Positions 1 through 64,000 of a stretch of DNA of 64,000 nt are shown here, one piece after another. Origin of the DNA: Exiguobacterium sp. s122 (GTDB taxonomy: Bacteria > Bacillota > Bacilli > Exiguobacteriales > Exiguobacteriaceae); assembly GCF_018618475.1 (NCBI RefSeq), contig NZ_JACSMD010000001.1, positions 1,984,001 to 2,048,000 of the forward strand. The letters run 5' to 3'. The position numbers and the translations under genes are program-made. How positions within the stretch are numbered: position 1 is the first letter of the stretch; the number at the start of each line of letters is the position of its first letter. The notes below the pieces were generated by a model. It did no database searches. It saw nothing but the letters and a program-made list of their open reading frames with translations, and was not told the origin of the DNA.

Positions 1-1
1 A

Positions 2-589
2 GTCCCGACACGCGATACGGTCGAACCGTCCGTCTCGGCATTCGTCATGATGGTCGGGTTGAATAAACGCTTGAACCTCGCCCACCACAACGTCTACTTC
101 TCTGACGACTATGAGGCCGAGTTCCGGGCGTTGTTCGACGAAGAGCGTTATGCGGACGAGCCGACGATTTACATCTCAAACTCGTCCCATACGGATCCTG
201 CAATGGGTGAGACCGGGGACAACTTGTTCATCCTCGTCAACGCCCCGGCCCATTTGACCGACATTGATGCTGAAACGTATGAACATTTGATCCGTCGCCG
301 ACTCCGTAAATTCGGAGTCGAGTGGGACGACGCCGACGTCGTCTATCACCATCGCGTCACCCCGCACGATTTGACGCGTGACTTTTATGCGTATTACGGC
401 GCTTTATATGGCACATCCGCTAACTCGAAGAAAGGTGCTTTCTTCCGCCCGTCAGCCCGATCAGAAGACGTCTCCAACATTTGGTTTGCGGGCGGGTCGA
501 CCCATCCGGGCGGTGGCAGTCCGATGGTCACGCTTTCAGGACAGCTAGCCGCTCGGTCGATGTTAGAGGACATACCTCTGACAATTTGA
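2..589 (+). CDS. crtP: CrtP/CrtN-family carotenoid oxidase/desaturase, C-terminal part
   Basis: This is a 3' fragment; the reading frame is open from base 2 and stops at TGA 587-589. The product is an FAD-dependent amine-oxidase-fold enzyme of the CrtI/CrtN/CrtP family. The C-terminal FAD-binding signature reads AGGSTHPGGGSPMVTLSGQ, and the earlier LAHHNVYFSDDY and EPTIYISNSSHTDP segments resemble staphylococcal CrtP (4,4'-diaponeurosporene oxidase, which oxidises the terminal methyl group) more than CrtN. It would act at the membrane on a C30 carotene made by the convergent crtM/crtN genes. No terminator follows the stop; the next one in this direction is at 944-977. Oxidase rather than desaturase activity is inferred from motif likeness only. 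Confidence 0.8.
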   Translation, partial: VPTRDTVEPSVSAFVMMVGLNKRLNLAHHNVYFSDDYEAEFRALFDEERYADEPTIYISNSSHTDPAMGETGDNLFILVNAPAHLTDIDAETYEHLIRRRLRKFGVEWDDADVVYHHRVTPHDLTRDFYAYYGALYGTSANSKKGAFFRPSARSEDVSNIWFAGGSTHPGGGSPMVTLSGQLAARSMLEDIPLTI

Positions 590-616
590 ACATTTTGTGA
601 ACAGAAGATTCGACAC

Positions 617-645
617 TTGTCGACAAGTCTGAGACGTGATAATAT
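617..645 (+). promoter_or_regulatory. Putative promoter of the C-rich hairpin RNA
   Basis: The -35 is TTGTCG (617-622) and the -10 is TAATAT (640-645), separated by 17 bp. Transcription would begin near 652. A perfect 14-bp palindrome, ACTTGTCGACAAGT (615-628), covers the -35 and could be an operator. The fit to sigma-A is good but untested. Confidence 0.5.
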
Positions 646-651
646 CATATT

Positions 652-977
652 CGAGTTCAAGCAGTATTGTAACGTTTGTTACACCTGTAGCGATCGAATG
701 GCTTCCCCGAGCCAATCGCGTTTTGAACTTGTCACACCCGAGAAAAATGATGAGCGAGTTTCCCCACTCGTATGCCGTAGCTGGATCAGCATGCATCTGA
801 TGTTCCCCCTTAGTCCATCAAGCATCCTGTTTCAGCGAAGATGCCCCATCGTTTCATTCCCCATGAGACGAGGCACATCTTTAGGCGTTCATCACAAGCC
901 GATTCGTTCGTTTCCCCGACGAACGAATCACATAACGCTTACACCACTTTTGGTCCCCCGCCAAAAGTGGTTTTTTT
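652..977 (+). ncRNA. Candidate multi-hairpin small RNA with C-rich loops
   Basis: The 420-base gene-free stretch 590-1009 holds a run of hairpins ending in a strong terminator. Visible stems: TGTAAC/GTTACA (668-683); GCGAT-bulge-TGGCT with AGCCA-ATCGC, loop TCCCCG (690-719); CGAGT/ACTCG, loop TTCCCC (755-770); TGATG/CATCA with TTCCCCC in the loop (798-820); an 8-bp stem, loop TCCCC (850-870); an 11-bp perfect stem, loop TTCCCCG (901-929); and a 10-bp terminator stem, loop TCCCCCG, then seven T (944-977). Repeating the same C-rich loop on unrelated stems suggests selection on the loops. Known Firmicutes RNAs with C-rich loops (staphylococcal Rsa RNAs, Listeria LhrC) bind Shine-Dalgarno regions; the same role here is inference. 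Frames crossing the region show no protein-like sequence. It could instead be a long 3' UTR of the crtP-type gene. Confidence 0.6.
944..977 (+). terminator. Intrinsic terminator of the RNA / crtP-type unit
   Basis: A 10-bp stem, CCACTTTTGG with CCAAAAGTGG, encloses the loop TCCCCCG and is followed by T7 (971-977). The T run is on the plus strand only. Confidence 0.9.
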
Positions 978-983
978 ATGCGC

Positions 984-1010
984 AAAAAAACGACCGCTTC
1001 CGCGGCCGTT
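984..1010 (-). terminator. Terminator after crtM
   Basis: Read on the minus strand, ACGGCCGC and GCGGTCGT pair around GGAA and are followed by a T run (complement of A 984-990). It lies directly behind the crtM stop codon. Confidence 0.85.
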
Positions 1011-1849
1011 CACAATCGTGCTAATAGTTTTCCCTTTTGGAACGTCGAGACGTAGGCTCGCTTCGTGAACACGTCATATGCGTTCCCCCGCGCCGCGTCC
1101 AAAATGCCTTCATAGAGAAGGGCCGCCGCCTGTACTGGCTTCCGGCTCGCCGGTGGGTAGAGGTGATGGGGTTCGCGCGCCCGGGTATACAAGAATTCAG
1201 CTCGACGGGCGAGCGTCTCCCAGACATCCTTGAACGCAGGGGTCACTTGTCGTGCGAACAAGTCCGCCTCCGATACACCGAACTCAGCGAGTAGCGTTTG
1301 CGGGAGATAAATCCGGTCCCGGTTCAAGTCTTCGCCGACGTCACGCAAGATGTTCGTCAACTGCATGGCGATGCCAAGGTCGATTGCTCCTTGCTTAAGG
1401 GTCGCCTTCTCCGACGCATCCGGCTCTGGTACGAGAATCGGCAAGAGCATCAAACCGACCGTGCTCGCAGCATAATAGCTATACTGTTCCGTTTCTTCAA
1501 GCGTCGCATACCGCGACTTATGTAAATCCCACTTCATCCCTTCGGCCAACTCAAAGAAAGGCGCGACATCCATGTCGTAGCGATTCCATACATCTCGAAG
1601 CGCGACCCAAAGCGCCCCTTCGACGTATTCGTTTGCCAAAAAGCGATTAAAATCATGCAAAAATTCCGTCAGGCTCGCTTCAGGCCGGTCGGATTCATCG
1701 ACGGCATCGTCAAGCAGACGGCAAAACGTGTAGACTGCCATCACCGCCTGACGGTCCGGTTTGGAGAGCAGAGAGAAGGCCCGATAAAATGTCAACGAGC
1801 CTTTCTTCATGATTTCCTCACATTGACGATACGCTTCTTGTGTCGTCAT
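1010..1849 (-). CDS. crtM: Squalene/phytoene synthase family, dehydrosqualene synthase CrtM
   Basis: The 279-residue product belongs to the trans-isoprenyl head-to-head synthase family. It would condense two farnesyl diphosphates to 4,4'-diapophytoene (C30), the first carotenoid step. Both Mg-diphosphate-binding aspartate motifs are visible: LLDDAVDE near residue 45 and NILRDVGEDL near residue 165. The start ATG has GGAGG six bases upstream and lies inside the 3' end of crtN (32-base overlap), so translation is probably coupled. It is the last gene of the minus-strand crt unit. C30 rather than C40 specificity is inferred from the CrtN/CrtP-type neighbours, not from the synthase sequence alone. 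Confidence 0.9.
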   Translation of the reverse strand: MTTQEAYRQCEEIMKKGSLTFYRAFSLLSKPDRQAVMAVYTFCRLLDDAVDESDRPEASLTEFLHDFNRFLANEYVEGALWVALRDVWNRYDMDVAPFFELAEGMKWDLHKSRYATLEETEQYSYYAASTVGLMLLPILVPEPDASEKATLKQGAIDLGIAMQLTNILRDVGEDLNRDRIYLPQTLLAEFGVSEADLFARQVTPAFKDVWETLARRAEFLYTRAREPHHLYPPASRKPVQAAALLYEGILDAARGNAYDVFTKRAYVSTFQKGKLLARL

Positions 1850-3293
1850 AGAATGCCTCCATTTCTTCTTCCATTCTTTTCACGAGTAGCTCGGACCCAA
1901 TCATGACAATTGGTACACCCCCACACGGGTGTACCGAGGCACCGACAGCAAAGAGCCTCTCGATGTGCGCATATGGCCGGGCTTGCGGCTTGAATGCTGC
2001 CGATTGCGATAGTTTTGGTGCGATGCCGAAACTGCCGCCTTCAAAGAGACCGAATCGCTCCGCGTCCATCGGTGTCCGAAGTTTCATCTCGGTGACACGC
2101 TCACTGAAGCCCGGTACGAGCGTCTCAAGCCGGCTGACGAGGTGATCGATCGTCCCGTTTGTCTCGAAATCAGAGCGCTCGAGCTTTCGCGGGACGGGAA
2201 CGAGAACGTAGAGCACACTCGTGCCTTCTGGTGCGAGCGTCGGGTCGATTTGAGACGGGTTGAACGTATACATCGCTGGGTACTCGCTCAGTTTACCATC
2301 TTCAAAGATGGTTCGCATCGATCCCGCAAAATCGTTCGGTAAGTCGAATTGATGTACCGGCAAATCAAGCTCACCGTTAACCGTGAAATACAACAGGAGC
2401 GTCGCGCTCGATGGTTCGTACGTTTTCGGTTTGACGCCATCGATGAGCCGTTCCATAAGCGGGAAATCCCCGTTCACGACGACCGCATCGTGTGAGTCGA
2501 TGACGCCGTCAACGACGACCGCGTTCGCCCGCCCCTCTTCCACGCAGACACGCTCGACGTTTGCGTTCAAGTTGAACTGCACACCACGACGTCGTAGCTC
2601 TTGTTCTAGTTTCGTCGCGAGCGAGAAATATCCTCCTTTGACGTACCAGACCCCTTCCTCTTGTTCACGATACGGGATAAGTCCGTAAAGTGAAGGGGTG
2701 GCATACGGGTTTCCCCCGATATAGAGTGTCTGTAAGCTATACGCGACGCGTAGACGCTCATCTTTGAAGAAGCGTTTCATGTTCTCATGTGCCGTCTCAT
2801 ACGCTTTTAGACGCATGAGTAGCATCAACAATCTCGGTTCAAACAAATCCGATTTCGCTTTATAGCCTCGGTCCAAAAACGAATCAAAGCCGATTTGATA
2901 TTCGTTACGCTTTTGTGCCATATATCGCCGGAACGCGTCGCCTTCCCCGAACATCCGCTCCACTTCTTCCGCTTGCCGTTCGATGTCGCGGTATTTATAG
3001 AACGTCGTCCCGTCCTCATAGCGGAGTCGATAGAGTGGGTCAATTTCAAGGAGCTCGACCGCCGCATCCGGAAGCCCCGCCTCTTTCAATTGTTGCTTCA
3101 ATTTCGAAGGCAACAACACGATCGTCGGTCCTTCATCGACGCGGGCGCCATTGTCAAACTCGACATAGTTGAGTCGGCCTCCGACGCGCGCTTCTTTTTC
3201 ATAAATCGTGACCTGTAAGGATGGATATTTATGCGTCAATAAAAGCGCCGCATATAACGAGCCGATTCCGGCCCCGACAAATCCAATCTTCAT
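1818..3293 (-). CDS. crtN: 4,4'-diapophytoene desaturase-like CrtN
   Basis: This is a 491-residue FAD-dependent carotene desaturase. The N-terminal dinucleotide fold reads GFVGAGIGSLYAALLL, the FAD-ribose part is YEKEARVGGRL, and the C-terminal FAD signature is VGASVHPCGGVPIVM. The segment LQTLYIGGNPYATPSLYGL closely resembles staphylococcal CrtN, so among the three paralogues here it is the best candidate for dehydrogenating diapophytoene. It overlaps the upstream paralogue by an ATGA junction (3290-3293) and the downstream crtM by 32 bases, forming one operon with both. The number of desaturation steps cannot be read from sequence. Confidence 0.83.
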   Translation of the reverse strand: MKIGFVGAGIGSLYAALLLTHKYPSLQVTIYEKEARVGGRLNYVEFDNGARVDEGPTIVLLPSKLKQQLKEAGLPDAAVELLEIDPLYRLRYEDGTTFYKYRDIERQAEEVERMFGEGDAFRRYMAQKRNEYQIGFDSFLDRGYKAKSDLFEPRLLMLLMRLKAYETAHENMKRFFKDERLRVAYSLQTLYIGGNPYATPSLYGLIPYREQEEGVWYVKGGYFSLATKLEQELRRRGVQFNLNANVERVCVEEGRANAVVVDGVIDSHDAVVVNGDFPLMERLIDGVKPKTYEPSSATLLLYFTVNGELDLPVHQFDLPNDFAGSMRTIFEDGKLSEYPAMYTFNPSQIDPTLAPEGTSVLYVLVPVPRKLERSDFETNGTIDHLVSRLETLVPGFSERVTEMKLRTPMDAERFGLFEGGSFGIAPKLSQSAAFKPQARPYAHIERLFAVGASVHPCGGVPIVMIGSELLVKRMEEEMEAFYDDTRSVSSM

Positions 3294-4780
3294 TGGCCGA
3301 CACCTGCCCGGTCACGAAGCAAATCGGCCGTGATACGCGCCGACTCAAAGATGGTCGGCAATCCGCTTCCAGGATGTGTCCCGCCACCGACGAGCCAGAC
3401 GTGGTCGAGTTCTTCAAATTGATTGTGCGGACGGAAGTACATCATCTGCGACAAGTTATGTCCAAGATTGAACGTCGCCCCTTCATATACGCCGAACGCT
3501 TCCCAGTCTTTCGGGGTGAGCGCTTGTTTCACTTCGATGTGGTCTCGAATACCTGTATACGGGGAGCGGTTCTCGAGCGCGTCCAGTACTTGTTCAGTCA
3601 TCTTCGCCTCGAGCGTTTCCCACGGTAAGTTCGATAAGTTGTTCGGCACCGGCACGAGCACGTATAGCGACGATTTGCCGGCTGGTGCGAGCGTTGCATC
3701 GATCTTCGAGGCGTTCTGAACATAGAAAGAGAAATCATCGCTCAATTTCAAGTCTTGGGTCATCTCTTTAACGTTTCGCTCGTAGTCGTCGGCGAAGTGA
3801 ATCGTATGGTGGCCGACGTCATATAAGCGGTCGAGTCCGAGATAGAGCATGAACGTCGAGCAGGAGTACCGTTTCTTCTGCAACTGTTTCGGGCTCCAGC
3901 GCGACAACGTGCCAGCTGGGACGAGTGACGTCATCGCATGGGCGAAATCGGCCCCGATAATCACTTCATCAAAGGCATAATGGACGTTGTTCGCGACGAG
4001 TCCGTTCACGCGCTTCCCGTCAAGCAGTAACCGATCGACCCCTTCACCGAGACGGATCGATCCGCCTTCTTCTTCGATGACGCGCGCCATCGCCGTGCAC
4101 AATTGATTCACGCCACCAATTGGGTGATGAACGCCGTATGCGTGTTCCATGTACGACAAAATCGAGAAGCCGCCCGGACAGTCCCAGGCCGACATGCCGA
4201 GGTATTTCGCTTGGAACGTGAAGGCGTATTTCAACTCTTCACTCGTAAAATATTCCGACAAGACGTCATAGAGCGACTTGCCAATCGAAAGGAAGGGTAA
4301 CGCCTTTAAAACGCGAAGCGAAACGTAATCAGTTAGCCGGTCGTGCGCCGTCTGAAGCACTGGCATTAACTTCGAGAGCTTGATGGCCTGCTCCGCCATG
4401 AACCGCTCATACCCTTCCCCGTTGCCTGGGAATTGTGCCTCAATCGCCTTGAACATCTCGTCGCGGTCCGTCGTCATCGACAGGACACGACGGCCCTGGT
4501 CGAAATATAAATCATACATCGGCTCGAGCCGTTTCATTTCGACGTAGTCGTGCAAGTTACGGCCCGTCTCCTCAAAGATTTCTTCTAAAATATAAGGCAT
4601 ATTCAAAAAAGTCGGGCCACGATCGAACGCGAACTCCCCGACTTGTAGACGTGACGTCCTACCCCCGACGAACGGTTGTTTTTCGAACACGGTAACGGAC
4701 ACACCACGGCTCGCCAAAAGCATGGCTGCGGCGAGGCCTCCTGGTCCGGCACCGATGACTGCAACTCTTTTTTCCGACAC
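3290..4780 (-). CDS. CrtI/CrtN-family carotenoid desaturase paralogue
   Basis: This 496-residue protein of the phytoene-desaturase family has an N-terminal VAVIGAGPGGLAAAMLL dinucleotide fold, VFEKQPFVGGRT, and a C-terminal VGGGTHPGSGLPTIFESA FAD signature. It is first in the minus-strand crt operon. GTG at 4780 is preferred because AGGGAG sits nine bases upstream; a TTG three codons earlier has no spacing from that site. Clusters with three such paralogues (CrtNa/Nb/Nc types) occur in C30-carotenoid Bacilli, where they split desaturation and terminal oxidation. Which step this one performs is uncertain, so no symbol is given. Confidence 0.82.
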   Translation of the reverse strand: MSEKRVAVIGAGPGGLAAAMLLASRGVSVTVFEKQPFVGGRTSRLQVGEFAFDRGPTFLNMPYILEEIFEETGRNLHDYVEMKRLEPMYDLYFDQGRRVLSMTTDRDEMFKAIEAQFPGNGEGYERFMAEQAIKLSKLMPVLQTAHDRLTDYVSLRVLKALPFLSIGKSLYDVLSEYFTSEELKYAFTFQAKYLGMSAWDCPGGFSILSYMEHAYGVHHPIGGVNQLCTAMARVIEEEGGSIRLGEGVDRLLLDGKRVNGLVANNVHYAFDEVIIGADFAHAMTSLVPAGTLSRWSPKQLQKKRYSCSTFMLYLGLDRLYDVGHHTIHFADDYERNVKEMTQDLKLSDDFSFYVQNASKIDATLAPAGKSSLYVLVPVPNNLSNLPWETLEAKMTEQVLDALENRSPYTGIRDHIEVKQALTPKDWEAFGVYEGATFNLGHNLSQMMYFRPHNQFEELDHVWLVGGGTHPGSGLPTIFESARITADLLRDRAGVGQ

Positions 4781-4824
4781 GTTGAACAACTCCCTATGTG
4801 AATAGTCTCTTATGCTTCTACTTC

Positions 4825-4853
4825 ATTATAGAAACGAGTCGAGACAAGTTCAA
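4825..4853 (-). promoter_or_regulatory. Promoter of the crt operon
   Basis: On the minus strand, TTGAAC (complement of 4848-4853) and TATAAT (complement of 4825-4830) are separated by 17 bp. This is a near-consensus sigma-A promoter about 45 bases ahead of the first crt gene. Confidence 0.75.
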
Positions 4854-4884
4854 ATCTGAATCGGCTCGCGGTGTGTAATGCTCA

Positions 4885-5886
4885 TCAGTCGCCACGTTCG
4901 GCGATGACGATATACCATGATCCTTCTGGGATGAATGGGATAAAGCGGATGTTTATGAACCCGCTCTGTTCCATTTGACGACGGAGGGCGCGAATCGTAG
5001 GGAGCGGATAGAGATTATCATGGAGTGTCATGAAGGCGTTGAACGCCGAGGCAAAGCGTGCGCCAAGTGGCGTCTCTGCGAGCGGTGTGACGAGGATGGC
5101 GACGCCTCGCTCATCTAGATTTTCAAGCATACGCCCAAGTAGCTTCGTCCGCTCGTCCGGCGAGAAGTAGTAGAGCATGTTGTTCATCATGACGGCATCG
5201 AATCGGTCATCGTGATCCCATTCCATGAAATCAGCCACTTCGTAACGAATCTCTCCTGTCTCGTCTTTCTCCCGCGCCTCTTCAATGACCTCTTCTTCTA
5301 AATCGATTCCCGTCAATCGCCAGTCCGGCTCAAGCTCGTGCAATTTACGCAAATACCCACCATGGCCACAACCGATGTCTAGCATCGTGTTCACGTCCGC
5401 TTGACGCAACAGTTGTTGGACGATCGGGAAGGCGACCGTCTCGACGAGCGTCGACGTCTGGGCGACGACTTGGCCGTGGGTGGCGCCGTCGAACGTCTTT
5501 TGTTTACCAGACTCTAAAAATTCAGGATACGCGATCAGTGCCGGAATATGGAGCTCCATCATCTCTTGAAGCATGAACCCGATGCTCCGTTCATCTTCAT
5601 GGGACAATTGATATTTCAAGCTACGTGTCGGGTAGTAACGCCACCCTTTTTTCTTCAAGTGACGAACCGCGACCCCAACTTCAAGCCAACGTTCGATTGC
5701 GAGTTTCGTCAATGGTTGCTTCAAACGAAGCGTCATCTCCGCGTAACTGGCCCCACCTTGAAGCGCATCAAATAAACCATACTTGTATCCAATATAACCA
5801 TGCCATAACGGCAGGAACGACTCGGTTTGCTTCATCCATCTTCGTGCATGGAGCACGCGCGACCATTCATTCATCTGTTGTTCCAT
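4885..5886 (-). CDS. Class I SAM-dependent methyltransferase
   Basis: The 333-residue product has an N-terminal helical, winged-helix-like region (about 1-110) followed by a Rossmann methyltransferase domain. Motif I is MLDIGCGHGGYL near residue 165, then TGIDLEEEVIEEA, and a motif IV-like DAVMMNNMLYYF. This layout resembles small-molecule O-/C-methyltransferases such as UbiE/COQ5-like or polyketide enzymes. It starts at ATG 5886 with GAGGTG upstream and lies 105 bases upstream of the crt operon on the same strand, but the crt promoter between them argues for separate control. A role in carotenoid tailoring is possible but not shown; the substrate is unknown. Confidence 0.75.
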   Translation of the reverse strand: MEQQMNEWSRVLHARRWMKQTESFLPLWHGYIGYKYGLFDALQGGASYAEMTLRLKQPLTKLAIERWLEVGVAVRHLKKKGWRYYPTRSLKYQLSHEDERSIGFMLQEMMELHIPALIAYPEFLESGKQKTFDGATHGQVVAQTSTLVETVAFPIVQQLLRQADVNTMLDIGCGHGGYLRKLHELEPDWRLTGIDLEEEVIEEAREKDETGEIRYEVADFMEWDHDDRFDAVMMNNMLYYFSPDERTKLLGRMLENLDERGVAILVTPLAETPLGARFASAFNAFMTLHDNLYPLPTIRALRRQMEQSGFINIRFIPFIPEGSWYIVIAERGD

Positions 5887-5950
5887 CGTTTCACCTCATC
5901 ATCGTAATCACTGATTTCTTTATTTTCCCCTAATAATTTACGGACAAACA

Positions 5951-5981
5951 AAAAATCCCACTTCAATGTGTGAAGTGGGAT
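5951..5981 (-). terminator. Terminator after yisL
   Basis: An 11-bp stem (5955-5965 with 5971-5981) encloses a 5-base loop. On the minus strand it runs into T residues (complement of A 5951-5954). Confidence 0.88.
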
Positions 5982-5986
5982 ATGAC

Positions 5987-6367
5987 TTAAATAAAGTTGC
6001 TGAAAAACGACTGGCCGTACGGAAGCGCATAGCCGATAAAGATGGTCACGAGCGCCAACACGGCGAAACCGCCGAGCATAGCACTAGCCGGCTTTTGCTT
6101 TTTGGTGCGGACGAGCGCCATCTCACCAAAGATGAGCGTCAAGAGACCGACCGTGATTTTGACGTGGTAGAACATGCCGCCACCGTTCAATTGTAAGTAC
6201 AAATAAAGTCCCGTTCCGAACGCGACGAGGAGCATGAGGCGAAACGCCATATGCGCAATTTTGCCGCTCTTGTTTCCATTTTTGTAGCCGATATAGGCGA
6301 CAGCAAACAAGACGAGTAGCAAAATCCAGCTCGTTACGTGCGTGTGTAGGAATGCAGTCAATGGCAT
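5987..6367 (-). CDS. yisL: YisL-family (DUF1516) small membrane protein
   Basis: This 126-residue protein has four predicted membrane helices: WILLLVLFAVAYIGY, MAFRLMLLVAFGTGLYLYL, VKITVGLLTLIFGEMALV and LGGFAVLALVTIFIGYAL. Size and pattern match the YisL/DUF1516 family of Bacilli, whose function is unknown. The start ATG at 6367 has AAGGGGG eight bases upstream. It is monocistronic, with a terminator directly behind it. Confidence 0.75.
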   Translation of the reverse strand: MPLTAFLHTHVTSWILLLVLFAVAYIGYKNGNKSGKIAHMAFRLMLLVAFGTGLYLYLQLNGGGMFYHVKITVGLLTLIFGEMALVRTKKQKPASAMLGGFAVLALVTIFIGYALPYGQSFFSNFI

Positions 6368-6444
6368 TCATTTATCCCCCTTTTCATCATATACAATCTT
6401 TATTGTACACGAATAAACCCGTGACCGGTCAAGCGCGAGCACAA

Positions 6445-6487
6445 AAAGAGAGGAATGGCCCGTTTCCACGGACCATCCCTCTTTTCA
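6445..6487 (-). terminator. Terminator after the sensor kinase gene
   Basis: On the minus strand GAAAAGAGGGATGG pairs imperfectly with CCATTCCTCTCTTTTT and ends in five T. A second copy of the GGTCC/GGGCC stem sits inside the loop. Confidence 0.65.
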
Positions 6488-9046
6488 TTATACGGTTGCC
6501 GGTGTCTCTTCACGAATAGCATGTTCATAGCTTGGGATGACGACAGTGAACGTCGATCCTTTATGCTGAACCGATTCGACATGGATTTGTCCGGCATGCC
6601 CACGGACGATTTCCTGACAAATCGGGAGTCCAAGACCTGTACCACCAATCTCACGGCTATCCGAATTATCAACGCGATAGAACTTGTCGAAGAGTCGATC
6701 GAGCGCTTCACTCGGGATACCAATCCCTTCGTCTTTCACTTTAATCGACACGGACTGGTCGTGATGGGCTAATTCAATCGTAATCTTGCCACCGTTCGGA
6801 GAATATTTCACCGCGTTCGACAGTAAGTTACTCATCAACTGTTTAAACTTTTGACAGTCGGCAAACAGCTCATACGGACGATCATCAGAAGTGATCAGTT
6901 CAAACTGATGCTTCAACGAGGACGCTTCATAAAACGTCATCATGTCCCGGATGACCGGCTCGACGTCGAGTTGTTCCCGGTCATACATTTGACTGCCCGC
7001 TTCCATTCGTTGCACGTCAAGGAAGTCGTTAACGAGATGCGTCAACCGTTCCGTCTCGGCATGAATCGTCTCCAAATACTTCGCTTGTTTATCGTTCGGC
7101 AATTGCTTCTTCACCATGAGCTCGGTGAACCCATAAATCGAAGAGAGTGGTGTCCGCAACTCGTGCGAGATGGTCGAGATGAACTCGCTCTTCAATCGTT
7201 CGGCTTCCGTCTCGCTCGTGATATCCCGGAAGACGAGAAGCGTCCCTTTCGACACGCCTCCGACGATAATGCGCTCAGCGTACATTTGTAAGTTCATCTC
7301 GCCTTTACGGATTGAGAAGCTGACACTGTCATGTGGGAAATCATCAGTAAAGAGTCGTTCCGTATATTTCAAGAAGTCGTCTTCTTGATCGACCGTCGTC
7401 GAAATCGTCTCACGCCACTCGTTCCAAGACAGCTCATTCAATTCGTTCGATGAGATCTCGTCGAGCTCTGGGAACATCTCGTAAAGTGGACGGTTAACAA
7501 AGACATCGTCAGTCGCATGTTCGACGTAAATAACAGCTTCTCGAATCGAATCGAGAATCCGTTCCGTCTTCCCTTTCTCACGGGTCATCTCCTCAAAGAG
7601 ACGCATCCGTAAGAGAGAGAGCGACAGCTGGCGAGCGAACGACGTGATGTCGCCCATTTGCGTCTGTGTGAACCGGTCTTTGTAACGTACGAGATAAATG
7701 AAAGCAATCACCGTATCATCCGTTGGGTCGTGGACCGGTACGGCCGTCTCATACATGTAGTACGGATACGGAAGCGGATGATCGCTCGCGACTTGTTTCG
7801 ACGAGTGGACGGTCGTCCGAAGCGTCATCGCCCGAGTGAGGACCGAGTTTTCACTTTCAAGTAATTGACGAGTGAGTGTCTCGTTCAAGCCGTGGCTCGT
7901 GACCGAATACGAACCAGACTCCCCGACAAACACGAGCGCCCCGACTTCCGAGTCGGTGATGGCGACAAGTTTCTCGATGATTTCTGGGTAAGCCGTTAAC
8001 GAGTCACGGGCGGCGAGCGTCTCCGTTAACTCATTCCGGTACGCCAAGTGTTGCTCGTTCTGTTGTGTTTGCTCGAGAATTTCTTCAAGTTCTTGTTGCT
8101 GCGCTTGCAATTCTTCTTGCTGGGCAATCAACTCTTCTTGTTGCGCTTGGAGCTCATGGTTCTTTTCAATCAAGTGACGTTCGTTGTCACGAAGCGTCTC
8201 GGCCATTTTGTTGAACGAGCGAGACATCGTCCCAATCTCGTCCTCGCGGACCATTTGATCGCTTAAATCGACGATTTCACCTTTTAACAATCGATCAGAT
8301 GCAATCGAGAGACGTGAAATGAGTCCAGATTGACGCCGCAAGAACGGCTGGACGAACATGAGAATCAAGACGGCGAACGATAAGATGCTCGCAATCCATA
8401 AGAACTGGAGAATCCCATTGTTTTGACGCCATTCAGCATATACTTTCTCTTTCTCACTCTCCATGAGCGTCTGATAATCCGCAAGCGAGGTCTCGATTTG
8501 CTCGATTGGACCGAGCGTGTCGATGCCGCGTTCCGGACTATATTGGACGACGCCTTGTTCAATCAGGCGTTGAGCGGTCGGAAGCGATAAAACAGTCTCC
8601 GGGTCGATAAACGTCTCGGTCACCTCTCCATTTTGACGTGCTTCCCCATACTCGAACGTGACAGGTAAAATTACATCAAAATAGAAGTCGTGAAAGTTTT
8701 GCAAGTCTTCGGCAAAAATCTCGCCTTGTCGTGTCCGGATGACGCTCTTGAACCAATTGATTTCTTGCTGAAACTCATTTTCTTTTGAACGCGCTCGTTC
8801 GAGTGCGGCCACATCGCCAAACAACAAATATCCTCGAGAAGCGTATTGGGCACCTTGCCACTCATCCCATAACGCATTCAGACGGGTCACCCGCTCATCA
8901 AGATCACGCAGACGTGACTCGTTCGCTTCAAGGCGATTGTCGACATACGTATACGTGAAGACCGAACCGAGCAAAGCAATGGTAAGGAACGCGTAAAGGA
9001 CGAACATGACATCGCGTCCAAGCTTCTGTTTAAACCATCTGTTCAA
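6488..9046 (-). CDS. Multi-domain membrane sensor histidine kinase
   Basis: In this 852-residue kinase, transmembrane helix 1 (about 14-33) and helix 2 (about 213-233) flank an extracellular, mostly helical sensor of the CHASE3/4HB kind. A HAMP region follows, then a glutamine-rich coiled coil (QAQQEELIAQQEEL, about 295-335), a GAF-like domain (about 345-475) and a PAS-like domain. The HisKA domain has phospho-accepting His in ISHELRTPLSS near residue 627, and the HATPase has NLLSNAVKYSP, DEGIGIP and GGTGLGLPI. It starts at TTG 9046, nine bases after AGGAGG, overlapping the response regulator stop by four bases. The two genes form one unit; the signal is unknown. Confidence 0.88.
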   Translation of the reverse strand: MNRWFKQKLGRDVMFVLYAFLTIALLGSVFTYTYVDNRLEANESRLRDLDERVTRLNALWDEWQGAQYASRGYLLFGDVAALERARSKENEFQQEINWFKSVIRTRQGEIFAEDLQNFHDFYFDVILPVTFEYGEARQNGEVTETFIDPETVLSLPTAQRLIEQGVVQYSPERGIDTLGPIEQIETSLADYQTLMESEKEKVYAEWRQNNGILQFLWIASILSFAVLILMFVQPFLRRQSGLISRLSIASDRLLKGEIVDLSDQMVREDEIGTMSRSFNKMAETLRDNERHLIEKNHELQAQQEELIAQQEELQAQQQELEEILEQTQQNEQHLAYRNELTETLAARDSLTAYPEIIEKLVAITDSEVGALVFVGESGSYSVTSHGLNETLTRQLLESENSVLTRAMTLRTTVHSSKQVASDHPLPYPYYMYETAVPVHDPTDDTVIAFIYLVRYKDRFTQTQMGDITSFARQLSLSLLRMRLFEEMTREKGKTERILDSIREAVIYVEHATDDVFVNRPLYEMFPELDEISSNELNELSWNEWRETISTTVDQEDDFLKYTERLFTDDFPHDSVSFSIRKGEMNLQMYAERIIVGGVSKGTLLVFRDITSETEAERLKSEFISTISHELRTPLSSIYGFTELMVKKQLPNDKQAKYLETIHAETERLTHLVNDFLDVQRMEAGSQMYDREQLDVEPVIRDMMTFYEASSLKHQFELITSDDRPYELFADCQKFKQLMSNLLSNAVKYSPNGGKITIELAHHDQSVSIKVKDEGIGIPSEALDRLFDKFYRVDNSDSREIGGTGLGLPICQEIVRGHAGQIHVESVQHKGSTFTVVIPSYEHAIREETPATV

Positions 9047-9405
9047 TTCACAATGCCTCCTATAATTTTTACAAGTTCGAGTGGGCTAAACGGTTTCGAG
9101 ATGAAATAGTCGACACCAATCTCGTTCGCGCAATCGCGGTCAGATTGTTGACTCTTCGCCGTCAGCATCATCACTTTCGTATGTTGACGTCCCGGTAATT
9201 TCCTGACTTTCTCAATGACTTCGAGACCCGTCATACCAGGCATCATATGATCGACAATCACGAGGTCGTATTCATTTTGTTCAATCAAACGGTATGCTTC
9301 GAGGCCGTCTGGTGCCTCGTCGATGTCATATCCTTCATCTTCTAACGTATCTAGTACGAGCATGCGTAATACTTCTTCATCTTCTGCGAGTAGAATTTTT
9401 ACCAT
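9043..9405 (-). CDS. Single-domain response regulator
   Basis: The 120-residue product is a bare CheY-like receiver. Acidic pocket EDEE near residue 9, phospho-acceptor Asp in VIVDHMMPGMTG near residue 52, Thr in MLTAK, and Lys in SKPFSP are all present. No DNA-binding or enzymatic output domain follows. ATG 9405 is chosen because GGAGG lies seven bases upstream. It is co-transcribed with and overlaps the sensor kinase gene, its likely partner. With no output domain it must act by protein contact or as part of a phosphorelay. Confidence 0.88.
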   Translation of the reverse strand: MVKILLAEDEEVLRMLVLDTLEDEGYDIDEAPDGLEAYRLIEQNEYDLVIVDHMMPGMTGLEVIEKVRKLPGRQHTKVMMLTAKSQQSDRDCANEIGVDYFISKPFSPLELVKIIGGIVN

Positions 9406-9469
9406 GACGATTCCTCCATTTTCATTCCATTTCATTATTTTAACGGATTTATTTCATAATCACAAAACA

Positions 9470-9505
9470 AAAGGTGCACGGTCTATAACCGTACACCTTA
9501 GAGGT
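9470..9505 (-). terminator. Terminator after addA
   Basis: An imperfect 12-bp stem (AAGGTG-x-ACGGT with ACCGT-x-CACCTT) has loop CTATA; on the minus strand it continues into TTTTGTTTTG. Confidence 0.85.
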
Positions 9506-9518
9506 TTTCCCGTCCATA

Positions 9519-12500
9519 TTATATTGAAACAACATCCTGCAAATCTAATGAATAAATAACGGTCTTTCCTACCGTGATGCCCCAAATCGATTCGATAGCC
9601 TCCCGGTAAAGCGAGAGCTGGACAGTATAGCGGTCGCGCAACAGCTGACTTGCCGCTTCCACTGAATCCGTCATGTAGCGCACCGAGTCCGATTTATAAT
9701 CGAGCAGCACATACGTTTCACCGTCAAAGAAGAGACAGTCAATAATCCCTTGGATGAGTACCCGTTCGTCCGTGAACGTTCCATCTGGATTGACGCGTTC
9801 GGCTGGCACCGTATACGTGAATGGTAACTCGCGCCACGCCTGACTTCTTGCTAGCGCCTCAGTCAATGCACGTCCAATCGGCGCCCGGAAAAATGTCTCG
9901 ATGTCCGGCATCGCGAGACGTGCGGTCCTCGCTTCGACCGGACTGAGCATCTGATGATTCTCAAGTCGGTCAACCTGTGGGGCAATCGGCAGACTCGGAT
10001 CGAGCAGTTGGAACAACAGATGGAGCGTCGTCCCCCGCTCGGCACCGCTTTGGTCCGTCTGTTTCCATTTTGGTTCCCGGTAAGGGGTATCCGTCGCCCG
10101 AAACGTCTCTTCAAATGCTGCCTCTTCGAGTTGTGTCGCTCGTTTCAGTTCGGTGACCGTTTGTTTGGCGGCCGTCTCGGTCGCGGAATGGGCCGGATAC
10201 GTGTAGGCGAACGCCCGTTGCACCGTCTCTCTCACTTCTTGCTCGCGTTTGACAGGGAAGTCGATTGCTTCGAACTGTTGGACGTGATGAAGTTGCGCCA
10301 TCATCTCTTGGAGTGCGGCGACTTCGGCCAAGTCTTCTTCAGCGATGATGCGATACGTCCAGCGAGTCGCTTCCGGCATCCCGGAGAAGACAGAGAGACC
10401 GTTCTGTTCAAGGAACGGCGCTGCACCCTCAAGTTTTAGTAGTGCAGGGGCGACCCAGTCTAAGTACGTTTTGGCGTCTCGTCTCGCCTCAGCCGATAGC
10501 GTCTCACCGGTACGTTCAACGTGAAGCCAATCGTGCACTTGTTTCATTGGATCGGCGACAGTCCCGACTAAAATCAACTTCTCTTTCGCTCGAGTCAACG
10601 CCACGTACAACACTCGCATCTCTTCTGCTTTCATCGTTTGGTCGAGGTCTCGCCGAATCATCTCTTTGACGAACGTCTCGGTCCGTGTTCGCGTAACGAC
10701 GTCAATCGCGTCTAAGGAGATGCCGTAGCGTTTATGGAAGATGACTCGTTGCATTTGATCACGCTTGTTAAACTGTTTCCCAAGCTGGGCGACGATGGTT
10801 ACGGGGAACTCGAGCCCTTTCGATTTGTGGACCGTCATGATGCGGACGACGTTCTCTTCTTCCCCGAGCGACCGGGCTTCCGACAAGTCCTCTCCGTTAT
10901 CTTGTAACCGGTCCATCACACGAAGGAAACGATACAGCCCCCGATACCCGCTCCGCTCATACGAAAGCGCCCGGTCATAGAGCGCCTTCAAGTTTTCTTG
11001 GCGACCTTTCCCTCCCGGCAAACCGCCGGCAAAATCATAAAACCCGGTATCATTGAATACTTGTTGAATCAGTTCCGACAGGCTGTGATTACGGGCGAAC
11101 GTTCGCCACATTGAAAGTTGATCGAGCACATCTCCGCACTTCAACCCGAGCTCATCGTCGTCATCTGCTTTCAGTTTCAATGCATCAAAGAATGACTCTT
11201 CGGATTCGAGACGAATCTTGGCAAGTTCTTCATCTGTGAACCCGAACATTGGGGAACGGAGCGCCCCAGCTAGCGGGATGTCCTGGAGTGGGTTGTCGAT
11301 CAACTTGAGGACGGACAGCATCATCCGAATCTCCGTCGCCTGGAAATAGCCGCCGTCCGAGTCCGTATACGCCGGGATGTTATATTGGGTCAAGATGTCC
11401 ATCAACTGCTCGACCCGTTCTTTCTTCGAACGGACGAGGATCACGATATCTCGATATTCACATGAGCGGAGTAACCCGGTCTCTTCATCGGTCACTTTGA
11501 ACGGTTCGTTCCCGGACACGAGTTCTAAAATCCGGGTCGCAATCGCTCGCCCTTCAAGTTCTTGTTTTGATAAGTCGCGACTCTGCCCGTCGACGAGCAC
11601 GAGTTCTGGGTTCGCCTCAAGCGGCTCATAGTCACGCCCCGGCACGAGACGTGCTGCCTCATCGTATGCAATCTCCCCGACTTCTTCATCCATCAATTTA
11701 ATGAATAAATCGTTGATCCCGTGGAGCACTTCAGCCCGGCTACGGAAGTTTTGGGACAAGTCGATGCGTTGCCCCGACTCCGTTCGTTTAAACCGCGTGG
11801 CTTTTTCGATAAAGAGACGCGGTTCGGCATGACGGAACCGATAAATCGACTGTTTGATGTCTCCAACCATAAACAAGTTGCCGACTTGTTCGTCTTCCTG
11901 ACTGACTAGACCAATAATTGTCTCCTGAATCTCGTTCGTATCTTGATACTCATCGATGAGCACCTCGACGAACCGTTGTTTATAAAGCGAAGCGACCGAG
12001 GACGGGGTGGTCCCCTCCCGCAAAATGGCAAGGGCGTAATGCTCCAGGTCACTGAAGTCGACAAACGCCCGGTCGCGCTTCGCCTGTTCGTAAGCGACGG
12101 CGAACGTCCGGACGGTCCGGACGAGCGTCTCGACGAGCGGCCGCTGTGACGTCAATGCCTCGAGATGATCGGCTCCGCTCACGCTCGCCTCCGTCAGCGC
12201 ATCGGTTAATTTTTTCTTCGCCTGATCGTATGCCGGTTTCAACACGTTGTGATAGATGTCGTGCTCGTCTTGCCGCTTAACCGGCTTCATCGTCCCGAAC
12301 TTGACGGCACGTGCCGCCGTCTCGAGTTCGCTCCATCTCAATGTGTCAAGCTCGATTCGGTCGAACGGAGCAATCGCGGCGAGGACGTTCTCGGCTTGCG
12401 CCTCGTAGCCGGCAAGCCGAAGTTCGACACCGACGCGGCGGAGCTGTCTAAGCGCCCGCTCGATATCGGTGAATAAGACACGTCCGAACTCAATCAAGAG

Positions 12501-13121
12501 CGGTTCTTCGTCCGGGTCACTGTCCATCTGATAGAGCGAAACGAGTTCATCCAAGTATGCTTCCGGGTCCGGAAGCGTCCGGGCATAATGGTACAACCCA
12601 AGGATGAGCTCTTCAAGCTCATTGTCACCCCGGTCTGACGTATAGGCGTCAACGAGAGCGAAAAAGCCGCTGTCTTGTTTCCCGTATTCTTCTTCAAGGA
12701 CGTCTTCAAGGACGTCATCTTGGAGCAGTACCAAATCTCGCTCCTCGGCGATTTTGAACGCCGGATCGAGGTCGAGCAAGTAATAGTTCTCCCGAATCAC
12801 TTCTAAGCAAAACGAGTGAATCGTCGTGATGAGCGCCCGATTGAGCATTTGACGTTGCCGCCGGATATAGTCGTTGTCCGGGTCCTCGCGTAGGGCCAAG
12901 TCGAGCGCTTTGGCAATTCGTCGTTTCATCTCTGCCGCTGCCGCGTTCGTGAACGTGACGACGAGCATACGGTCGGCAGTCAACGCATCTGCTTCATCGA
13001 GCAGGCGACTCGCGAGACGTTCGACAAGGACCGCTGTCTTACCTGACCCGGCCGCAGCCGAGACAAGCACGTGCGAGCCTCTTGCGTCGATGGCAGCTTG
13101 TTGATCATTCGTCCACTTCAT
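9519..13121 (-). CDS. addA: ATP-dependent helicase/nuclease subunit A
   Basis: AddA (1200 residues) is the UvrD-like helicase and nuclease subunit of AddAB, which resects double-strand breaks for recombination. Walker A VSAAAGSGKTAVL is near residue 25, motif II IDEYQDT near 390, HKSKGLEF-type motif V as TVHKSKGLEFP near 790, and the RecB-type nuclease core LLDYKSDS near 1140. ATG 13121 has AGGAGG eight bases upstream; a GTG three codons earlier has no site. It overlaps the end of addB by 17 bases, so expression is probably coupled. Length matches the family. Confidence 0.96.
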   Translation of the reverse strand: MKWTNDQQAAIDARGSHVLVSAAAGSGKTAVLVERLASRLLDEADALTADRMLVVTFTNAAAAEMKRRIAKALDLALREDPDNDYIRRQRQMLNRALITTIHSFCLEVIRENYYLLDLDPAFKIAEERDLVLLQDDVLEDVLEEEYGKQDSGFFALVDAYTSDRGDNELEELILGLYHYARTLPDPEAYLDELVSLYQMDSDPDEEPLLIEFGRVLFTDIERALRQLRRVGVELRLAGYEAQAENVLAAIAPFDRIELDTLRWSELETAARAVKFGTMKPVKRQDEHDIYHNVLKPAYDQAKKKLTDALTEASVSGADHLEALTSQRPLVETLVRTVRTFAVAYEQAKRDRAFVDFSDLEHYALAILREGTTPSSVASLYKQRFVEVLIDEYQDTNEIQETIIGLVSQEDEQVGNLFMVGDIKQSIYRFRHAEPRLFIEKATRFKRTESGQRIDLSQNFRSRAEVLHGINDLFIKLMDEEVGEIAYDEAARLVPGRDYEPLEANPELVLVDGQSRDLSKQELEGRAIATRILELVSGNEPFKVTDEETGLLRSCEYRDIVILVRSKKERVEQLMDILTQYNIPAYTDSDGGYFQATEIRMMLSVLKLIDNPLQDIPLAGALRSPMFGFTDEELAKIRLESEESFFDALKLKADDDDELGLKCGDVLDQLSMWRTFARNHSLSELIQQVFNDTGFYDFAGGLPGGKGRQENLKALYDRALSYERSGYRGLYRFLRVMDRLQDNGEDLSEARSLGEEENVVRIMTVHKSKGLEFPVTIVAQLGKQFNKRDQMQRVIFHKRYGISLDAIDVVTRTRTETFVKEMIRRDLDQTMKAEEMRVLYVALTRAKEKLILVGTVADPMKQVHDWLHVERTGETLSAEARRDAKTYLDWVAPALLKLEGAAPFLEQNGLSVFSGMPEATRWTYRIIAEEDLAEVAALQEMMAQLHHVQQFEAIDFPVKREQEVRETVQRAFAYTYPAHSATETAAKQTVTELKRATQLEEAAFEETFRATDTPYREPKWKQTDQSGAERGTTLHLLFQLLDPSLPIAPQVDRLENHQMLSPVEARTARLAMPDIETFFRAPIGRALTEALARSQAWRELPFTYTVPAERVNPDGTFTDERVLIQGIIDCLFFDGETYVLLDYKSDSVRYMTDSVEAASQLLRDRYTVQLSLYREAIESIWGITVGKTVIYSLDLQDVVSI

Positions 13122-16100
13122 CGGCGTCACCTCCTAGTTTTGATAACACATCATCTTTCTCAAGCTTCTTCAACTGCCGCGGCTCATTGGCGAGCGCCTC
13201 GTCAAAGTGACAAACGCTTTGGTACGGGCACGTCTGGCACGGGCGACGTTCTTTATATTCGTACGGTTCGACTCCAATTTTGCCTTCGTACATCGCCTCG
13301 GCACTCGTCTCGGCGACATCGATGGCGTGGTCCATCAACTGTTCAAGTTGCGGCGGTGTGACGACTTTCTTCACCGTATTCGCATCAATCGTCCCGTCTT
13401 TCTTGTATTTGACTGGGATGACGATTGATTTTTTCGTCTCTGCCTTCGCCGTCCGGTCCATCACCTCGAGCACTTCCGGGTCGTCCACGAGCAAGCCTTG
13501 CATCTGATACGACTCGAGCACTTTCCGTTCCGTGTCCGCCTCTGTCCCGCCCGGCGTGACAAGCGGTCGATGGACGTGGAAATAAAGTGCTGCAGCAGGG
13601 GCGACGTTCTCTTTCGTCCAGGCGTCTGCCTGTTCGATTAACACTTTCAAATAAATCAGCATCTGCATCGCGAGGCCGTAATAAATTTCAGCGAAATCAA
13701 TCTCCCGTTTGCTCGACTTGTAGTCGACGATTCGGACGTAAAGTTGATCATGAATCGATGCCGTGTCGACCCGGTCGATGCGGCCGACGAGTTCACACGT
13801 CGCACCGTTGCTGAGCGTGAACGAGACGGGCGGGAAGTTCCCGCTACCGAACGCGAGCTCGAACGCGATGGGGTCGAACCCGTCGCGTTTCGATTGTTCA
13901 ATCAATACTTCGGCCGTCTTCGTGACGACGTCCGTTAATTTCTTCTTCAAATATCCGTAACGGTTCGAACTCATTAAAATCGCATGTTGAATCTCAGGGG
14001 TGACGAGTTCGACGGCAGACTCAGCGAGTGTCACGCACTCGGCCTGATCGACGTCGCGCCATTCCTTCCCGTCCATTTTGACCGTCTGGGACATATGCTC
14101 AATCGTCCGATGGTATAAGTTCCCGATGTCAGGTGCTTCGAGCCGATACAAGCGGCGCTCCCTGAGGCGAAGACCGTAACTCGCGAAGTGACGGAACGGG
14201 CATGCCTGGAACGTCTCGAGACGGGACACGCTCGCTCGAATCGAGTTCGTGTAAAGGGACTTGGCCACGTCTTTTGAGAGTGGCTCCGGTACGTTCTGAT
14301 AAAACAAGGCGCTCGTCAGCAAACGGATGCGCTCGCGTCCTTCCGGGTGCTTGAGCAACTCGTTATAGACGGCGAACCACGTATCTTGAATCGGATAGTG
14401 TCGACTGAGCCGTTGTAGCTCGAGCGCGGTCACGGCCGCCGTCTGGTTGACGTTCGTAATGAAGCGGAGCTGATCGGCTGGCCGGTGTTCTCCGGCCTCT
14501 GCGAAGTGCGTCTTGACGACGGCACCGTTTAAAATCCGCGTCTTTACGTCGGCGACGAAAGCTGCCGGTTGGATCGCCTTCCCGCTTCGGTCGACGAGCG
14601 CATAACTGACGTATAGTCGATGGCTTGAAGCCGTCAACGCTTTATACAAGTAATACGACTCATCATCGAATAGATGCTCGGTCGCCTTCCCTGCCCGGAC
14701 GCCGTTCTCATGCATAAAATCGAGATCTTGGTCGGTCAATAGCTTCGACTGTGTCGTGACGAGTGGGATTTGGTCCTCGTTCGCCCCAAGTAAAAAGATG
14801 ACTTTCTTGTCAATGAGACGCCCCCGGACATAATCGGTCACGGTCAGTTGATCGAGTGACGGAGGAACGAGCGCGTAACGAAGGCTGTCGAGCCCGGTGT
14901 CCATCATCTGTAAGAACAGATCGGTCGAGAGCGACTCATCCGGCGCGGCCGCTTCGAGTTGTTCGAGCAAATGCAACACCGCGTCCCACACTTGCGTATG
15001 CTCGCGTGCCTCAAGCAACCTGGCGTCCTCAAGCGCCTCGTCGCGCCAATACGACAGACAAGCCGCGACATTGATGCGTTCTAGGAAATGATAGATGGCG
15101 TGCGTATATGCCTGCATCGTCTTGGCCGCCTTTAAGTCAGCTAAGAGCGGGTCGAACGTATCGACGACCGTCTGGCGATAACGATTGAGCGCGACTTCAA
15201 AATCGAGCTCTTCCCCAGTTAGTTTCGCTTCGTCCTCGGCCCGGCGCTTCAATTGCCATTCGTCGTGCCAATGATAATGCTTAATTCCCCGTTCGATGAC
15301 AAACGCCTCGAGCCGGTCGATGGACGTACGCCGATGGTTTTCGTCAAGCAAGACGAGTTCCGTCTTTAACGCGCGAAACACGGGCTCTTCCCGATAGCCG
15401 CGGAGTGCGATGTCGACGGTCGCCTTCAATAATTCGACGACGGGATGATCGAGCATCGGTTGCCGTTCATCGAGGAAGTAAGGTAAGGCTGCTTTTTGAA
15501 GCGCCTGGGCTGCCAAGTCACCGTACGCTTCAAGCGACCGCGAGACGAACGCGATATCACGATACCGATAGCCGTCCTCTCGGACGAGCCGCATCACTTC
15601 ACGGACGGCCGCTTCCACTTCAACGGTGCGGTCGACTGCGGCTTCGAGCGAAACGCATCGCTCTTCGCGTGTATAAGGCGCTGCCGTCGTTTGACCGAAC
15701 GTCGCTTCAAGATATGTGAGACTCGGATGATTGAATCGTTTCGCACCCGTATAGGGCACGTCCGTCGAGCTGATGCGGGACTCAGACAGTCGTTCTTTGA
15801 ACCGCATGAGCGTCCGCTGCGTCGGACCGAAGAGCGGATTCGGACGATAGAGCGTGTCCGGGTCGATCGTCAATAAGACCGATAACGGAGCTTTCTCCGC
15901 GAGTGCGACGAGGACGGCAAGCTCTTGCTCGGAGAACTCGTTGAACCCGTCGACATAAAACTGGGTACCCGCCAGATCGACCTCTGGCAATAGTTCAAGC
16001 ATGACGTTGAAATAGTCCTCTGCATGGAGAGCCTTGCCTGCCGTCATTGACATGAAGCCTTCATACAAAATCGATAAATCTTGTAACTTTAACGCCCGAT

Positions 16101-16545
16101 GCGGGTCTTGCTCGCTCAAGCGGAGTAATTGTTCTGGGTCAACGAGTCCACGCTTTAACATCGTAATTAACGCATTCAACTCTTCATAAAATCCGTATTG
16201 GTTCATCGTCCTCCGGAACAATGTCAACCGTTCTTCGTTCATCTCGACGACGCGGCGCAACAAGAGATGCGTCCCCGTCTGATCTAAAAATTGTTCGGTC
16301 GAGATGCCGTGGTCGCGCATGAGTAAGAACGCAAGGCGGCGCATCGATAACACTTGCACTCGGGTCGAACCTGTCAAGCCATCTGTCATCGCCATCTTTC
16401 GCTCCATCTCAAATGACATTTGGTCCGGTACTAGTAAATAGATAGTCGGTCCGCTCGGGTCGCGTTTTAGTTCCTTGATGATGTGTCGCATCATCGATTC
16501 GCTCTTTCCGCTTCCAGAACGTCCGACATGAAAAGTGACCGTCAT
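13105..16545 (-). CDS. addB: ATP-dependent nuclease subunit B (4Fe-4S)
   Basis: AddB (1146 residues) is the structural, Chi-recognising and second nuclease subunit of AddAB. The N-terminal Walker A reads VGRSGSGKSE (residues 7-16). The iron-sulfur cluster ligands are visible as one Cys in ACPFRHF near residue 782 and a C-terminal CQTCPYQSVC near 1100. The nuclease motif appears as IVDYKSSKR near 940. It is the first gene of the addB-addA pair, with GGGAAGGGG about 11 bases before the ATG. No SOS box was seen upstream. Confidence 0.95.
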   Translation of the reverse strand: MTVTFHVGRSGSGKSESMMRHIIKELKRDPSGPTIYLLVPDQMSFEMERKMAMTDGLTGSTRVQVLSMRRLAFLLMRDHGISTEQFLDQTGTHLLLRRVVEMNEERLTLFRRTMNQYGFYEELNALITMLKRGLVDPEQLLRLSEQDPHRALKLQDLSILYEGFMSMTAGKALHAEDYFNVMLELLPEVDLAGTQFYVDGFNEFSEQELAVLVALAEKAPLSVLLTIDPDTLYRPNPLFGPTQRTLMRFKERLSESRISSTDVPYTGAKRFNHPSLTYLEATFGQTTAAPYTREERCVSLEAAVDRTVEVEAAVREVMRLVREDGYRYRDIAFVSRSLEAYGDLAAQALQKAALPYFLDERQPMLDHPVVELLKATVDIALRGYREEPVFRALKTELVLLDENHRRTSIDRLEAFVIERGIKHYHWHDEWQLKRRAEDEAKLTGEELDFEVALNRYRQTVVDTFDPLLADLKAAKTMQAYTHAIYHFLERINVAACLSYWRDEALEDARLLEAREHTQVWDAVLHLLEQLEAAAPDESLSTDLFLQMMDTGLDSLRYALVPPSLDQLTVTDYVRGRLIDKKVIFLLGANEDQIPLVTTQSKLLTDQDLDFMHENGVRAGKATEHLFDDESYYLYKALTASSHRLYVSYALVDRSGKAIQPAAFVADVKTRILNGAVVKTHFAEAGEHRPADQLRFITNVNQTAAVTALELQRLSRHYPIQDTWFAVYNELLKHPEGRERIRLLTSALFYQNVPEPLSKDVAKSLYTNSIRASVSRLETFQACPFRHFASYGLRLRERRLYRLEAPDIGNLYHRTIEHMSQTVKMDGKEWRDVDQAECVTLAESAVELVTPEIQHAILMSSNRYGYLKKKLTDVVTKTAEVLIEQSKRDGFDPIAFELAFGSGNFPPVSFTLSNGATCELVGRIDRVDTASIHDQLYVRIVDYKSSKREIDFAEIYYGLAMQMLIYLKVLIEQADAWTKENVAPAAALYFHVHRPLVTPGGTEADTERKVLESYQMQGLLVDDPEVLEVMDRTAKAETKKSIVIPVKYKKDGTIDANTVKKVVTPPQLEQLMDHAIDVAETSAEAMYEGKIGVEPYEYKERRPCQTCPYQSVCHFDEALANEPRQLKKLEKDDVLSKLGGDADEVDE

Positions 16546-16703
16546 TTAGGCGAACACCCCTTCCCTTTTTTCTTTATTATGACGTATCGCCTTCGGTTTG
16601 TAGAGCGAAACATCCGATTGACCCGGACAAAAAAATATCAACCCTTTCCCTTACCCATGCATCATGAAAATCGATTAGACTAAAGGTATGAGGGGGATGA
16701 ATG

Positions 16704-17084
16704 ATGAGTGCATATGAACAATTTGGAGGCGAACGTGGCGTGAAGCAACTTGTCGAGGCATTCTATGACCTCGTCTATGCCGACCCGATTTTGTTGCCAC
16801 TGTTTCCGGAAGATAAAGAGCGGGTAAAACAACATCAGTTTGAGTTTTTGACCCAGTTGCTCGGTGGTCCGAAACTATATACGGAACGGCGCGGTGGCGG
16901 GAACTTAGCGATGATTCATCGTGACCATCCGATCTCCGAGACACATGCGGGCCATTGGCTCGGTTGTATGGAGCAAGCGCTCAAAACGGTCGATGCACCT
17001 GAACCTGTCAAACGACAGCTGTTCCATCGTTTGATCATGTCGTCGTCTAACGTCGTTCGCGTCTGCTCCCACCATTTTGAGTAG
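16704..17084 (+). CDS. Truncated haemoglobin, group II (TrHbO)
   Basis: This 126-residue 2/2 globin starts SAYEQFGGERGVKQLVEAFYD. Its proximal-region features, MIHRDHPISETHAGHWLGCM with His in IHRDH and Trp in HWL, are typical of group II truncated haemoglobins (YjbI-like), which bind O2 and have been linked to redox and NO protection. ATG 16704 is seven bases after GAGGGGG; ATG 16701 is the alternative. It is divergent from addB. Its role here is inferred from the family. Confidence 0.88.
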   Translation: MSAYEQFGGERGVKQLVEAFYDLVYADPILLPLFPEDKERVKQHQFEFLTQLLGGPKLYTERRGGGNLAMIHRDHPISETHAGHWLGCMEQALKTVDAPEPVKRQLFHRLIMSSSNVVRVCSHHFE

Positions 17085-17138
17085 TCAGCTTTTCAAAAAG
17101 CGGGTATGATAGGAAAGTAAGTAAAGGAGGTCGTTGTC

Positions 17139-17495
17139 ATGACAGAAGAAGAGAAAAAAGAAGTCGTTTCCTCTGAGGAAGAGACGGAAGAAGTCGAGCC
17201 TACGGCTGTCCTCGCCGATGCACTCGATGAGGATGACGAGGAAGAGGATCAACCTGAAGAAAAGAACATGGACCACATTAAAGGCGTGTTCAACTATATG
17301 CATGAGAACGGAAGAGAATATCGTGTCGTCTTTTATCAGGACCGCAAAAACCTCGTGTTCCGTGAACTCGGAAACGGGAAAGTCGAATTCGTGGGACGTT
17401 TCACGGATGAATCGTACGACGAAGAGAACGAGGATGAAATGCGTGAACTCGGCGAATCTGAATTGAACCGAATTCTCGAAGACCGTCTTAAATAA
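17139..17495 (+). CDS. Uncharacterised acidic protein
   Basis: Residues 1-45 of this 118-residue protein are almost all Glu, Asp and small residues and probably disordered. Residues 46-95 (DHIKGVFNYMHENGREYRVV and following) look like a small beta-rich domain, followed by an acidic helix. No family was recognised with certainty; it resembles the short acidic DUF1292-type proteins of Bacilli only in general character. AAAGGAGG lies upstream of the ATG. It is probably a real gene given its site, codon use and own terminator. Convergent with a basic membrane-anchored protein. Confidence 0.75.
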   Translation: MTEEEKKEVVSSEEETEEVEPTAVLADALDEDDEEEDQPEEKNMDHIKGVFNYMHENGREYRVVFYQDRKNLVFRELGNGKVEFVGRFTDESYDEENEDEMRELGESELNRILEDRLK

Positions 17496-17529
17496 AAAAA
17501 TCGCCCGAGCTCGGGCGATTTTTTTATTT
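17490..17529. terminator. Perfectly palindromic bidirectional terminator
   Basis: A 40-base perfect palindrome centred between 17509 and 17510 has core CGCCCGAGCTCGGGCG flanked by A7 and T7. It overlaps the stop codon of the acidic protein gene and ends inside the last codons of the opposing gene (stop at 17524), so it serves both. Confidence 0.93.
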
Positions 17530-17934
17530 GTTCTGATTCCGTTTTTTCTTCCGAAGGGCATAGACGGCACCTGCAATACCACCAGCGACAGCAAGACCGG
17601 CCACGACCGGGACGAGTATTTTCTTCGTCGGAAGCATCTCGCGCACACGCTCGTACGGTGTCGGGACGGACAGTTCGAGTTGAACGGCCGCTTCCCCGTG
17701 CCCGTTCGCCCGTGCCTTGCGCGCGGCATCCGTGATGACGACACGACTCGTCGTATAACGACGGTTGCCATGCTCATCCGTGAAAGGACGGCGAACGCGT
17801 TTTACACCGCGCACCGTCTTCCCGCGTGCAGCATCTGGCCGGACGACACGTTCACTCGTCCATGCCCTTCCACCCGTCGCACTATAAGCCGGGCGAATCG
17901 TCCGGCGATTTAACCACGTGTATGAATCATTCAT
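17524..17934 (-). CDS. Uncharacterised tail-anchored basic protein
   Basis: This 136-residue protein is rich in Arg and Thr through residue 90 (RPAYSATGGRAWTSERVV, then RGVKRVRRPF). A single C-terminal membrane helix, ILVPVVAGLAVAGGIAGAVYAL, is followed by a RKKKRNQNK tail, so the bulk of the protein should face the cytoplasm. ATG 17934 is chosen for GGAGGG seven bases upstream; TATAAT lies about 35 bases before it. No family was recognised. Confidence that it is a gene is fairly high, that it is tail-anchored moderate. Confidence 0.7.
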   Translation of the reverse strand: MNDSYTWLNRRTIRPAYSATGGRAWTSERVVRPDAARGKTVRGVKRVRRPFTDEHGNRRYTTSRVVITDAARKARANGHGEAAVQLELSVPTPYERVREMLPTKKILVPVVAGLAVAGGIAGAVYALRKKKRNQNK

Positions 17935-18030
17935 CGTTGATTCCCTCCAATATTGTGAAGTCCTTCTCTTATTATACCCATAGAGCATCTCCAAAAAACA
18001 TCGCGCCCAAGACCGAGTACGAGGGGTAAA

Positions 18031-18060
18031 CGAAAGACCGGCTCGAAGGCCGGTCTCGCG
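18031..18060 (-). terminator. Terminator after the RND exporter gene
   Basis: GAGACCGGC and GCCGGTCTTTC pair around a short loop immediately after the exporter stop codon, with a short T-rich tail on the minus strand. Confidence 0.7.
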
Positions 18061-21000
18061 TCATTCCGTAAACGGTTTGTCACGATGGCGACGTTTCGCC
18101 AAAATCAAGTAGTATGCCGGCACAAGAACGAGCGTGAGGATCGTCGAGAAGAGAATCCCAGAGACAATCCCAATCGCGAGCGGCTTGAAGAGCGGGTCAT
18201 TTCCAAGTGCGACCGGCAACAAGGCGACGACCGCAGTGAGCGCCGTCAGCAAGATTGGCCGAATCCGGGCCCGACCAGCCTCATACACCGCTGTCGTGAC
18301 CGCCATCCCTTGTCGAATGCCTTGTTCAATGAACTCGAACAAGACGACAGCATTTCGGACGACGATTCCGGCGAGCGACACCATCCCCATCGAGGCCATG
18401 AAACTGAACGGCGTCTGTGTCACGAACAGACCGACGACCGCACCAGCGATGGCCAAATAAATCGTGAACAAGACGAGTAGTGGCAAGGACAAGGAGTTGA
18501 ACTGGAACGCAATAATCAAAAAGATTAAGAACAAGACGACGACGAACAACGTGGCGAGCTCAATAAAGAACTCATTTTGCGTATCACTCGACCCGGTCTG
18601 GGCGAATGAAACCCCTTCGTCTGTCAAACCGGCTTGTGCTTCTTCAAGGACGCGGTCAACGTCCGTTCTAAAGGCGTCCTCGTCCATCCCTTCGGTCGGA
18701 TAAATCCGAAGCGTCACGGTACGTTCTCCGTTCTCCCGCGGGATTTGTTGAATTTGCTCGGTGGTTGTCTCCGTGACGAACGTACTGAGCGGGGCGACCG
18801 GTGGACCAGCTTCCGTATCGACAGGCATAAGGATGTCATCTAACGCGAGCGCCTCGCGGTTCGCTTCGGCATCAATCACAATTTTGACATCGCGTTGCTC
18901 AATGCCGTCATCAAACGTCCCAATTGGTACCCCATCCGTGACGAGACGGATTTGATCACTGATCGTCTTCGCCGTCACACCGGCGGAAGCCATCGCTTCA
19001 CGGTCGAGCTCGTATGTGAGCGTCTGGAACGGCTCTTTAATATCGTCGAGAACGAGGGCACCTTCAATCGTTTCAAGCTCGGCTTTCACCTTATCCCGAG
19101 CGTCGACGAGCTGATCGATCGTTTCCCCACGCATCGTAAACTCGACTGGGGCCGATGCAGGTGGTCCTTGTTGTTGGGTTTCTAAAAAGATTTCCGCGTC
19201 AGGGTAATTTTCTCGCAACTGAGAGGTGTAACGGTCAATGAGTTGAATCGCGTCGATTTCATCGTTATCGACACGGACGACGATTTGTCCTGTGTTTTCC
19301 CCTGACTGGTCAAGTCCACCTGTGAACAGGCTCGGGAGCCCGCCCCCGGCGAAGACAGACGTCTCGACGACACCGTCGACGTCTTGGAACTCAGCTTCCA
19401 TCTGCTTCAAGCGACGTTCCGTCTCCTCAAGGTTTGTCTGGACCGGGAACGTGACGCTCGTCACGACTTCCGGGCGATTCGCCGCCGGGAAGAATTCGAA
19501 CGGCGTCAATAAAATGAGACCATAGAGCGCCGTCGTGATGACAAATCCGATGAGCCCGAACGTCCAAGGACGTTTCGCGACGAGCGGGAGCAGTTTGTCG
19601 GCATAAAAGTTACTCAACCGATTAAGCGGTCCGCCGAGCCATCCAGGTTCGCGTTTCGAGACGCGGACTTGCTTGCGGTTTAACCAGTACTGCACGATTG
19701 GGACGAGCGTCAAACTGATTACCATCGATGCGAGCACCGATAAAGCGAGCACGGTCGGTAGCGCCCGGATGAAGTTCCCGTTCGCACCTGAGAGCAACGT
19801 CAGCGGCAAGAAGGCGAAGACGACGGCGAGCGTCGACGTGACGATCGAGCCCCACACTTCTTTCGTTCCACGGACTGCCCCAAGCATGGCCGAATCCCCT
19901 TTACGGTACCGGCGTAAAATGTTGTCATTGACGACAATCGCGTCATCGACGAGAATCCCGAGCGCGATGATCGCACCGATGATGGAGATTTGGTTCAAAT
20001 CGACCCCCGTGAAACGGAGTGGAATTAATGCGAGCAAGAATGAGAGCGGGATAGCCAAGCTGACGACAAGGGACCCTGTGAACGTCAAACCGATCGTCGT
20101 TACGACGATGACCGCAATCATTGCAATGATAAATTCACGTGTGAGCGAAGAGAAAATCGCATCGACAGCGCTTGCTTGATTAGAATAGGTGACGAGCTCG
20201 ACGCTATCGAGGTCACCGACTTCTGAAGCGACGACTTCATCGATCCGCTCTTGGAGCGTCGGAATGTCTTGGCCGGGCTCAATCGTGACGGTGAGCGAAA
20301 CCGCCGGCTTTCCATCGAGTGAGACAAGGTCGGTCACCGTTTTGGGCGCCTCTTCGACCGTGCCGACATCCGCGAGTAAAACTGGCTCGCCTTCGAACGA
20401 TCCGACGACGACTTGGTCCATGTCATTGACGTTCGTCAGGCTATCAATCGCCAGCTGATAAATGCCATCCTCCGTCGATTGTCGTCCGAGCGGTGTCGTT
20501 TTGTATTCTTCATTGATCGCCGTCAAGACGTCCGGGAAAGCGAGCTGCCGTTCCCCGAGCGCTTCCGAGTCGAGCGAAACGACAAACTCCGTCTCAGGGA
20601 GCCCTTTGATTGTTACACCGCTTACGCCGCTCGTGCGTAAAAGACGTTCTTCTACCTGATCGACATTCCCTCGAATCGTCTCGAGCGATTCGCGGTCATC
20701 TGCCGTCAACAAGTAAGAGGCGACCGGGAGTTGACCAACCGAATCGTTCACGGTCGGCGGGAGCGCTTCTTCTGGCAGACGTGACTGCGCATCCGATACG
20801 GCTTGACGCACGTTCGCCTGAAGTTCGGACTGATTCAGTCCATCCTCATATTCGACTGTAATGTTGGAGAACTCGGACGCTGAAAGAGACGTGACGTTTT
20901 CTACGCCTTCGATGCTCCTTAACTCGGTCTCGAGCACACTCGTAACGTTCCGTTCTACCGTCTCGGCGGTCGCCCCTGGATATGGCGTCTGAACGAGTAC

Positions 21001-21129
21001 GATGTTGACACTCGTTTCTGGAATTTCACGCTTCGGCAATTGGAAGAACGTGAGCACCCCGACAATGACTGCGACGAGTAAAAACACGATGACGAGTTTT
21101 CCTCGCTCAATCATTTGTTGAAAAAACAT
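18061..21129 (-). CDS. RND-family efflux transporter (AcrB/SwrC type)
   Basis: At 1022 residues it is full length for an RND pump. The N-terminal helix LVIVFLLVAVIVGVLTFF is followed by a porter domain (FQLPKREIPETSVNIVLVQTPYPGA, typical), then six helices including GALGILVDD-like GILVDDAIVVNDNILR with the proton-relay aspartates. A second porter domain and a final helix block (MGMVSLAGIVVRNAVVLFEF) follow. In Firmicutes, relatives such as SwrC export surfactin and other amphiphiles without an outer-membrane partner. GAGGGG precedes the ATG. No adaptor or regulator is adjacent; the substrate is unknown. Confidence 0.92.
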   Translation of the reverse strand: MFFQQMIERGKLVIVFLLVAVIVGVLTFFQLPKREIPETSVNIVLVQTPYPGATAETVERNVTSVLETELRSIEGVENVTSLSASEFSNITVEYEDGLNQSELQANVRQAVSDAQSRLPEEALPPTVNDSVGQLPVASYLLTADDRESLETIRGNVDQVEERLLRTSGVSGVTIKGLPETEFVVSLDSEALGERQLAFPDVLTAINEEYKTTPLGRQSTEDGIYQLAIDSLTNVNDMDQVVVGSFEGEPVLLADVGTVEEAPKTVTDLVSLDGKPAVSLTVTIEPGQDIPTLQERIDEVVASEVGDLDSVELVTYSNQASAVDAIFSSLTREFIIAMIAVIVVTTIGLTFTGSLVVSLAIPLSFLLALIPLRFTGVDLNQISIIGAIIALGILVDDAIVVNDNILRRYRKGDSAMLGAVRGTKEVWGSIVTSTLAVVFAFLPLTLLSGANGNFIRALPTVLALSVLASMVISLTLVPIVQYWLNRKQVRVSKREPGWLGGPLNRLSNFYADKLLPLVAKRPWTFGLIGFVITTALYGLILLTPFEFFPAANRPEVVTSVTFPVQTNLEETERRLKQMEAEFQDVDGVVETSVFAGGGLPSLFTGGLDQSGENTGQIVVRVDNDEIDAIQLIDRYTSQLRENYPDAEIFLETQQQGPPASAPVEFTMRGETIDQLVDARDKVKAELETIEGALVLDDIKEPFQTLTYELDREAMASAGVTAKTISDQIRLVTDGVPIGTFDDGIEQRDVKIVIDAEANREALALDDILMPVDTEAGPPVAPLSTFVTETTTEQIQQIPRENGERTVTLRIYPTEGMDEDAFRTDVDRVLEEAQAGLTDEGVSFAQTGSSDTQNEFFIELATLFVVVLFLIFLIIAFQFNSLSLPLLVLFTIYLAIAGAVVGLFVTQTPFSFMASMGMVSLAGIVVRNAVVLFEFIEQGIRQGMAVTTAVYEAGRARIRPILLTALTAVVALLPVALGNDPLFKPLAIGIVSGILFSTILTLVLVPAYYLILAKRRHRDKPFTE

Positions 21130-21216
21130 AATGACCCCTCACTTTCAGATAATGTGCAAATACACATATGAACTATTCTTCTTCATCATAGAGGGGTTCA
21201 TCTTTGATTTCAATCT

Positions 21217-21687
21217 TTACGTCGATTTCAATGTGCTGCCGTGAAACCGTTTTTGGAAGGCGTATGAGATTTCGATGGAACGTTGCTTTTGACGTGAGAC
21301 GGTATGGTCTGACACATTGACTTGAACCGATTCGCCTGTTAAAAACTGAATGCGCGTCCCCGATGCCCCCGGCTTGATGTCTGTCACGTGCTGGAAGTTG
21401 ATCCAGGCGCAGTCCGGGCTTTCTTTTGCAATCGTCGGGAAGAAGACGGCGTCGGCATGCCAATCCATGACGACCGGTGTTTTTCGATGGGGTCCGAGCA
21501 CGTGTCGGGCTGCCTCGATCCGTCCTTGAATGCTCGACCCATAATAGAGACAAGCGTCCTCAAGCAACTTCATCGGCGCCCCTTTCATTCGATGAATCCC
21601 ATCCGGCTGATAAACGAGCGTCTCGGCTTCCCCATACTCGTTAAACACCGGAATCAAAGCTCTTGTGTCATTCGTCAACTGTGTCAT
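21217..21687 (-). CDS. comK: Competence transcription factor ComK
   Basis: This 156-residue ComK-family regulator would activate DNA-uptake genes by binding pairs of AT-boxes. The family core is clear: MKLLEDACLYYGSSIQGRIEAARHVLG, then FFPTIAKESPDCAWINFQHV matching FPTLSSTRPQCGWISHVHV of the Bacillus protein. It ends about 25-30 residues before the C-terminus of B. subtilis ComK. ATG 21687 has GGAGG eight bases upstream. A single AT-box-like AAAACGCGATTTG lies upstream, which would allow autoregulation, but this is weak. It sits alone between the RND pump and cssS. Confidence 0.85.
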   Translation of the reverse strand: MTQLTNDTRALIPVFNEYGEAETLVYQPDGIHRMKGAPMKLLEDACLYYGSSIQGRIEAARHVLGPHRKTPVVMDWHADAVFFPTIAKESPDCAWINFQHVTDIKPGASGTRIQFLTGESVQVNVSDHTVSRQKQRSIEISYAFQKRFHGSTLKST

Positions 21688-21780
21688 CTGTTTATCCTCC
21701 ATACCGTTTATTGTGCCTTACACGTTATTCATATCAAGTTCTGACAGAAGCTGCAAATCGCGTTTTCACATTGCCAACTT

Positions 21781-21809
21781 AAAAAAACCAGCTGGGTCAG
21801 CTGGTTTTT
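21781..21809 (-). terminator. Terminator after cssS
   Basis: A 9-bp stem AACCAGCTG/CAGCTGGTT with a 3-base loop is flanked by A7 on the left and T5 on the right; on the minus strand it ends in a seven-T run. Confidence 0.9.
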
Positions 21810-21814
21810 GAAAA

Positions 21815-23188
21815 TCAATCTTCGGATTCTGAAATTTGAACGGTTTTTGGTGGTGGAAAACGGAATCGCACAGCCACTCCGTCCGCCGTATTTCCTAACG
21901 TCACCTCACCATGATGTAACGTCACAATTCGTTGGACGATAAAGAGCCCAAGTCCAAACTTCCCTTGCTTGCCTCGAGAGAACTGATGGAACAAATCGAG
22001 CTGTTCGTCGACCGGTGGGCCATCGTTTTCGATGACGATGTCGATTCCCATGTCGGTCCGATTCAAATGGATGCGTATCGAAGACGTCGCATAGCGAAGG
22101 GCATTATCGAGTACGTTCTCGAATGCGACCCGAATCTGTTCGCCGTCTCCGAGCATTTCCCCGGCCTGACCGGTCACCGTCCAGTCGAGGTCGCCTCTCA
22201 ACTTGAAACGAGCCACAAGCAGCTCCATCAGCTTGTCGAGATTGATCGGCTCGAGCCGCATCTCTTGGCCTTTGAAGTATTCAAGTTTCGTGACGTAAAG
22301 CAAATCGACGACTTTTTTCTCGAGACGTGACGCCTCCTCGTCAATCACCTCAGCCGACGCTTTCAAGTCACCGGTCGGATAAATCCCGTCCCCAATCGAT
22401 TGGGCGTAACCGCGAATGACCATGATCGGTGTCTTCAAATCGTGCGAGATGTTCTGAAGGAGCGCCTGTTGTGCCAAATCCTGTTCCTGGAGTTCAAGTC
22501 GCATCGCATCGATGGAACGAGCCAACTGGCCAAGTTCGTCCTCTCTCGCGAGCGGTAGTACCGTCTCCCATTGGCGATTGGAAATCTTCTCGACGGCTCG
22601 CTCCATCTCGACGATCGGCTTCGTCAACTCGCGTGACATCCAGAGTGCTGGGATGAGTGATAACAGGCTGATGACCCCGATTAAGATGGAGATGCGCCAA
22701 AACAATGTCGAGACGAGCTCACGGCGATACGCATCCCATGCGTAAGATGCTTGATAAATGAGCGCGCCATCATATTCGTTTTGACGAATGATATAGTAGA
22801 CGTCCTCTCCGTCAATCGTCGTCTGATATTTCGCGATTTCAGTCGTCTGTTCAATCGCTTCCCGGTACATCTGATTCGTCAACTCGAGCGGGGCCGAACC
22901 GTAAATGATACGTCCGTTCGGCAAGAAGATGAGCTGATTGACCGATCGTGACTCTTGTTGACGGCGGTCATATTCGATCGGGTTTCGTGGAATGTTCTCC
23001 AGCTGATTCGTATTGCCGAGGTAATAATCGACGTCTTGCAACGTCTCATACACTTGTTCATCGATGAATTGCGTGATTGAGGAGCGGACGGTCAAAAGAA
23101 TCATCAGCGCGAGGGTGACGATAATGAGCAAGATCAAAATCCAAATCTTCCACATGAGCCGTTTCGGCTTAAGTTGCTCGAACATCAC
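21815..23188 (-). CDS. cssS: Sensor histidine kinase, CssS-like
   Basis: This 457-residue kinase has two membrane helices (about 15-33 and 160-185) flanking an extracellular domain. A HAMP linker follows, then HisKA with LLQNISHDLKTPIMVIRGYA and HATPase with FENVLDNALRY, ENDGPPVD and GKFGLGLFIVQR. It overlaps the response regulator by an ATGA junction. The partner closely resembles CssR, so this is probably CssS, which senses misfolded secreted proteins at the membrane surface and induces htrA-type proteases in Bacillus. The symbol depends mainly on the partner. Confidence 0.75.
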   Translation of the reverse strand: MMFEQLKPKRLMWKIWILILLIIVTLALMILLTVRSSITQFIDEQVYETLQDVDYYLGNTNQLENIPRNPIEYDRRQQESRSVNQLIFLPNGRIIYGSAPLELTNQMYREAIEQTTEIAKYQTTIDGEDVYYIIRQNEYDGALIYQASYAWDAYRRELVSTLFWRISILIGVISLLSLIPALWMSRELTKPIVEMERAVEKISNRQWETVLPLAREDELGQLARSIDAMRLELQEQDLAQQALLQNISHDLKTPIMVIRGYAQSIGDGIYPTGDLKASAEVIDEEASRLEKKVVDLLYVTKLEYFKGQEMRLEPINLDKLMELLVARFKLRGDLDWTVTGQAGEMLGDGEQIRVAFENVLDNALRYATSSIRIHLNRTDMGIDIVIENDGPPVDEQLDLFHQFSRGKQGKFGLGLFIVQRIVTLHHGEVTLGNTADGVAVRFRFPPPKTVQISESED

Positions 23189-23847
23189 GGTTTAACGAGA
23201 CGATACCCGATGCCGTAGAGCGTCTCGAGCTCGAGCCGATGCAACTTTTTACGGAGTCGGCGAACTAAGTCATCGACGACCCGGTCCGAGCCAAAGTAGT
23301 CGTGCCCCCATACGCCTTCTAAAATCTGTTCACGCGATAGCGCCGATCCTGGATGTTCAAGGAAGAGGAGCAACAAATCGAACTCTTTCGATGTCAAATC
23401 GATATCGTCCTCTTGGTGCTTGATGAGACGCTTATCCGGATAAATCGTATACTCCCCGTACTCGATATGTTCATTGGACTTCGACCCGTAGACGCGATCG
23501 ATCAGCTTTTTGACTCGGATGACGAGTTCACGCGGTAAGAACGGCTTGGCGATATAGTCGTCCGAGCCCATCTCGAGCCCGATAATCTTATCGATATCCT
23601 CATCGCGCGCCGAGATGAAAATCGTCGGGGTGTTGGCGTTTGTCGCCTTAATTTGTTTTAACAGCTGGAACCCGTCCAAATCCGGCAACATGATGTCGAG
23701 CACCCACAAATCGGGCTCATCTTTAATGGCGGCCTGTGCCGAGACGCCATCGGAAAACGAGCGGACCCGATAGCCTTCCTGCTCCAAATATGTGACGAGC
23801 ATTTTGTTCAAGTTGATTTCGTCATCGACCAAATAGATTGTATACAT
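23185..23847 (-). CDS. cssR: OmpR/PhoB-family response regulator, CssR-like
   Basis: The 220-residue regulator has a receiver (IYLVDDEINLNKML, phospho-Asp in WVLDIMLPDLDGF, FISARDEDIDKIIGLEMGSDDYI, KPFLPRELVIRV) and a winged-helix DNA-binding domain ending VVDDLVRRLRKKLHRLELET. These strings follow B. subtilis CssR closely. ATG 23847 has AGGAG seven bases upstream; a longer frame lacks a site. It precedes cssS in a two-gene operon. By analogy it would drive quality-control proteases under secretion stress, fitting the prsA gene elsewhere in the window. Confidence 0.82.
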   Translation of the reverse strand: MYTIYLVDDEINLNKMLVTYLEQEGYRVRSFSDGVSAQAAIKDEPDLWVLDIMLPDLDGFQLLKQIKATNANTPTIFISARDEDIDKIIGLEMGSDDYIAKPFLPRELVIRVKKLIDRVYGSKSNEHIEYGEYTIYPDKRLIKHQEDDIDLTSKEFDLLLLFLEHPGSALSREQILEGVWGHDYFGSDRVVDDLVRRLRKKLHRLELETLYGIGYRLVKP

Positions 23848-23939
23848 CCGATTCACTCCTGCAATGTTTTTACATATCATATCAAACAATTATGGAGAAA
23901 TGATGGGAATGGTTACGCCTAAACCTGCAATCGTCGCAC

Positions 23940-23964
23940 AAAAAAAGAGGGTCTCCCCTCTTTA
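23940..23964 (-). terminator. Terminator after the 30-residue peptide gene
   Basis: On the minus strand AAAGAGGGG and CCCTCTTT pair around a short loop and are followed by TTTTTTTG. It begins at the stop codon. Confidence 0.85.
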
Positions 23965-24054
23965 GCGGGACGTCTGTCCGCGTAATTGTCGAGCCAAGAA
24001 CGCCGTCCCTCCGCTCAACAGTGCCACGACACCGCTAATCATGACGAGTTCCAT
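23962..24054 (-). CDS. Small hydrophobic membrane peptide (30 residues), putatively Fur-controlled
   Basis: Reading from ATG 24054 gives MELVMISGVVALLSGGTAFL then ARQLRGQTSR and TAA: one membrane helix with a short basic tail. An AGGTGGGG ribosome site lies six bases upstream. The gene has its own promoter (24097-24125), a Fur-like operator (24073-24093) and its own terminator (23940-23964), a complete small transcription unit between copZ and cssR. No family was recognised. A tiny iron-regulated membrane peptide could modulate an iron transporter or be a toxin-like peptide; both are inference. Confidence 0.65.
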   Translation of the reverse strand: MELVMISGVVALLSGGTAFLARQLRGQTSR

Positions 24055-24072
24055 CGTAACCCCACCTCTCGT

Positions 24073-24093
24073 TGATACCGATTCTCATTATCA
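24073..24093 (-). promoter_or_regulatory. Fur-box-like operator
   Basis: The 21 bases match the Bacillus Fur consensus (three overlapping TGATAAT-type repeats) at 18 positions, with both outer TGATA/TATCA ends intact. It lies just downstream of the -10 at 24097-24102, over the likely transcription start, as expected for repression. Confidence 0.65.
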
Positions 24094-24096
24094 CCT

Positions 24097-24125
24097 ATAA
24101 TATAGCACATTCCTTTCTTGTTGAA
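24097..24125 (-). promoter_or_regulatory. Promoter of the 30-residue peptide gene
   Basis: Minus strand TTCAAC (complement of 24120-24125), 17 bp, TATTAT (complement of 24097-24102). Confidence 0.55.
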
Positions 24126-24135
24126 CATCGCAAAA

Positions 24136-24160
24136 AAATCCCGCCTCGAGGGCGGGATTT
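24136..24160 (-). terminator. Terminator after copZ
   Basis: A 10-bp perfect stem AAATCCCGCC/GGCGGGATTT with loop TCGAG, running into seven T on the minus strand just behind the copZ stop. Confidence 0.9.
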
Positions 24161-24163
24161 CGG

Positions 24164-24370
24164 TCAGGCGTTCACGTCATAGCCTTGTTCTTCAATCGCT
24201 TCAATCATTTTTTTCACGGATACGTGCTCGTTATGAATCACATCGACGCGATGGTCCTGGAGTGACACGATTGCCGACTCCACTCCTTCAAGTTCTGTCA
24301 AAGCGCCTTCAACGGCTGCCTTGCAATGGTTACATGTCATGCCTTCAACTTTCAATACAGTTTCATTCAT
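24164..24370 (-). CDS. copZ: Copper chaperone CopZ
   Basis: This 68-residue heavy-metal-associated domain carries [15 protein letters not shown], the CxxC motif that binds Cu(I), and the usual beta-alpha-beta-beta-alpha-beta pattern. It would hand Cu(I) to CopA and to CsoR in the cytoplasm. AAGGAGG precedes the ATG. The start overlaps the end of copA by eight bases, so the two are translated together as the last genes of csoR-copA-copZ. Confidence 0.95.
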
Positions 24371-26477
24371 TTGGATGTCCTCCTTGTGTTTTCAATCGTA
24401 ACGCGTTCAAGACGACAGAGACGGAACTGAACGCCATCGCCGCTCCCGCAATCCATGGTGCGAGTAGACCCGCCGCCGCGACCGGAATGCCAAGACTGTT
24501 GTAGGCGAGCGCCCAAAACAGGTTTTGACGAATATTTTTCATCGTCAGTCGACTCATCTCGAGCGCACGGTTCACTCCGATGACGTCTTTCCCCATCACC
24601 GTCACGTCCGCCGCCTCCAAAGCGACATCTGTTCCGCTCCCGAAGGCGATGCCCACGTCTGCGACGGCGAGGGCCGGCGCATCGTTCATACCGTCACCAA
24701 CCATAGCGACGCGGCCGTGTTGCTTCAATGCCTCGATATGGTCGGCTTTTTCTACTGGAAGCACTTCCGCGATCACGTTTGTCTCCGGTATGCCAAGTTC
24801 TCGGGCCACATCGAGCGCGACTTCCTTTCGGTCACCGGTCAAGACATAGACGGCCCGCGTCTTCGCGAGTTCGGTCACGACGTCACGGCTCCCTTGTTTC
24901 AAACGGTCCTTTAACCCGAAAGCTGCTCGAATGCCCGTAGCATCCGCGACGTACACCGGGGTCATCGCTCCCATATCCCATTTCGGTAAAGCATAGCCTG
25001 CTTCTTGCATCAAGCGAACCGAACCGATGAGAAGTTCTTTCCCATCTACGATTGCTTTCAATCCTCGGCCGGCGAGCTCTTCCACTTGGTCCACCCGGCC
25101 CGTCCCGTCGAGCTTCCCAATCGCCGCAGCGAGCGGGTGGGTTGACTGCCGCTCAGCCATGACCGCTTGACGCATTGCGGTCTCGTCTCCGAACGTACTG
25201 ACGACTTCTGGCGTTCCGTTCGTGAGGGTGCCCGTCTTGTCGAAGACGACGATGTCGGCCCCGTTCAAGGATTCGAGCTGTCCTCCGCCTTTGAACAACA
25301 CCCCTTGTTCCGCGGCGCGTCCGGTGCCAACCATAATCGAGGTCGGCGTGGCGAGCCCGAGGGCACATGGACAGGCGATGACGAGTACGGCGATGGAAGC
25401 TCGAATGGCCATGTCTAAATTTCCGAATCCGAACGTCCAAACGATGAACGTGACGGCACTGATGGCGACGACAATTGGAACGAAGACACCAGAGATGCGG
25501 TCGGCCTGCCGTTGAATCGGGGCTTTGTCCGTCTGCGCTTGCTCGACGACGCGCACGATTTGCGCGAGCATCGTCTCACTCCCGACCCGTTCGGCCTGCA
25601 TCAACACGCGATGCGACCGGTTGATTGTGCCACCGACGACTTCCGCACCCATTCCTTTTTCTGTCGGAATCGATTCCCCCGTCAACATCGATTCATCGAT
25701 AATCGTCTCGCCTTCAACGATTCGTCCATCGACCGGTACTTTCTCCCCCGGCCGGACGACGAGCACGTCCCCGACGCGGACAAGGTCGACCGCGACGGCA
25801 CGTTCTTCACCGTCGACGAGGAGGATCGCTTCTTTCGCCTGAAGCGACAAGAGCGATTTAAGGGCATCCGTCGTCTTCTCTTTCGCTCGCGCTTCAAGCC
25901 ACTTTCCGACGAGGACGAGCGTGATCAAGACCGCACTCGTTTCATAGTAGAGCGCCGGATGCATCGGGTGGGCGAGCATCTCGAACACCGAATAAAAGTA
26001 AGCGGCTGACGTTCCCGTCGCGACGAGCACGTCCATGTTCGCACTGCCGCTCTTCAAGCTCTTGTATGCTCCTTGATAGAACTGCGCCCCGATCCAAAAC
26101 TGGACGGGCGTCGCCAAGGCGAACTGCCACCAGGGGTTCATGAGCCAATCCGCATGGAACATGAACCCCGGGATGTGCGTGATCATAACGAGCAAGAGCG
26201 GTGCCGACAAGAGCGACGAGATGAGTACTTTTCGTTCGAGCGGACGCAAGTCACGCTCTGGCGTCATCTCGACTTTGTGCGCTGCGCCGTAACCAAGTTT
26301 CTCGATGCGGGCGATCAGTTCTTCCTCGGTGATGCCGTCCGCGACCCGAATCGTTGCCGTCTCAAGCGGCAAGTTGACCGTCGCTTCGACACCCTCCATT
26401 TTATTCAATACTTTTTCGATTCGGGCCGAGCAGGCGGCGCATGTCATCCCTTGAATCGATAGTTCAACGGTTTTCAT
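24363..26477 (-). CDS. copA: Copper-exporting P1B-type ATPase CopA
   Basis: At 704 residues it has one N-terminal metal-binding domain ([15 protein letters not shown]), eight membrane helices, the TGE actuator loop ([11 protein letters not shown]) and the Cu(I) channel motif [10 protein letters not shown] near residue 369. The phosphorylated Asp is in DKTGTLTNG near 410, and [11 protein letters not shown] is near 595. It pumps Cu(I) out of the cytoplasm. Many Bacillus CopA proteins carry two metal-binding domains; this one has only one, with CopZ encoded separately. It starts 12 bases after csoR and overlaps copZ. Confidence 0.96.
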
Positions 26478-26489
26478 GAATGGCCCTCC

Positions 26490-26792
26490 TCACTTTTTAA
26501 TGCGGCTGACAATTGTCATCAATTCGTCAATGTACGGGTCCATGTTTTCCGTCTCACTCGCATGGACGAGACACTTCCGCATATGGCGTTCGAGCAATTG
26601 TAACTCGACTTGTTTGAGAGCGGCCTGAATCGCGGACGTCTGCGTCAAAATGTCGATGCAATAACGATCGCTCTCGACCATTTTTTGAATTCCTCGGACT
26701 TGTCCTTCGATTCGCCGGAGCCGTTTGCTGAGCGCTTCCCGCTCGGCATCGTCACGCGGAATAATCGGTTGTTCGTGCATGAATTCTTCCAT
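26490..26792 (-). CDS. csoR: Copper-sensing repressor CsoR
   Basis: This 100-residue CsoR/RcnR-family helical repressor carries the Cys-His-Cys copper site, seen as YCIDIL and ERHMRKCL. Apo-protein binds the promoter and Cu(I) releases it. ATG 26792 has GAGGTG seven bases upstream. As the first gene of the operon it controls copA and copZ and itself. Confidence 0.93.
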   Translation of the reverse strand: MEEFMHEQPIIPRDDAEREALSKRLRRIEGQVRGIQKMVESDRYCIDILTQTSAIQAALKQVELQLLERHMRKCLVHASETENMDPYIDELMTIVSRIKK

Positions 26793-26810
26793 GATTATCA
26801 CCTCATCATT

Positions 26811-26839
26811 AATATACCCCTACCCCCTAATGGTGTCAA
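26811..26839 (-). promoter_or_regulatory. csoR-copA-copZ promoter with candidate CsoR operator
   Basis: Minus strand TTGACA (complement of 26834-26839), 17 bp, TATATT (complement of 26811-26816). The spacer is the G-rich TTAGGGGGTAGGGGT, resembling the G/C-tract operators of CsoR, placed between -35 and -10 as expected for repression. Confidence 0.75.
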
Positions 26840-26850
26840 ATCCAATGCAT

Positions 26851-26876
26851 TAAAAAGAGCGACTTTCGTCGCCCTC
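26851..26876 (-). terminator. Terminator after the acyl-CoA ligase gene
   Basis: GGCGAC/GTCGCTC stem with a GAAA loop and a five-T tail on the minus strand. Confidence 0.85.
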
Positions 26877-26880
26877 TCCT

Positions 26881-28425
26881 TCAACTGCTTTGGAACGCTT
26901 CACTCTTTAAGACGGTTCGTAAAATCTTCCCGGTCGTGTTTCGTGGCAACTCCTCAATTAACTCGATCTGCGTCGGCTGTTTGTATTTCGCGAGCTTCGT
27001 CGCCGCGAATGCGCGAATGTCCTCGACTGAGACCTCCTTCCGCGTCACGACGAACGCTTTGACCGCTTCTCCTTGCTCGGCGTCCGGCACTCCGATGACC
27101 GCTGCTTCGACGATCCCGGGATGTTGATACAATACTTCTTCGACTTCGCGGGGGTAGACGTTGTAGCCACCGACAATGACCATGTCTTTCTTCCGGTCGA
27201 CGATATAGAAGTACCCGTCTTCATCGCATCTAGCCAAGTCGCCCGTATAGAGCCAGCCGTCTCGTAACGTCACGGCCGTCTCTTCTGGTAGCTTATAATA
27301 GCCTTTCATGACGTTCGGGCCGCGGACGATTAGTTCCCCGACTTCCCCGACGCCGACTTCCTCCCCGAGCTCGTCGACGATTTTGTTTTCCACGTGGACG
27401 ATGGACGGGCCAATCGAGCCGGCCTTGCGTTCCCCGTGCAGCGGATTAAAGCACGTCACCGGTGATGCTTCGGATAAGCCGTACCCTTCGAGAATCTTAC
27501 ATGCAAACGTCGATTCGAACGTCTCAAGCAACTGAACCGGAAGGCTCGCCCCACCGGATACGAAGATGCGGACATGGTTCAAGGCCGACGTATAAGCAGG
27601 CACTTTCATCGCCGTCTGCAAGAGGAAGTTGTACATCGTCGGAACGCCAGCGAAGATGCTAACACGGTGCTTCGGAACCAAGTCGAACACGTCCTGTGGC
27701 GAAAACTTCGGTAAAATGACGATGGTCGCCCCGCGTAATAGGGGCGCATTGACGATGACGGTGAGACAGAAGACGTGGAACATCGGCAACGCCGCGAGCG
27801 CTTTGTCGTCCGGTGTGATCTCTAAATACTCCCCGATGGATTGTGCGTTCGAGTACAAGTTCCGATGGGTCAAGAGGGCCCCTTTCGGTTTTCCCGTCGT
27901 TCCGCTCGTATACAAGATCACGGCAACGTCCTCTTCATCGACTTCGATGAGTTCCCCACCCGCTGTCATAAGCGCGTCGGCGAACGGTAAGAACTCGATG
28001 ACGCTACGTTCAGCTTCGGCCGGTACGTCGGCATACGGTACCGAGACGACAAGTTTCAATTGTGGCAACTGCGAGAGCGCTCCTTTCGCTTGTACGATGA
28101 GCGGCGACAAGGCGACAATCGCCTTCACATCCCCATCCAGCAAAATATATGCCATCTCGTCGGGCGTATATGTAGGATTGATTGGAATTACGACCCCACC
28201 TCGTGCGAGTACCGCAAAATACGAAATTAAAAACGCCGGGCTGTTGCCGAGGACGAGGGCAACGTGATCGCCTGGATTTACCCCTTTCGCTTCAAGCGTA
28301 GACGCCATCGCCCGCACTTGTCCTAAAAATTGTTCGTAGCTGACCGTGTCTTCCCCAAACACATAAGCCGCTTTTGCTGGATGTTCAGCCACTACATTGC
28401 GTAACGCCGTGACTAAGTTTGCCAT
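26881..28425 (-). CDS. Long-chain fatty-acid-CoA ligase (AMP-forming)
   Basis: This 514-residue acyl-adenylate-forming enzyme has the P-loop VILYTSGTTGKPKGALLTH near residue 175, a GYGLSEASPV adenine-binding motif, the YTGDLAR motif and a C-terminal GGYNVYPREVEE hinge with catalytic Lys in the TGKILR motif near the end. It activates fatty acids to acyl-CoA for beta-oxidation or lipid recycling. It resembles LcfA/FadD enzymes; chain-length preference cannot be read. It stands alone between terminators. Confidence 0.9.
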   Translation of the reverse strand: MANLVTALRNVVAEHPAKAAYVFGEDTVSYEQFLGQVRAMASTLEAKGVNPGDHVALVLGNSPAFLISYFAVLARGGVVIPINPTYTPDEMAYILLDGDVKAIVALSPLIVQAKGALSQLPQLKLVVSVPYADVPAEAERSVIEFLPFADALMTAGGELIEVDEEDVAVILYTSGTTGKPKGALLTHRNLYSNAQSIGEYLEITPDDKALAALPMFHVFCLTVIVNAPLLRGATIVILPKFSPQDVFDLVPKHRVSIFAGVPTMYNFLLQTAMKVPAYTSALNHVRIFVSGGASLPVQLLETFESTFACKILEGYGLSEASPVTCFNPLHGERKAGSIGPSIVHVENKIVDELGEEVGVGEVGELIVRGPNVMKGYYKLPEETAVTLRDGWLYTGDLARCDEDGYFYIVDRKKDMVIVGGYNVYPREVEEVLYQHPGIVEAAVIGVPDAEQGEAVKAFVVTRKEVSVEDIRAFAATKLAKYKQPTQIELIEELPRNTTGKILRTVLKSEAFQSS

Positions 28426-28469
28426 AGTAATCCCCCTTTGAATGAATGACGGTTCACTTTCACGCCGTA

Positions 28470-28502
28470 AAAAAGAGCACGGGGTCCGCGCTCTTTTTTA
28501 GT
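28470..28502. terminator. Bidirectional terminator
   Basis: A near-palindrome, GAGC-x-CGG with CCG-x-GCTC around GGT, is bounded by A6 and T6. It lies behind the IIA-like gene and ahead of the ligase gene. Confidence 0.88.
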
Positions 28503-28526
28503 TAATTCTATTGTACATGAAACCCT

Positions 28527-29000
28527 TTAGGAAGAAAACGCTTTCAAATCCATCGTCTGTAAATGGTATAACCCGCTCCGACTCTTAATGTGGGCGAGCG
28601 CTTGTAGCGCCTCATCATTCATCAACAAATCGTCCATCAATTTATGGAACGCTTCCCGTCTCGCCTCCGTTATCGCGGTAACGAAAAACAACATTTCCGC
28701 CCGGATCGGTTCGCCCGTAATGCTGACGACGTCGAACGGGTGATTCAAGTGAAGTAAGGCAATCCCGTCTTTACGCGTCACGTGGCGTGGTACATCGATG
28801 ACGGCGACCGGAACAGCCACATCCGCCACCCCGGACGGAATCGTCTGCTCTTGCTCAAGTACCGCTTGAGTGAACAGTTCATTGACGACTCCTCTTCCTT
28901 CTAACTCTAATCCGATTGCTCGAACAGCTCGCTCGAACGTCGGTTGATTGGTCACCCACAGCTGGTTCGTCTCCATCCATTCCGTGATGAAACGGTACAT
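28527..29000 (-). CDS. PTS IIA type-2-like protein lacking the active-site histidine
   Basis: This 157-residue protein has the size and pattern of galactitol/fructose-type EIIA domains: an N-terminal helix with a short hydrophobic strand, ALLHLNHPFDVVSITGEPI, a FFVTAITEARREAF strand-helix and a C-terminal LMDDLLMNDEALQALAHI helix. Where active EIIA proteins read GVAIPHTDPEHV, this reads VAVPVAVIDVPRHV, so the phospho-accepting His appears replaced by Val. ATG 29000 has GAGGAGG seven bases upstream; an in-frame ATG 16 codons earlier also has GAGGAG but falls inside the TTGCCG-17-TATCAT promoter. There is no EIIB or EIIC next to it. A regulatory or vestigial role is inference; the family call is moderate. 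Confidence 0.55.
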   Translation of the reverse strand: MYRFITEWMETNQLWVTNQPTFERAVRAIGLELEGRGVVNELFTQAVLEQEQTIPSGVADVAVPVAVIDVPRHVTRKDGIALLHLNHPFDVVSITGEPIRAEMLFFVTAITEARREAFHKLMDDLLMNDEALQALAHIKSRSGLYHLQTMDLKAFSS

Positions 29001-29103
29001 CTCGATTCCTCCTCGACGTCTTCTTAAAGAGAGGCTTGCACTAAACATGATACGCTTCTCCTCGATTCGCGGCAACGTAACCCGCGATGTTTCACGAAAC
29101 CGC

Positions 29104-29135
29104 CAAAAAAGGGACAGCCTCACATGGAGACCGTC
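29104..29135 (-). terminator. Terminator after lplJ
   Basis: GGGACGG pairs with CTGTCCC around the intervening loop, followed by six T on the minus strand. Confidence 0.75.
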
Positions 29136-29152
29136 CCGACTGTGCATCCGCT

Positions 29153-30142
29153 TCAGCTAATGAGATCGACAAGTTCTTCGAGCTCGACGTTACCGAAGTA
29201 ATGTTTGATATCAAGGTGTGACAATTGTTCCCGAATCGCGCTGCGTTCGAAGCGCGTTCCGACGAGCGCCTGCTCGACGTCATGAATCTCGCCGACACCG
29301 AAGAAGTCACCGTAAATCTTCGCCTCGGTGATCGTACCTTTATTGACGTTCAAGCGGACGTCAATCGTCCCGATTGGGAAGCGACGTTTCGACTCGACGT
29401 CAAACTTTGGTGACTTCCCAAAGTTCCAATCCCAGTTCGCATACCGTTCCTTCGAGATGTCTTGGACGATCTCCCAGTCTTCATCACGAAGCACGTAACG
29501 CTCTGGCTCTTTGCCGTCGTAAATCGAATGGAGCAGCGCCTCGATAAAGTGCTCCATCGCCATCTCGTTCTCTAAAAACTCGGTGATGTTCGCGACGCGG
29601 CTTCGGACCGATTTGATGCCTTTCGAGCGCATCTTTTCCTCAGAGACGTTAAGCGAGTTGACGACTTCCTCGATGTTCGAGTTGAACATGAGCGTCCCGT
29701 GGCTGAACATACGGCCACGTGTCGTGAACTGGGCGTTTCCACTGATTTTGCGTTCGCCGACTTGGATGTCGTTACGTCCTGTCAACTCGGCGTCGACACC
29801 GAGTTGTTTGAGCGCATCGACAATCGGTTGCGTGAACTTCTTGTAGTTATTGAACGAGTTCCCATCGTCTTTCGTGATGAAGCTGAAGTTCAAGTTGCCT
29901 TCATCATGATAGACGGCGCCACCGCCTGAAAGACGACGAACGACGTCGATGCCGTTCTCTTCAATATACTTCAAGTTTACTTCTTCCGACGTATTCTGGT
30001 TTTTACCGATGATAATGGACGGCCCGTTAATATAGAACAAGAAGTAATCCTCATGTTCGACGTTCAAATGTTTGAGAATGTACTCCTCGACCGCTAAGTT
30101 GATCTTTGGGTCCCGGATGTCCGGATTGAAGATGAATTTCAC
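29153..30142 (-). CDS. lplJ: Lipoate-protein ligase
   Basis: The 329-residue LplA/LplJ-type enzyme activates lipoate with ATP and attaches it to E2 or GcvH lysines. The family motif RRLSGGGAVYHDEGNLNFSF is near residue 70, with GRNDIQVGERKISGNAQ near 135 and the C-terminal accessory domain present. It starts at GTG 30142, eight bases after AGGAGG. Monocistronic. Supports lipoate scavenging by 2-oxoacid dehydrogenases. Confidence 0.93.
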   Translation of the reverse strand: MKFIFNPDIRDPKINLAVEEYILKHLNVEHEDYFLFYINGPSIIIGKNQNTSEEVNLKYIEENGIDVVRRLSGGGAVYHDEGNLNFSFITKDDGNSFNNYKKFTQPIVDALKQLGVDAELTGRNDIQVGERKISGNAQFTTRGRMFSHGTLMFNSNIEEVVNSLNVSEEKMRSKGIKSVRSRVANITEFLENEMAMEHFIEALLHSIYDGKEPERYVLRDEDWEIVQDISKERYANWDWNFGKSPKFDVESKRRFPIGTIDVRLNVNKGTITEAKIYGDFFGVGEIHDVEQALVGTRFERSAIREQLSHLDIKHYFGNVELEELVDLIS

Positions 30143-30211
30143 GCTGTTTGTCCTCCTAATGACTAGTCATACGTTCATTATACGAGACGACCGCTCGACC
30201 CGACAAATGAA

Positions 30212-31099
30212 TTACTTCCATTCCCCGTTCATGACGCGCTTCAATGCTTTCGCAACACCGTACTCATCGTGTCGCTCGGTCACGTGATCGCTTATTTTAA
30301 TCAACTCTTCGTGGCTGTTCGCCATGGCGATGCCTTTTCCAGCCACTTCGAACATCGGGACGTCATTCAAATTATCCCCGATGACGACGACCTCTGACAA
30401 ATCGACGCCGAAATGTTCAGCGAGTTTCGTGACGCCGTGTCCTTTGTCGGCTCCGTTCGCCATCACCTCGATGTTATCGTTACCAGACGAAGTCACGTAT
30501 ACGCCGTCGACTTGTTCATCGATTTCGGCCCATAAGGCGGACATTTTCTCAAAATGACTTGAGAAGGCGATAAATTTGTAAACACGTCCTGCTTCATTCT
30601 TAATGAAGTGCTCGATGTCCTCGACCAGTTTCACATCTTCGTTCACGTAATAGCGTTTGCGGAAGAACTCATACATCTCGAGTGAACGATCGTCGCCGTT
30701 TTGCTTCAAATTCTCCATCGCGGCTTCGATTAAATCCATGCGGCTCGCCACAAGCCCCGCCTCCGAGTACATCTCATAGAAGACGTCCGCGTATTTATGA
30801 TCTTGATGAAGCACAGAGACGACTTGCAACGCTTCTTCTGTCGTCAAGTCAATCTCGTGGAGCACTTCACCTGTCTCCGTCAACACGCGTCCCCCGTTTG
30901 ACGAGACGATGGGGCATGAAAGGCCGACCTCGTCGAGAATTTCTTTCGCATTGAAATAATTACGTCCCGTCGCAATCGCAAAGCGAATCCCTTGCGCTTC
31001 CGCCTCCCGGACGACATCTGCCGTCTCTTTTGCGATATGCGTATGGTTATGCAAAATCGTGCCATCCATATCCGATACGAAAAGTTTGTACGTTGCCAT
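30212..31099 (-). CDS. Cof-type HAD hydrolase
   Basis: This 295-residue HAD phosphatase of the IIB Cof family has motif I FVSDMDGTILHNH, motif II SSNGG, and motifs III/IV with KGHGVTKLAEHFG and VIGDNLNDVPMF. Such enzymes dephosphorylate sugar phosphates, flavin or PLP compounds; the substrate here is unknown. ATG 31099 is nine bases from AGGAG; the ATG two codons earlier is too close. It lies between lplJ and hemY but has its own spacing on both sides. Confidence 0.88.
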   Translation of the reverse strand: MATYKLFVSDMDGTILHNHTHIAKETADVVREAEAQGIRFAIATGRNYFNAKEILDEVGLSCPIVSSNGGRVLTETGEVLHEIDLTTEEALQVVSVLHQDHKYADVFYEMYSEAGLVASRMDLIEAAMENLKQNGDDRSLEMYEFFRKRYYVNEDVKLVEDIEHFIKNEAGRVYKFIAFSSHFEKMSALWAEIDEQVDGVYVTSSGNDNIEVMANGADKGHGVTKLAEHFGVDLSEVVVIGDNLNDVPMFEVAGKGIAMANSHEELIKISDHVTERHDEYGVAKALKRVMNGEWK

Positions 31100-31140
31100 C
31101 AACATCCACTCCTTTTTCTGTTTCGCTCTTAACTATAACA

Positions 31141-31177
31141 AAAAGAGAGGCGTTCGGAAAAATCCAACACCTCTCTT
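31141..31177 (-). terminator. Terminator after hemY
   Basis: GAGAGG-x-GTT pairs with AAC-x-CCTCTC around a T-rich loop, with a TTTTTG tail on the minus strand. Confidence 0.82.
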
Positions 31178-31187
31178 CACAAAAAGC

Positions 31188-32573
31188 TTACAGTCGCTCG
31201 CTTAACGAATTTATCTGTTCATGGACGCTCTTGATGCAGTCCGGCATGCCAATCCCGTCGTAGGCGATGCCAGCTAACAGCACCCCCGGATAAACCCTAC
31301 CCATTTCAGCACGAAGCGCGCGCACCCGGTCCGAATGGAAGACGGCGTAAGGTGGTAAGCCATCGCGAAGCCGACTGACGACGGTCTCGAGCGGCGCGCC
31401 TTTAATCGTCATCAAACGACCGAGGTCGTCAAGTGCGGTCGATACAATCGTCTCGTCAGACGCCTCGACGATTGCATCAGCTCCAGGACGTCCGAGAAAG
31501 ACGCGCAACACGTGATACCCTTCTGGTACCGCATGCGGCCATTTTTGATCGATGAACGTGCATGCCGTAATCGTCACGTCCGCTTCTTGACTCGTCACGA
31601 ACCCTGTCCCGACGAACGGTAGCTCGATATCTTCTTCTTTAAAGACAAGCGAACATGTGGCAGTCGCGTGCGGTTTCATGTCTGCCAAAAAGTCGCTGTC
31701 GACTTTCGGTAAGAATTGACGGATGAGGCGCGGCGGTACGGTCAAGACGAGGTGATCGGCCTCTTTGTCGCCACGATTCGTAAGTAGCCGATACCCCTCT
31801 TCGGTTTCCTCCACGTGTTCGACAAAGCAGTTCAAGACGATTTCGGTCCGCTCTAAACGTTCCGCGAGACGGTCGGTAAGCGACTTCAAGCCGCGCTTGA
31901 GCGAGGCAAACTGCCCCACTTTCTTCGCCCCGACTTCCGCGACGCGCTGTTCGGGACGAAGATGACGCATGCCTTCATACAAGTTGCCGTGTTTCTTCTC
32001 CCCTTCAATGAACTGCGGGAAGGTCGACAAGGCGCTCATCTTGTCGATATCCCCTGCATAGATGCCCGACAAGAGCGGTTCAATCAAGCGGTCGACAATC
32101 GGGTCGCCGACACGTTCACGTAAATACAGCCCGAGCGACACGTCCGTCTCTGGCGGCTCGACGTCCGGTGGTGAGAGGAGCATCGATCGGAGCTCAGCAT
32201 GTTCTTCCTCCGATAAGAGCGTCGTATCTTTGAACGCATCGACATCGAGCGGAATGCCCATGACCGTTTGTTTCGGGATGGGATGTAACCCGTCATGATG
32301 GAGGACATACGCCTGACCGACGCCATTGCGTACAATTTCATCACCGAGACCGACCTCATGAATCAAGTCCGTCATCGCCGTCTTTCGGAACACGTAAGAA
32401 TCTGGGCCCCGTTCGACCGCAAACTCTCCCGTCTCAAACGTATCGATTTTCCCACCGAGGCGGTCTGTCGCCTCGAGCAACGTGATCGTCACGTCTTCTG
32501 GCAAATACTTCTCGGCATAAAAAGCGGCGGTGAGACCTGTGATCCCACCACCGACAATCGTCACATTACGCAT
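31188..32573 (-). CDS. hemY: Coproporphyrinogen III / protoporphyrinogen oxidase
   Basis: This 461-residue FAD flavoprotein has [17 protein letters not shown] at the N-terminus, [23 protein letters not shown], and the C-terminal [16 protein letters not shown]. In Firmicutes HemY (CgoX) oxidises coproporphyrinogen III to coproporphyrin III in the coproporphyrin-dependent haem route. It is the third gene of hemE-hemH-hemY and overlaps hemH by eight bases. Confidence 0.93.
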
Positions 32574-33495
32574 GATGCACGATCACGCTTTCCATCCGAT
32601 CCGCGATGGCTTCGATAAAGCTCCGCTCCGCGTTTGGCATGTCTGGACGCGCGTAGTGAACGCCTAAACGGTCACAAACGACTTTACACTCGACGTCGTT
32701 ATCGAAGAGCACCTCGAGGTGATCCGCGACGAACCCGACCGGCGTATAGACGAACGCTTCATATCCATGCTTTTCATAAAGTTCAGCTGTCAAATCTTGG
32801 ACATCTGGTCCAATCCACGGGTCCGGCGTGTTGCCTTCCGACTGCCAGCCAACTTCGTAGTGTGGCACGCCAGCTGCCTGCGCAATTTTGTCTGCCGTCT
32901 CTTTCAATTGATCTGGGTACGGGTCGCCACCTGCTAAAATCTTCTCAGGAAGACTGTGCGCCGAGACGATAAGACACGCCTTCTCGGCCGGGACTGGCAA
33001 GTTCGCAAACGTCGCCTTAATCGCTTCAGCCCACCAGTTGATGAACTTCGGCTCGTCATACCACGACTCGACCGAGCGAATCTCGATGCCGTATTTCGCG
33101 GCTTCTTCGTGCGCGCGGCCGTTGTACGACTTGACGCTATACGACGAATAGTGCGGTGCCAATACGACCGAGACTGCTTCTTTAATGCCGTCGTTCGCCA
33201 TTTGCGCGACCGCATCCTCGACGAACGGCTCGATATGCTTCAAACCGATATACAGTTTGAACTCGATTTCACCGACGTGACGCTCGTTCAAGATATCGCG
33301 AAGCGTTTCCGCTTGGTCGATTGTGATTTTTGCGAGCGGCGACACGCCGCCGATTGCTTCGTAGCGCTCCGTCAAATCTTGGAGCGCCTCCGGAGAAGGC
33401 TTACGCCCATAACGGATGTGCGTGTAATAACGCTCGATATCTTCCGGTTTGTACGGTGTCCCATATGCCATGACGAGTAATCCGACTGTTTTCAT
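32566..33495 (-). CDS. hemH: Coproporphyrin ferrochelatase
   Basis: This 309-residue ferrochelatase (also named cpfC) inserts Fe2+ into coproporphyrin III. Conserved parts include [22 protein letters not shown], the [10 protein letters not shown] motif carrying the metal-binding His near residue 185, and [12 protein letters not shown] with the catalytic Glu near residue 265. It overlaps hemE by four bases and hemY by eight, indicating tight translational coupling. ChdC (HemQ), the next enzyme, is not in the window. Confidence 0.94.
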
Positions 33496-34541
33496 AATGA
33501 TTTGCCTCCCATTTTTTCACGTGAGTAGTCATGAATGAATGCTGTCAATTTGACGAGTACGGCTGGATCGACTTCCGGGAACACCCCATGTCCCAAGTTG
33601 AAGACGTATCCGGGTTGCTTCATGCCTTCATCGAGAATTTCTTTCACTTTCGCTTCGATGACCGGCCACGGTGCGAGCAAGTAAGACGGATCTAAGTTCC
33701 CTTGGACCGCTTTCGTGATGCCGCGTCCACGGGCTTCTTCTACAGACAAACGCCAATCGAGACCGACGACGTCAAGCGGCAAGTCGTGCCACTCTTCGAC
33801 TTGGTGACTCGCCCCGACACCATGCATGATGAGCGGAATGTCGAGTCCACGTAGTTCGCGGAAAATCCGTTCTGTCGTCGGCTTAATATAGCGCGCATAG
33901 TCTTTCCGACTAAGTGTGCCGACCCATGAATCAAACAATTGGAACGCTTGAATCCCTGCTTCCGCCTGTGCTTTCGCATACGTGATGACCATATCGCCTA
34001 ACTTCTCCATGAGTGCGTTCCACACTTCTGGCTCAGCGTACATGAGCGCTTTCGTACGATGGTAGTTCCGTGATGGACCACCTTCAATCATGTAACTCGC
34101 GAGCGTGAACGGCGCGCCCGAAAAACCGATAAGCGGCACGTCGAGGCGCTGCCGGAGCAAACGAATCGTCTCGAACACGTATGAGATGTCATCCGGATTG
34201 AGTGGTTTCAAGCTTTCCACGTCCGCCATCGTCCGATATGGATTGTCAATGACCGGACCGATGCCGCTCTTGATTTCCACATCGACACCCATCGACGGGA
34301 GCGGTGTCATGATGTCTTTATATAGAATGGCCGCGTCGACGCCGAGTTGCTTGACCGGGAGTTCGGTCACGTACGCACACAATTCTGGGTCGTGTGTGAT
34401 CTCGAACAATGTCCTCGTCTTTTTAATCTCCCGATATTCCGGCTGATAGCGTCCCGCTTGGCGCATGTACCAGACGGGCACATAGTCTGTCGCCTCTCCT
34501 CGAAACGCCTTTAAAATAGTATCGTTCATACGTCGCGTCAT
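33492..34541 (-). CDS. hemE: Uroporphyrinogen decarboxylase
   Basis: The 349-residue enzyme converts uroporphyrinogen III to coproporphyrinogen III. The signature [18 protein letters not shown] is near the N-terminus, [15 protein letters not shown] near residue 145, and [13 protein letters not shown] near the C-terminus. It opens the hemEHY operon. GGGGAA lies directly before ATG 34541; an in-frame ATG four codons later is the alternative start. Confidence 0.95.
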
Positions 34542-34595
34542 TCCCCTCTTTAATTCTCCTACACTCTTCTTCTATAGGTATGTGAACTCAAAAAC

Positions 34596-34627
34596 ATTAT
34601 ACAGAAATTAATTAGAATAATGCTAAT
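34596..34627 (-). promoter_or_regulatory. hemE operon promoter region with dyad
   Basis: A minus-strand TATAAT (complement of 34596-34601) lies about 55 bases before hemE; the -35 is poor. A 17-base dyad, ATTAG-N7-CTAAT (34611-34627), covers the -35 position and could bind a regulator that is not identified. Confidence 0.4.
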
Positions 34628-34657
34628 GTGAAGCATTTTCATTGTGTTTTCTTTGTG

Positions 34658-34963
34658 TCATTTGTTTGTCGGATAGGTTCGGAACGCCGAATTCAGCTGG
34701 CCACGGATAAGGTCGTCCCGCTGTTTCGTCGACAGCCGCTTCTCCCGCTCCTTGATGTCTTGAATGCGCCAACCGTCCTCTAACTTCGAGGCGACGTCAA
34801 TCAATCGTTCGACGTCATGGAAAGAATATTTACGTGAACCGCCTTTCGTCCGCTCCGGGAAGATGAGCCCTTTCGCTTCATAATACCGGATTTGGCGCTC
34901 AGAAAGTCCTGTTAATTCTGTGATGACGCCCATTCCAATCACTTTCTTCGTTTTATAGTCCAC
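34658..34963 (-). CDS. tnrA: Nitrogen regulator TnrA (MerR family)
   Basis: This 101-residue MerR-family regulator has ELTGLSERQIRYYEAKGLIFP and KGGSRKYSFHDVERLIDVASKLEDG, matching TnrA/GlnR. The short tail RGQLNSAFRTYPTNK resembles the glutamine-synthetase-binding C-terminus of TnrA (GQLNAHFRYKNR) rather than the longer GlnR tail. It would activate nitrogen-scavenging genes when glutamine is scarce. It starts at GTG 34963, nine bases after AGGGAGG. It is divergent from amtB with a shared binding site. Confidence 0.88.
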   Translation of the reverse strand: MDYKTKKVIGMGVITELTGLSERQIRYYEAKGLIFPERTKGGSRKYSFHDVERLIDVASKLEDGWRIQDIKEREKRLSTKQRDDLIRGQLNSAFRTYPTNK

Positions 34964-34991
34964 CTCATCCGACCTCCCTTTTAAAAAACTA

Positions 34992-35008
34992 TGTCAGATA
35001 ATCTGACA
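34992..35008. promoter_or_regulatory. TnrA/GlnR binding site
   Basis: TGTCAGATAATCTGACA is a perfect match to the TnrA/GlnR consensus TGTNA-N7-TNACA and is itself a dyad. It sits between tnrA and amtB, 29 bases from the tnrA start and 83 from the amtB start, so it can serve autoregulation and amtB activation. Confidence 0.9.
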
Positions 35009-35091
35009 AAATGCAATCCACCTTGTTGTTTCCGCATTACACTGAAAACAACTTTTCACTCACACCGACGAAAAAAAGGAGGAATCGCATC

Positions 35092-36390
35092 ATGGAAGAC
35101 ATTATGTATTATATGGACACGCTGTTCGTACTCATCGCGGCATTGCTCGTTTTAACGATGCAACTCGGCTTCGGCCTGCTTGAAACAGGAACGCTCCGGG
35201 CGAAAAACGCCGGGCACGTCGCCGTCAAACAAATTATCAGCCTCTCTGTGGCGGCACTTGCTTTTTGGGCTGTCGGGTTCGGACTATCCTTTGGGGATGG
35301 GACGCGCTGGTTCGGAACGGAAGGGTTCTTCTTGAACGGTTCGTTCACAAGCCTTGACTGGGCCAACGTCTCGATCGATATCAAATTCTTATTCCAATTA
35401 TCGTTCGTCGCGGTCGCGCTCGCCATCGCTTGGGGCGGGTTCGCAGAACGGGCCAAACTTTCTGCTTACGTCCTATTCGGCATCTTCTTTGTCGCCATTC
35501 TTTATCCGATCGTCGCCCGCTCGGTATGGGCTGGCGGACTGCTTGGTTCGATGGGGATGCAAGACTTTGCCGGCTCAGCCGTCGTTCACCTTCAAGGCGG
35601 GATGGCCGCACTTATGGCAACGATCATCTTAAAACCACGTCGGAAGACAGAGTCACTCGCTGGTCACAACCACGTCCTAACGGTCGTCGGCGGACTTGTG
35701 CTGTGGCTTTGCTGGTTCGGTTTCAACGCCGGATCGACGATGTCGGTCGCTGACGGATTCTTCGGCTACGTCGCCCTCACGACGATGCTCGCGACGGCTG
35801 CCGGTGCACTCGGTGCACTCGCCATCGTCATGGTACACCGGAAAAAAGCCGACATCCCGACAGTCGTCAACGGTGTCCTCGGTGCGCTCGTCGCCATCAC
35901 GGCCGCTTGTGCATTCGTCGAACCGTGGGCTGCCGTCATCATCGGTGCGCTCGCAGCAGTCGCAACTTACGGAACGAGCCTACTCATGGCGAAATACGTC
36001 GATGATCCGCTCTGCGCTTTCTCGGTTCACGGGGTAGCCGGAATCATCGGGACGCTCGCCCTCGGCTTCTTCGCCTCCCCACGACTCGTCGAGGTCACTG
36101 GTATCGGATCGGCCGGCCTCTTCTACGGTGGCGGTCTTGGTCAACTCGGTGTCCAAGCGCTTGGTGTCTTGATTGCCATGGTCATCGCCGGTGGCGGAAG
36201 CTATGCGTTCTTGAAACTTCTCGACGTGACGATTGGGCTTCGTGTCACGGAAGAGCAAGAAGACGTCGGACTCGATATTGCCGAGCACGGCATCTCGGCT
36301 TATGGCGAAATCGAAGAACAACCGGATACACCGGCACGCCTTCCGAAAATCCTTGGTTCAAGCGTCTCAGTCATGTCTCCTAAAAAATAA
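35092..36390 (+). CDS. amtB: Ammonium transporter
   Basis: This 432-residue Amt/MEP/Rh channel of about eleven helices carries ADGFFGYVALTTM-type and LCWFGFNAGSTMS signatures, pore His in VVHLQGGMAA and FSVHGVAGIIGTLALGFF. ATG 35092 has AAGGAGG nine bases upstream; an earlier in-frame ATG at 35011 abuts the TnrA box and has no ribosome site. No glnK follows, unlike the Bacillus nrgAB pair, and a terminator comes directly after the gene. Expected to be induced on nitrogen limitation. Confidence 0.93.
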   Translation: MEDIMYYMDTLFVLIAALLVLTMQLGFGLLETGTLRAKNAGHVAVKQIISLSVAALAFWAVGFGLSFGDGTRWFGTEGFFLNGSFTSLDWANVSIDIKFLFQLSFVAVALAIAWGGFAERAKLSAYVLFGIFFVAILYPIVARSVWAGGLLGSMGMQDFAGSAVVHLQGGMAALMATIILKPRRKTESLAGHNHVLTVVGGLVLWLCWFGFNAGSTMSVADGFFGYVALTTMLATAAGALGALAIVMVHRKKADIPTVVNGVLGALVAITAACAFVEPWAAVIIGALAAVATYGTSLLMAKYVDDPLCAFSVHGVAGIIGTLALGFFASPRLVEVTGIGSAGLFYGGGLGQLGVQALGVLIAMVIAGGGSYAFLKLLDVTIGLRVTEEQEDVGLDIAEHGISAYGEIEEQPDTPARLPKILGSSVSVMSPKK

Positions 36391-36424
36391 AACGAAGGAC
36401 ACTCGCATGGGTGTCCTTCGTTTT
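36389..36424. terminator. Bidirectional terminator between amtB and ecsB
   Basis: A 14-bp perfect stem (36389-36402 with 36411-36424) has A4/T4 ends and a loop of eight bases; further T follow in the plus direction. Confidence 0.92.
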
Positions 36425-37553
36425 ATTTCAATCTAGCCAAATAATAGCGCACGATTCCATAGGCCAAGACGAGTCCGACGAGCGCGTCCCACGTCCCGCC
36501 AAATAGAAGGGACACGAGCCCAAGCCCAATTGCCTGCATGACCAGGAGCCGAAGCGTCCACCATTTATAGGCGGCGAGCCGTTCGGCGCGCGTGATCGGC
36601 AGCCATGACGCGATGGAGACGGAGTCGAGTCGTTTGAACAGCGGGACGAGTTGGAGCGCCGTCAAGCCGACGAAGAGCGGAACGACAAACCCGACATACC
36701 AACCGCCTGACAACCACATAACGAGCACGGCGACGAGTGCCAGTCGAAAAATCAAGTCGAGCGAGTCGTTCGACCGTACAATCCGTAAGCCATACACGTA
36801 TCGGGCTGCGTCCATTCGTTTGAGTACGGAACGGTTCATCGCGTTCACGATAAACGGCCGTGCCTTTACGTCTTCTCGCATCTCCGGTAGATCGACGAAC
36901 CAGCTGACGACACGGTTGAATTGCGCCTTGCTCGCCTGTTCAAGTACGAGCCAGTCTAAAAGCGGAATCCGCTCATTTCGTTTGACGTGTAGATAGACAA
37001 GCGCCAATAGTGGCGGCACGAGCGTCGCGAGCGGCCAGCCCATAAACAGGACGCCTGCGCTAAGAGTGGCACTGATGATCCCGATGTAGCGAACCCCTTC
37101 GAGCTTCGCCAATCGACCGACGACGGACAACAAGACGCTCGTCAAAACAATCGCGAGCACTTCCCCGGACGTCACGTCGAGTGTCCGGACGAGAAGCGGC
37201 AAGACGACAAGCATAAGCAAGATGGCACGCACGCACGCAAAGACGACGTTGAAGAGCCGAACACCGTTCATGTAAGCACGAATGTTTCCGAGTTGCGGCA
37301 ATAAAAAGACTTGGTCCGCCTCTTGAAGTAACGTCCGTGGACGGTGACCGTGCGGTAAGACCAAGAAGGCGAGTGCGACGACCCAAACACTCGGAAACGA
37401 AGAATCGAGCCCGTTCAAAAATTGATTGTAGACGAAAGCGCCATAGATAAGCGTGAAATAGAGCGTGAACAATAGGCCGCCGTTCGCCACGTAGCGGCTA
37501 TATTTCACGACGTCCTCCACCCAAACGCCGAACCGTTGTCGAAATACGTTCAT
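36423..37553 (-). CDS. ecsB: ABC transporter permease EcsB
   Basis: This 376-residue integral membrane protein has about eight hydrophobic segments in pairs (for example VVALAFLVLPHGHR, ILLMLVVLPLLVRTL, LLVMQAIGLGLVSLLFGG). Size, position directly after EcsA and membrane pattern fit EcsB, the permease of the Ecs system that affects protein secretion, competence and regulated proteolysis in Bacillus. It overlaps ecsA by four bases. The transported substrate is not known. Confidence 0.88.
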   Translation of the reverse strand: MNVFRQRFGVWVEDVVKYSRYVANGGLLFTLYFTLIYGAFVYNQFLNGLDSSFPSVWVVALAFLVLPHGHRPRTLLQEADQVFLLPQLGNIRAYMNGVRLFNVVFACVRAILLMLVVLPLLVRTLDVTSGEVLAIVLTSVLLSVVGRLAKLEGVRYIGIISATLSAGVLFMGWPLATLVPPLLALVYLHVKRNERIPLLDWLVLEQASKAQFNRVVSWFVDLPEMREDVKARPFIVNAMNRSVLKRMDAARYVYGLRIVRSNDSLDLIFRLALVAVLVMWLSGGWYVGFVVPLFVGLTALQLVPLFKRLDSVSIASWLPITRAERLAAYKWWTLRLLVMQAIGLGLVSLLFGGTWDALVGLVLAYGIVRYYLARLK

Positions 37554-38287
37554 CGTTTTCGCTCCTCGGCCTCAATCGCCTCGACATAAATGTCGTCGAG
37601 CGATGCGTGCGTGTCGAGCCCGTACGCTTGACGCAATTCTATTGCTGTACCGGTCGCGATGACGACACCTTGGTGTAAAAAGACGAAGCGATCACAGTGG
37701 CGTTCAGCTGTCTCGAGGATATGGGTGGACATCAAGATGGCGCTGTCTTCTTTATATTCGTCAAATAATCGAAGCAATTGTCGAATCGCGAGCGGGTCGA
37801 GTCCGACGAACGGCTCATCGACGATGAGGAGCGGCGTCTTCGTCACGAGCGCACATAAAATCATCGCCTTTTGCCGCATCCCTTTCGAGAAAACCGACGG
37901 GAACCAGCCCAGCTGCTTCTCCATGCGCATGTCTTTTGCTAGACGCATCGTCCGTTCCTCTAGTTGTTCGTCCGTCAAACCGTACGATTTTCCCATGAGC
38001 GTCAAATGCTCTCGAAGGGTCAACGTCTCATATAAAATAGGCGTCTCAGGTATATAACTTATTTTCTTACGATAGTTATTTTCGGAAGATGTCAACGTCT
38101 CGCCATCGACCGTTACCGTTCCGGATAACGGATCGAGAAGTCCCAAAATATGTTTGATCGTCGTCGACTTCCCTGCTCCATTTAGCCCTATCAGCCCAAC
38201 GAGCTCACCTTTTTTTACTTCAAACGAAATGTCGTGTAACACTTGTTTTCCTATATAACCGCCGTTCAACTTGTCGACGTGCAACAT
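37550..38287 (-). CDS. ecsA: ABC transporter ATP-binding protein EcsA
   Basis: The 245-residue ATPase has Walker A GLNGAGKST near residue 38, the signature loop VFSKGMRQKAM, Walker B PLLIVDEPFVGLDP and a switch His in LMSTHILETAE. ATG 38287 is chosen for GAGGGGTGGAG just upstream. It forms a two-gene operon with ecsB. In B. subtilis ecsAB sits divergent from hit; here two unrelated genes separate them. Confidence 0.93.
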   Translation of the reverse strand: MLHVDKLNGGYIGKQVLHDISFEVKKGELVGLIGLNGAGKSTTIKHILGLLDPLSGTVTVDGETLTSSENNYRKKISYIPETPILYETLTLREHLTLMGKSYGLTDEQLEERTMRLAKDMRMEKQLGWFPSVFSKGMRQKAMILCALVTKTPLLIVDEPFVGLDPLAIRQLLRLFDEYKEDSAILMSTHILETAERHCDRFVFLHQGVVIATGTAIELRQAYGLDTHASLDDIYVEAIEAEERKR

Positions 38288-38329
38288 GAAAACTCCACCC
38301 CTCATTTTCAACTTTTTTTTGTGATATAT

Positions 38330-38354
38330 GTTTTAAAAGCTGTCACATGGGAAT
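38330..38354 (+). promoter_or_regulatory. Candidate sigma-B promoter
   Basis: GTTTTA (38330-38335), 13 bp, GGGAAT (38349-38354) fits the general-stress sigma-B pattern GTTTAA-N12-15-GGGWAW. It lies about 100 bases before the GlsB-type gene, a class often stress-induced. Confidence 0.5.
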
Positions 38355-38453
38355 AATCTGAACTGTAAGGCATTTTAAAACTTATTCAATACTTCCATTG
38401 TTCCATAAAATTGTTAAGAAGGACAATGGACAAAACAGAAAGGAGAATGTTTT

Positions 38454-38705
38454 ATGGGTTGGATTATCACGTTGATTGTCGGGGGTATTATCGGTTGGTT
38501 AGCAGGTCTTATTTTAGGTAAGGATGTGCCAGGTGGCGTTATCGGGAACATCATTGCCGGTATCATCGGTGCATGGCTTGGTGGCCTCATCTTCGGCGAC
38601 TTCGGTCCTGCAGTTGGCGGCATCGCGATCATCCCAGCGCTTCTCGGTGCGATTATCTTGATTTTGATCGTGTCGTTCGTCATGAAATCTATGCGTCGAC
38701 GCTAA
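38454..38705 (+). CDS. GlsB/YeaQ/YmgE-family stress-response membrane protein
   Basis: This 83-residue protein has three glycine-rich helices: WIITLIVGGIIGWLAGLIL, GNIIAGIIGAWLGGLIFG and IAIIPALLGAIILILIVSF. This is the pattern of the transglycosylase-associated (YeaQ/GlsB) family, small membrane proteins induced by stress whose mechanism is unknown. AAAGGAG precedes the ATG. A sigma-B-like promoter lies upstream and a terminator follows. Confidence 0.88.
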   Translation: MGWIITLIVGGIIGWLAGLILGKDVPGGVIGNIIAGIIGAWLGGLIFGDFGPAVGGIAIIPALLGAIILILIVSFVMKSMRRR

Positions 38706-38719
38706 TCACACTTACCGAC

Positions 38720-38749
38720 AACGGGACCCTCAGCAATGAGGGTCCCGTT
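38720..38749. terminator. Terminator between the GlsB-type and TcaA-like genes
   Basis: A 13-bp perfect stem around GCAA, followed by TTTTCTATTT in the plus direction; it also stands just before the opposing stop codon. Confidence 0.9.
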
Positions 38750-38755
38750 TTCTAT

Positions 38756-39802
38756 TTACCGAATGATGATATAGAGCTTGCCGTCCCGCTCGACGAATCG
38801 TTTATCCGTTTGAAATCCGAATAAAGTAAAGATCGACTCAAGGAGCGGCCGATCGTAACGCCATTCCATGCCATCATCCGTTTCGACCCGTTCGGCCGGT
38901 TCACCAATCAATGCAATCAAGTCATCCGGACTTTTAGCGAGGTCGATGTCGATGCGCCGGACACGCTCCCCATCAAACGTCACGTCAAATCCGTCGTACC
39001 GCCACAACTCGTTCGTTTGCTCGATCGGTTCGCCGACTGCCTCCGTGACCACGTTCGCCCGTTTGTTCATAAGCCCGTCGATCACCTCAATGGAATGGCC
39101 CGTCTGTGCCTCGACCTCAATTTCAATCAGTTCGGTCCGTTCGAGATCAAACTGGCCAGCGATGGCTTCGCTCGTCTCCGGTTTCAGTTGAAACGCGAGC
39201 TCATCCGCCTCGACGAGCGTCACCGTTTCTTCTTGCGTTCGCGTCACTCCGTCGACAACCGCGACCGCCTTTACGGTATATTGACCCGGCATGCGGTCGA
39301 GGGTTACCGTTTCCCCCGCTTTTTCTAGCCGCGCCGCTTGTACGCCGTGCAACCAGACGTTCGTGAAGGGGACATCGGCCGTGACGGTCAATGGTTTCGG
39401 TAACAGCTCAAGGCGATAGTCAGAGAAGCCGAACCGCCCCTCTCCTGTATCGATGAGGCGAAACAAGCCGTCACTACTCGCCGTCACGTCGCCACGGTCG
39501 GCCGCTACTTCGGCAATCGCCTCACTCCGAAGACTCGGTTCGTCGTTTAACCAGCGGATGAAGCGAATCGATTCCGCCCGTGTGAGCGGCTCCGTCGCAT
39601 ATTCCACGTTTCGTTCAAAGAAATCGACATCTTCGGCCAAAAGTGCCTCTTTAAATTGAACGTGAATCAACTCGTTTTCTGCCGCCGGCTTATATCCGAA
39701 CTGATAGAAGAGGCCAGCCACCGCGAGAAGGATGCCTCCGCTCCATAACCCGATTCGCAGTCGACGTTTCCGACCGCGTCTCTTGACCCGTGCATCGTTC
39801 AC
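38756..39802 (-). CDS. TcaA/YvbJ-like single-pass membrane protein
   Basis: The 348-residue protein has a very basic cytoplasmic start (RVKRRGRKRRLR), one membrane helix IGLWSGGILLAVAGLFYQFG (about 20-40) and a large extracytoplasmic region. The first part (HVQFKEALLAEDVDFFERNV, then AESIRFIRWLND) resembles the second domain of TcaA, a cell-wall/teicoplanin-response protein; later parts resemble its beta-sandwich repeats. No zinc ribbon is present. GTG 39802 is preferred for AAAGGGGG seven bases upstream. Function is inferred weakly. Confidence 0.6.
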   Translation of the reverse strand: MNDARVKRRGRKRRLRIGLWSGGILLAVAGLFYQFGYKPAAENELIHVQFKEALLAEDVDFFERNVEYATEPLTRAESIRFIRWLNDEPSLRSEAIAEVAADRGDVTASSDGLFRLIDTGEGRFGFSDYRLELLPKPLTVTADVPFTNVWLHGVQAARLEKAGETVTLDRMPGQYTVKAVAVVDGVTRTQEETVTLVEADELAFQLKPETSEAIAGQFDLERTELIEIEVEAQTGHSIEVIDGLMNKRANVVTEAVGEPIEQTNELWRYDGFDVTFDGERVRRIDIDLAKSPDDLIALIGEPAERVETDDGMEWRYDRPLLESIFTLFGFQTDKRFVERDGKLYIIIR

Positions 39803-39930
39803 GTCTTCGCCCCCTTTCATTTCTTTTCTTCTATTGTAGAGGAGGCCGATTGATTCGGACAATCGTTCTTCCGCCCGAGCTTCCATGTTATGATGGAAAC
39901 GAGTACTTATATTCGATTGGAGGACGTGCT

Positions 39931-40359
39931 ATGCATACAGAAGAGTCTTGTATTTTTTGTAAAATCGTCAAAGGTGAGATTCCGTCTCACAAAGTTTATG
40001 AGGATGATGCTGTTGTCGCCTTCCTTGATATCTCCCAAGTGACGAACGGCCATACGCTCGTCATCCCGAAACACCACGCCCGCAACATTTATGAACTTCC
40101 TGAGACGGTCGCATCTGACGTGTTCAAAGCCGTTCCGCGCATCGCGAACGCGATTCAACGTGAGACAGGGGCAATCGGTATGAACGTCTTATCGAACGCT
40201 GAGGAAATCGCCGGTCAGACCGTGTATCATTTCCATATCCATTTGATTCCGCGCTTCGGTCATGACGACGGATTCGGGGCCAAGTGGGAAACGCATGCGG
40301 ACGACTATTCACAAGACGCGCTCAAGACCCTTGCCGCTAGCATTTCAAAACACATATAA
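39931..40359 (+). CDS. hit: HIT-family nucleotide hydrolase
   Basis: This 142-residue protein has SCIFCKIVKGEIPSHKVYED at the start and the histidine triad QTVYHFHIHLIPRFG near residue 95. Such proteins hydrolyse nucleoside phosphoramidates and similar compounds. ATG 39931 has GGAGG seven bases upstream. The gene name follows the conserved Bacillus location next to ecs and yhaH. Confidence 0.94.
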   Translation: MHTEESCIFCKIVKGEIPSHKVYEDDAVVAFLDISQVTNGHTLVIPKHHARNIYELPETVASDVFKAVPRIANAIQRETGAIGMNVLSNAEEIAGQTVYHFHIHLIPRFGHDDGFGAKWETHADDYSQDALKTLAASISKHI

Positions 40360-40362
40360 ACG

Positions 40363-40396
40363 AAACGGACCAGGCGCACGCCCGGTCCGTTTTTTA
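40363..40396. terminator. Terminator between hit and the coiled-coil gene
   Basis: ACGGACC-x-GGC pairs with GCC-x-GGTCCGT around GCAC and ends in six T in the plus direction; the opposing gene stops at 40394. Confidence 0.88.
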
Positions 40397-40729
40397 TGTC
40401 GAATTGATCGAATCGTGATGGCGTTTCCGCTCTTCCTCGATTTGCGCCCGTTCGACTTGTAACTTGATTGCCTGCTCGTACAACTGCTGACGCGATTTGA
40501 CAGATTCGGCATATTCAAATTCTTTTCGTAATTCATGTAGGCGGGCATCTATTTCCATGAGTCGCTTTTCTAATAATGTTTGTTTGCGCTCTTGTTCATT
40601 TAACTCCGATGCTTCGTACCCAGCCTCGAGTGCTTCTATGATCGTATGTGCCCAAGTGTCATCTCCGAGTCGCTTCGCCGCGTTGTACAGGTCTAACATG
40701 TCATCGACCCAACGCTTTTGCATATTCAC
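40394..40729 (-). CDS. Uncharacterised coiled-coil protein
   Basis: This 111-residue, highly charged protein is predicted to be almost all helix (ERKQTLLEKRLMEIDARLHELRKEFEYAESV and a second long helix ending KHRHH-like RKRHHDSINST). No family was recognised. It starts at GTG 40729, nine bases after GGAAGG, with an in-frame ATG two codons later. It lies between hit and yhaH on the opposite strand, a place where B. subtilis has no gene. Confidence 0.7.
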   Translation of the reverse strand: MNMQKRWVDDMLDLYNAAKRLGDDTWAHTIIEALEAGYEASELNEQERKQTLLEKRLMEIDARLHELRKEFEYAESVKSRQQLYEQAIKLQVERAQIEEERKRHHDSINST

Positions 40730-40897
40730 TGGAGGTCACCTTCCTTTACCTATATTTTAAAATAAAATGATTTTTCGGTCAAAATTGAATGTTCTGAAAA
40801 ATTTTATTTGAGATATAGGTTTTTAATCTCTCTTTTTTGGTAAAATAATATGAAAAGAATGTATTCTAGCATAAGCGTGCTTGAGGAGGGGAATGAA

Positions 40898-41254
40898 TTG
40901 TCGAGTCACAATCGTCGAGATTGGGTTGCCTTCGGCTTCGTCGTCGCATTTTTAGGCGTTGCGACCGTGAAAAAACTCGCTCGTGGAACGGCGAACGATG
41001 CCGCTTCAACGCAACATCGTGCGTCTACAATCACTACGTTGAAAGAACAATTCCAAAAAGTAGCGGCGAACACGTCGCATGTTGCACAAGCGGGGAAACT
41101 GCAAGGGAAAGAATTGGCGGATCAAGTGAAAGCCGAAGTCGAACGCTATCAGCAAGACATTCAGCCTTCAATCGAGCGGATCCAAGGAAACCTTAACGAG
41201 CTTTCAAACGTACAGTCAGATATGACCGAAGCGAAAGCGAAACAGACCAACTAA
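40898..41254 (+). CDS. yhaH: YtxH-like membrane-anchored protein YhaH
   Basis: This 118-residue protein has an N-terminal helix WVAFGFVVAFLGVATVKKLA and a long helical tail (LKEQFQKVAANTSHVAQ, ELADQVKAEVERYQQDI). The layout matches YtxH/YhaH. TTG 40898 is preferred: GAGGAGGGG ends six bases before it and the upstream codons are not protein-like. Gene order hit-yhaH-hpr supports the name. Function unknown in Bacillus. Confidence 0.72.
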   Translation: MSSHNRRDWVAFGFVVAFLGVATVKKLARGTANDAASTQHRASTITTLKEQFQKVAANTSHVAQAGKLQGKELADQVKAEVERYQQDIQPSIERIQGNLNELSNVQSDMTEAKAKQTN

Positions 41255-41314
41255 ACGGTCTATCGTCATCGTCCGTCGTTTTAGTCACATTGTATCCGGA
41301 AAGGGTGGATCGAG

Positions 41315-41878
41315 ATGGAGCAAGAAAAAGAGTTTACAGGCCCTGAGGCCATGTTGTATAGCCATAAAATCATTCAACTCAGTAAAGCATTGTGGAAGAC
41401 GGTCGAGAAAGACTGGCAAAATTGGATTAAACCGTTCGATTTGAACATTAACGAACATCATATCTTATGGATCGCGCACGCGCTCGGGGGCGCCTCGATC
41501 TCAGAAATCGCCAAATATGGCGTCATGCACGTCTCGACGGCGTTCAACTTCTCGAAGAAGTTAGAAGACCGTGGCTTGCTCACGTTCTCGAAGAAGGAGA
41601 CCGACAAGCGTAACACGTATGTCCAATTGACGCCAGAAGGCGAAGCGCTCTTACTTGAGACGATTCATGCGTTCGACCCGGAAGAAAACGGCGTGTTCCG
41701 CGCTTCGTTGCCGCTTCAAGAACTTTACGGCAAATATCCGGACTTGACGGACATCACCGCAATCGTACGTCGCCTCTACGGGGACAACTTCATGGACATC
41801 TTTGCGGAGACGTCGAAGATGATCACCGAGGAAGCCGGTCGTCGTCCTGAGGACGATGAACTGACGAAAGAAGCTTGA
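41315..41878 (+). CDS. hpr: Transition-state regulator Hpr (ScoC), MarR family
   Basis: This 187-residue MarR-type winged-helix repressor has the DNA-binding region [28 protein letters not shown] near residue 70 and the wing [14 protein letters not shown]. In Bacillus Hpr represses protease, sporulation and motility genes. The strings match ScoC closely. AAAGGGTGG precedes the ATG. Its last 56 bases overlap the convergent yhaI gene. Confidence 0.9.
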
Positions 41879-42209
41879 CCTGCTGATAAAGCGGCTCGGT
41901 TACGTCGAGCGCAATCTGTTGCTTAACGCATGCCGTTAAAATGGTCTCAGCATCGAGCGCCGGGTGTAACATCCCGACGAAATTGACGAGCAAGGGTTCT
42001 ACGGACGACAAGCCGTAACGCCCTTGCTCGTTTTGCTGTTCGCGAATCTCCTCCAGTAAGGCGTAAAATTCTTCGACGTCAGCTCGCGTTAAGTTCGCCC
42101 GAATGATCTCATATTCGAAGGGCCGGTTTGACCAGTCGACCGACTGCATCAACAGCTCCATTTGATATGACAATTGTTTCATTTTCTCTTCTAACGACAC
42201 GTTTCCCAC
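41823..42209 (-). CDS. yhaI: YhaI-family (DUF1878) protein
   Basis: This 128-residue helical protein ([20 protein letters not shown], then [21 protein letters not shown]) matches the DUF1878/YhaI family by size, composition and place beside hpr and prsA. Function unknown. It is encoded tail-to-tail with hpr and overlaps its 3' end by 56 bases, with no terminator visible between them. Confidence 0.75.
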
Positions 42210-42351
42210 CCCATCATTTCACATTCTCTTTTACCATTATACGCTACGTTTCTGTGCTATGATACTGTACAGGCAAGAGAACAGCTGTCATGATTTAGAA
42301 AATGTGATATAGTCGGAACTAGAAACTTATAGATTTTTAGGGGTGGAATAT

Positions 42352-43341
42352 ATGTCAAACGGAATGACAAACGAACCGAAGAAACAAGATAAGAAGTTTT
42401 CAACAGGGGCCCTCGTCGGCGCATCTGCACTCGCGCTCATCATCGGCGCAGGCGGCACGTATGCTGCGACAAATGGTAGCGGCGCATCAGACGACTCAAC
42501 GGTCGTTTCATTCGAAGGCGGCGAAATCACACGCGGTGAAATCGCGAACATGAGTTACGACCGTATGGTCCCGCAACTCGCGTTCCAAGAAACGATGAAC
42601 GAATTGCTTGAAAAAGAGTACGGCGACAAAGTCGAACAAGAGAAAGTCGATGAAGAGTACAGCAAAACAGAAGAACAGTTCAACTCGACAGAAGAGTTCG
42701 AACAAGCGATTCAACAAGCTGGAATGTCTGGGACGGATGAGTTTAAAGAAGCACTCCGTGGACAGATGCTCGTCGATGCGGCGAAATCTGAGCTCGTTGA
42801 CGTGACGGACGAAGAAATCGAAGCCCAGTTCGCGAAAGAAAACGTTGAAGTTCAAGCGAGCCACATCCTCGTCGAGACGGAAGAAGAAGCACAAGACATC
42901 ATCAAGCAGTTGAACGACGGTGCGGACTTCGCAGAACTCGCGAAAGAAAAATCGACGGACACGGGTTCTGGTGAACAAGGCGGCGACCTCGGCTACTTCT
43001 CAGCCGGTGCGATGGTCCCTGAGTTCGAAGAGTACTCGTTCCGTGAAGATGTCGTCGGCGAAATCTCTGAACCGATTCAATCACAGTTCGGATACCACGT
43101 CATCAAAGTCGTCGACCGTAAAGAGAAAGACTTGAAGCTCGAGGACGAGAAAGATCGCATCCGCGAAGAACTCGCTACTGAGAAAGCAGCATCGGTTGAT
43201 GCGAACCGCATTTACGCCGAGTTGATTGAAAAATATAACGTCGACGTGAAAGACGCGAAAGCCTCACAACAGTTCGACGCCGTTAAAGAAGCTGTGAAAG
43301 CCTCTGAAGAAGCGCCAGCTGAAGAATCAACTGAACAATAA
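42352..43341 (+). CDS. prsA: Foldase PrsA (peptidyl-prolyl isomerase), non-lipoprotein form
   Basis: This 329-residue extracytoplasmic foldase assists folding of secreted proteins. A single hydrophobic segment, GALVGASALALIIGAGGTYA, follows a basic start. The parvulin domain runs VQASHILVETEEEAQDIIKQL to QSQFGYHVIKVVDRK (about 165-255). B. subtilis PrsA is a lipoprotein, but here there is no Cys in or after the hydrophobic segment, so the protein must be anchored by the uncleaved helix or released. AGGGGTGG lies five bases before ATG 42352. Neighbours hpr, yhaI and yhaM support the name. Confidence 0.92.
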   Translation: MSNGMTNEPKKQDKKFSTGALVGASALALIIGAGGTYAATNGSGASDDSTVVSFEGGEITRGEIANMSYDRMVPQLAFQETMNELLEKEYGDKVEQEKVDEEYSKTEEQFNSTEEFEQAIQQAGMSGTDEFKEALRGQMLVDAAKSELVDVTDEEIEAQFAKENVEVQASHILVETEEEAQDIIKQLNDGADFAELAKEKSTDTGSGEQGGDLGYFSAGAMVPEFEEYSFREDVVGEISEPIQSQFGYHVIKVVDRKEKDLKLEDEKDRIREELATEKAASVDANRIYAELIEKYNVDVKDAKASQQFDAVKEAVKASEEAPAEESTEQ

Positions 43342-43344
43342 GCC

Positions 43345-43382
43345 AAACGGTCGCCCTCATCAAAGAGAGCGACCGTTTTTTT
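43345..43382 (+). terminator. Terminator after prsA
   Basis: A 10-bp stem AAACGGTCGC/GCGACCGTTT with a 14-base loop and a T run, overlapping the stop codon of convergent yhaM. Confidence 0.9.
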
Positions 43383-44307
43383 ATAGATTCGGTTTATAAA
43401 AAGCACGATTGTCGAGCGCCATGACGCGTTCTGTGAACGTCCCCGGCTCAACGCCTTCGAACGCCTTGTCGAACATGTTCATGCGCGCGTCGATATTATC
43501 GATGAAGAATAACATCTCTGCTTCCGGGAGTTGCGGCGCGTTCGCCGAGCCCCACTCCGGCTTGCCGTGATGGCTGAGGACGAGATGCTGAAGCAGCGTC
43601 ACGACTTCTCGGTCGGTACCGAGCTCACGGGCTACGACCTCAATCTCAGAAGCCATGAGCGACAAGTGCCCGAGCAACTTGCCTTCGAGTGTATATTCCG
43701 GCGTGATCGCATCCGACAATTCGATCACTTTCGCCAAGTCGTGCAAGACGACGCCCGAGACGAGTAAATCCCGATTCAATTGCGGATAGAGGTCACACAT
43801 CGCATCAGCGAGCTTCAACATCGACATGACGTGAAACGCGAGTCCCGAATAGACGGCGTGATGATGTCTCACGGCTGCCGGAAACGTGAAGTACGCCTCT
43901 TCGTTCCGGTCGACGATCACCTGAACGAGCTGGCGCATCCCCTCATGCTGAATCGCATCGATGTACGTGCGAATCGTCGCTTCAAGCTCTGGCTTCGTGA
44001 CCGGGGCCGAGCGGACGTATGGGGCGATGTCCGTCTCCCCTTCGATGATGGAGATTTGTTTCAACTTCAACTGCGTGCGTCCACGATAATCCATCACCTC
44101 GCCTGAGGCATGGACAATTTTTTTCATCGCATACTTCTCCGTGTCGGCGCTGTCCCACAGTTTCGTCTCAATCTCTCCGCTCTCATCACATAAGATGAGC
44201 GTCAAGTACGGCTTCCCGTTCCCAGCCAGTCCCCGGTAAGATTGTTTGATCATCACATATTGGTCTAACGTGTCGCCCACTTTGAGCTCTCCGATTTTTG
44301 TCGCCAA
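43381..44307 (-). CDS. yhaM: 3'-5' exoribonuclease YhaM
   Basis: The 308-residue protein has an N-terminal OB-fold (QYVMIKQSYRGLAGNGKPYLTL) and an HD phosphohydrolase-type catalytic domain (RHHHAVYSGLAFHVMSMLKLAD, VSGVVLHDLAKVIEL with the metal-binding HD pair, SHHGKPEWGS). YhaM trims RNA 3' ends. TTG 44307 is eight bases after AGAGAGG and gives a start like Bacillus YhaM; a GTG three codons earlier is too close. A promoter TTGGCA-18-TAAGAT lies upstream. Confidence 0.92.
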   Translation of the reverse strand: MATKIGELKVGDTLDQYVMIKQSYRGLAGNGKPYLTLILCDESGEIETKLWDSADTEKYAMKKIVHASGEVMDYRGRTQLKLKQISIIEGETDIAPYVRSAPVTKPELEATIRTYIDAIQHEGMRQLVQVIVDRNEEAYFTFPAAVRHHHAVYSGLAFHVMSMLKLADAMCDLYPQLNRDLLVSGVVLHDLAKVIELSDAITPEYTLEGKLLGHLSLMASEIEVVARELGTDREVVTLLQHLVLSHHGKPEWGSANAPQLPEAEMLFFIDNIDARMNMFDKAFEGVEPGTFTERVMALDNRAFYKPNL

Positions 44308-44422
44308 TGCTAGCACCTCTCTCTAATTCAATACCTTCATCTTAACGAAACTTCTTCCGAGATGCCAACTTTCTTATCAATTCGGGAATAGTGCTTAGAG
44401 AATGGAATTGGAGGAATGAAAG

Positions 44423-45346
44423 ATGGAGTGGAACTGGTACACACGGCCTGAGGAGTCCGTGCACATCGATCAGCGTTACGAGGAGGCGTACACGTATTGG
44501 CTCGATCAATTGACGACATCAAACGTCACAAAAATTATCGTCGGCGAGGGGTACATGTATGGTTCGCTTACGCTCGACTATGAGCAGCTCGAGCGGGAGC
44601 CACAAAAGGTCGGACATTATTTTGTCGGACCTGATTTCCTGTGGACAATCGGGTTTGACGACTTGGTTTGTGAAGTAGTGGCAGCCAAACGTTATGAGAC
44701 GCCACTCGAGGCGTTTTATGAGCTACTTGCGGAGAAGATGGACTTTTACTTTCACGGTATCGACGAGTATGAGGAGCGGCTGATGATCGCGCAACGCGAG
44801 ATGAGCGGACAAGTGCCGCCTGCATTCATGAACGAAATTTTCGGGCTCCGTAGCGAAATCGAGCGCTGGTCCGATACCGTCGTCCCGTATCGCGAGTTGC
44901 TCCTGGCCGGGCGTGAGGCTTTCCTCGACTTGGACTTGAGCGAGATGAAGCCGTACCGGCTGGCGAGCTATCGGGTCGAGCGTCTTCTCGGGTCGATCGA
45001 ACATTATCAAGACGACGTCATCGCCATGACGGACCTCGCCGCGACACTATCCAACTTTCGTGGGAACGAAATCATGAAGGCGCTCACCGTGTTCACGGCA
45101 CTCACGACGCCTGTCGTGGCGTTTGGCGCCATTTGGGGGATGAACTTCAAAGCGATGCCTGAACTCGACTGGCCGCTCGGTTACGTCTTCGCGTGGGCGA
45201 TGATCCTGTTATTCACCATCATCATTCAAGTCTGGTTGAAACGGAAAAATTGGATTGGCTCGCTTCTCCAGTTCCCGACCCAAGTGAATACGAAGGAAGC
45301 GATTAAAAGGCAGAAAAATAAAACATCGAACAAAAGTTCGGTATAA
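44423..45346 (+). CDS. corA: CorA-family magnesium transporter
   Basis: This 307-residue protein has a cytoplasmic helical N-domain and two C-terminal membrane helices. The pore signature GMN is present in IWGMNFKAMPELDWPLGY near residue 235, followed by the second helix WAMILLFTIIIQVWL and a basic tail. GGAGG lies eight bases before the ATG. Divergent from yhaM. Mg2+ or Co2+ uptake follows from the family; there is no room for a leader riboswitch. Confidence 0.92.
   Translation: MEWNWYTRPEESVHIDQRYEEAYTYWLDQLTTSNVTKIIVGEGYMYGSLTLDYEQLEREPQKVGHYFVGPDFLWTIGFDDLVCEVVAAKRYETPLEAFYELLAEKMDFYFHGIDEYEERLMIAQREMSGQVPPAFMNEIFGLRSEIERWSDTVVPYRELLLAGREAFLDLDLSEMKPYRLASYRVERLLGSIEHYQDDVIAMTDLAATLSNFRGNEIMKALTVFTALTTPVVAFGAIWGMNFKAMPELDWPLGYVFAWAMILLFTIIIQVWLKRKNWIGSLLQFPTQVNTKEAIKRQKNKTSNKSSV
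45327..45340 (+). promoter_or_regulatory. SOS (LexA/DinR) box of dinB
   Basis: CGAACAAAAGTTCG is a perfect dyad with the GAAC-N4-GTTC core of the Gram-positive SOS box. It ends one base before the -10 TATAAT (45342-45347), 43 bases ahead of the dinB start, inside the last codons of corA. Confidence 0.85.
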
Positions 45347-45382
45347 TAGAATTAAACGGATGTGAATGGAAAGGAGAATGAT

Positions 45383-46474
45383 ATGGAACGCCTCATCATC
45401 CACGTCGATATGGATGCGTTTTACGCCTCAGTCGAACAACGGGATCGGCCTCACCTTCGCGACAAACCCGTTATCGTCGGAGGTGCACCCCATAGCCGTG
45501 GCGTCGTCGCGACGTGCTCGTACGAGGCAAGAAAATACGGCGTGCACAGCGCCATGTCCTCCCGACGGGCGTTCGCGCTTTGTCCTCAGGCGACGTTCGT
45601 CAAACCTCGTTTCCACGCGTATCGACAAGTGAGCGAGCAAGTGATGGCGATCTTCAAGTCCGTCACCCCGCTCGTCGAACCGTTGTCGCTCGATGAAGCG
45701 TATTTAGACGTCACCGATAACGCGCTCATGAGCACGTCTGGCACGTATGTGGCCCGTTACATCCTTGGAGAAATCAAACGTCGGACCGGACTCACTGCCT
45801 CGGCCGGTGTCGCCCCGTCAAAGTTCGTTGCCAAAATCGCTTCCGGCTTTCAAAAACCGAACGGCCTCACCGTCGTCACGGCGCAGGAAGTCGAAACGTT
45901 CCTTGCCCCGCTGTCGATCACCACGATGCATGGCGTCGGAAAAGTAACGGCACAAATCTTATTCAAGCACGGCTTCGAGACGATTGCCGACTTGCAACGG
46001 GCGGATATCGCTCAATTAAAAGCCATCTTTGGTCATGACCGTGGGAACCAACTATATGAACTCGCCCACGGACGCGACAATCGTCCGGTCGTCCCGACAC
46101 GGGAGCGGAAATCGATCGGCTCTGAGACGACGTTCGCCTTCGACCTCGACGACCCGGAAGAAGTGTATGAACAAGTCGTGCCGGAGATTGAGGATGTGTT
46201 GCGTCAACTCGACCGGCGCGAGCTCAGTTGCCAGACGGTGACGATTAAAATCAAGACGAGTGAGTTTCAAGCACGCAGTCATCAAATCAAACTAAACCAC
46301 CCGACGCATGACCATGACGAGATTAAACGGCTCGCCCGTCGACTGTTCGATGAGATGGCGGTCAGCGAACCGGTCCGCTTAATCGGGATGACGGTCTCAG
46401 ATTTAATCCCTCGTACGGAAACGGCCCGTCAGCTCACGTTCGAGGAGCTGACCAAACCTTCACTTGAAGAATGA
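45383..46474 (+). CDS. dinB: DNA polymerase IV
   Basis: This 363-residue Y-family translesion polymerase has the catalytic motif HVDMDAFYASVEQ at the start, ATCSYEARKYGV, and SLDEAYLDVT near residue 103. A helix-hairpin-helix region (MHGVGKVTAQILFKHGFET) and a little-finger domain follow. ATG 45383 has AAAGGAG just upstream. The SOS box and promoter directly before it indicate damage induction by LexA. Confidence 0.95.
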   Translation: MERLIIHVDMDAFYASVEQRDRPHLRDKPVIVGGAPHSRGVVATCSYEARKYGVHSAMSSRRAFALCPQATFVKPRFHAYRQVSEQVMAIFKSVTPLVEPLSLDEAYLDVTDNALMSTSGTYVARYILGEIKRRTGLTASAGVAPSKFVAKIASGFQKPNGLTVVTAQEVETFLAPLSITTMHGVGKVTAQILFKHGFETIADLQRADIAQLKAIFGHDRGNQLYELAHGRDNRPVVPTRERKSIGSETTFAFDLDDPEEVYEQVVPEIEDVLRQLDRRELSCQTVTIKIKTSEFQARSHQIKLNHPTHDHDEIKRLARRLFDEMAVSEPVRLIGMTVSDLIPRTETARQLTFEELTKPSLEE

Positions 46475-46513
46475 ATAGTCATTCAGTACAATGAAAGAAA
46501 AGGGGGCAGACGG

Positions 46514-46732
46514 ATGGCACAGTATATGATCACCGCGTTCGAAAACGATGGCACGATTGTCTTGAATGAGCCGCTCGAAGCGATGAACGATCACGAGGCG
46601 AAAGAGAAAGGGCTCTTACGGCTTCGTGAGGCGAATCATGAAGGCAAAGGGGCACGTATCGTCCGGCACGGCCAAATGATTTATTTCGAGCGCTGCAAGC
46701 TTCCTGGGAAGCTAAAAGGTACGGCCTCCTAA
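46514..46732 (+). CDS. yhzD: YhzD-like small protein
   Basis: This 72-residue protein, MAQYMITAFENDGTIVLNEP, then EAMNDHEAKEKGLLRLREAN, has the pattern of Bacillus YhzD (about 60 residues, unknown function): short beta hairpin, a helix with AKEKG, and a final strand. AAAGGGGG precedes the ATG by eight bases. It follows dinB by 39 bases and may be co-transcribed. Confidence 0.6.
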   Translation: MAQYMITAFENDGTIVLNEPLEAMNDHEAKEKGLLRLREANHEGKGARIVRHGQMIYFERCKLPGKLKGTAS

Positions 46733-46784
46733 CGGAATGTCTCCATTTTATGCCGGGTAAAGCGTTGTGAGACTAGTGAACACG

Positions 46785-46861
46785 AAAAAAAGACGAATCA
46801 AATCGCATATCGCGATTCGGTTCGTCAACAGCCTAAGCGCCTCGGGAATCCCGAGGCGCTT
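46785..46861 (-). terminator. Tandem hairpins ending in a terminator after the SLC13 permease
   Basis: Read on the minus strand, a 12-bp perfect stem with a 3-base loop (46835-46861) is followed by a second long imperfect stem GACGAA...TTCGTC and then seven T (complement near 46785). The second is a typical terminator; the first may be an extra stabilising hairpin. Confidence 0.75.
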
Positions 46862-46919
46862 GTTCATTCGCTATATTTTTGATCCCCGTCCTTCCGCCAC
46901 TCCCAATAGTCATTGTCCT

Positions 46920-48695
46920 TCAAAACGGGAAGAGCAGTAAAATCGTCAACACGGTGACGACCGCCATCACGATTTGGAGCAGCATTCCAACTTTAACGAA
47001 GTCGAAGAAACGATAGCCCCCGATGCCGAACACCATCGCATTCGTTGGCGAGCCGAACGGTGTCATGAACGCGAGCGAGGCCGCAATGGCGACTGCGACG
47101 ACGAACGGCACCGGACTGACGTCAAGCGCCGACGCGAGCGACAAGGCGAGCGGTGCGAACAGGACGGCCGTCGCGGTGTTCGAGATGATTTGGCTGAGCA
47201 CCATCGTCGCGACAAAGATGGCGATGAGCACCCAGACGGGACCGGCGTGACCGAACGATTCACTAATCCATGTGACGAGCCACGTCATCACCCCCGCGTT
47301 TTCGAGCGCCTGACCGACCGGAATCATCGCCGCGATGAGGAAGAGCGATGACCATTGAATCGATTGATAGGCGACATCCATGTGCCGGACCGCCCCCGTG
47401 AGCACCATCGCCAAAGCGGCCATCCAAACGGCGACAGTCGGGTCGACCCATTCAAAGACGAGCAACGCGACCATTCCGCCCATGATGAGACCGGCAGCGA
47501 GTTGATGACGCTCCGACACGGCCCGATTCGCCACATCGGCCACCCGTTCATTCGCGAGCAATAGATGCGTCGCTTCCCCCGCCCTCTCCAAGTCGGTCCA
47601 CTCCCCTTGCACGACGAGCATGTCGCCGCGATCCAATCGAACGTCTTGATGCGGAATCATCACGATCTCTTCGTTCGGACGGATGACACGTAGCACGTTT
47701 AGACCAAAGCGGTTTCGAAGCTCGCTCTCACGAAGACAGCGGCCAATTAGCGGACTGTCGGTCGGGATGGTGAAGACGACGACACCGACTTGTTTGTCAT
47801 ACACGTTTTTCGACGACACACGTTCAAACGTCAATCCTTCTCGTGCGGCGACACGGTTGACGTCTTCTTCCGCTCCACTGACGAGGAGACGCCCCTCATA
47901 AAGCACTGTATCCGCCTTGGCGGCATGGAAACGATGGACCCATCCTTTACGCCGCTCTCCAAGTACCGTCAATCCATGACGGGACCAGCGCGTCTCGCGT
48001 AACGCACGACCGATCAGCGGATGACCTTTCGTAATCTCCATCCGATAGACGTTTAGCGGAAAGCTGACCGGTTGCTTCGACATCGTCTGCGCCACTTCTC
48101 CACTGTCGAGTAATCGATTGCCGATTGTATAAAAATAGAGGAGTCCGACGCCAAGCGCGACAAGTCCAATCGGGAAGAGCGAGAAGAAGCCAAGTGTCTC
48201 GCCCCCGGCATGACGCAGTGCCTCCGCGGCAACAAGGTTCGGTGGGGTTCCGATGATTGTCATCGTTCCCCCGATGCTCGAAAAGAACGCAAGCGGCATA
48301 AGGAGCTTCGCCGGGTTCGTCCCTAACTGACGGGACATGGCAAGGACGACCGGGATGAGTAATGCCACTGTCCCCGTATTCGACATGAGGCTCGACAGCA
48401 AGGTCACCGTCACCATGAGAACGAGAAACAGGCGAATCTCGCTCCCTTTCGCGTACGGGATGAGGCTAGCGCCGAGCCGTTCTGCTAACCCAGTGTGAAA
48501 CAGGCCCGCCCCAACGATAAAAAGACCCGCAATCATGAGGACGACGGGATTCGAAAAACCGGCCATCGCTTCGATTGGAGTCAACTGTCGCGTCAACACG
48601 AGCGCGAGCAGACCGAGCAGCGCCACGAGGTCGGCACGAATCCACCCTCCGATAAACGATGTGATCATGACGGCCAGAATGATTAAGGTGACCAT
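46920..48695 (-). CDS. SLC13/DASS-family permease with two TrkA-C domains
   Basis: This 591-residue protein has two membrane halves, each ending in the DASS-type clamshell motif: SNTGTVALLIPV in the first and SNTATAVLFAPL in the second. Two cytosolic TrkA-C domains lie between them (VYRMEITKGHPLIGRALRE and SPLIGRCLRESELRNRFGL). Such proteins carry sulfate, carboxylates or other anions with Na+ or H+. ATG 48695 is eight bases after GGAAGGG. Substrate not determinable. Confidence 0.88.
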   Translation of the reverse strand: MVTLIILAVMITSFIGGWIRADLVALLGLLALVLTRQLTPIEAMAGFSNPVVLMIAGLFIVGAGLFHTGLAERLGASLIPYAKGSEIRLFLVLMVTVTLLSSLMSNTGTVALLIPVVLAMSRQLGTNPAKLLMPLAFFSSIGGTMTIIGTPPNLVAAEALRHAGGETLGFFSLFPIGLVALGVGLLYFYTIGNRLLDSGEVAQTMSKQPVSFPLNVYRMEITKGHPLIGRALRETRWSRHGLTVLGERRKGWVHRFHAAKADTVLYEGRLLVSGAEEDVNRVAAREGLTFERVSSKNVYDKQVGVVVFTIPTDSPLIGRCLRESELRNRFGLNVLRVIRPNEEIVMIPHQDVRLDRGDMLVVQGEWTDLERAGEATHLLLANERVADVANRAVSERHQLAAGLIMGGMVALLVFEWVDPTVAVWMAALAMVLTGAVRHMDVAYQSIQWSSLFLIAAMIPVGQALENAGVMTWLVTWISESFGHAGPVWVLIAIFVATMVLSQIISNTATAVLFAPLALSLASALDVSPVPFVVAVAIAASLAFMTPFGSPTNAMVFGIGGYRFFDFVKVGMLLQIVMAVVTVLTILLLFPF

Positions 48696-48786
48696 AACGT
48701 TCACCCTTCCATGTGAAATGTTTTACAAAGTAAGTATACCATCTCGGATGGAAGCGCCATCTCGTTACATATGACAAGTTCAGCAA

Positions 48787-48815
48787 CAAAAAAACGGATG
48801 GCCGTAGCCATCCGT
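48787..48815 (-). terminator. Terminator after yheA
   Basis: Stem ACGGATGGC/GCCATCCGT with loop CGTA and a seven-T run on the minus strand. Confidence 0.9.
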
Positions 48816-48824
48816 CATCCATCC

Positions 48825-49196
48825 TTATTGGACTTCGTTTTCGTTCACCATCGGAGCGTATAGCTCTTCGAGTGGCTTCATGATGATCTTCGTCACTTCT
48901 GTGACGAGCTGGTGCATGCGTTGCTCTTCTTGCATGAGCTCCATGATCAACTCGTTCTGTTGAACGTTCATCATTTTCGTTTGGGCGTCCATCATCTCTT
49001 GTTCTGAGATCTCTTCCCCTTGCATCTGCTTCTGTTGAAGCGTCATTTGGATTTCACGGAAGTCAGCGAACAACTGGTTCGCTTCTGCATCCGCATTGAC
49101 ACGGTCGTATAGTGAAGAGAGATTTGTGAACTCTTCAGAATCGCGAAGTGCTTTCTCCAATTGGTAAGCATGATCGTACAAGTTTGTTTGTGACAT
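48825..49196 (-). CDS. yheA: YlbF/YmcA-family protein YheA
   Basis: This 123-residue all-helical protein (LYDHAYQLEKALRDSEEFTN, ANQLFADFREIQMTLQQKQMQGE) has the YlbF/YmcA fold. Relatives YlbF and YmcA form a complex with YaaT that guides mRNA processing and sporulation/biofilm control in Bacillus. The place next to a DUF445 protein matches yheA-yheB. Its own role is unknown. Confidence 0.85.
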   Translation of the reverse strand: MSQTNLYDHAYQLEKALRDSEEFTNLSSLYDRVNADAEANQLFADFREIQMTLQQKQMQGEEISEQEMMDAQTKMMNVQQNELIMELMQEEQRMHQLVTEVTKIIMKPLEELYAPMVNENEVQ

Positions 49197-49231
49197 GTGA
49201 CGTCCTCCTAAAAGCTATTAGGGCGTACCAT

Positions 49232-50350
49232 TCAAATAATGGCAATCAACCCTTGAATCAACCCAATCATACCACCTAATAGCGCCCCAAGCCATGTTAT
49301 TGCCCGGAACTCACGTTTTGAAATCGATAGGACAATCTCTTCTAAATACGAGGTATCGAGGGAGCGAACCTGCTCCTGAACGATTTGGTCGATTTTCAAG
49401 CGGTCCATAATACTCTCCATCTGATCGGTGAAGCGCATGATGACGAGCGTCACCCCTTTCGGGACGAGGTCATCGATCACTCGTGGCTCAACGTCACGTG
49501 TGTACGAGTAGACGGTCCGGTCGAGGAGGTTCCCGACTGGCAAACGTGTGACGACTTCCGTGACGACACCATCGATCAGGCGCGTCTCGAGTGGCTCGTC
49601 GAGGAACGTCGCGACCGGACGTTCACTGAACCGTTCGAATTCACGTGTAATCATCGTCGCCATTCCGGCCCGCGTCGAGCTACCGCGCAAGATGTTGATG
49701 ATTTCTGGACGAATCATCTCGACGAAATTCACGTTTTGGATAAAGCCAGCGATAAAACCGAGGCGGCGTTGGACGAACGAGTCGACCATATGCCGTAGTT
49801 GGGCCTCTCCTTCCGCCGAGTAAAAATACTCTTCTGATTTCATGAGCATCGTATCGACAATTTCTGGGATAATCATACGGACGCGGTCCATGCCTTCCTC
49901 ACCGAGAAGCTCATATAGTTTCCGTGCCTTCACGTCTTGGAGCACTTGAGTCAACTCGTCCCGTAGTTTCACGTCCGCCGCTGTCAAGATACGTGTTTCC
50001 GCGTCTGGATAGAGCGGTTCGATGAGTGAACGAACCGTCTTCTCCGACCGTAACATTTTTTCGACCTCGGCTTGGACGAAATGGGTGATATGACTGCTAA
50101 TTTGTTCGTCGAGGAGACGTTTGCGCATCCCTTCCGGAGTCAAAAGATGTTTCACGACGGTCTTGCCAAGGCTCGTCGCCAATTCGTCCCGCCGTTTCGG
50201 GATAAGTCCTGGCGTGAATGGGACGCGCATCTTGCCGATGTATTTCGGCTCGTGCGGACGGAACAACATTTTAATGGCGAAGAAGTTCGTCACTCCCCCG
50301 ATGGTCGCCCCGATGGCGATCATGATGATTATTTTCAGTAGACTATCCAA
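49232..50350 (-). CDS. yheB: DUF445 membrane protein YheB
   Basis: This 372-residue protein has an N-terminal helix (IIIMIAIGATIGGVTNFFAIKMLF), a long helical soluble part and a C-terminal helix (LGALLGGMIGLIQGLIAI). MLFRPHEPKYIGKMRVPFTPGLIPKRRDEL is the DUF445 hallmark. TTG 50350 is preferred because GGAGG lies eight bases upstream; the longer frame reads into the divergent gene. Upstream of yheA by 35 bases and probably in one operon. Function unknown. Confidence 0.85.
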   Translation of the reverse strand: MDSLLKIIIMIAIGATIGGVTNFFAIKMLFRPHEPKYIGKMRVPFTPGLIPKRRDELATSLGKTVVKHLLTPEGMRKRLLDEQISSHITHFVQAEVEKMLRSEKTVRSLIEPLYPDAETRILTAADVKLRDELTQVLQDVKARKLYELLGEEGMDRVRMIIPEIVDTMLMKSEEYFYSAEGEAQLRHMVDSFVQRRLGFIAGFIQNVNFVEMIRPEIINILRGSSTRAGMATMITREFERFSERPVATFLDEPLETRLIDGVVTEVVTRLPVGNLLDRTVYSYTRDVEPRVIDDLVPKGVTLVIMRFTDQMESIMDRLKIDQIVQEQVRSLDTSYLEEIVLSISKREFRAITWLGALLGGMIGLIQGLIAII

Positions 50351-50401
50351 ACTGTCTGCCTCCGATCTGAAATATGATACATTGTTGAAGAGGTGATTGT
50401 G

Positions 50402-51250
50402 TTGACTACGTTTGAACGTATTAAATCGATTTTCCCGACCGTTGTCCATCGGTCGGAGGACGCATCCAGTAAATATGCGTGGTATAAAGCCGATGACGGG
50501 ACGGTGTTCGGCCTTCCAAAGTCCGAACTGACCGAGCGTGAGCGACGACTCCTCTCGCTTTGGGCGACCCCCTTCGTCACAACGCTTGATTCAGCACAAG
50601 CGATGTGGCATAAGCGATTGTTCGATGAGTCGTTCCGCATCGAGCGTCCGTTCCGGCTCTCCTCGCTTGTCCTCCACTATCAAGAGCCTGAAGCGCTCGA
50701 GACGTTTATCGACGTGCTTCGCGACTTCATGCCGTCTGCCGCCATCATCGTCATGACCGCACGTCACATCGAAGTGCTCGAGACGGAAGAACTCGTCGAA
50801 ATAGCCGAATTCGAGGACGTCTTGCGCGCCATCGCCGGTGACTTTTATGTCGAAGCCAGCGTCGTCTATAGTGAACGCCCGCTCGGTACGCCAGCAACAC
50901 TTTATGCGGAACATCAAGTGTTGCTTCCGCTCGCGAAACGTTCTATTAAAGCTTACCCTGCTAGTCAATTATTATACCATTATTTGCTACAAGAACATGA
51001 GTCTTTTGCCGCTCGGCTCCGTTTGACCGAGGCGACGTATATGGCCCTCGATGCAACCGCGCGCGAACTTCTTGAAGCATTGTTCACTCACACGCTGAAC
51101 GTCTCTCACACGGCCAAAGCGCTCTTCATGCATCGGAACACACTTAACTATCGGCTCGACCGCCTCTATGAAGCGACCGGTTATGACGCGCGTCAGTTCC
51201 ATGATGCGAGTTTGCTCCAACTGATTGTCACGTTGCACAAATCTGAGTGA
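50402..51250 (+). CDS. PucR/CdaR-type helix-turn-helix regulator
   Basis: This 282-residue protein has a C-terminal PucR-family HTH (ALFTHTLNVSHTAKALFMHRNTLNYRLDRLYEATGYD), the form used by CdaR and PucR regulators. The N-terminal 210 residues carry no recognised sensor; they may be a degenerate GGDEF-like or unrelated fold. TTG 50402 is eight bases after GAAGAGG; GTG 50399 is the alternative. It starts 51 bases from divergent yheB and ends just before msmX. Targets unknown. Confidence 0.8.
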   Translation: MTTFERIKSIFPTVVHRSEDASSKYAWYKADDGTVFGLPKSELTERERRLLSLWATPFVTTLDSAQAMWHKRLFDESFRIERPFRLSSLVLHYQEPEALETFIDVLRDFMPSAAIIVMTARHIEVLETEELVEIAEFEDVLRAIAGDFYVEASVVYSERPLGTPATLYAEHQVLLPLAKRSIKAYPASQLLYHYLLQEHESFAARLRLTEATYMALDATARELLEALFTHTLNVSHTAKALFMHRNTLNYRLDRLYEATGYDARQFHDASLLQLIVTLHKSE

Positions 51251-51268
51251 CCGTTTTTGTGCAACGTG
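51229..51268. repeat. 13-bp perfect inverted repeat at the end of the PucR-type gene
   Basis: CACGTTGCACAAA (51229-51241) and TTTGTGCAACGTG (51256-51268) flank a 14-base loop that contains the stop codon. No T run follows, so it is not an ordinary terminator. It could be an mRNA-stabilising hairpin, a weak terminator or an operator upstream of msmX. Confidence 0.8.
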
Positions 51269-51274
51269 TCCATA

Positions 51275-51322
51275 TTCAATGCAAGCGGTTTCATCGTATA
51301 ATCGGTCTTGTAAGCGCTATTA
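51275..51322 (+). promoter_or_regulatory. msmX promoter with two cre-like sites
   Basis: TTCAAT (51275-51280) and TATAAT (51297-51302) are separated by 16 bp. TGCAAGCGGTTTCA (51280-51293) lies in the spacer and TGTAAGCGCTATTA (51309-51322) just downstream; each misses the CcpA cre consensus TGWNANCGNTNWCA at one position. Their placement would suit catabolite repression. Confidence 0.5.
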
Positions 51323-51354
51323 TGAAAAAGCATACAATTCAGGAGGCTATAAAC

Positions 51355-52452
51355 ATGGCAGAAATTCGTTTGGATCACATTGATAAAATTTACGATGGTA
51401 ACGTGAAAGCCGTCAGCGACTTCAACTTACACATTAAAGACCGCGAGTTCATCGTCTTCGTCGGACCATCAGGTTGCGGGAAGTCAACGACACTCCGTAT
51501 GATTGCTGGACTTGAAGAGATCTCAAGCGGCGACTTCATCATCGACGGCAAACGTATGAACGATGTGGCACCAAAAGACCGCGATATCGCCATGGTCTTC
51601 CAAAACTACGCCCTTTATCCACACATGAGCGTCTATGACAACATGGCGTTCGGCTTAAAACTCCGCAAGTTCCCGAAAGAAGAAATCGACCGCCGCGTAA
51701 AAGACGCTGCCCGTATCCTCGGTCTTGAAGAGTACCTCGAGCGGAAGCCAAAAGCCCTCTCAGGTGGTCAGCGTCAACGTGTCGCAATCGGCCGTGCCAT
51801 CGTCCGTGATGCGAAAGTGTTCTTGATGGATGAGCCGCTCTCAAACCTTGATGCGAAACTTCGCGTTCAAATGCGTAAAGAGATCATCCAGCTTCACAAC
51901 CGTCTCGACACGACGACGATTTACGTGACCCACGACCAAACGGAAGCGATGACACTTGCAACACGAATCGTCATCATGAAAGACGGAATCATCCAACAAG
52001 TCGGTTCGCCAAAAGAAGTTTACGATAACCCAGATAACATCTTCGTGGCCGGCTTCATCGGCTCGCCTTCGATGAACTTCTTCCGCGGTACACTCTCTGA
52101 CGGCAAGTTCGTCGTCGGCGGCGAAGAAATCAACGTCCCGGAAGGCAAGATGAAAGGTCTCCGTGACCGCGGTTACGTTGGAAAAGAACTCGTTCTCGGA
52201 ATTCGTCCAGAGTCGATTCACGATGAGCCGATCTACCTTGACTCCCCAACGACGCACACGTTCCAAGCACACATCGATGTCGCAGAACTTATGGGCGCTG
52301 AGTCATACTTGTATTCAGAAATCGGCGGACACCAGTTCACAGCCCGGATTGACGGTCGTTCGAACATCCATATGGGTGACAACGTGAACCTTGCACTCGA
52401 CATGACGAAGGCACACTTCTTCGACGCTGAGACAGAACAAGTCATCCGTTAA
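51355..52452 (+). CDS. msmX: Multi-sugar ABC transporter ATPase (MsmX/UgpC type)
   Basis: This 365-residue CUT1-family ATPase has Walker A FVGPSGCGKST near residue 38, LSGGQRQRVAIGRAI, Walker B VFLMDEPLSNLD, switch THDQTEAMTLA and a C-terminal regulatory TOBE/OB region. MsmX-type ATPases energise several carbohydrate importers encoded elsewhere; no sugar permease lies nearby, which fits. ATG 51355 has AGGAGG eight bases upstream. Confidence 0.9.
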   Translation: MAEIRLDHIDKIYDGNVKAVSDFNLHIKDREFIVFVGPSGCGKSTTLRMIAGLEEISSGDFIIDGKRMNDVAPKDRDIAMVFQNYALYPHMSVYDNMAFGLKLRKFPKEEIDRRVKDAARILGLEEYLERKPKALSGGQRQRVAIGRAIVRDAKVFLMDEPLSNLDAKLRVQMRKEIIQLHNRLDTTTIYVTHDQTEAMTLATRIVIMKDGIIQQVGSPKEVYDNPDNIFVAGFIGSPSMNFFRGTLSDGKFVVGGEEINVPEGKMKGLRDRGYVGKELVLGIRPESIHDEPIYLDSPTTHTFQAHIDVAELMGAESYLYSEIGGHQFTARIDGRSNIHMGDNVNLALDMTKAHFFDAETEQVIR

Positions 52453-52454
52453 TC

Positions 52455-52492
52455 AAAAAAGCCTTACGATGCATGCATCGTAAGGCTTTTTT
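52455..52492. terminator. Bidirectional palindromic terminator
   Basis: A 38-base perfect palindrome centred at 52473/52474 with A6 and T6 ends lies between msmX and the convergent permease gene. Confidence 0.93.
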
Positions 52493-52496
52493 TCAT

Positions 52497-53147
52497 TTAA
52501 CGAACCGCATAACGGCGTTCGAGTCGATGCTGACCTGCTTGAATCAATGTGGACAAAATCCAGTAGATTGTTGCCGAGAACAAGAGGAGCGGCATAACCA
52601 GATACGTCGTGGCCGCAATTTGGTCCGAGACGTATGTCAATTCTTGAACGGCGATGACCGAACCAAGCGATGTCGATTTGATGATGTCAATCACCGAGTT
52701 CGAGACGGGCGGAATCGCACGCGACAAAGCCTGTGGGAAGATAATGTCTTTGAATCGTTTCCCACGCGGAATCCCGAGGGCGACACTCGCCTCGACTTGC
52801 CCTTTATCGACCGAATTGATGGCCGCTCGGAACGCTTCCGAGATATATGCGGCAAAGTGGAGGCCAAGCCCATAGATGAGCGCCTGCATGCCGCTCAACT
52901 GGACAAAACCCGTCAATCCGACGTAAAGAATAAGCAATTGTAACAAGAGCGGGGTTCCGCGGAAAAACGAGATGTACATCCGCGTGAACCACCGGACAGG
53001 TTTAATCGGACTACTATGAAGTAACGCAATGATCAGACCGAGCACCAATGCAAGCAGAATCGACAGTACACTGGCGATCAACGTCAATTGCACGGCTTCA
53101 AGATAGACCGAACGGTTATCGATGACGGTCGTGATCAGTTCATTCAT
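52497..53147 (-). CDS. Polar amino-acid ABC transporter permease
   Basis: This 216-residue HisM/GlnP-type permease has about five helices; the ATPase-contact loop (EAA motif) reads EASVALGIPRGKRFKDIIFPQALS. SFFRGTPLLLQLLILY is typical of the amino-acid family. It overlaps the binding-protein gene by an ATGA junction. No ATP-binding gene follows; the next gene is convergent. It must use an ATPase encoded elsewhere or be part of a reduced system. Confidence 0.9.
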   Translation of the reverse strand: MNELITTVIDNRSVYLEAVQLTLIASVLSILLALVLGLIIALLHSSPIKPVRWFTRMYISFFRGTPLLLQLLILYVGLTGFVQLSGMQALIYGLGLHFAAYISEAFRAAINSVDKGQVEASVALGIPRGKRFKDIIFPQALSRAIPPVSNSVIDIIKSTSLGSVIAVQELTYVSDQIAATTYLVMPLLLFSATIYWILSTLIQAGQHRLERRYAVR

Positions 53148-53902
53148 TGACTGATGTCCTCACCGAAGTACTTCTCACCGATTTCAGCCATCGTGCCGTC
53201 TTCTTTCATTTCAGCGAGCGCTTCGTTCAAACCTTCGAGCACGTCTGAATCTTGGCGTGCCATGAAGCCAGCTTCACTCTTGTTGAAGACTTCGCCGACT
53301 GCTTTCACGTCGTAACCCGTCTTCTCAAGCTCTGTCAAAATGAAGAGACGGTCGTTCAAAGCGGCGTCGAGGCGACCGACTTGAAGGTCTTGAAGTACTT
53401 GGTTCGCACCTTTGTAGAACTTCACTTCTGCGCCAGCATCTTCAGCCATTTGTGCATATACAGATCCTTGTGTCGAGCCGACGACTTTCCCTTCAAGGTC
53501 ATCGATGCCTTGAATGTCTTCGTTGTCTGATCCGACGATGACTTGTGCGCCTGAGACAGCATACGGGTCAGAGAACGAATACTTCTCTTGACGTTCTGGC
53601 GTGATGCTCATTTGGTTGGCAATCAAATCAATCCGTTCCGCGTCAAGTGCCGGGACGAGTCCTTTAAAGTCCATCGCTTCAAACTCAAGCGTGTAGCCGG
53701 CACGTTCTGCCGCTTCGTTTAAGACGTCGATGTCGTAACCTGTGAGTTCACCTTTATCTTTGTACGTGAACGGTGGGTATGTCGCTTCTGTCCCGACCGT
53801 GATAACTGTTTCTTCTGAACCGCTATTCGTTTCCGATCCGCACGCTGCAAGCACACCGAACGATGCGCCGATTGCGAGTACTGCCGTTAATGATTTTTTC
53901 AT
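53144..53902 (-). CDS. Amino-acid ABC transporter substrate-binding lipoprotein
   Basis: This 252-residue lipoprotein begins MKKSLTAVLAIGASFGVL and has lipobox LAAC. The family-3 binding fold follows: TVGTEATYPPFTYKDKGELTGYDIDVLNEA, then DLIANQMSITPERQEKYSFSDPY. The form resembles cystine/polar amino-acid binders (TcyJ/K, GlnH), but the ligand cannot be fixed. ATG 53902 has AAGGCGG upstream. The first of two genes, from a strong promoter at 53961-53989. Confidence 0.9.
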   Translation of the reverse strand: MKKSLTAVLAIGASFGVLAACGSETNSGSEETVITVGTEATYPPFTYKDKGELTGYDIDVLNEAAERAGYTLEFEAMDFKGLVPALDAERIDLIANQMSITPERQEKYSFSDPYAVSGAQVIVGSDNEDIQGIDDLEGKVVGSTQGSVYAQMAEDAGAEVKFYKGANQVLQDLQVGRLDAALNDRLFILTELEKTGYDVKAVGEVFNKSEAGFMARQDSDVLEGLNEALAEMKEDGTMAEIGEKYFGEDISQ

Positions 53903-53960
53903 ATTAATTCCGCCTTCCTGATAATCCATATACGATTACATGGTTATGAACAATACACTC

Positions 53961-53989
53961 ATCATACTGACGGGGGCATACGTTGTCAA
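53961..53989 (-). promoter_or_regulatory. Promoter of the amino-acid transporter operon
   Basis: Minus strand TTGACA (complement of 53984-53989), 17 bp, TATGAT (complement of 53961-53966); near-perfect sigma-A. It starts seven bases beyond the pgcA terminator. Confidence 0.8.
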
Positions 53990-53991
53990 TT

Positions 53992-54020
53992 AAAAACCAC
54001 CACCCTCTTCAGGGCGGTGG
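53992..54020 (-). terminator. Terminator after pgcA
   Basis: A 10-bp stem (53997-54006 with 54011-54020, one mismatch) with loop CTTC and five T on the minus strand. Confidence 0.88.
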
Positions 54021-54027
54021 CAAACCA

Positions 54028-55755
54028 TCAATCGATGGCTTTCGCTTGCTTCATCACATCTCGTTCAATCGCTTCGCGTTTCAATGTCGTCTTCTCGGCG
54101 CTGTCCGCGTGAACGCTGAAATAGAACTTGATTTTCGGTTCAGTTCCAGACGGGCGGAGGCAGAACCACGAACCATCTTCAAAGATGAATTTGAGCACGT
54201 TTGAAGACAGTAAGTCGATCGCTTCGGATTTGTTTTGACGCAGGTCGGTCGCGACTTGTTGCTTATAGTCTTCGAAACGGACGACTTCGTAACCACCGAC
54301 CTCTTGCGGCGGGTTCGTACGGAACGCTTCCATCATCCGGCCGATTTGCTCTAGTCCTGCTTTCCCTTTGAGCGTCATCGACTGGAGCGACTCTTCATAA
54401 AAGCCGTGCTTCTCATAGACGGCTTGGAGCGCGTCATAGAGCGTCCGTCCGTGCTGTTTATGGAACGCGGCCATTTCAGCCCCGAGGAGACACGCCTGGA
54501 CGGCATCTTTATCGCGGCAGAAGTCGCCAATCAAATAGCCGTAGCTCTCTTCATAACCGAACAAGAACTCGTATTCACCGGACTCCTCGTATTGCTTGAT
54601 CTTCTCCCCGATAAACTTGAAGCCGGTGAGGGTATTCTCGAGGTGGACGCCGTACGCCTTCGCGATCGCCGCACCGAGTTCACTCGTCACGATCGTTTTC
54701 GCCACAAAGCCATTCGTCGGAAGCGTCCCGGTCTCCACTTTTTGTGACAAGATGTAGTCCATAAGGAGCGCACCGGTCTGATTCCCCGTCAAGACGAACC
54801 ATTCCCCGTCCCGGTCTCGGACCGTAAACCCGACCCGATCGGCGTCTGGATCTGTCGCCATCAAAAGATCGGCCCCGACACGATCGCCGTATTGCATCGC
54901 AAGCTCAAACGCGGCCCGCTCTTCCGGGTTCGGATAACTGACCGTCGGGAAGGCACCGTCTGGCTCGGCTTGTTCTTCGACGATGGTCACATGCTCGAAA
55001 CCATATGCCTTCAAGCCTTCCATGACAGGACGACGTCCGGTGCCGTGAAGCGGCGAGTAGACGATTTTAAGTGGGTCTTCTTGGACGTCGTGATGGATGC
55101 GAATCGATTGTAACGCGTCCATATACGCCGCGTCGACGGATGCCTCGACCGTGAGGAGCGTGCCGTCCGAACGAAGCCCCGCTTCGTCTTTTACTTCAAT
55201 CAACAGCTCGTCTTCAATCGCGTTAACATACGAGACGAGTTCATCGGCTTCTGCCGGCGGCAACTGCCCGCCGTCTGCGCCGTATACTTTGAACCCGTTG
55301 TATTCTGGCGGGTTGTGGCTCGCTGTGATGACGATGCCACCGAAGGCGTTCAAGTGACGCACCGCGAACGATAGCTCTGGCGTCGACCGAAGGCTTGAGA
55401 ACAAGTAGGTCTTGACCCCGTTCGACGCGAGTGTGCGCGCCGCCTCGAGCGCGAACTCTGGTGAGAAGTGACGTGAGTCGTGCGCGATGACGACACCGTG
55501 CCGTTTGGCTTCTTCGCCGGAAGCGGCGATAAAGTCAGCGAACCCTTTTGATGCTTTCCGAATCGTATAGATGTTCATTCGGTTCGCGCCCGGTCCAATC
55601 TCCCCGCGCATGCCGCCCGTCCCGAATTCGAGCGTTTTATAGAAGGCGTCTTCAAGCGACGTGTCATCTTTCGCCATCTCTTCAAGCTCGGCCCGAAGAT
55701 GTGGCTCGAGCGCCTCGTGTTGTGTCCATCGTTCATATGTTTGTTGCCATGCCAT
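54028..55755 (-). CDS. pgcA: Alpha-phosphoglucomutase
   Basis: This 575-residue phosphohexomutase interconverts glucose-1-P and glucose-6-P. The phosphoserine loop is ITASHNPPEYNGFKVYG near residue 140, the metal loop DPDADRVGF near 300, the sugar loop FGYEESYGYL near 395 and the phosphate-binding loop RPSGTEPKIKFY near 540. ATG 55755 is seven bases after GGGGAAC. It supplies glucose-1-P for UDP-glucose, and for the nearby glycogen genes. Confidence 0.93.
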   Translation of the reverse strand: MAWQQTYERWTQHEALEPHLRAELEEMAKDDTSLEDAFYKTLEFGTGGMRGEIGPGANRMNIYTIRKASKGFADFIAASGEEAKRHGVVIAHDSRHFSPEFALEAARTLASNGVKTYLFSSLRSTPELSFAVRHLNAFGGIVITASHNPPEYNGFKVYGADGGQLPPAEADELVSYVNAIEDELLIEVKDEAGLRSDGTLLTVEASVDAAYMDALQSIRIHHDVQEDPLKIVYSPLHGTGRRPVMEGLKAYGFEHVTIVEEQAEPDGAFPTVSYPNPEERAAFELAMQYGDRVGADLLMATDPDADRVGFTVRDRDGEWFVLTGNQTGALLMDYILSQKVETGTLPTNGFVAKTIVTSELGAAIAKAYGVHLENTLTGFKFIGEKIKQYEESGEYEFLFGYEESYGYLIGDFCRDKDAVQACLLGAEMAAFHKQHGRTLYDALQAVYEKHGFYEESLQSMTLKGKAGLEQIGRMMEAFRTNPPQEVGGYEVVRFEDYKQQVATDLRQNKSEAIDLLSSNVLKFIFEDGSWFCLRPSGTEPKIKFYFSVHADSAEKTTLKREAIERDVMKQAKAID

Positions 55756-55853
55756 GGTTAGTTCCCCTTTCGACATTTAAAATTCAATCGAAGTGCTCGC
55801 CAATTTGTTCCATCTTGTATAGGATGGAGGTAACGAAACTTCGAGGTGATTCT

Positions 55854-56669
55854 ATGTTCCCAACTATGCGTGCCCAAGAATTGAAACACATCGTCCATAC
55901 GGACTCGATTCGATTTATCGATTGCCGCTATTCCTTGAACGATGCCTCATACGGGAAGTATGTGTATCGTCAAGGCCATCTTCCGAACGCGGTCTTTCTT
56001 GACTTGATGGAAGATTTGTCTGGTCCGGTCGCGGAGCACGGTGGTCGCCACCCGCTCCCGTCAAAAGAAGCATGGACGGCGACACTCCGTCGCATCGGAA
56101 TTCAACAAGACGACCTCGTCGTCATCTACGACGACGGCTTCCCCTTTGCCGCGCGCGCGTGGTGGCTCTTCAAATGGGCCGGCCATGAACGTGTCGTCGT
56201 GTTAGAAGGCGGGATTCAATCCGGCATCACCTATTGCGGTGAGACGACGATCGACGTCCCGAACTATCCGGCTTCAGGTTATGAGCCCCGCTTCCAAGAC
56301 GACATGATCGCCTCGCTAGACGACGTGAAGACGGCCGCTTCCGGTCACTTGCTCGACTCGCGGACGGCGGATCGCTATGACGGGAGCCACGAACCGATTG
56401 ATAAAAAGGCGGGTCATATCCCGAATGCGGTCCTTTGCTCGTACACCGATGCGGTCACGGACCTCGGGACGCTCCAAGAGTTCCACGACTTAAAAGAGCT
56501 GTACGCGGACGTGCTCGACGTCCCAAACCCAATCTTTTATTGCGGGAGCGGCGTCACCGCTTGTGTGAACATCTTGGCGTTACATGCGCTCGGAAAAGAC
56601 GACGTCCGGCTCTATCCCGGCTCTTACTCAGATTGGATCTCGTATCCAGAAAACAAGGTCCACCCGTAA
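55854..56669 (+). CDS. Two-domain sulfurtransferase (rhodanese)
   Basis: This 271-residue protein has two rhodanese domains. The first (RFIDCRYSLNDASYGKYVYRQGHLPNA) has no catalytic Cys in its active loop; the second carries the CGSGVTAC loop near residue 228 with the active Cys. The domain order matches thiosulfate or 3-mercaptopyruvate sulfurtransferases. GAGGTG lies before ATG 55854. Divergent from pgcA. Confidence 0.9.
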   Translation: MFPTMRAQELKHIVHTDSIRFIDCRYSLNDASYGKYVYRQGHLPNAVFLDLMEDLSGPVAEHGGRHPLPSKEAWTATLRRIGIQQDDLVVIYDDGFPFAARAWWLFKWAGHERVVVLEGGIQSGITYCGETTIDVPNYPASGYEPRFQDDMIASLDDVKTAASGHLLDSRTADRYDGSHEPIDKKAGHIPNAVLCSYTDAVTDLGTLQEFHDLKELYADVLDVPNPIFYCGSGVTACVNILALHALGKDDVRLYPGSYSDWISYPENKVHP

Positions 56670-56685
56670 CGGGTGGATCTTTTTA
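56659..56685 (+). terminator. Terminator with the stop codon as its loop
   Basis: TCCACCCG (56659-56666) and CGGGTGGA (56670-56677) form the stem; the TAA stop of the sulfurtransferase gene is the 3-base loop. Five T follow, reaching the convergent glgP stop. Confidence 0.88.
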
Positions 56686-59115
56686 TTTCACGCTCGTCGG
56701 TTTGATGTTCCAGACTGCGTTCGCGTACTCGGTGATTGTCCGGTCGCTTGAGAAAATGCCGGATTTGGCCGTGTTGACGATCGAACTTTCCGCCCAACGC
56801 GCTTGGTCCACGAACATCTCTCCGGCGCGACGCTGCGCCTGCATGTAGGAAGCGAAGTCCTTCAAGACGAGGAAATCATCGTTATACACGAGAAGCGAGT
56901 CGTAGATTGCCTGGAATTGATATTCGCCAACTTTATCGAACGTCCCGTTGACGAGACCGTCGACGACGTCGCGAATCTCTTGGTTCGCATGATACGTGTC
57001 CGCTGCGTGATAGCCGCCGAACTTTTTATAGTTCATGACTTCTTGCGGCGTCAAACCGAAGATGAAGATATGGTCGTCCCCGACCGCATCACGAATCTCG
57101 ATATTCGCACCGTCAAGTGTCCCAATCGTCAAGGCGCCATTCATCATAAACTTCATGTTCCCAGTCCCCGACGCCTCGTAGCTCGCCGTCGAAATTTGTT
57201 CGCTCACGTCAGAACCCGGGAAAATCCGTTCTGCCATCGAGACGCGATAGTTCTCGAGGAAGATGACTTTGATGAATTGACTCGCCCGCTTGTCGTTATT
57301 GATCAATGTTGCGAGGGCGTTAATGTAGCGGATGACTTCCTTGGCGTAATAATAGCCCGGAGCTGCTTTCGCACCAAAGATGAACGTCCGCGGCACCATC
57401 GTGAACGTCGGGTCGGCCTTAATCTTTTGATAGAGCGCATGAATATGGAGCGCGTTCATGAGTTGACGCTTATAGGCGTGCAGTCGTTTCACTTGGACGT
57501 CAAAAATCGAGTTCGGGTCGACGGTGATGCCCGTCTCTTCTTGAATGTATGTCGCTAAGTCGAGTTTGTTCTGTTGCTTCACGTCCATGATTTTCTCTTG
57601 GAAACTGGCGTCTTTTGAATAGTCCATCAATTTCTCAAGATCTTCCGGATGCTCGATCCATGACGGACCAATCGCATCCGTAATCAAGTTCGACAGACGT
57701 GGGTTCGACTTCAAAAGCCAGCGGCGATGGGTAATCCCGTTCGTCTTGTTGTTGAAACGGAGCGGGAACATTTCATATAAATGCCGCATCTCACGCTGCT
57801 TCAAAATATCGGTATGGATTTGAGCGACGCCGTTCGTCGAATGTGAACCGACGACGGCCAAGTTCGCCATGTTAATGTGCGCGTTCGAGACGATGGCAAT
57901 CTCACCCATGTGCGGCTCAAGGTGCGGATAGTTGACGAGCACGTCACGACAGAAGCGACGGTTAATCTCGTCGATGATTTGATAAATCCGCGGCAACAAC
58001 CGCTCATACATCTCGACCGGCCATTTTTCGAGCGCCTCGGCGAGGAGCGTATGGTTCGTGAACGACATGACACTCTTCGTCACGCGCCACGCCTCGTCCC
58101 ATCCGTAGCCGTGCTCATCCATCAAGATGCGCATCAACTCAGGAATGGCGACAACCGGGTGTGTATCGTTGATGTGGACGGCGTAATGGTCACCTAAATG
58201 TTTAAGCGATTTGTTATGTCGTAGGTAAGACGCGACCATCGACTGGACACCGGCGGATACGAAGAAGTATTGCTGTTTCAGGCGCAACACTTTTCCTTCG
58301 TACGTCGTGTCGTCCGGATATAAGAACTCGGAAATGGTGGCAATCGACTGCTTATATTTGAGCAAGTCTTTATACGACCCTTTCGTCCGTTCCATATACT
58401 CCTCATCATCGTACGGTGATTCAGCGTTCCACAGACGGAGCGTATTGACGACGTCGTTCTTATAACCGATGACCGGCATATCATACGGGACGGCCCGGAC
58501 GACCTCATCCGGGTGATGGACGACACGGAGACGATCGCCGATTTGGCGCATCTCAATCCAACCGCCAAAATTGACGTCAACCGCGCGATCGGCGCGGCGC
58601 GTCTCCCACATGTTGCCGTCACGGAGCCAGTTGTCCGGAAGCTCGACTTGATAGCCATCGACAATCTTTTGCTTGAAGAGACCATAGCGATAGCGAATCC
58701 CGTTACCATGACCCGGCAGGCTGAGTGCCGCGAGCGAGTCAAGGAAGCAGGCGGCCAAGCGACCGAGTCCCCCGTTCCCAAGACCTGGCTCCGGCTCGAA
58801 CTCCGTGATTTCAAAGAAATCGAACCCGAGCTCTTCCAGCCCTTCCTGAACGACTTCGAGCACGTCCATGCTGAGCAAGTTGTTGTAAAGGAAACGACCT
58901 AACAAAAATTCAAGCGAGAAATAAATGACTTGCTTGCTCTGTTTCTCTTCTTGCTTGTCGCGCGTGTTGATCCATTTCGGAATCGCTTGTTCACGCACCA
59001 TTGTGGCCAACGTCTGATACACTTCCTGCTCGGTCCCCTCTTTGAACGACTTTCCGTTTAAAGCGACGAATCGGTCTTTGAACGAAGTGACGAAGCTCTG
59101 TTTGTCTGTGAACAT
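56683..59115 (-). CDS. glgP: Glycogen phosphorylase
   Basis: This 810-residue phosphorylase releases glucose-1-P from glycogen. [23 protein letters not shown]-like [18 protein letters not shown] is near residue 105, and the PLP lysine lies in [20 protein letters not shown] near 655. The nearest ribosome site, AAGGAG, is 12 bases before ATG 59115; a GTG at 59163 inside glgA lacks one. It is the last gene of glgC-D-A-P. Confidence 0.94.
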   Translation of the reverse strand: [810 protein letters not shown]

Positions 59116-59137
59116 ATGTGTGTAAAACTCCTTCCAG

Positions 59138-60577
59138 TCATGCAAATAAGTGATAGAGCTCACGGTATTGCTTCGCGGATTGTTTCCAGCTGAAGTCTTC
59201 CGTCATCGCTTGATGGACAAGGGCATTCCACGTATTGCGGTCATAGAAGACACGAATCGATTTTTCAATCGTGGCGAGCATTTCATGAGCGTTATAGTTC
59301 AAGAACCCAAAACCGGTCCCTTCCTGCGTATATTCGTTGTATGGTTTGACCGTGTCACGGAGCCCGCCTGTCTCACGAATGATCGGGAGTGTCCCATAAC
59401 GCATCGAAATCAATTGGCTGAGGCCACACGGTTCGAACCGTGATGGCATGAGGAATGCGTCCGACCCAGCGTAAATCAGATGAGCGAGCTCGATATCGAA
59501 CCCGATGTATGACCCAATTTTTCCTGGGTGGCGCGCCGTCATCTCATGGACAATCGCTTCGTATTCCGGTTGGCCGGAACCGAGGAAGACGAATTGACAA
59601 TCGAGGTTGCCGAGCTCACCGCTCACCCCGTTAATTAAATCGAGACCTTTTTGTTCGACGAGACGGCTAACGAACCCGATGAGCATGACGTCGTCACGCA
59701 CTTCTAACCCAAACCGTTCTTGAAGCGCACGTTTGTTGACGATTTTGCCTTCTTTCACTGTGTCCAAGTCGTACGTCATCGCGATACGTTTGTCCGTGTT
59801 CGGATCGTTCGTCGCCAAGTCGAGGCCATTCAAAATACCACGGACATCAACTGCGCGATAACGGAGTGCGGCGTCGAGCCCTTCTCCGTAATACGGCTCC
59901 ATAATCTCATCACGATAAGATGGACTGACCGTCGTAATTTGATCAGAATGGACAATGCCTGCTTTCATATAGTTGACGAGGCCGTTGTGTTGAATGCCTT
60001 CGGCTGTAAAGTGTTCCGGTCCGAATTGAAGCAATTCGCCAAGTACTTCTTCAGGGAAGATGCCCTGGTATTGTAGGTTATGGATGGTAAACACCGTGCG
60101 AATCTTTTGATACGCTTCGATATGTTGATAATGAATGCGTAAAAATGCCGGTACGACACCGGTTTGCCAATCGTGACAGTGGAGCACGTCTGGCACGAGC
60201 GACTCGTCTAGTTTCCCGATCATTTCAAGGGCGGCCCGTGAGAAGAATGCGAATCGTTCCGCGTCGTCATAGTGTCCATAGAGGACACCTTCACGGTTGA
60301 AATAGTATTCATTGTCGATGAAGTAATACGTGATTCCGTCGCGCTCGAGTTTAAGCACCGCGGCGAACTGTTTACGCCATCCGACCGGAACGATCAAATC
60401 GAATAAGTATTCCATCTCCTCGACGTATTCGGCGGCCATCGAGCCATATTTCGGCATGACGACACTGACTTCCTCGCCAAGGCTAGACACCGCTTGAGGG
60501 AGCGAGCCAATGACATCGGCAAGCCCCCCCGTTTTCATGAACGGTGCCGCTTCTGAAGCGACATACCATATTTTCAT
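59138..60577 (-). CDS. glgA: Glycogen synthase
   Basis: This 479-residue GT5 enzyme adds glucose from ADP-glucose to the growing alpha-1,4 chain. The ADP-glucose motif [13 protein letters not shown] is near residue 15 and the C-terminal [19 protein letters not shown] near 380. ATG 60577 has GGGAGG upstream. Between glgD and glgP. Confidence 0.95.
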
Positions 60578-60588
60578 AATATCCTCCC

Positions 60589-61689
60589 TCACACCGTAGT
60601 CCGTTTTCCGATGACGATCGGCTCATCGACCGTCCCACGAATGACCTGTCCACGTTTCACGACCACTTCTTTATCTAAAATGGCGTTTTCCACGACAGCG
60701 CCTTCTTCAATGATGGACTTGGATAGAATGATTGAATTTTTGACACGGGCATGTTCGCTCACGACGACGCCACGGAACAAAATACTGTTTTGCACTTCGC
60801 CGCTGATTTTACAGCCGTTCGCGACGAGCGCCTCATTCACTTTCGACCCTTTCAAGTAACGCGTTGGCGGTTCATGCTTGATTTTCGTATAAATGTGCGG
60901 GAAATCATAGATAATCCCTTCGTGACGAAGTAAACGCATGCTCTCGTTATAGTACGAGAGAACCGAATGGATGACTTGCATTTTACCCGTATAGTGATAA
61001 CCATGAACGTGTAAGCGATGTAGCTGCGGACGAATCACGCCGTCGAGTAAATCGTACTCGCCACGCGACGTCGCCTCATCGACGAGGCGGAGGAACAAGT
61101 TCTTCGACATGATGATGGTCTCTGTGTACGTGTACTCATCGTCCGGGCTATAGCCCCGCTCCGAGATGCCAACGACCCGGTCGTTTTCACCGAGACGAAT
61201 TGGACGACAGTAGCCACATTTTTGCTCATGCCCGGTATAAGCGAGCGTAATGTCTGCACCCATCGATTTATGGTGGTCGAGCATGTCTTGGAAGTCGATC
61301 GTCGTCAAGACGTTCGAACCTGTGATGACGACATACGGCTGCTTACTGCGTACGAAGTGTTCACGGTGCATCGAGAAGTTCGCCAAATCACCCAAGTACG
61401 CTTCCCCGTCCGGCTTGAGCGCCGGCGGGAAAATATGAAGACCGCCCTGTGAACGATCGAGGTCCCATTCTTTCCCTGAGCCGAGATGGTCCATCAATGA
61501 GCGATACTTGTCGAGCGTGAAAATCCCGACTTGATTGATGCCTTGTGTAATCATATTTGTCAATGTGAAGTCAATGAGTCGATATCGTCCTGAGAACGGG
61601 ACAGACGCTAAATTGCGATGCCCCGTAAACTCTGGAAATAATCCTTCTTCGGTCCCTAAGTTGATGACCCCTAACAAATCATTCGTCAA
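60589..61689 (-). CDS. glgD: ADP-glucose pyrophosphorylase-like subunit GlgD
   Basis: This 366-residue GlgC paralogue has [39 protein letters not shown] at the N-terminus, in which the GGxGxRL nucleotide loop of GlgC is degenerate, and a C-terminal left-handed beta-helix. GlgD modulates GlgC in Bacillus. TTG 61689 is eight bases after AAGGAGG and gives the family start; the longer frame would run into glgC. Confidence 0.9.
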
Positions 61690-61723
61690 CAATAACGCCT
61701 CCTTGCGTCGGTCTTTTTTTGGT

Positions 61724-62878
61724 TCAAGCACGCTGTTTGAATACTGCTCCGCTCTCGATGTTTTCATGAGGTTCGATGACAACAATTTCACCACCCGGCT
61801 CGCCGATTGTCGCTCCGTCTTCAATGACGGCACAGCTTGCGACGATGGCTCGATGAATCGTCACATCTTTTCCGATGCGAGCCCCCGGCATGATGACAGA
61901 ATCTTTAACGAGCGACCCTTCGCCGACACGCACGTCATAAAATAGGACGGAGTGTTGGACTTCCCCTTCGATTTGGCAGCCTTCGTTAATGACCGACTGT
62001 TCGATACAGGCATCTTTTCCAATGAATTGTGGTGTCTGATTCGGATTGACCGAATACATTTTCCAGTTTGGATCGTATAAATCAAACGGCGGATCTTCTT
62101 CTAACAAGTCCATGTTCGCTTCCCAAAGTGATTGAATCGTACCGACGTCTTTCCAGTAGCCTTTGAACTTATAAGCGAAGACATTGAGTCCGTCGAGCAA
62201 CGTGTTCGGAATGATGTTCTTCCCGAAGTCGAAGCTTGATGTCTCGTCTTCCGCATCTTGAATCAAGTGCTCCCGAAGCACTTTCCAATTGAAGATGTAA
62301 ATTCCCATTGAAGCCAAGTTGCTCTTCGGTTTTTCTGGCTTCTCTTCGAATTCTTTAATGCGGAGATCGTCTGTTGTATTTAAAATCCCGAAACGTGGCG
62401 CTTCATCCCATGGCACTTCCATGACCGAGATGGTGACATCTGCTCCCTTTTCTTTATGGAAATCGAGCATCTTCTCGTAATCCATTTTATAAATATGGTC
62501 ACCCGACAAAATCAAGACGTACTCTGGCTCATAATCGTCGATATAGCTCAAGTTTCGATAAATTGCGTTCGCTGTACCTTCGTACCAGTTTTTCCCCGAT
62601 TGTGCCTGGTATGGCGGCAAGATGGCCAAGCCTCCGTTGCGGCGGTCTAAATCCCATGCTGACCCGATTCCAAGATAGCGGTTTAGTTCAAGCGGTTCAT
62701 ATTGTGTTAAGACACCGACTGTCGTGATTCCCGAATTTGTGCAGTTCGACAACGGAAAATCGATGATTCGGTATTTTCCTCCAAAGTGGACGGCCGGTTT
62801 CGCCGTCTTGCGCGTGAGGGGCCCGAGTCGCTTCCCTTCTCCTCCCGCGAGGAGCATCGCAACCATTTCTTGCTTCAT
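61724..62878 (-). CDS. glgC: Glucose-1-phosphate adenylyltransferase
   Basis: This 384-residue catalytic subunit makes ADP-glucose from glucose-1-P and ATP. The nucleotide loop is [26 protein letters not shown] with [12 protein letters not shown] near residue 10; [14 protein letters not shown] near 115 and the C-terminal beta-helix follow. ATG 62878 has AGGAGG seven bases upstream. First gene of glgC-D-A-P. A perfect cre lies 84 bases upstream. Confidence 0.95.
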
Positions 62879-62961
62879 AGTACAGCCTCCTAAATTCATA
62901 ATATAAACCTCTATTACCCTTTTTCGCTGTTTCCTAATGTATTCCTGCCCAAATTATTATA

Positions 62962-62975
62962 TGATAACGTTTACA
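62962..62975. promoter_or_regulatory. Perfect cre (CcpA) site between glgC and the PBP gene
   Basis: TGATAACGTTTACA matches TGWNANCGNTNWCA at all defined positions. It overlaps the spacer of a minus-strand TATAAT element and lies 84 bases before glgC, and about 55 before the PBP gene. Confidence 0.7.
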
Positions 62976-63002
62976 TTTTGAAATTTATTGAAAGATTGAC
63001 GA

Positions 63003-63008
63003 TATAAT
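63003..63008 (+). promoter_or_regulatory. Likely -10 of the PBP gene
   Basis: TATAAT at 63003-63008, with TTGAAA at 62978-62983 as a possible -35 at a long 19-bp spacing. Confidence 0.4.
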
Positions 63009-63030
63009 GAATGAAGAGAGGGGTGAGCGA

Positions 63031-64000
63031 ATGCGCGCATGGGTAGGAACACTCTTTTTTGCCGGATTGATGGCTGTGGGGGTCACAGTGAGCAGTGCGT
63101 TAAAAGAGGAAATCGAACAAGCGAAGACGATTGTTGCATGGGGGGAAGAGACCGTCCAGGCGGCACCGTTGTCGACGAAGCATGCTGTCACGCTCGCTTA
63201 TCAAGGCGGTACGGAGACACTTTATTTAAGCGGCCGCCGCGATGACGTCTCTCTTGACGGACTCCCTAATTATATTCGCGACGCCATCATGATTATAGAA
63301 GATCGTAAATTCAACGCCCATCCTGGTTACGACCTCGGAGGGATTGCCCGGGCCTTTATTAACAACGCCAATGAGACCTCCGTCCAAGGCGGGAGCACCA
63401 TTACGCAACAGTTAGCACGGAACGTTTACTTGACGCACGAGCGGACGTACGAACGCAAAGTGAAGGAATTGATGGTCGCTCGCGCACTCGAAAAAAATTA
63501 TAGTAAGAAAGAAATTATGACGGCATATAGTAACGTCATCTTCTTCGGACATAATGTATATGGGATTCAATCGGCGGCCGATACGTACTTCGCCCGCCCC
63601 CTTGAAGACTTGAACTGGAATCAGATTGCTTACTTATTAACGGTGCCGAACAATCCGTCCTTATATGACCCGCTCAACCCGTCCCCCGCGTTCTATGAAC
63701 GAAAAGACCGGATTTTGACGCAGTTAAAAGAGGCCGGGCTCATCTCACAAAAAGCCTATGACGCGGCACACGGCGTGAAACTGAAGGCTAGCTACCAACG
63801 GCACGAGATTCGTTATCCCGACTATATGGATGCCGTTGTTAAAGACGCCATCCGGCTCGTTCGAACCCGCTACGACCTAGATGAAGAAGCGGCACGCGAC
63901 TACTTGGCTAGCAACCAGGCGACAATCGACACGTACTTGTCGGTCTCGCGTCAACAGTCAGCGAAACGGGAACTGAGCAAACTCCCTGCTGGACTAAACG
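63031..64000 (+). CDS. Class A penicillin-binding protein (GT51), N-terminal part
   Basis: The reading frame is open to the window end. It starts MRAWVGTLFFAGLMAVGV, a membrane anchor, then a GT51 glycosyltransferase domain: IEDRKFNAHPGYDLGGIARA with the catalytic Glu, VQGGSTITQQLARN, and YSNVIFFGHNVYGIQSAADTYF. The transpeptidase domain lies beyond the window. It polymerises and cross-links peptidoglycan outside the membrane. GAGAGGGGTG precedes the ATG. Divergent from glgC. Confidence 0.9.
   Translation, partial: MRAWVGTLFFAGLMAVGVTVSSALKEEIEQAKTIVAWGEETVQAAPLSTKHAVTLAYQGGTETLYLSGRRDDVSLDGLPNYIRDAIMIIEDRKFNAHPGYDLGGIARAFINNANETSVQGGSTITQQLARNVYLTHERTYERKVKELMVARALEKNYSKKEIMTAYSNVIFFGHNVYGIQSAADTYFARPLEDLNWNQIAYLLTVPNNPSLYDPLNPSPAFYERKDRILTQLKEAGLISQKAYDAAHGVKLKASYQRHEIRYPDYMDAVVKDAIRLVRTRYDLDEEAARDYLASNQATIDTYLSVSRQQSAKRELSKLPAGLN

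Follow-up and report, generated by a model that had tools for sequence, protein, structure and literature searches.

A conserved RNA gene of Exiguobacteraceae with six C-rich apical loops, predicted to pair with Shine-Dalgarno regions of oxidative-metabolism mRNAs

Does the gap upstream of crtM in Exiguobacterium sp. s122 encode a small RNA, and what could be read by the C-rich sequence that its hairpins display again and again? The question was raised by positions 652 to 977 of the window (the whole stretch of 64,000 nucleotides analyzed here), for which a multivalent regulator directed against Shine-Dalgarno (SD) sequences, or a protein sponge, had been put forward in the original prediction. 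The computation revealed an RNA gene that is structured and conserved and whose loops hardly vary, with the best complementarity in the genome to the SDs of two TCA-cycle genes, and with a promoter box that is shared with other genes. Its most likely role is to lower the expression of energy-metabolism genes by binding their ribosome-binding sites.

The stretch 652-977 (plus strand) has the appearance of an independent, structured RNA gene, presumably transcribed from its own promoter to its own terminator, and its ends are placed accordingly. Upstream, a frame at 2-589 (+), whose stop ends at 589, is presumably desaturase-like, and its 195-aa fragment gave no match in Pfam; downstream lies crtM (1010-1849, minus strand), of the phytoene/squalene-synthase type (PF00494). 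Positions 1-4789 as a whole have the aspect of a carotenoid-type cluster, with the desaturase-like frames 2-589 (+), 1818-3293 (-) and 3290-4789 (-) around crtM, the last two of them matching PF01593. The promoter announced in front of the RNA was located by eye as a sigma-A type TTGTCG-17-TAATAT at 617-645 (-35 at 617-622, -10 at 640-645; plus strand), with an automated scan giving an overlapping register (620-648), and TTGTAC-17-TACGAT is found at the equivalent position of the sister genus. The -35 region also holds a perfect 14-bp palindrome, ACTTGTCGACAAGT (615-628), which is kept in only part of the genus. At the other end, the intrinsic terminator with seven T's that had been predicted to close the RNA was confirmed: hairpin F (943-977, plus strand; loop CCCCC at 955-959) has a perfect 11-bp stem followed by a T run at 971-977, and a terminator scan places the hairpin at 943-971.

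The minimum free energy (MFE) of 652-977 (plus strand) is -118 kcal/mol, versus -71 +/- 5 in 100 dinucleotide shuffles (z -9.3). The fold begins with a three-way domain (652-731) closed by pairing of 652-660 with 723-731, and all six C-loop hairpins were found, in the sequence and in the fold, where they had been claimed. In addition to F these are, all on the plus strand, hairpin A (690-719; TTCCCC at 703-708, with CTTCCCCGAG in and around the loop), B (754-771; loop TTCCCC at 760-765), C (798-820; loop TTCCCCCTTAGTC, with TTCCCCC at 803-809), D (851-869; loop TCCCC at 858-862) and E (901-929; loop TCCCC at 913-917). The RNA has seven runs of at least four C and none of at least four G. Six of the C-runs are apical, under a rule by which no more than one base at either end of the run may pair; the seventh (CCCC, 844-847, plus strand) sits in an internal loop and is missing in 7 of the 19 same-genus sequences. 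Six apical C-runs are more than chance would give, in such a way that the number was reached by none of 400 dinucleotide shuffles (mean 0.5, maximum 3) and by none of 400 shuffles that kept the C-runs whole (mean 1.2, maximum 5). MFE folds of 38 homologues show six or seven apical C-runs in 37 of them and five in the remaining one (L009), whose loop D reads TTCCCT, with TCCCT at the TCCCC position.

Conservation of the RNA was studied in the two genera of the family. In blastn searches the region was found in 19/19 genomes of the same genus (genus 1), at 87-100% identity, and the 19 genomes of the sister genus (genus 2) gave short matches only. With crtM as anchor, a homologue of roughly 325-365 nt was located in the same crtM-adjacent gap in 19/19 sister genomes. 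Its body is mostly different, and it keeps CGAGTTCAA at the 5' end, CTTCCCCGAG, GTTCCCCCTTAG and, on stems that have been replaced, C-loops. Loop C is the most conserved, with GTTCCCCCTTAG identical in 38/38 homologues, and CTTCCCCGAG of hairpin A is identical across the aligned sequences of both genera. Loop B is reduced to CCC in 18/19 sister genomes (CCCC in L061), and an additional CCCC appears in their 5'-most hairpin, thus the six C-loops are not exactly the same six. Invariant columns make up 95% (genus 1) and 100% (genus 2) of the C-runs with their leading T's, 82% and 66% of the other stem positions, and 59% and 19% of the remainder.

The original prediction had made its case depend on conservation and covariation, and both were detected: the loops are conserved in the homologues of both genera, and changes on the two sides of the stems are coupled. 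In alignment A1, 99.5% of the cells are paired and 9/103 pairs changed on both sides (shuffled mean 4.4, 0/500 as high), and in alignment A2 the values are 98.9% and 18/71 pairs (shuffled 7.2, 0/500 as high), counts that are to be read with the kinship among the sequences, which inflates the shuffle test, and with the fact that the structures are favoured over slid controls because they were derived from the same alignments. Further pair types were not raised in A2 (99/500 shuffles as high). In A1, both-sided changes affect 3/7 pairs of hairpin D and 2/12 of hairpin E. In the sister genus, 3/4 pairs of the hairpin B stem changed on both sides, and the stem of hairpin F was replaced with TCCCC retained. 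Judged from these alignments, the stems covary within each genus, and the C-loops persist while most stems and linkers are replaced between genera. Loops held tighter than stems would make this RNA a clean natural case of selection on a displayed anti-SD sequence.

A covariance model of the 5' domain (R1; 652-731), built from 15 Exiguobacteraceae RNA sequences, matched 38/38 Exiguobacteraceae genomes with E at or below 5e-13, and in the proposed search between the crt genes a homologue stands at the same crtN/crtM site in all of them. In 360 other genomes of the class (taken as Bacilli), searched with stricter filters, R1 gave two weak matches (0.04-0.06, best E 0.037). There is one strong copy of the RNA per genome; a weak second R1 match in one genome (G006:C14:36140-36183, E 0.019) is probably due to chance. 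A collection of species genomes was also scanned for CGAGTTCAAR-N30-55-CTTCCCCGAG, which gave 116 stretches, 24 of them followed by the loop C core. Among the 80 that bear titles, the core was present in all 16 from Exiguobacterium and absent from the other 64; 8 further core-bearing stretches are 100% identical to homologues already in the set, and the last 28 are without the core.

The RNA had not been recognized as a named family, in agreement with the Rfam scan of the window, where no family reached its cut-off (0 gathering-score matches); among the 4227 models, of which LhrC is not known to be one, the best E near the RNA was 0.95, for a family different from LhrC. The low-score names CRISPR-DR54, mir-67, CRISPR-DR10 and P14 were taken as chance. 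Membership in RoxS/RsaE was rejected, with no RF01820 match in 500-1100 at E up to 10 and none at the sister-genus loci of this RNA, L061 and L076, at E up to 0.1. A protein-coding reading was rejected as well: the longest closed ORF varies between homologues from 9 to 79 aa on the plus strand and from 20 to 99 aa on the minus strand, and the alignment gaps are, by eye, not multiples of three. Titles and abstract openings of the open-access literature yielded no characterized small RNA of Exiguobacterium; in the excerpts seen, one paper merely counts predicted small RNAs (PMC10837837), and in an omics study of E. antarcticum the ncRNA reads were filtered out (PMC4247613). The RNA looks like an undescribed small RNA, and would represent a new RNA family, present in 38/38 Exiguobacteraceae genomes; none of the other genomes searched gave a confident match.

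In order to know what the loops could read, complementarity to gene starts was analyzed. Side matches in the blastn searches run antisense to the start of sucC (G000, the genome of the window, and G001), with an E of only 0.48 per genome, and to that of a membrane gene which we take to be YuiB-like (G009, G013). In both G013 and G009 the latter start (L020, L021) is imperfectly complementary to hairpin C over about 25 nt, and its gene had no match in NCBIfam. The complement of loop C, GGACTAAGGGGGAAC, was then located in the whole genome at no more than one mismatch in 15, and only three places were found: the RNA itself, the SD of sucC and the SD of sdhC. Allowing up to three mismatches gave 40 places, no more than the 48 of the reversed pattern, so that the signal is limited to the best sites. 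The identity of sucC is given by an above-cut-off match to the NCBIfam succinate-CoA ligase beta family, and that of sdhC by a match of its first 90 aa to the SdhC b558 family of NCBIfam at 69 bits (cut-off 96). The 9-mer that complements loop C (GUUCCCCCUUAG) is UAAGGGGGA, which serves as SD of sucC, sucD, odhB, etfA, fadE and the proline dehydrogenase gene; AAGGGGGAA, also complementary to the loop, is that of sdhC.

Duplex energies were ranked against 465 gene starts, taken from 464 kb of the same genome by a simple ORF-plus-SD rule. The duplex of loop C with sucC (-31.3 kcal/mol) was better than those of all 465 starts, that with sdhC was matched or beaten by 3 and that with ribF by 6. Proline dehydrogenase ranked 4 and odhB 10 (both belong to the sample and are counted in their own ranks), etfA 6, and sucD (29) and fadE (53) were weaker; TAAGGGGG is present in 4/465 starts. 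Both main sites are kept, with TAAGGGGGA in the sucC leader in 38/38 genomes and AAGGGGG at sdhC in 38/38 (30 + 8, from two scans). The match of loop C to sucC covers 14 nt ungapped in G000 and about 9-10 nt, by eye, in the sister genus. The duplex reaches -28 to -31 kcal/mol in 19/19 same-genus genomes; in the sister genus, where 11/19 genomes were scored, the values are only -18 to -20 kcal/mol, a weakening with no compensating change. The conserved complementarity may partly reflect conservation of the SD, because C-rich loops pair with any G-rich SD.

The sucC leader (for example L211) carries a further conserved G-run, AAAGGGG, ahead of TAAGGGGGA, the two being present together in 38/38 genomes, and two runs of at least four G were seen in only 4/465 sampled starts, which makes this leader a possible double site for small RNAs. 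The first G-run has an 8-nt complement to CCCCUUUA of a RoxS-like RNA encoded elsewhere in the genome (see below), a pairing that ranks only 65 of 465. One idea would be that two small RNAs bind this leader, loop C at the second G-run and the RoxS-like RNA at the first.

The class of genes that start with the same SD was also analyzed. The pattern TAAGGGGGA-N3-11-RTG occurs at 27 places of the genome, versus 5 for the reversed pattern; two rows come from the RNA itself, where a 77-aa minus-strand ORF (L354/L355) begins at the loop C complement and was discarded as self, and leaving out one ORF of 9 aa (L337) gave a list of 24. Seven of these were counted as oxidative (sucC, sucD, odhB, proline dehydrogenase, FadE, EtfA and an HdrC-like Fe-S protein); RibF, Nfu-N, superoxide dismutase, two PTS IIC-type, PurE- and PurC-type proteins, PheT, FlgK and others were not. 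In a genome of the sister genus (G023) the pattern was found at 42 places, versus 6 reversed, which after removal of two overlapping rows made 40, one of them (L426) of only 37 aa. Eleven of the 40 were counted as oxidative, and this list includes sucC, sucD and etfA (by blastp to the first list) and, by NCBIfam/Pfam, an E2 component, a Leu/Glu-type dehydrogenase, 3-oxoacid CoA-transferase B, a thiolase, haem-copper oxidase subunit I, cytochrome c551, GcvPA and a pyridine-nucleotide oxidoreductase taken as NDH-like. As a control we used the starts with TAAGGAGGA in the genome of the window, for which 50 of 52 places were read (one overlapping row and a place on C20 were left out) and four ORFs under 40 aa (L439, L440, L442, L450) were dropped, so that 2/46 were counted as oxidative (an E1 component and an AMP-binding ligase). 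One-sided Fisher tests gave 0.006 for 7/24 and 0.003 for 11/40, both lists, that of G023 included, being set against this same own-genome control, and the classes being assigned by eye and not blind, with 24/24, 15/40 and 3/46 proteins put through a family search or blastp comparison (the latter through the family library) and the other control proteins judged from their sequence. With this reading, matching-SD starts look enriched for genes of the TCA cycle, beta-oxidation and respiration in one genome per genus.

The other loops showed preferences of their own. Against the same 465 starts, loop E ranked 0 with sucD, 4 with fadE and 8 with sdhC, loop B ranked 5 with odhB, loop D 6 with fadE and loop F 4 with sucC, which is a hint of a division of labour among loops. 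A role of loop E as a sucD-specific reader was considered and, as a conserved interaction, rejected: it is the best of 465 here and weaker in genomes with CATTTCCCC, and this strong pairing, the only one of these that was compared across genomes, weakens in part of the genus.

The role of the region upstream of the promoter was also studied. A direct repeat, TTTGAACATTTTGTGAAC (585-602, plus strand), lies 49 nt before the presumed start of the RNA, and we take it to be an OmpR-family or ResD-like box, going by a consensus unconfirmed by literature. With no more than one mismatch, TKTGAACRTTWTGTGAAY stands 48-49 nt upstream of the RNA in 38/38 genomes, from whose sequences the pattern itself was built. 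In the genome of the window the next-best place is TGTGAACATTTTGCGAAC (1 mismatch), 128 nt before cydA (L452:2-1372, minus strand), whose product is cytochrome bd oxidase subunit I (PF01654). Three of the five other places at up to two mismatches fall within reading frames; four of the five have two mismatches, three inside reading frames and one before an amino-acid-carrier-type gene. At three mismatches the box is found 50 nt before the RoxS-like RNA and also before a formate/nitrite transporter, and up to that limit there are 47 places, versus 21 for the reversed pattern.

This RoxS-like RNA was detected with RF01820, which gave matches below the cut-off in 23/38 genomes, 19 of them in genus 1, and above it in 0/38. 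In G000 the match lies at C1:1741089-1741224 (minus strand; L086), with 36 bits (cut-off 79). As this is a separate locus, the genome carries a likely RoxS and, apart from it, the RNA of the window. When six such loci were read (L084-L089), the five from genus 1 were, by eye, clearly one family. The one in G000 has TGTGAAATCAATCACAA at its start, presumably a Rex-like site, and three apical C-runs, one of them in the terminator; own C-loops seem to be a trait of this RNA in Exiguobacterium (L085-L089). The box 50 nt before it has 3-4 mismatches in the five genus-1 loci and is absent (6 mismatches) in L084. A box common to our RNA, cydA and the RoxS-like RNA suggests low-oxygen control by a ResD-type regulator, and the guess is supported by RoxS being ResDE-dependent in B. 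subtilis, according to the excerpts consulted (PMC5419742).

The C-loops could also serve under another signal, such as iron, cold or carbon, with other main targets, the TCA signal being then a by-product of G-rich SDs. We consider this unlikely: the iron-sparing C-rich RNAs FsrA and IsrR do share target enzymes, and pur, PTS and pheT genes are also found among the TAAGGGGGA starts, but the upstream box is shared with cydA and the RoxS-like RNA, and inspection of 565-660 by eye showed no Fur-type box.

The ResD-type reading can be put as a mechanism. Under oxygen or redox stress, a ResD-type response regulator would probably switch the RNA on. Acting in trans, the RNA would then pair through its C-rich apical loops with the G-rich SDs of oxidative-metabolism mRNAs, loop C being the main reader and the other loops adding further or weaker contacts with SDs, by which several messages could be held by one RNA. 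Pairing at the SD would presumably repress translation; repression is assumed here from RoxS, FsrA and IsrR. We regard a six-loop anti-SD repressor of oxidative metabolism under ResD-type control as probable, its transcription, pairing, repressive effect, regulator and multivalency all being deduced from sequence. Between the two options of the original prediction, the multivalent anti-SD regulator, with its putative multivalency, is the reading best supported by conserved loops on covarying stems.

A stronger version can be proposed only tentatively, in which the stems are mere spacers of a hexavalent array whose loops hold several oxidative-metabolism mRNAs at once, next to RoxS and under the same oxygen-responsive control. 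OdhB, SucCD and SdhC catalyze consecutive TCA steps, and if the array existed a whole pathway would be silenced as a unit and not message by message. With this RNA it could readily be examined whether a large number of loops allows one molecule to bind multiple targets, and how TCA-cycle activity is lowered as oxygen falls.

As for the other option, the repeated UCCCC loops would titrate a C-rich-RNA-binding protein, in the way that GGA-loop RNAs titrate CsrA. Near-identical loops on unrelated, changing stems are the architecture of CsrB/RsmZ-type RNAs, and loops held while stems covary would also be expected of a sponge. The invariant flank of loop C (GTTCCCCCTTAG) is nevertheless longer than a repeated protein motif needs, and its match to the SDs of sucC and sdhC is left unexplained; to our knowledge, no protein of this kind has been described in Firmicutes, and we consider a sponge quite unlikely. 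That the stretch is the 3' UTR of the preceding desaturase-like gene, or a crt-cluster cis-element lacking any role in trans, is highly improbable, since the RNA does adjoin crtM in the genomes searched but has its own conserved promoter, its loops are complementary to remote genes, and in one genome (G011) a transposase frame (L081:1843-2775, minus strand; HTH_38 and rve domains, presumably IS30-like) separates the terminator from crtM and leaves the RNA intact.

We compared the anti-SD regulator proposed here with known systems. CsrB/RsmZ-type sponges also repeat a short motif across many apical loops; they differ in using GGA as motif and in having a protein as target. LhrC of Listeria is closer in use, as each RNA employs several UCCC stretches against SDs, and several C-rich stretches per RNA are found here too. 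LhrC is described, in the excerpts consulted, as multicopy, LisRK-linked and related to cell-envelope stress, whereas our RNA has one strong copy per genome. FsrA and IsrR, which were compared by description and, for sequence, through the Rfam scan, direct C-rich motifs against the SDs of TCA and Fe-S enzymes, and both differ in being Fur-controlled; in the excerpts consulted, IsrR has C-rich stretches in loops, three C-rich regions and genus-wide conservation (PMC9410917). Our RNA has six C-loops instead of three C-rich regions, and like FsrA and IsrR it has a loop complementary to the sdhC SD, one of its two non-self places at one mismatch. RoxS/RsaE (RF01820) binds the sucCD SD and is controlled by ResDE and Rex (PMC5419742), and its overexpression lowers sucC, sucD, sdhC and odhAB (PMC10433868), in the excerpts of both papers. 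The RNA of the window is much larger, with about 326 nt and six C-loops versus 112 positions in the RF01820 model, and inspection of its start by eye showed no Rex-like site. The likeness is one of mechanism only: single-stranded C-rich regions of RoxS/RsaE bind, in those excerpts, the SDs of sucCD and other TCA genes, and a C-rich region complementary to the sucC SD is displayed by our RNA as well.
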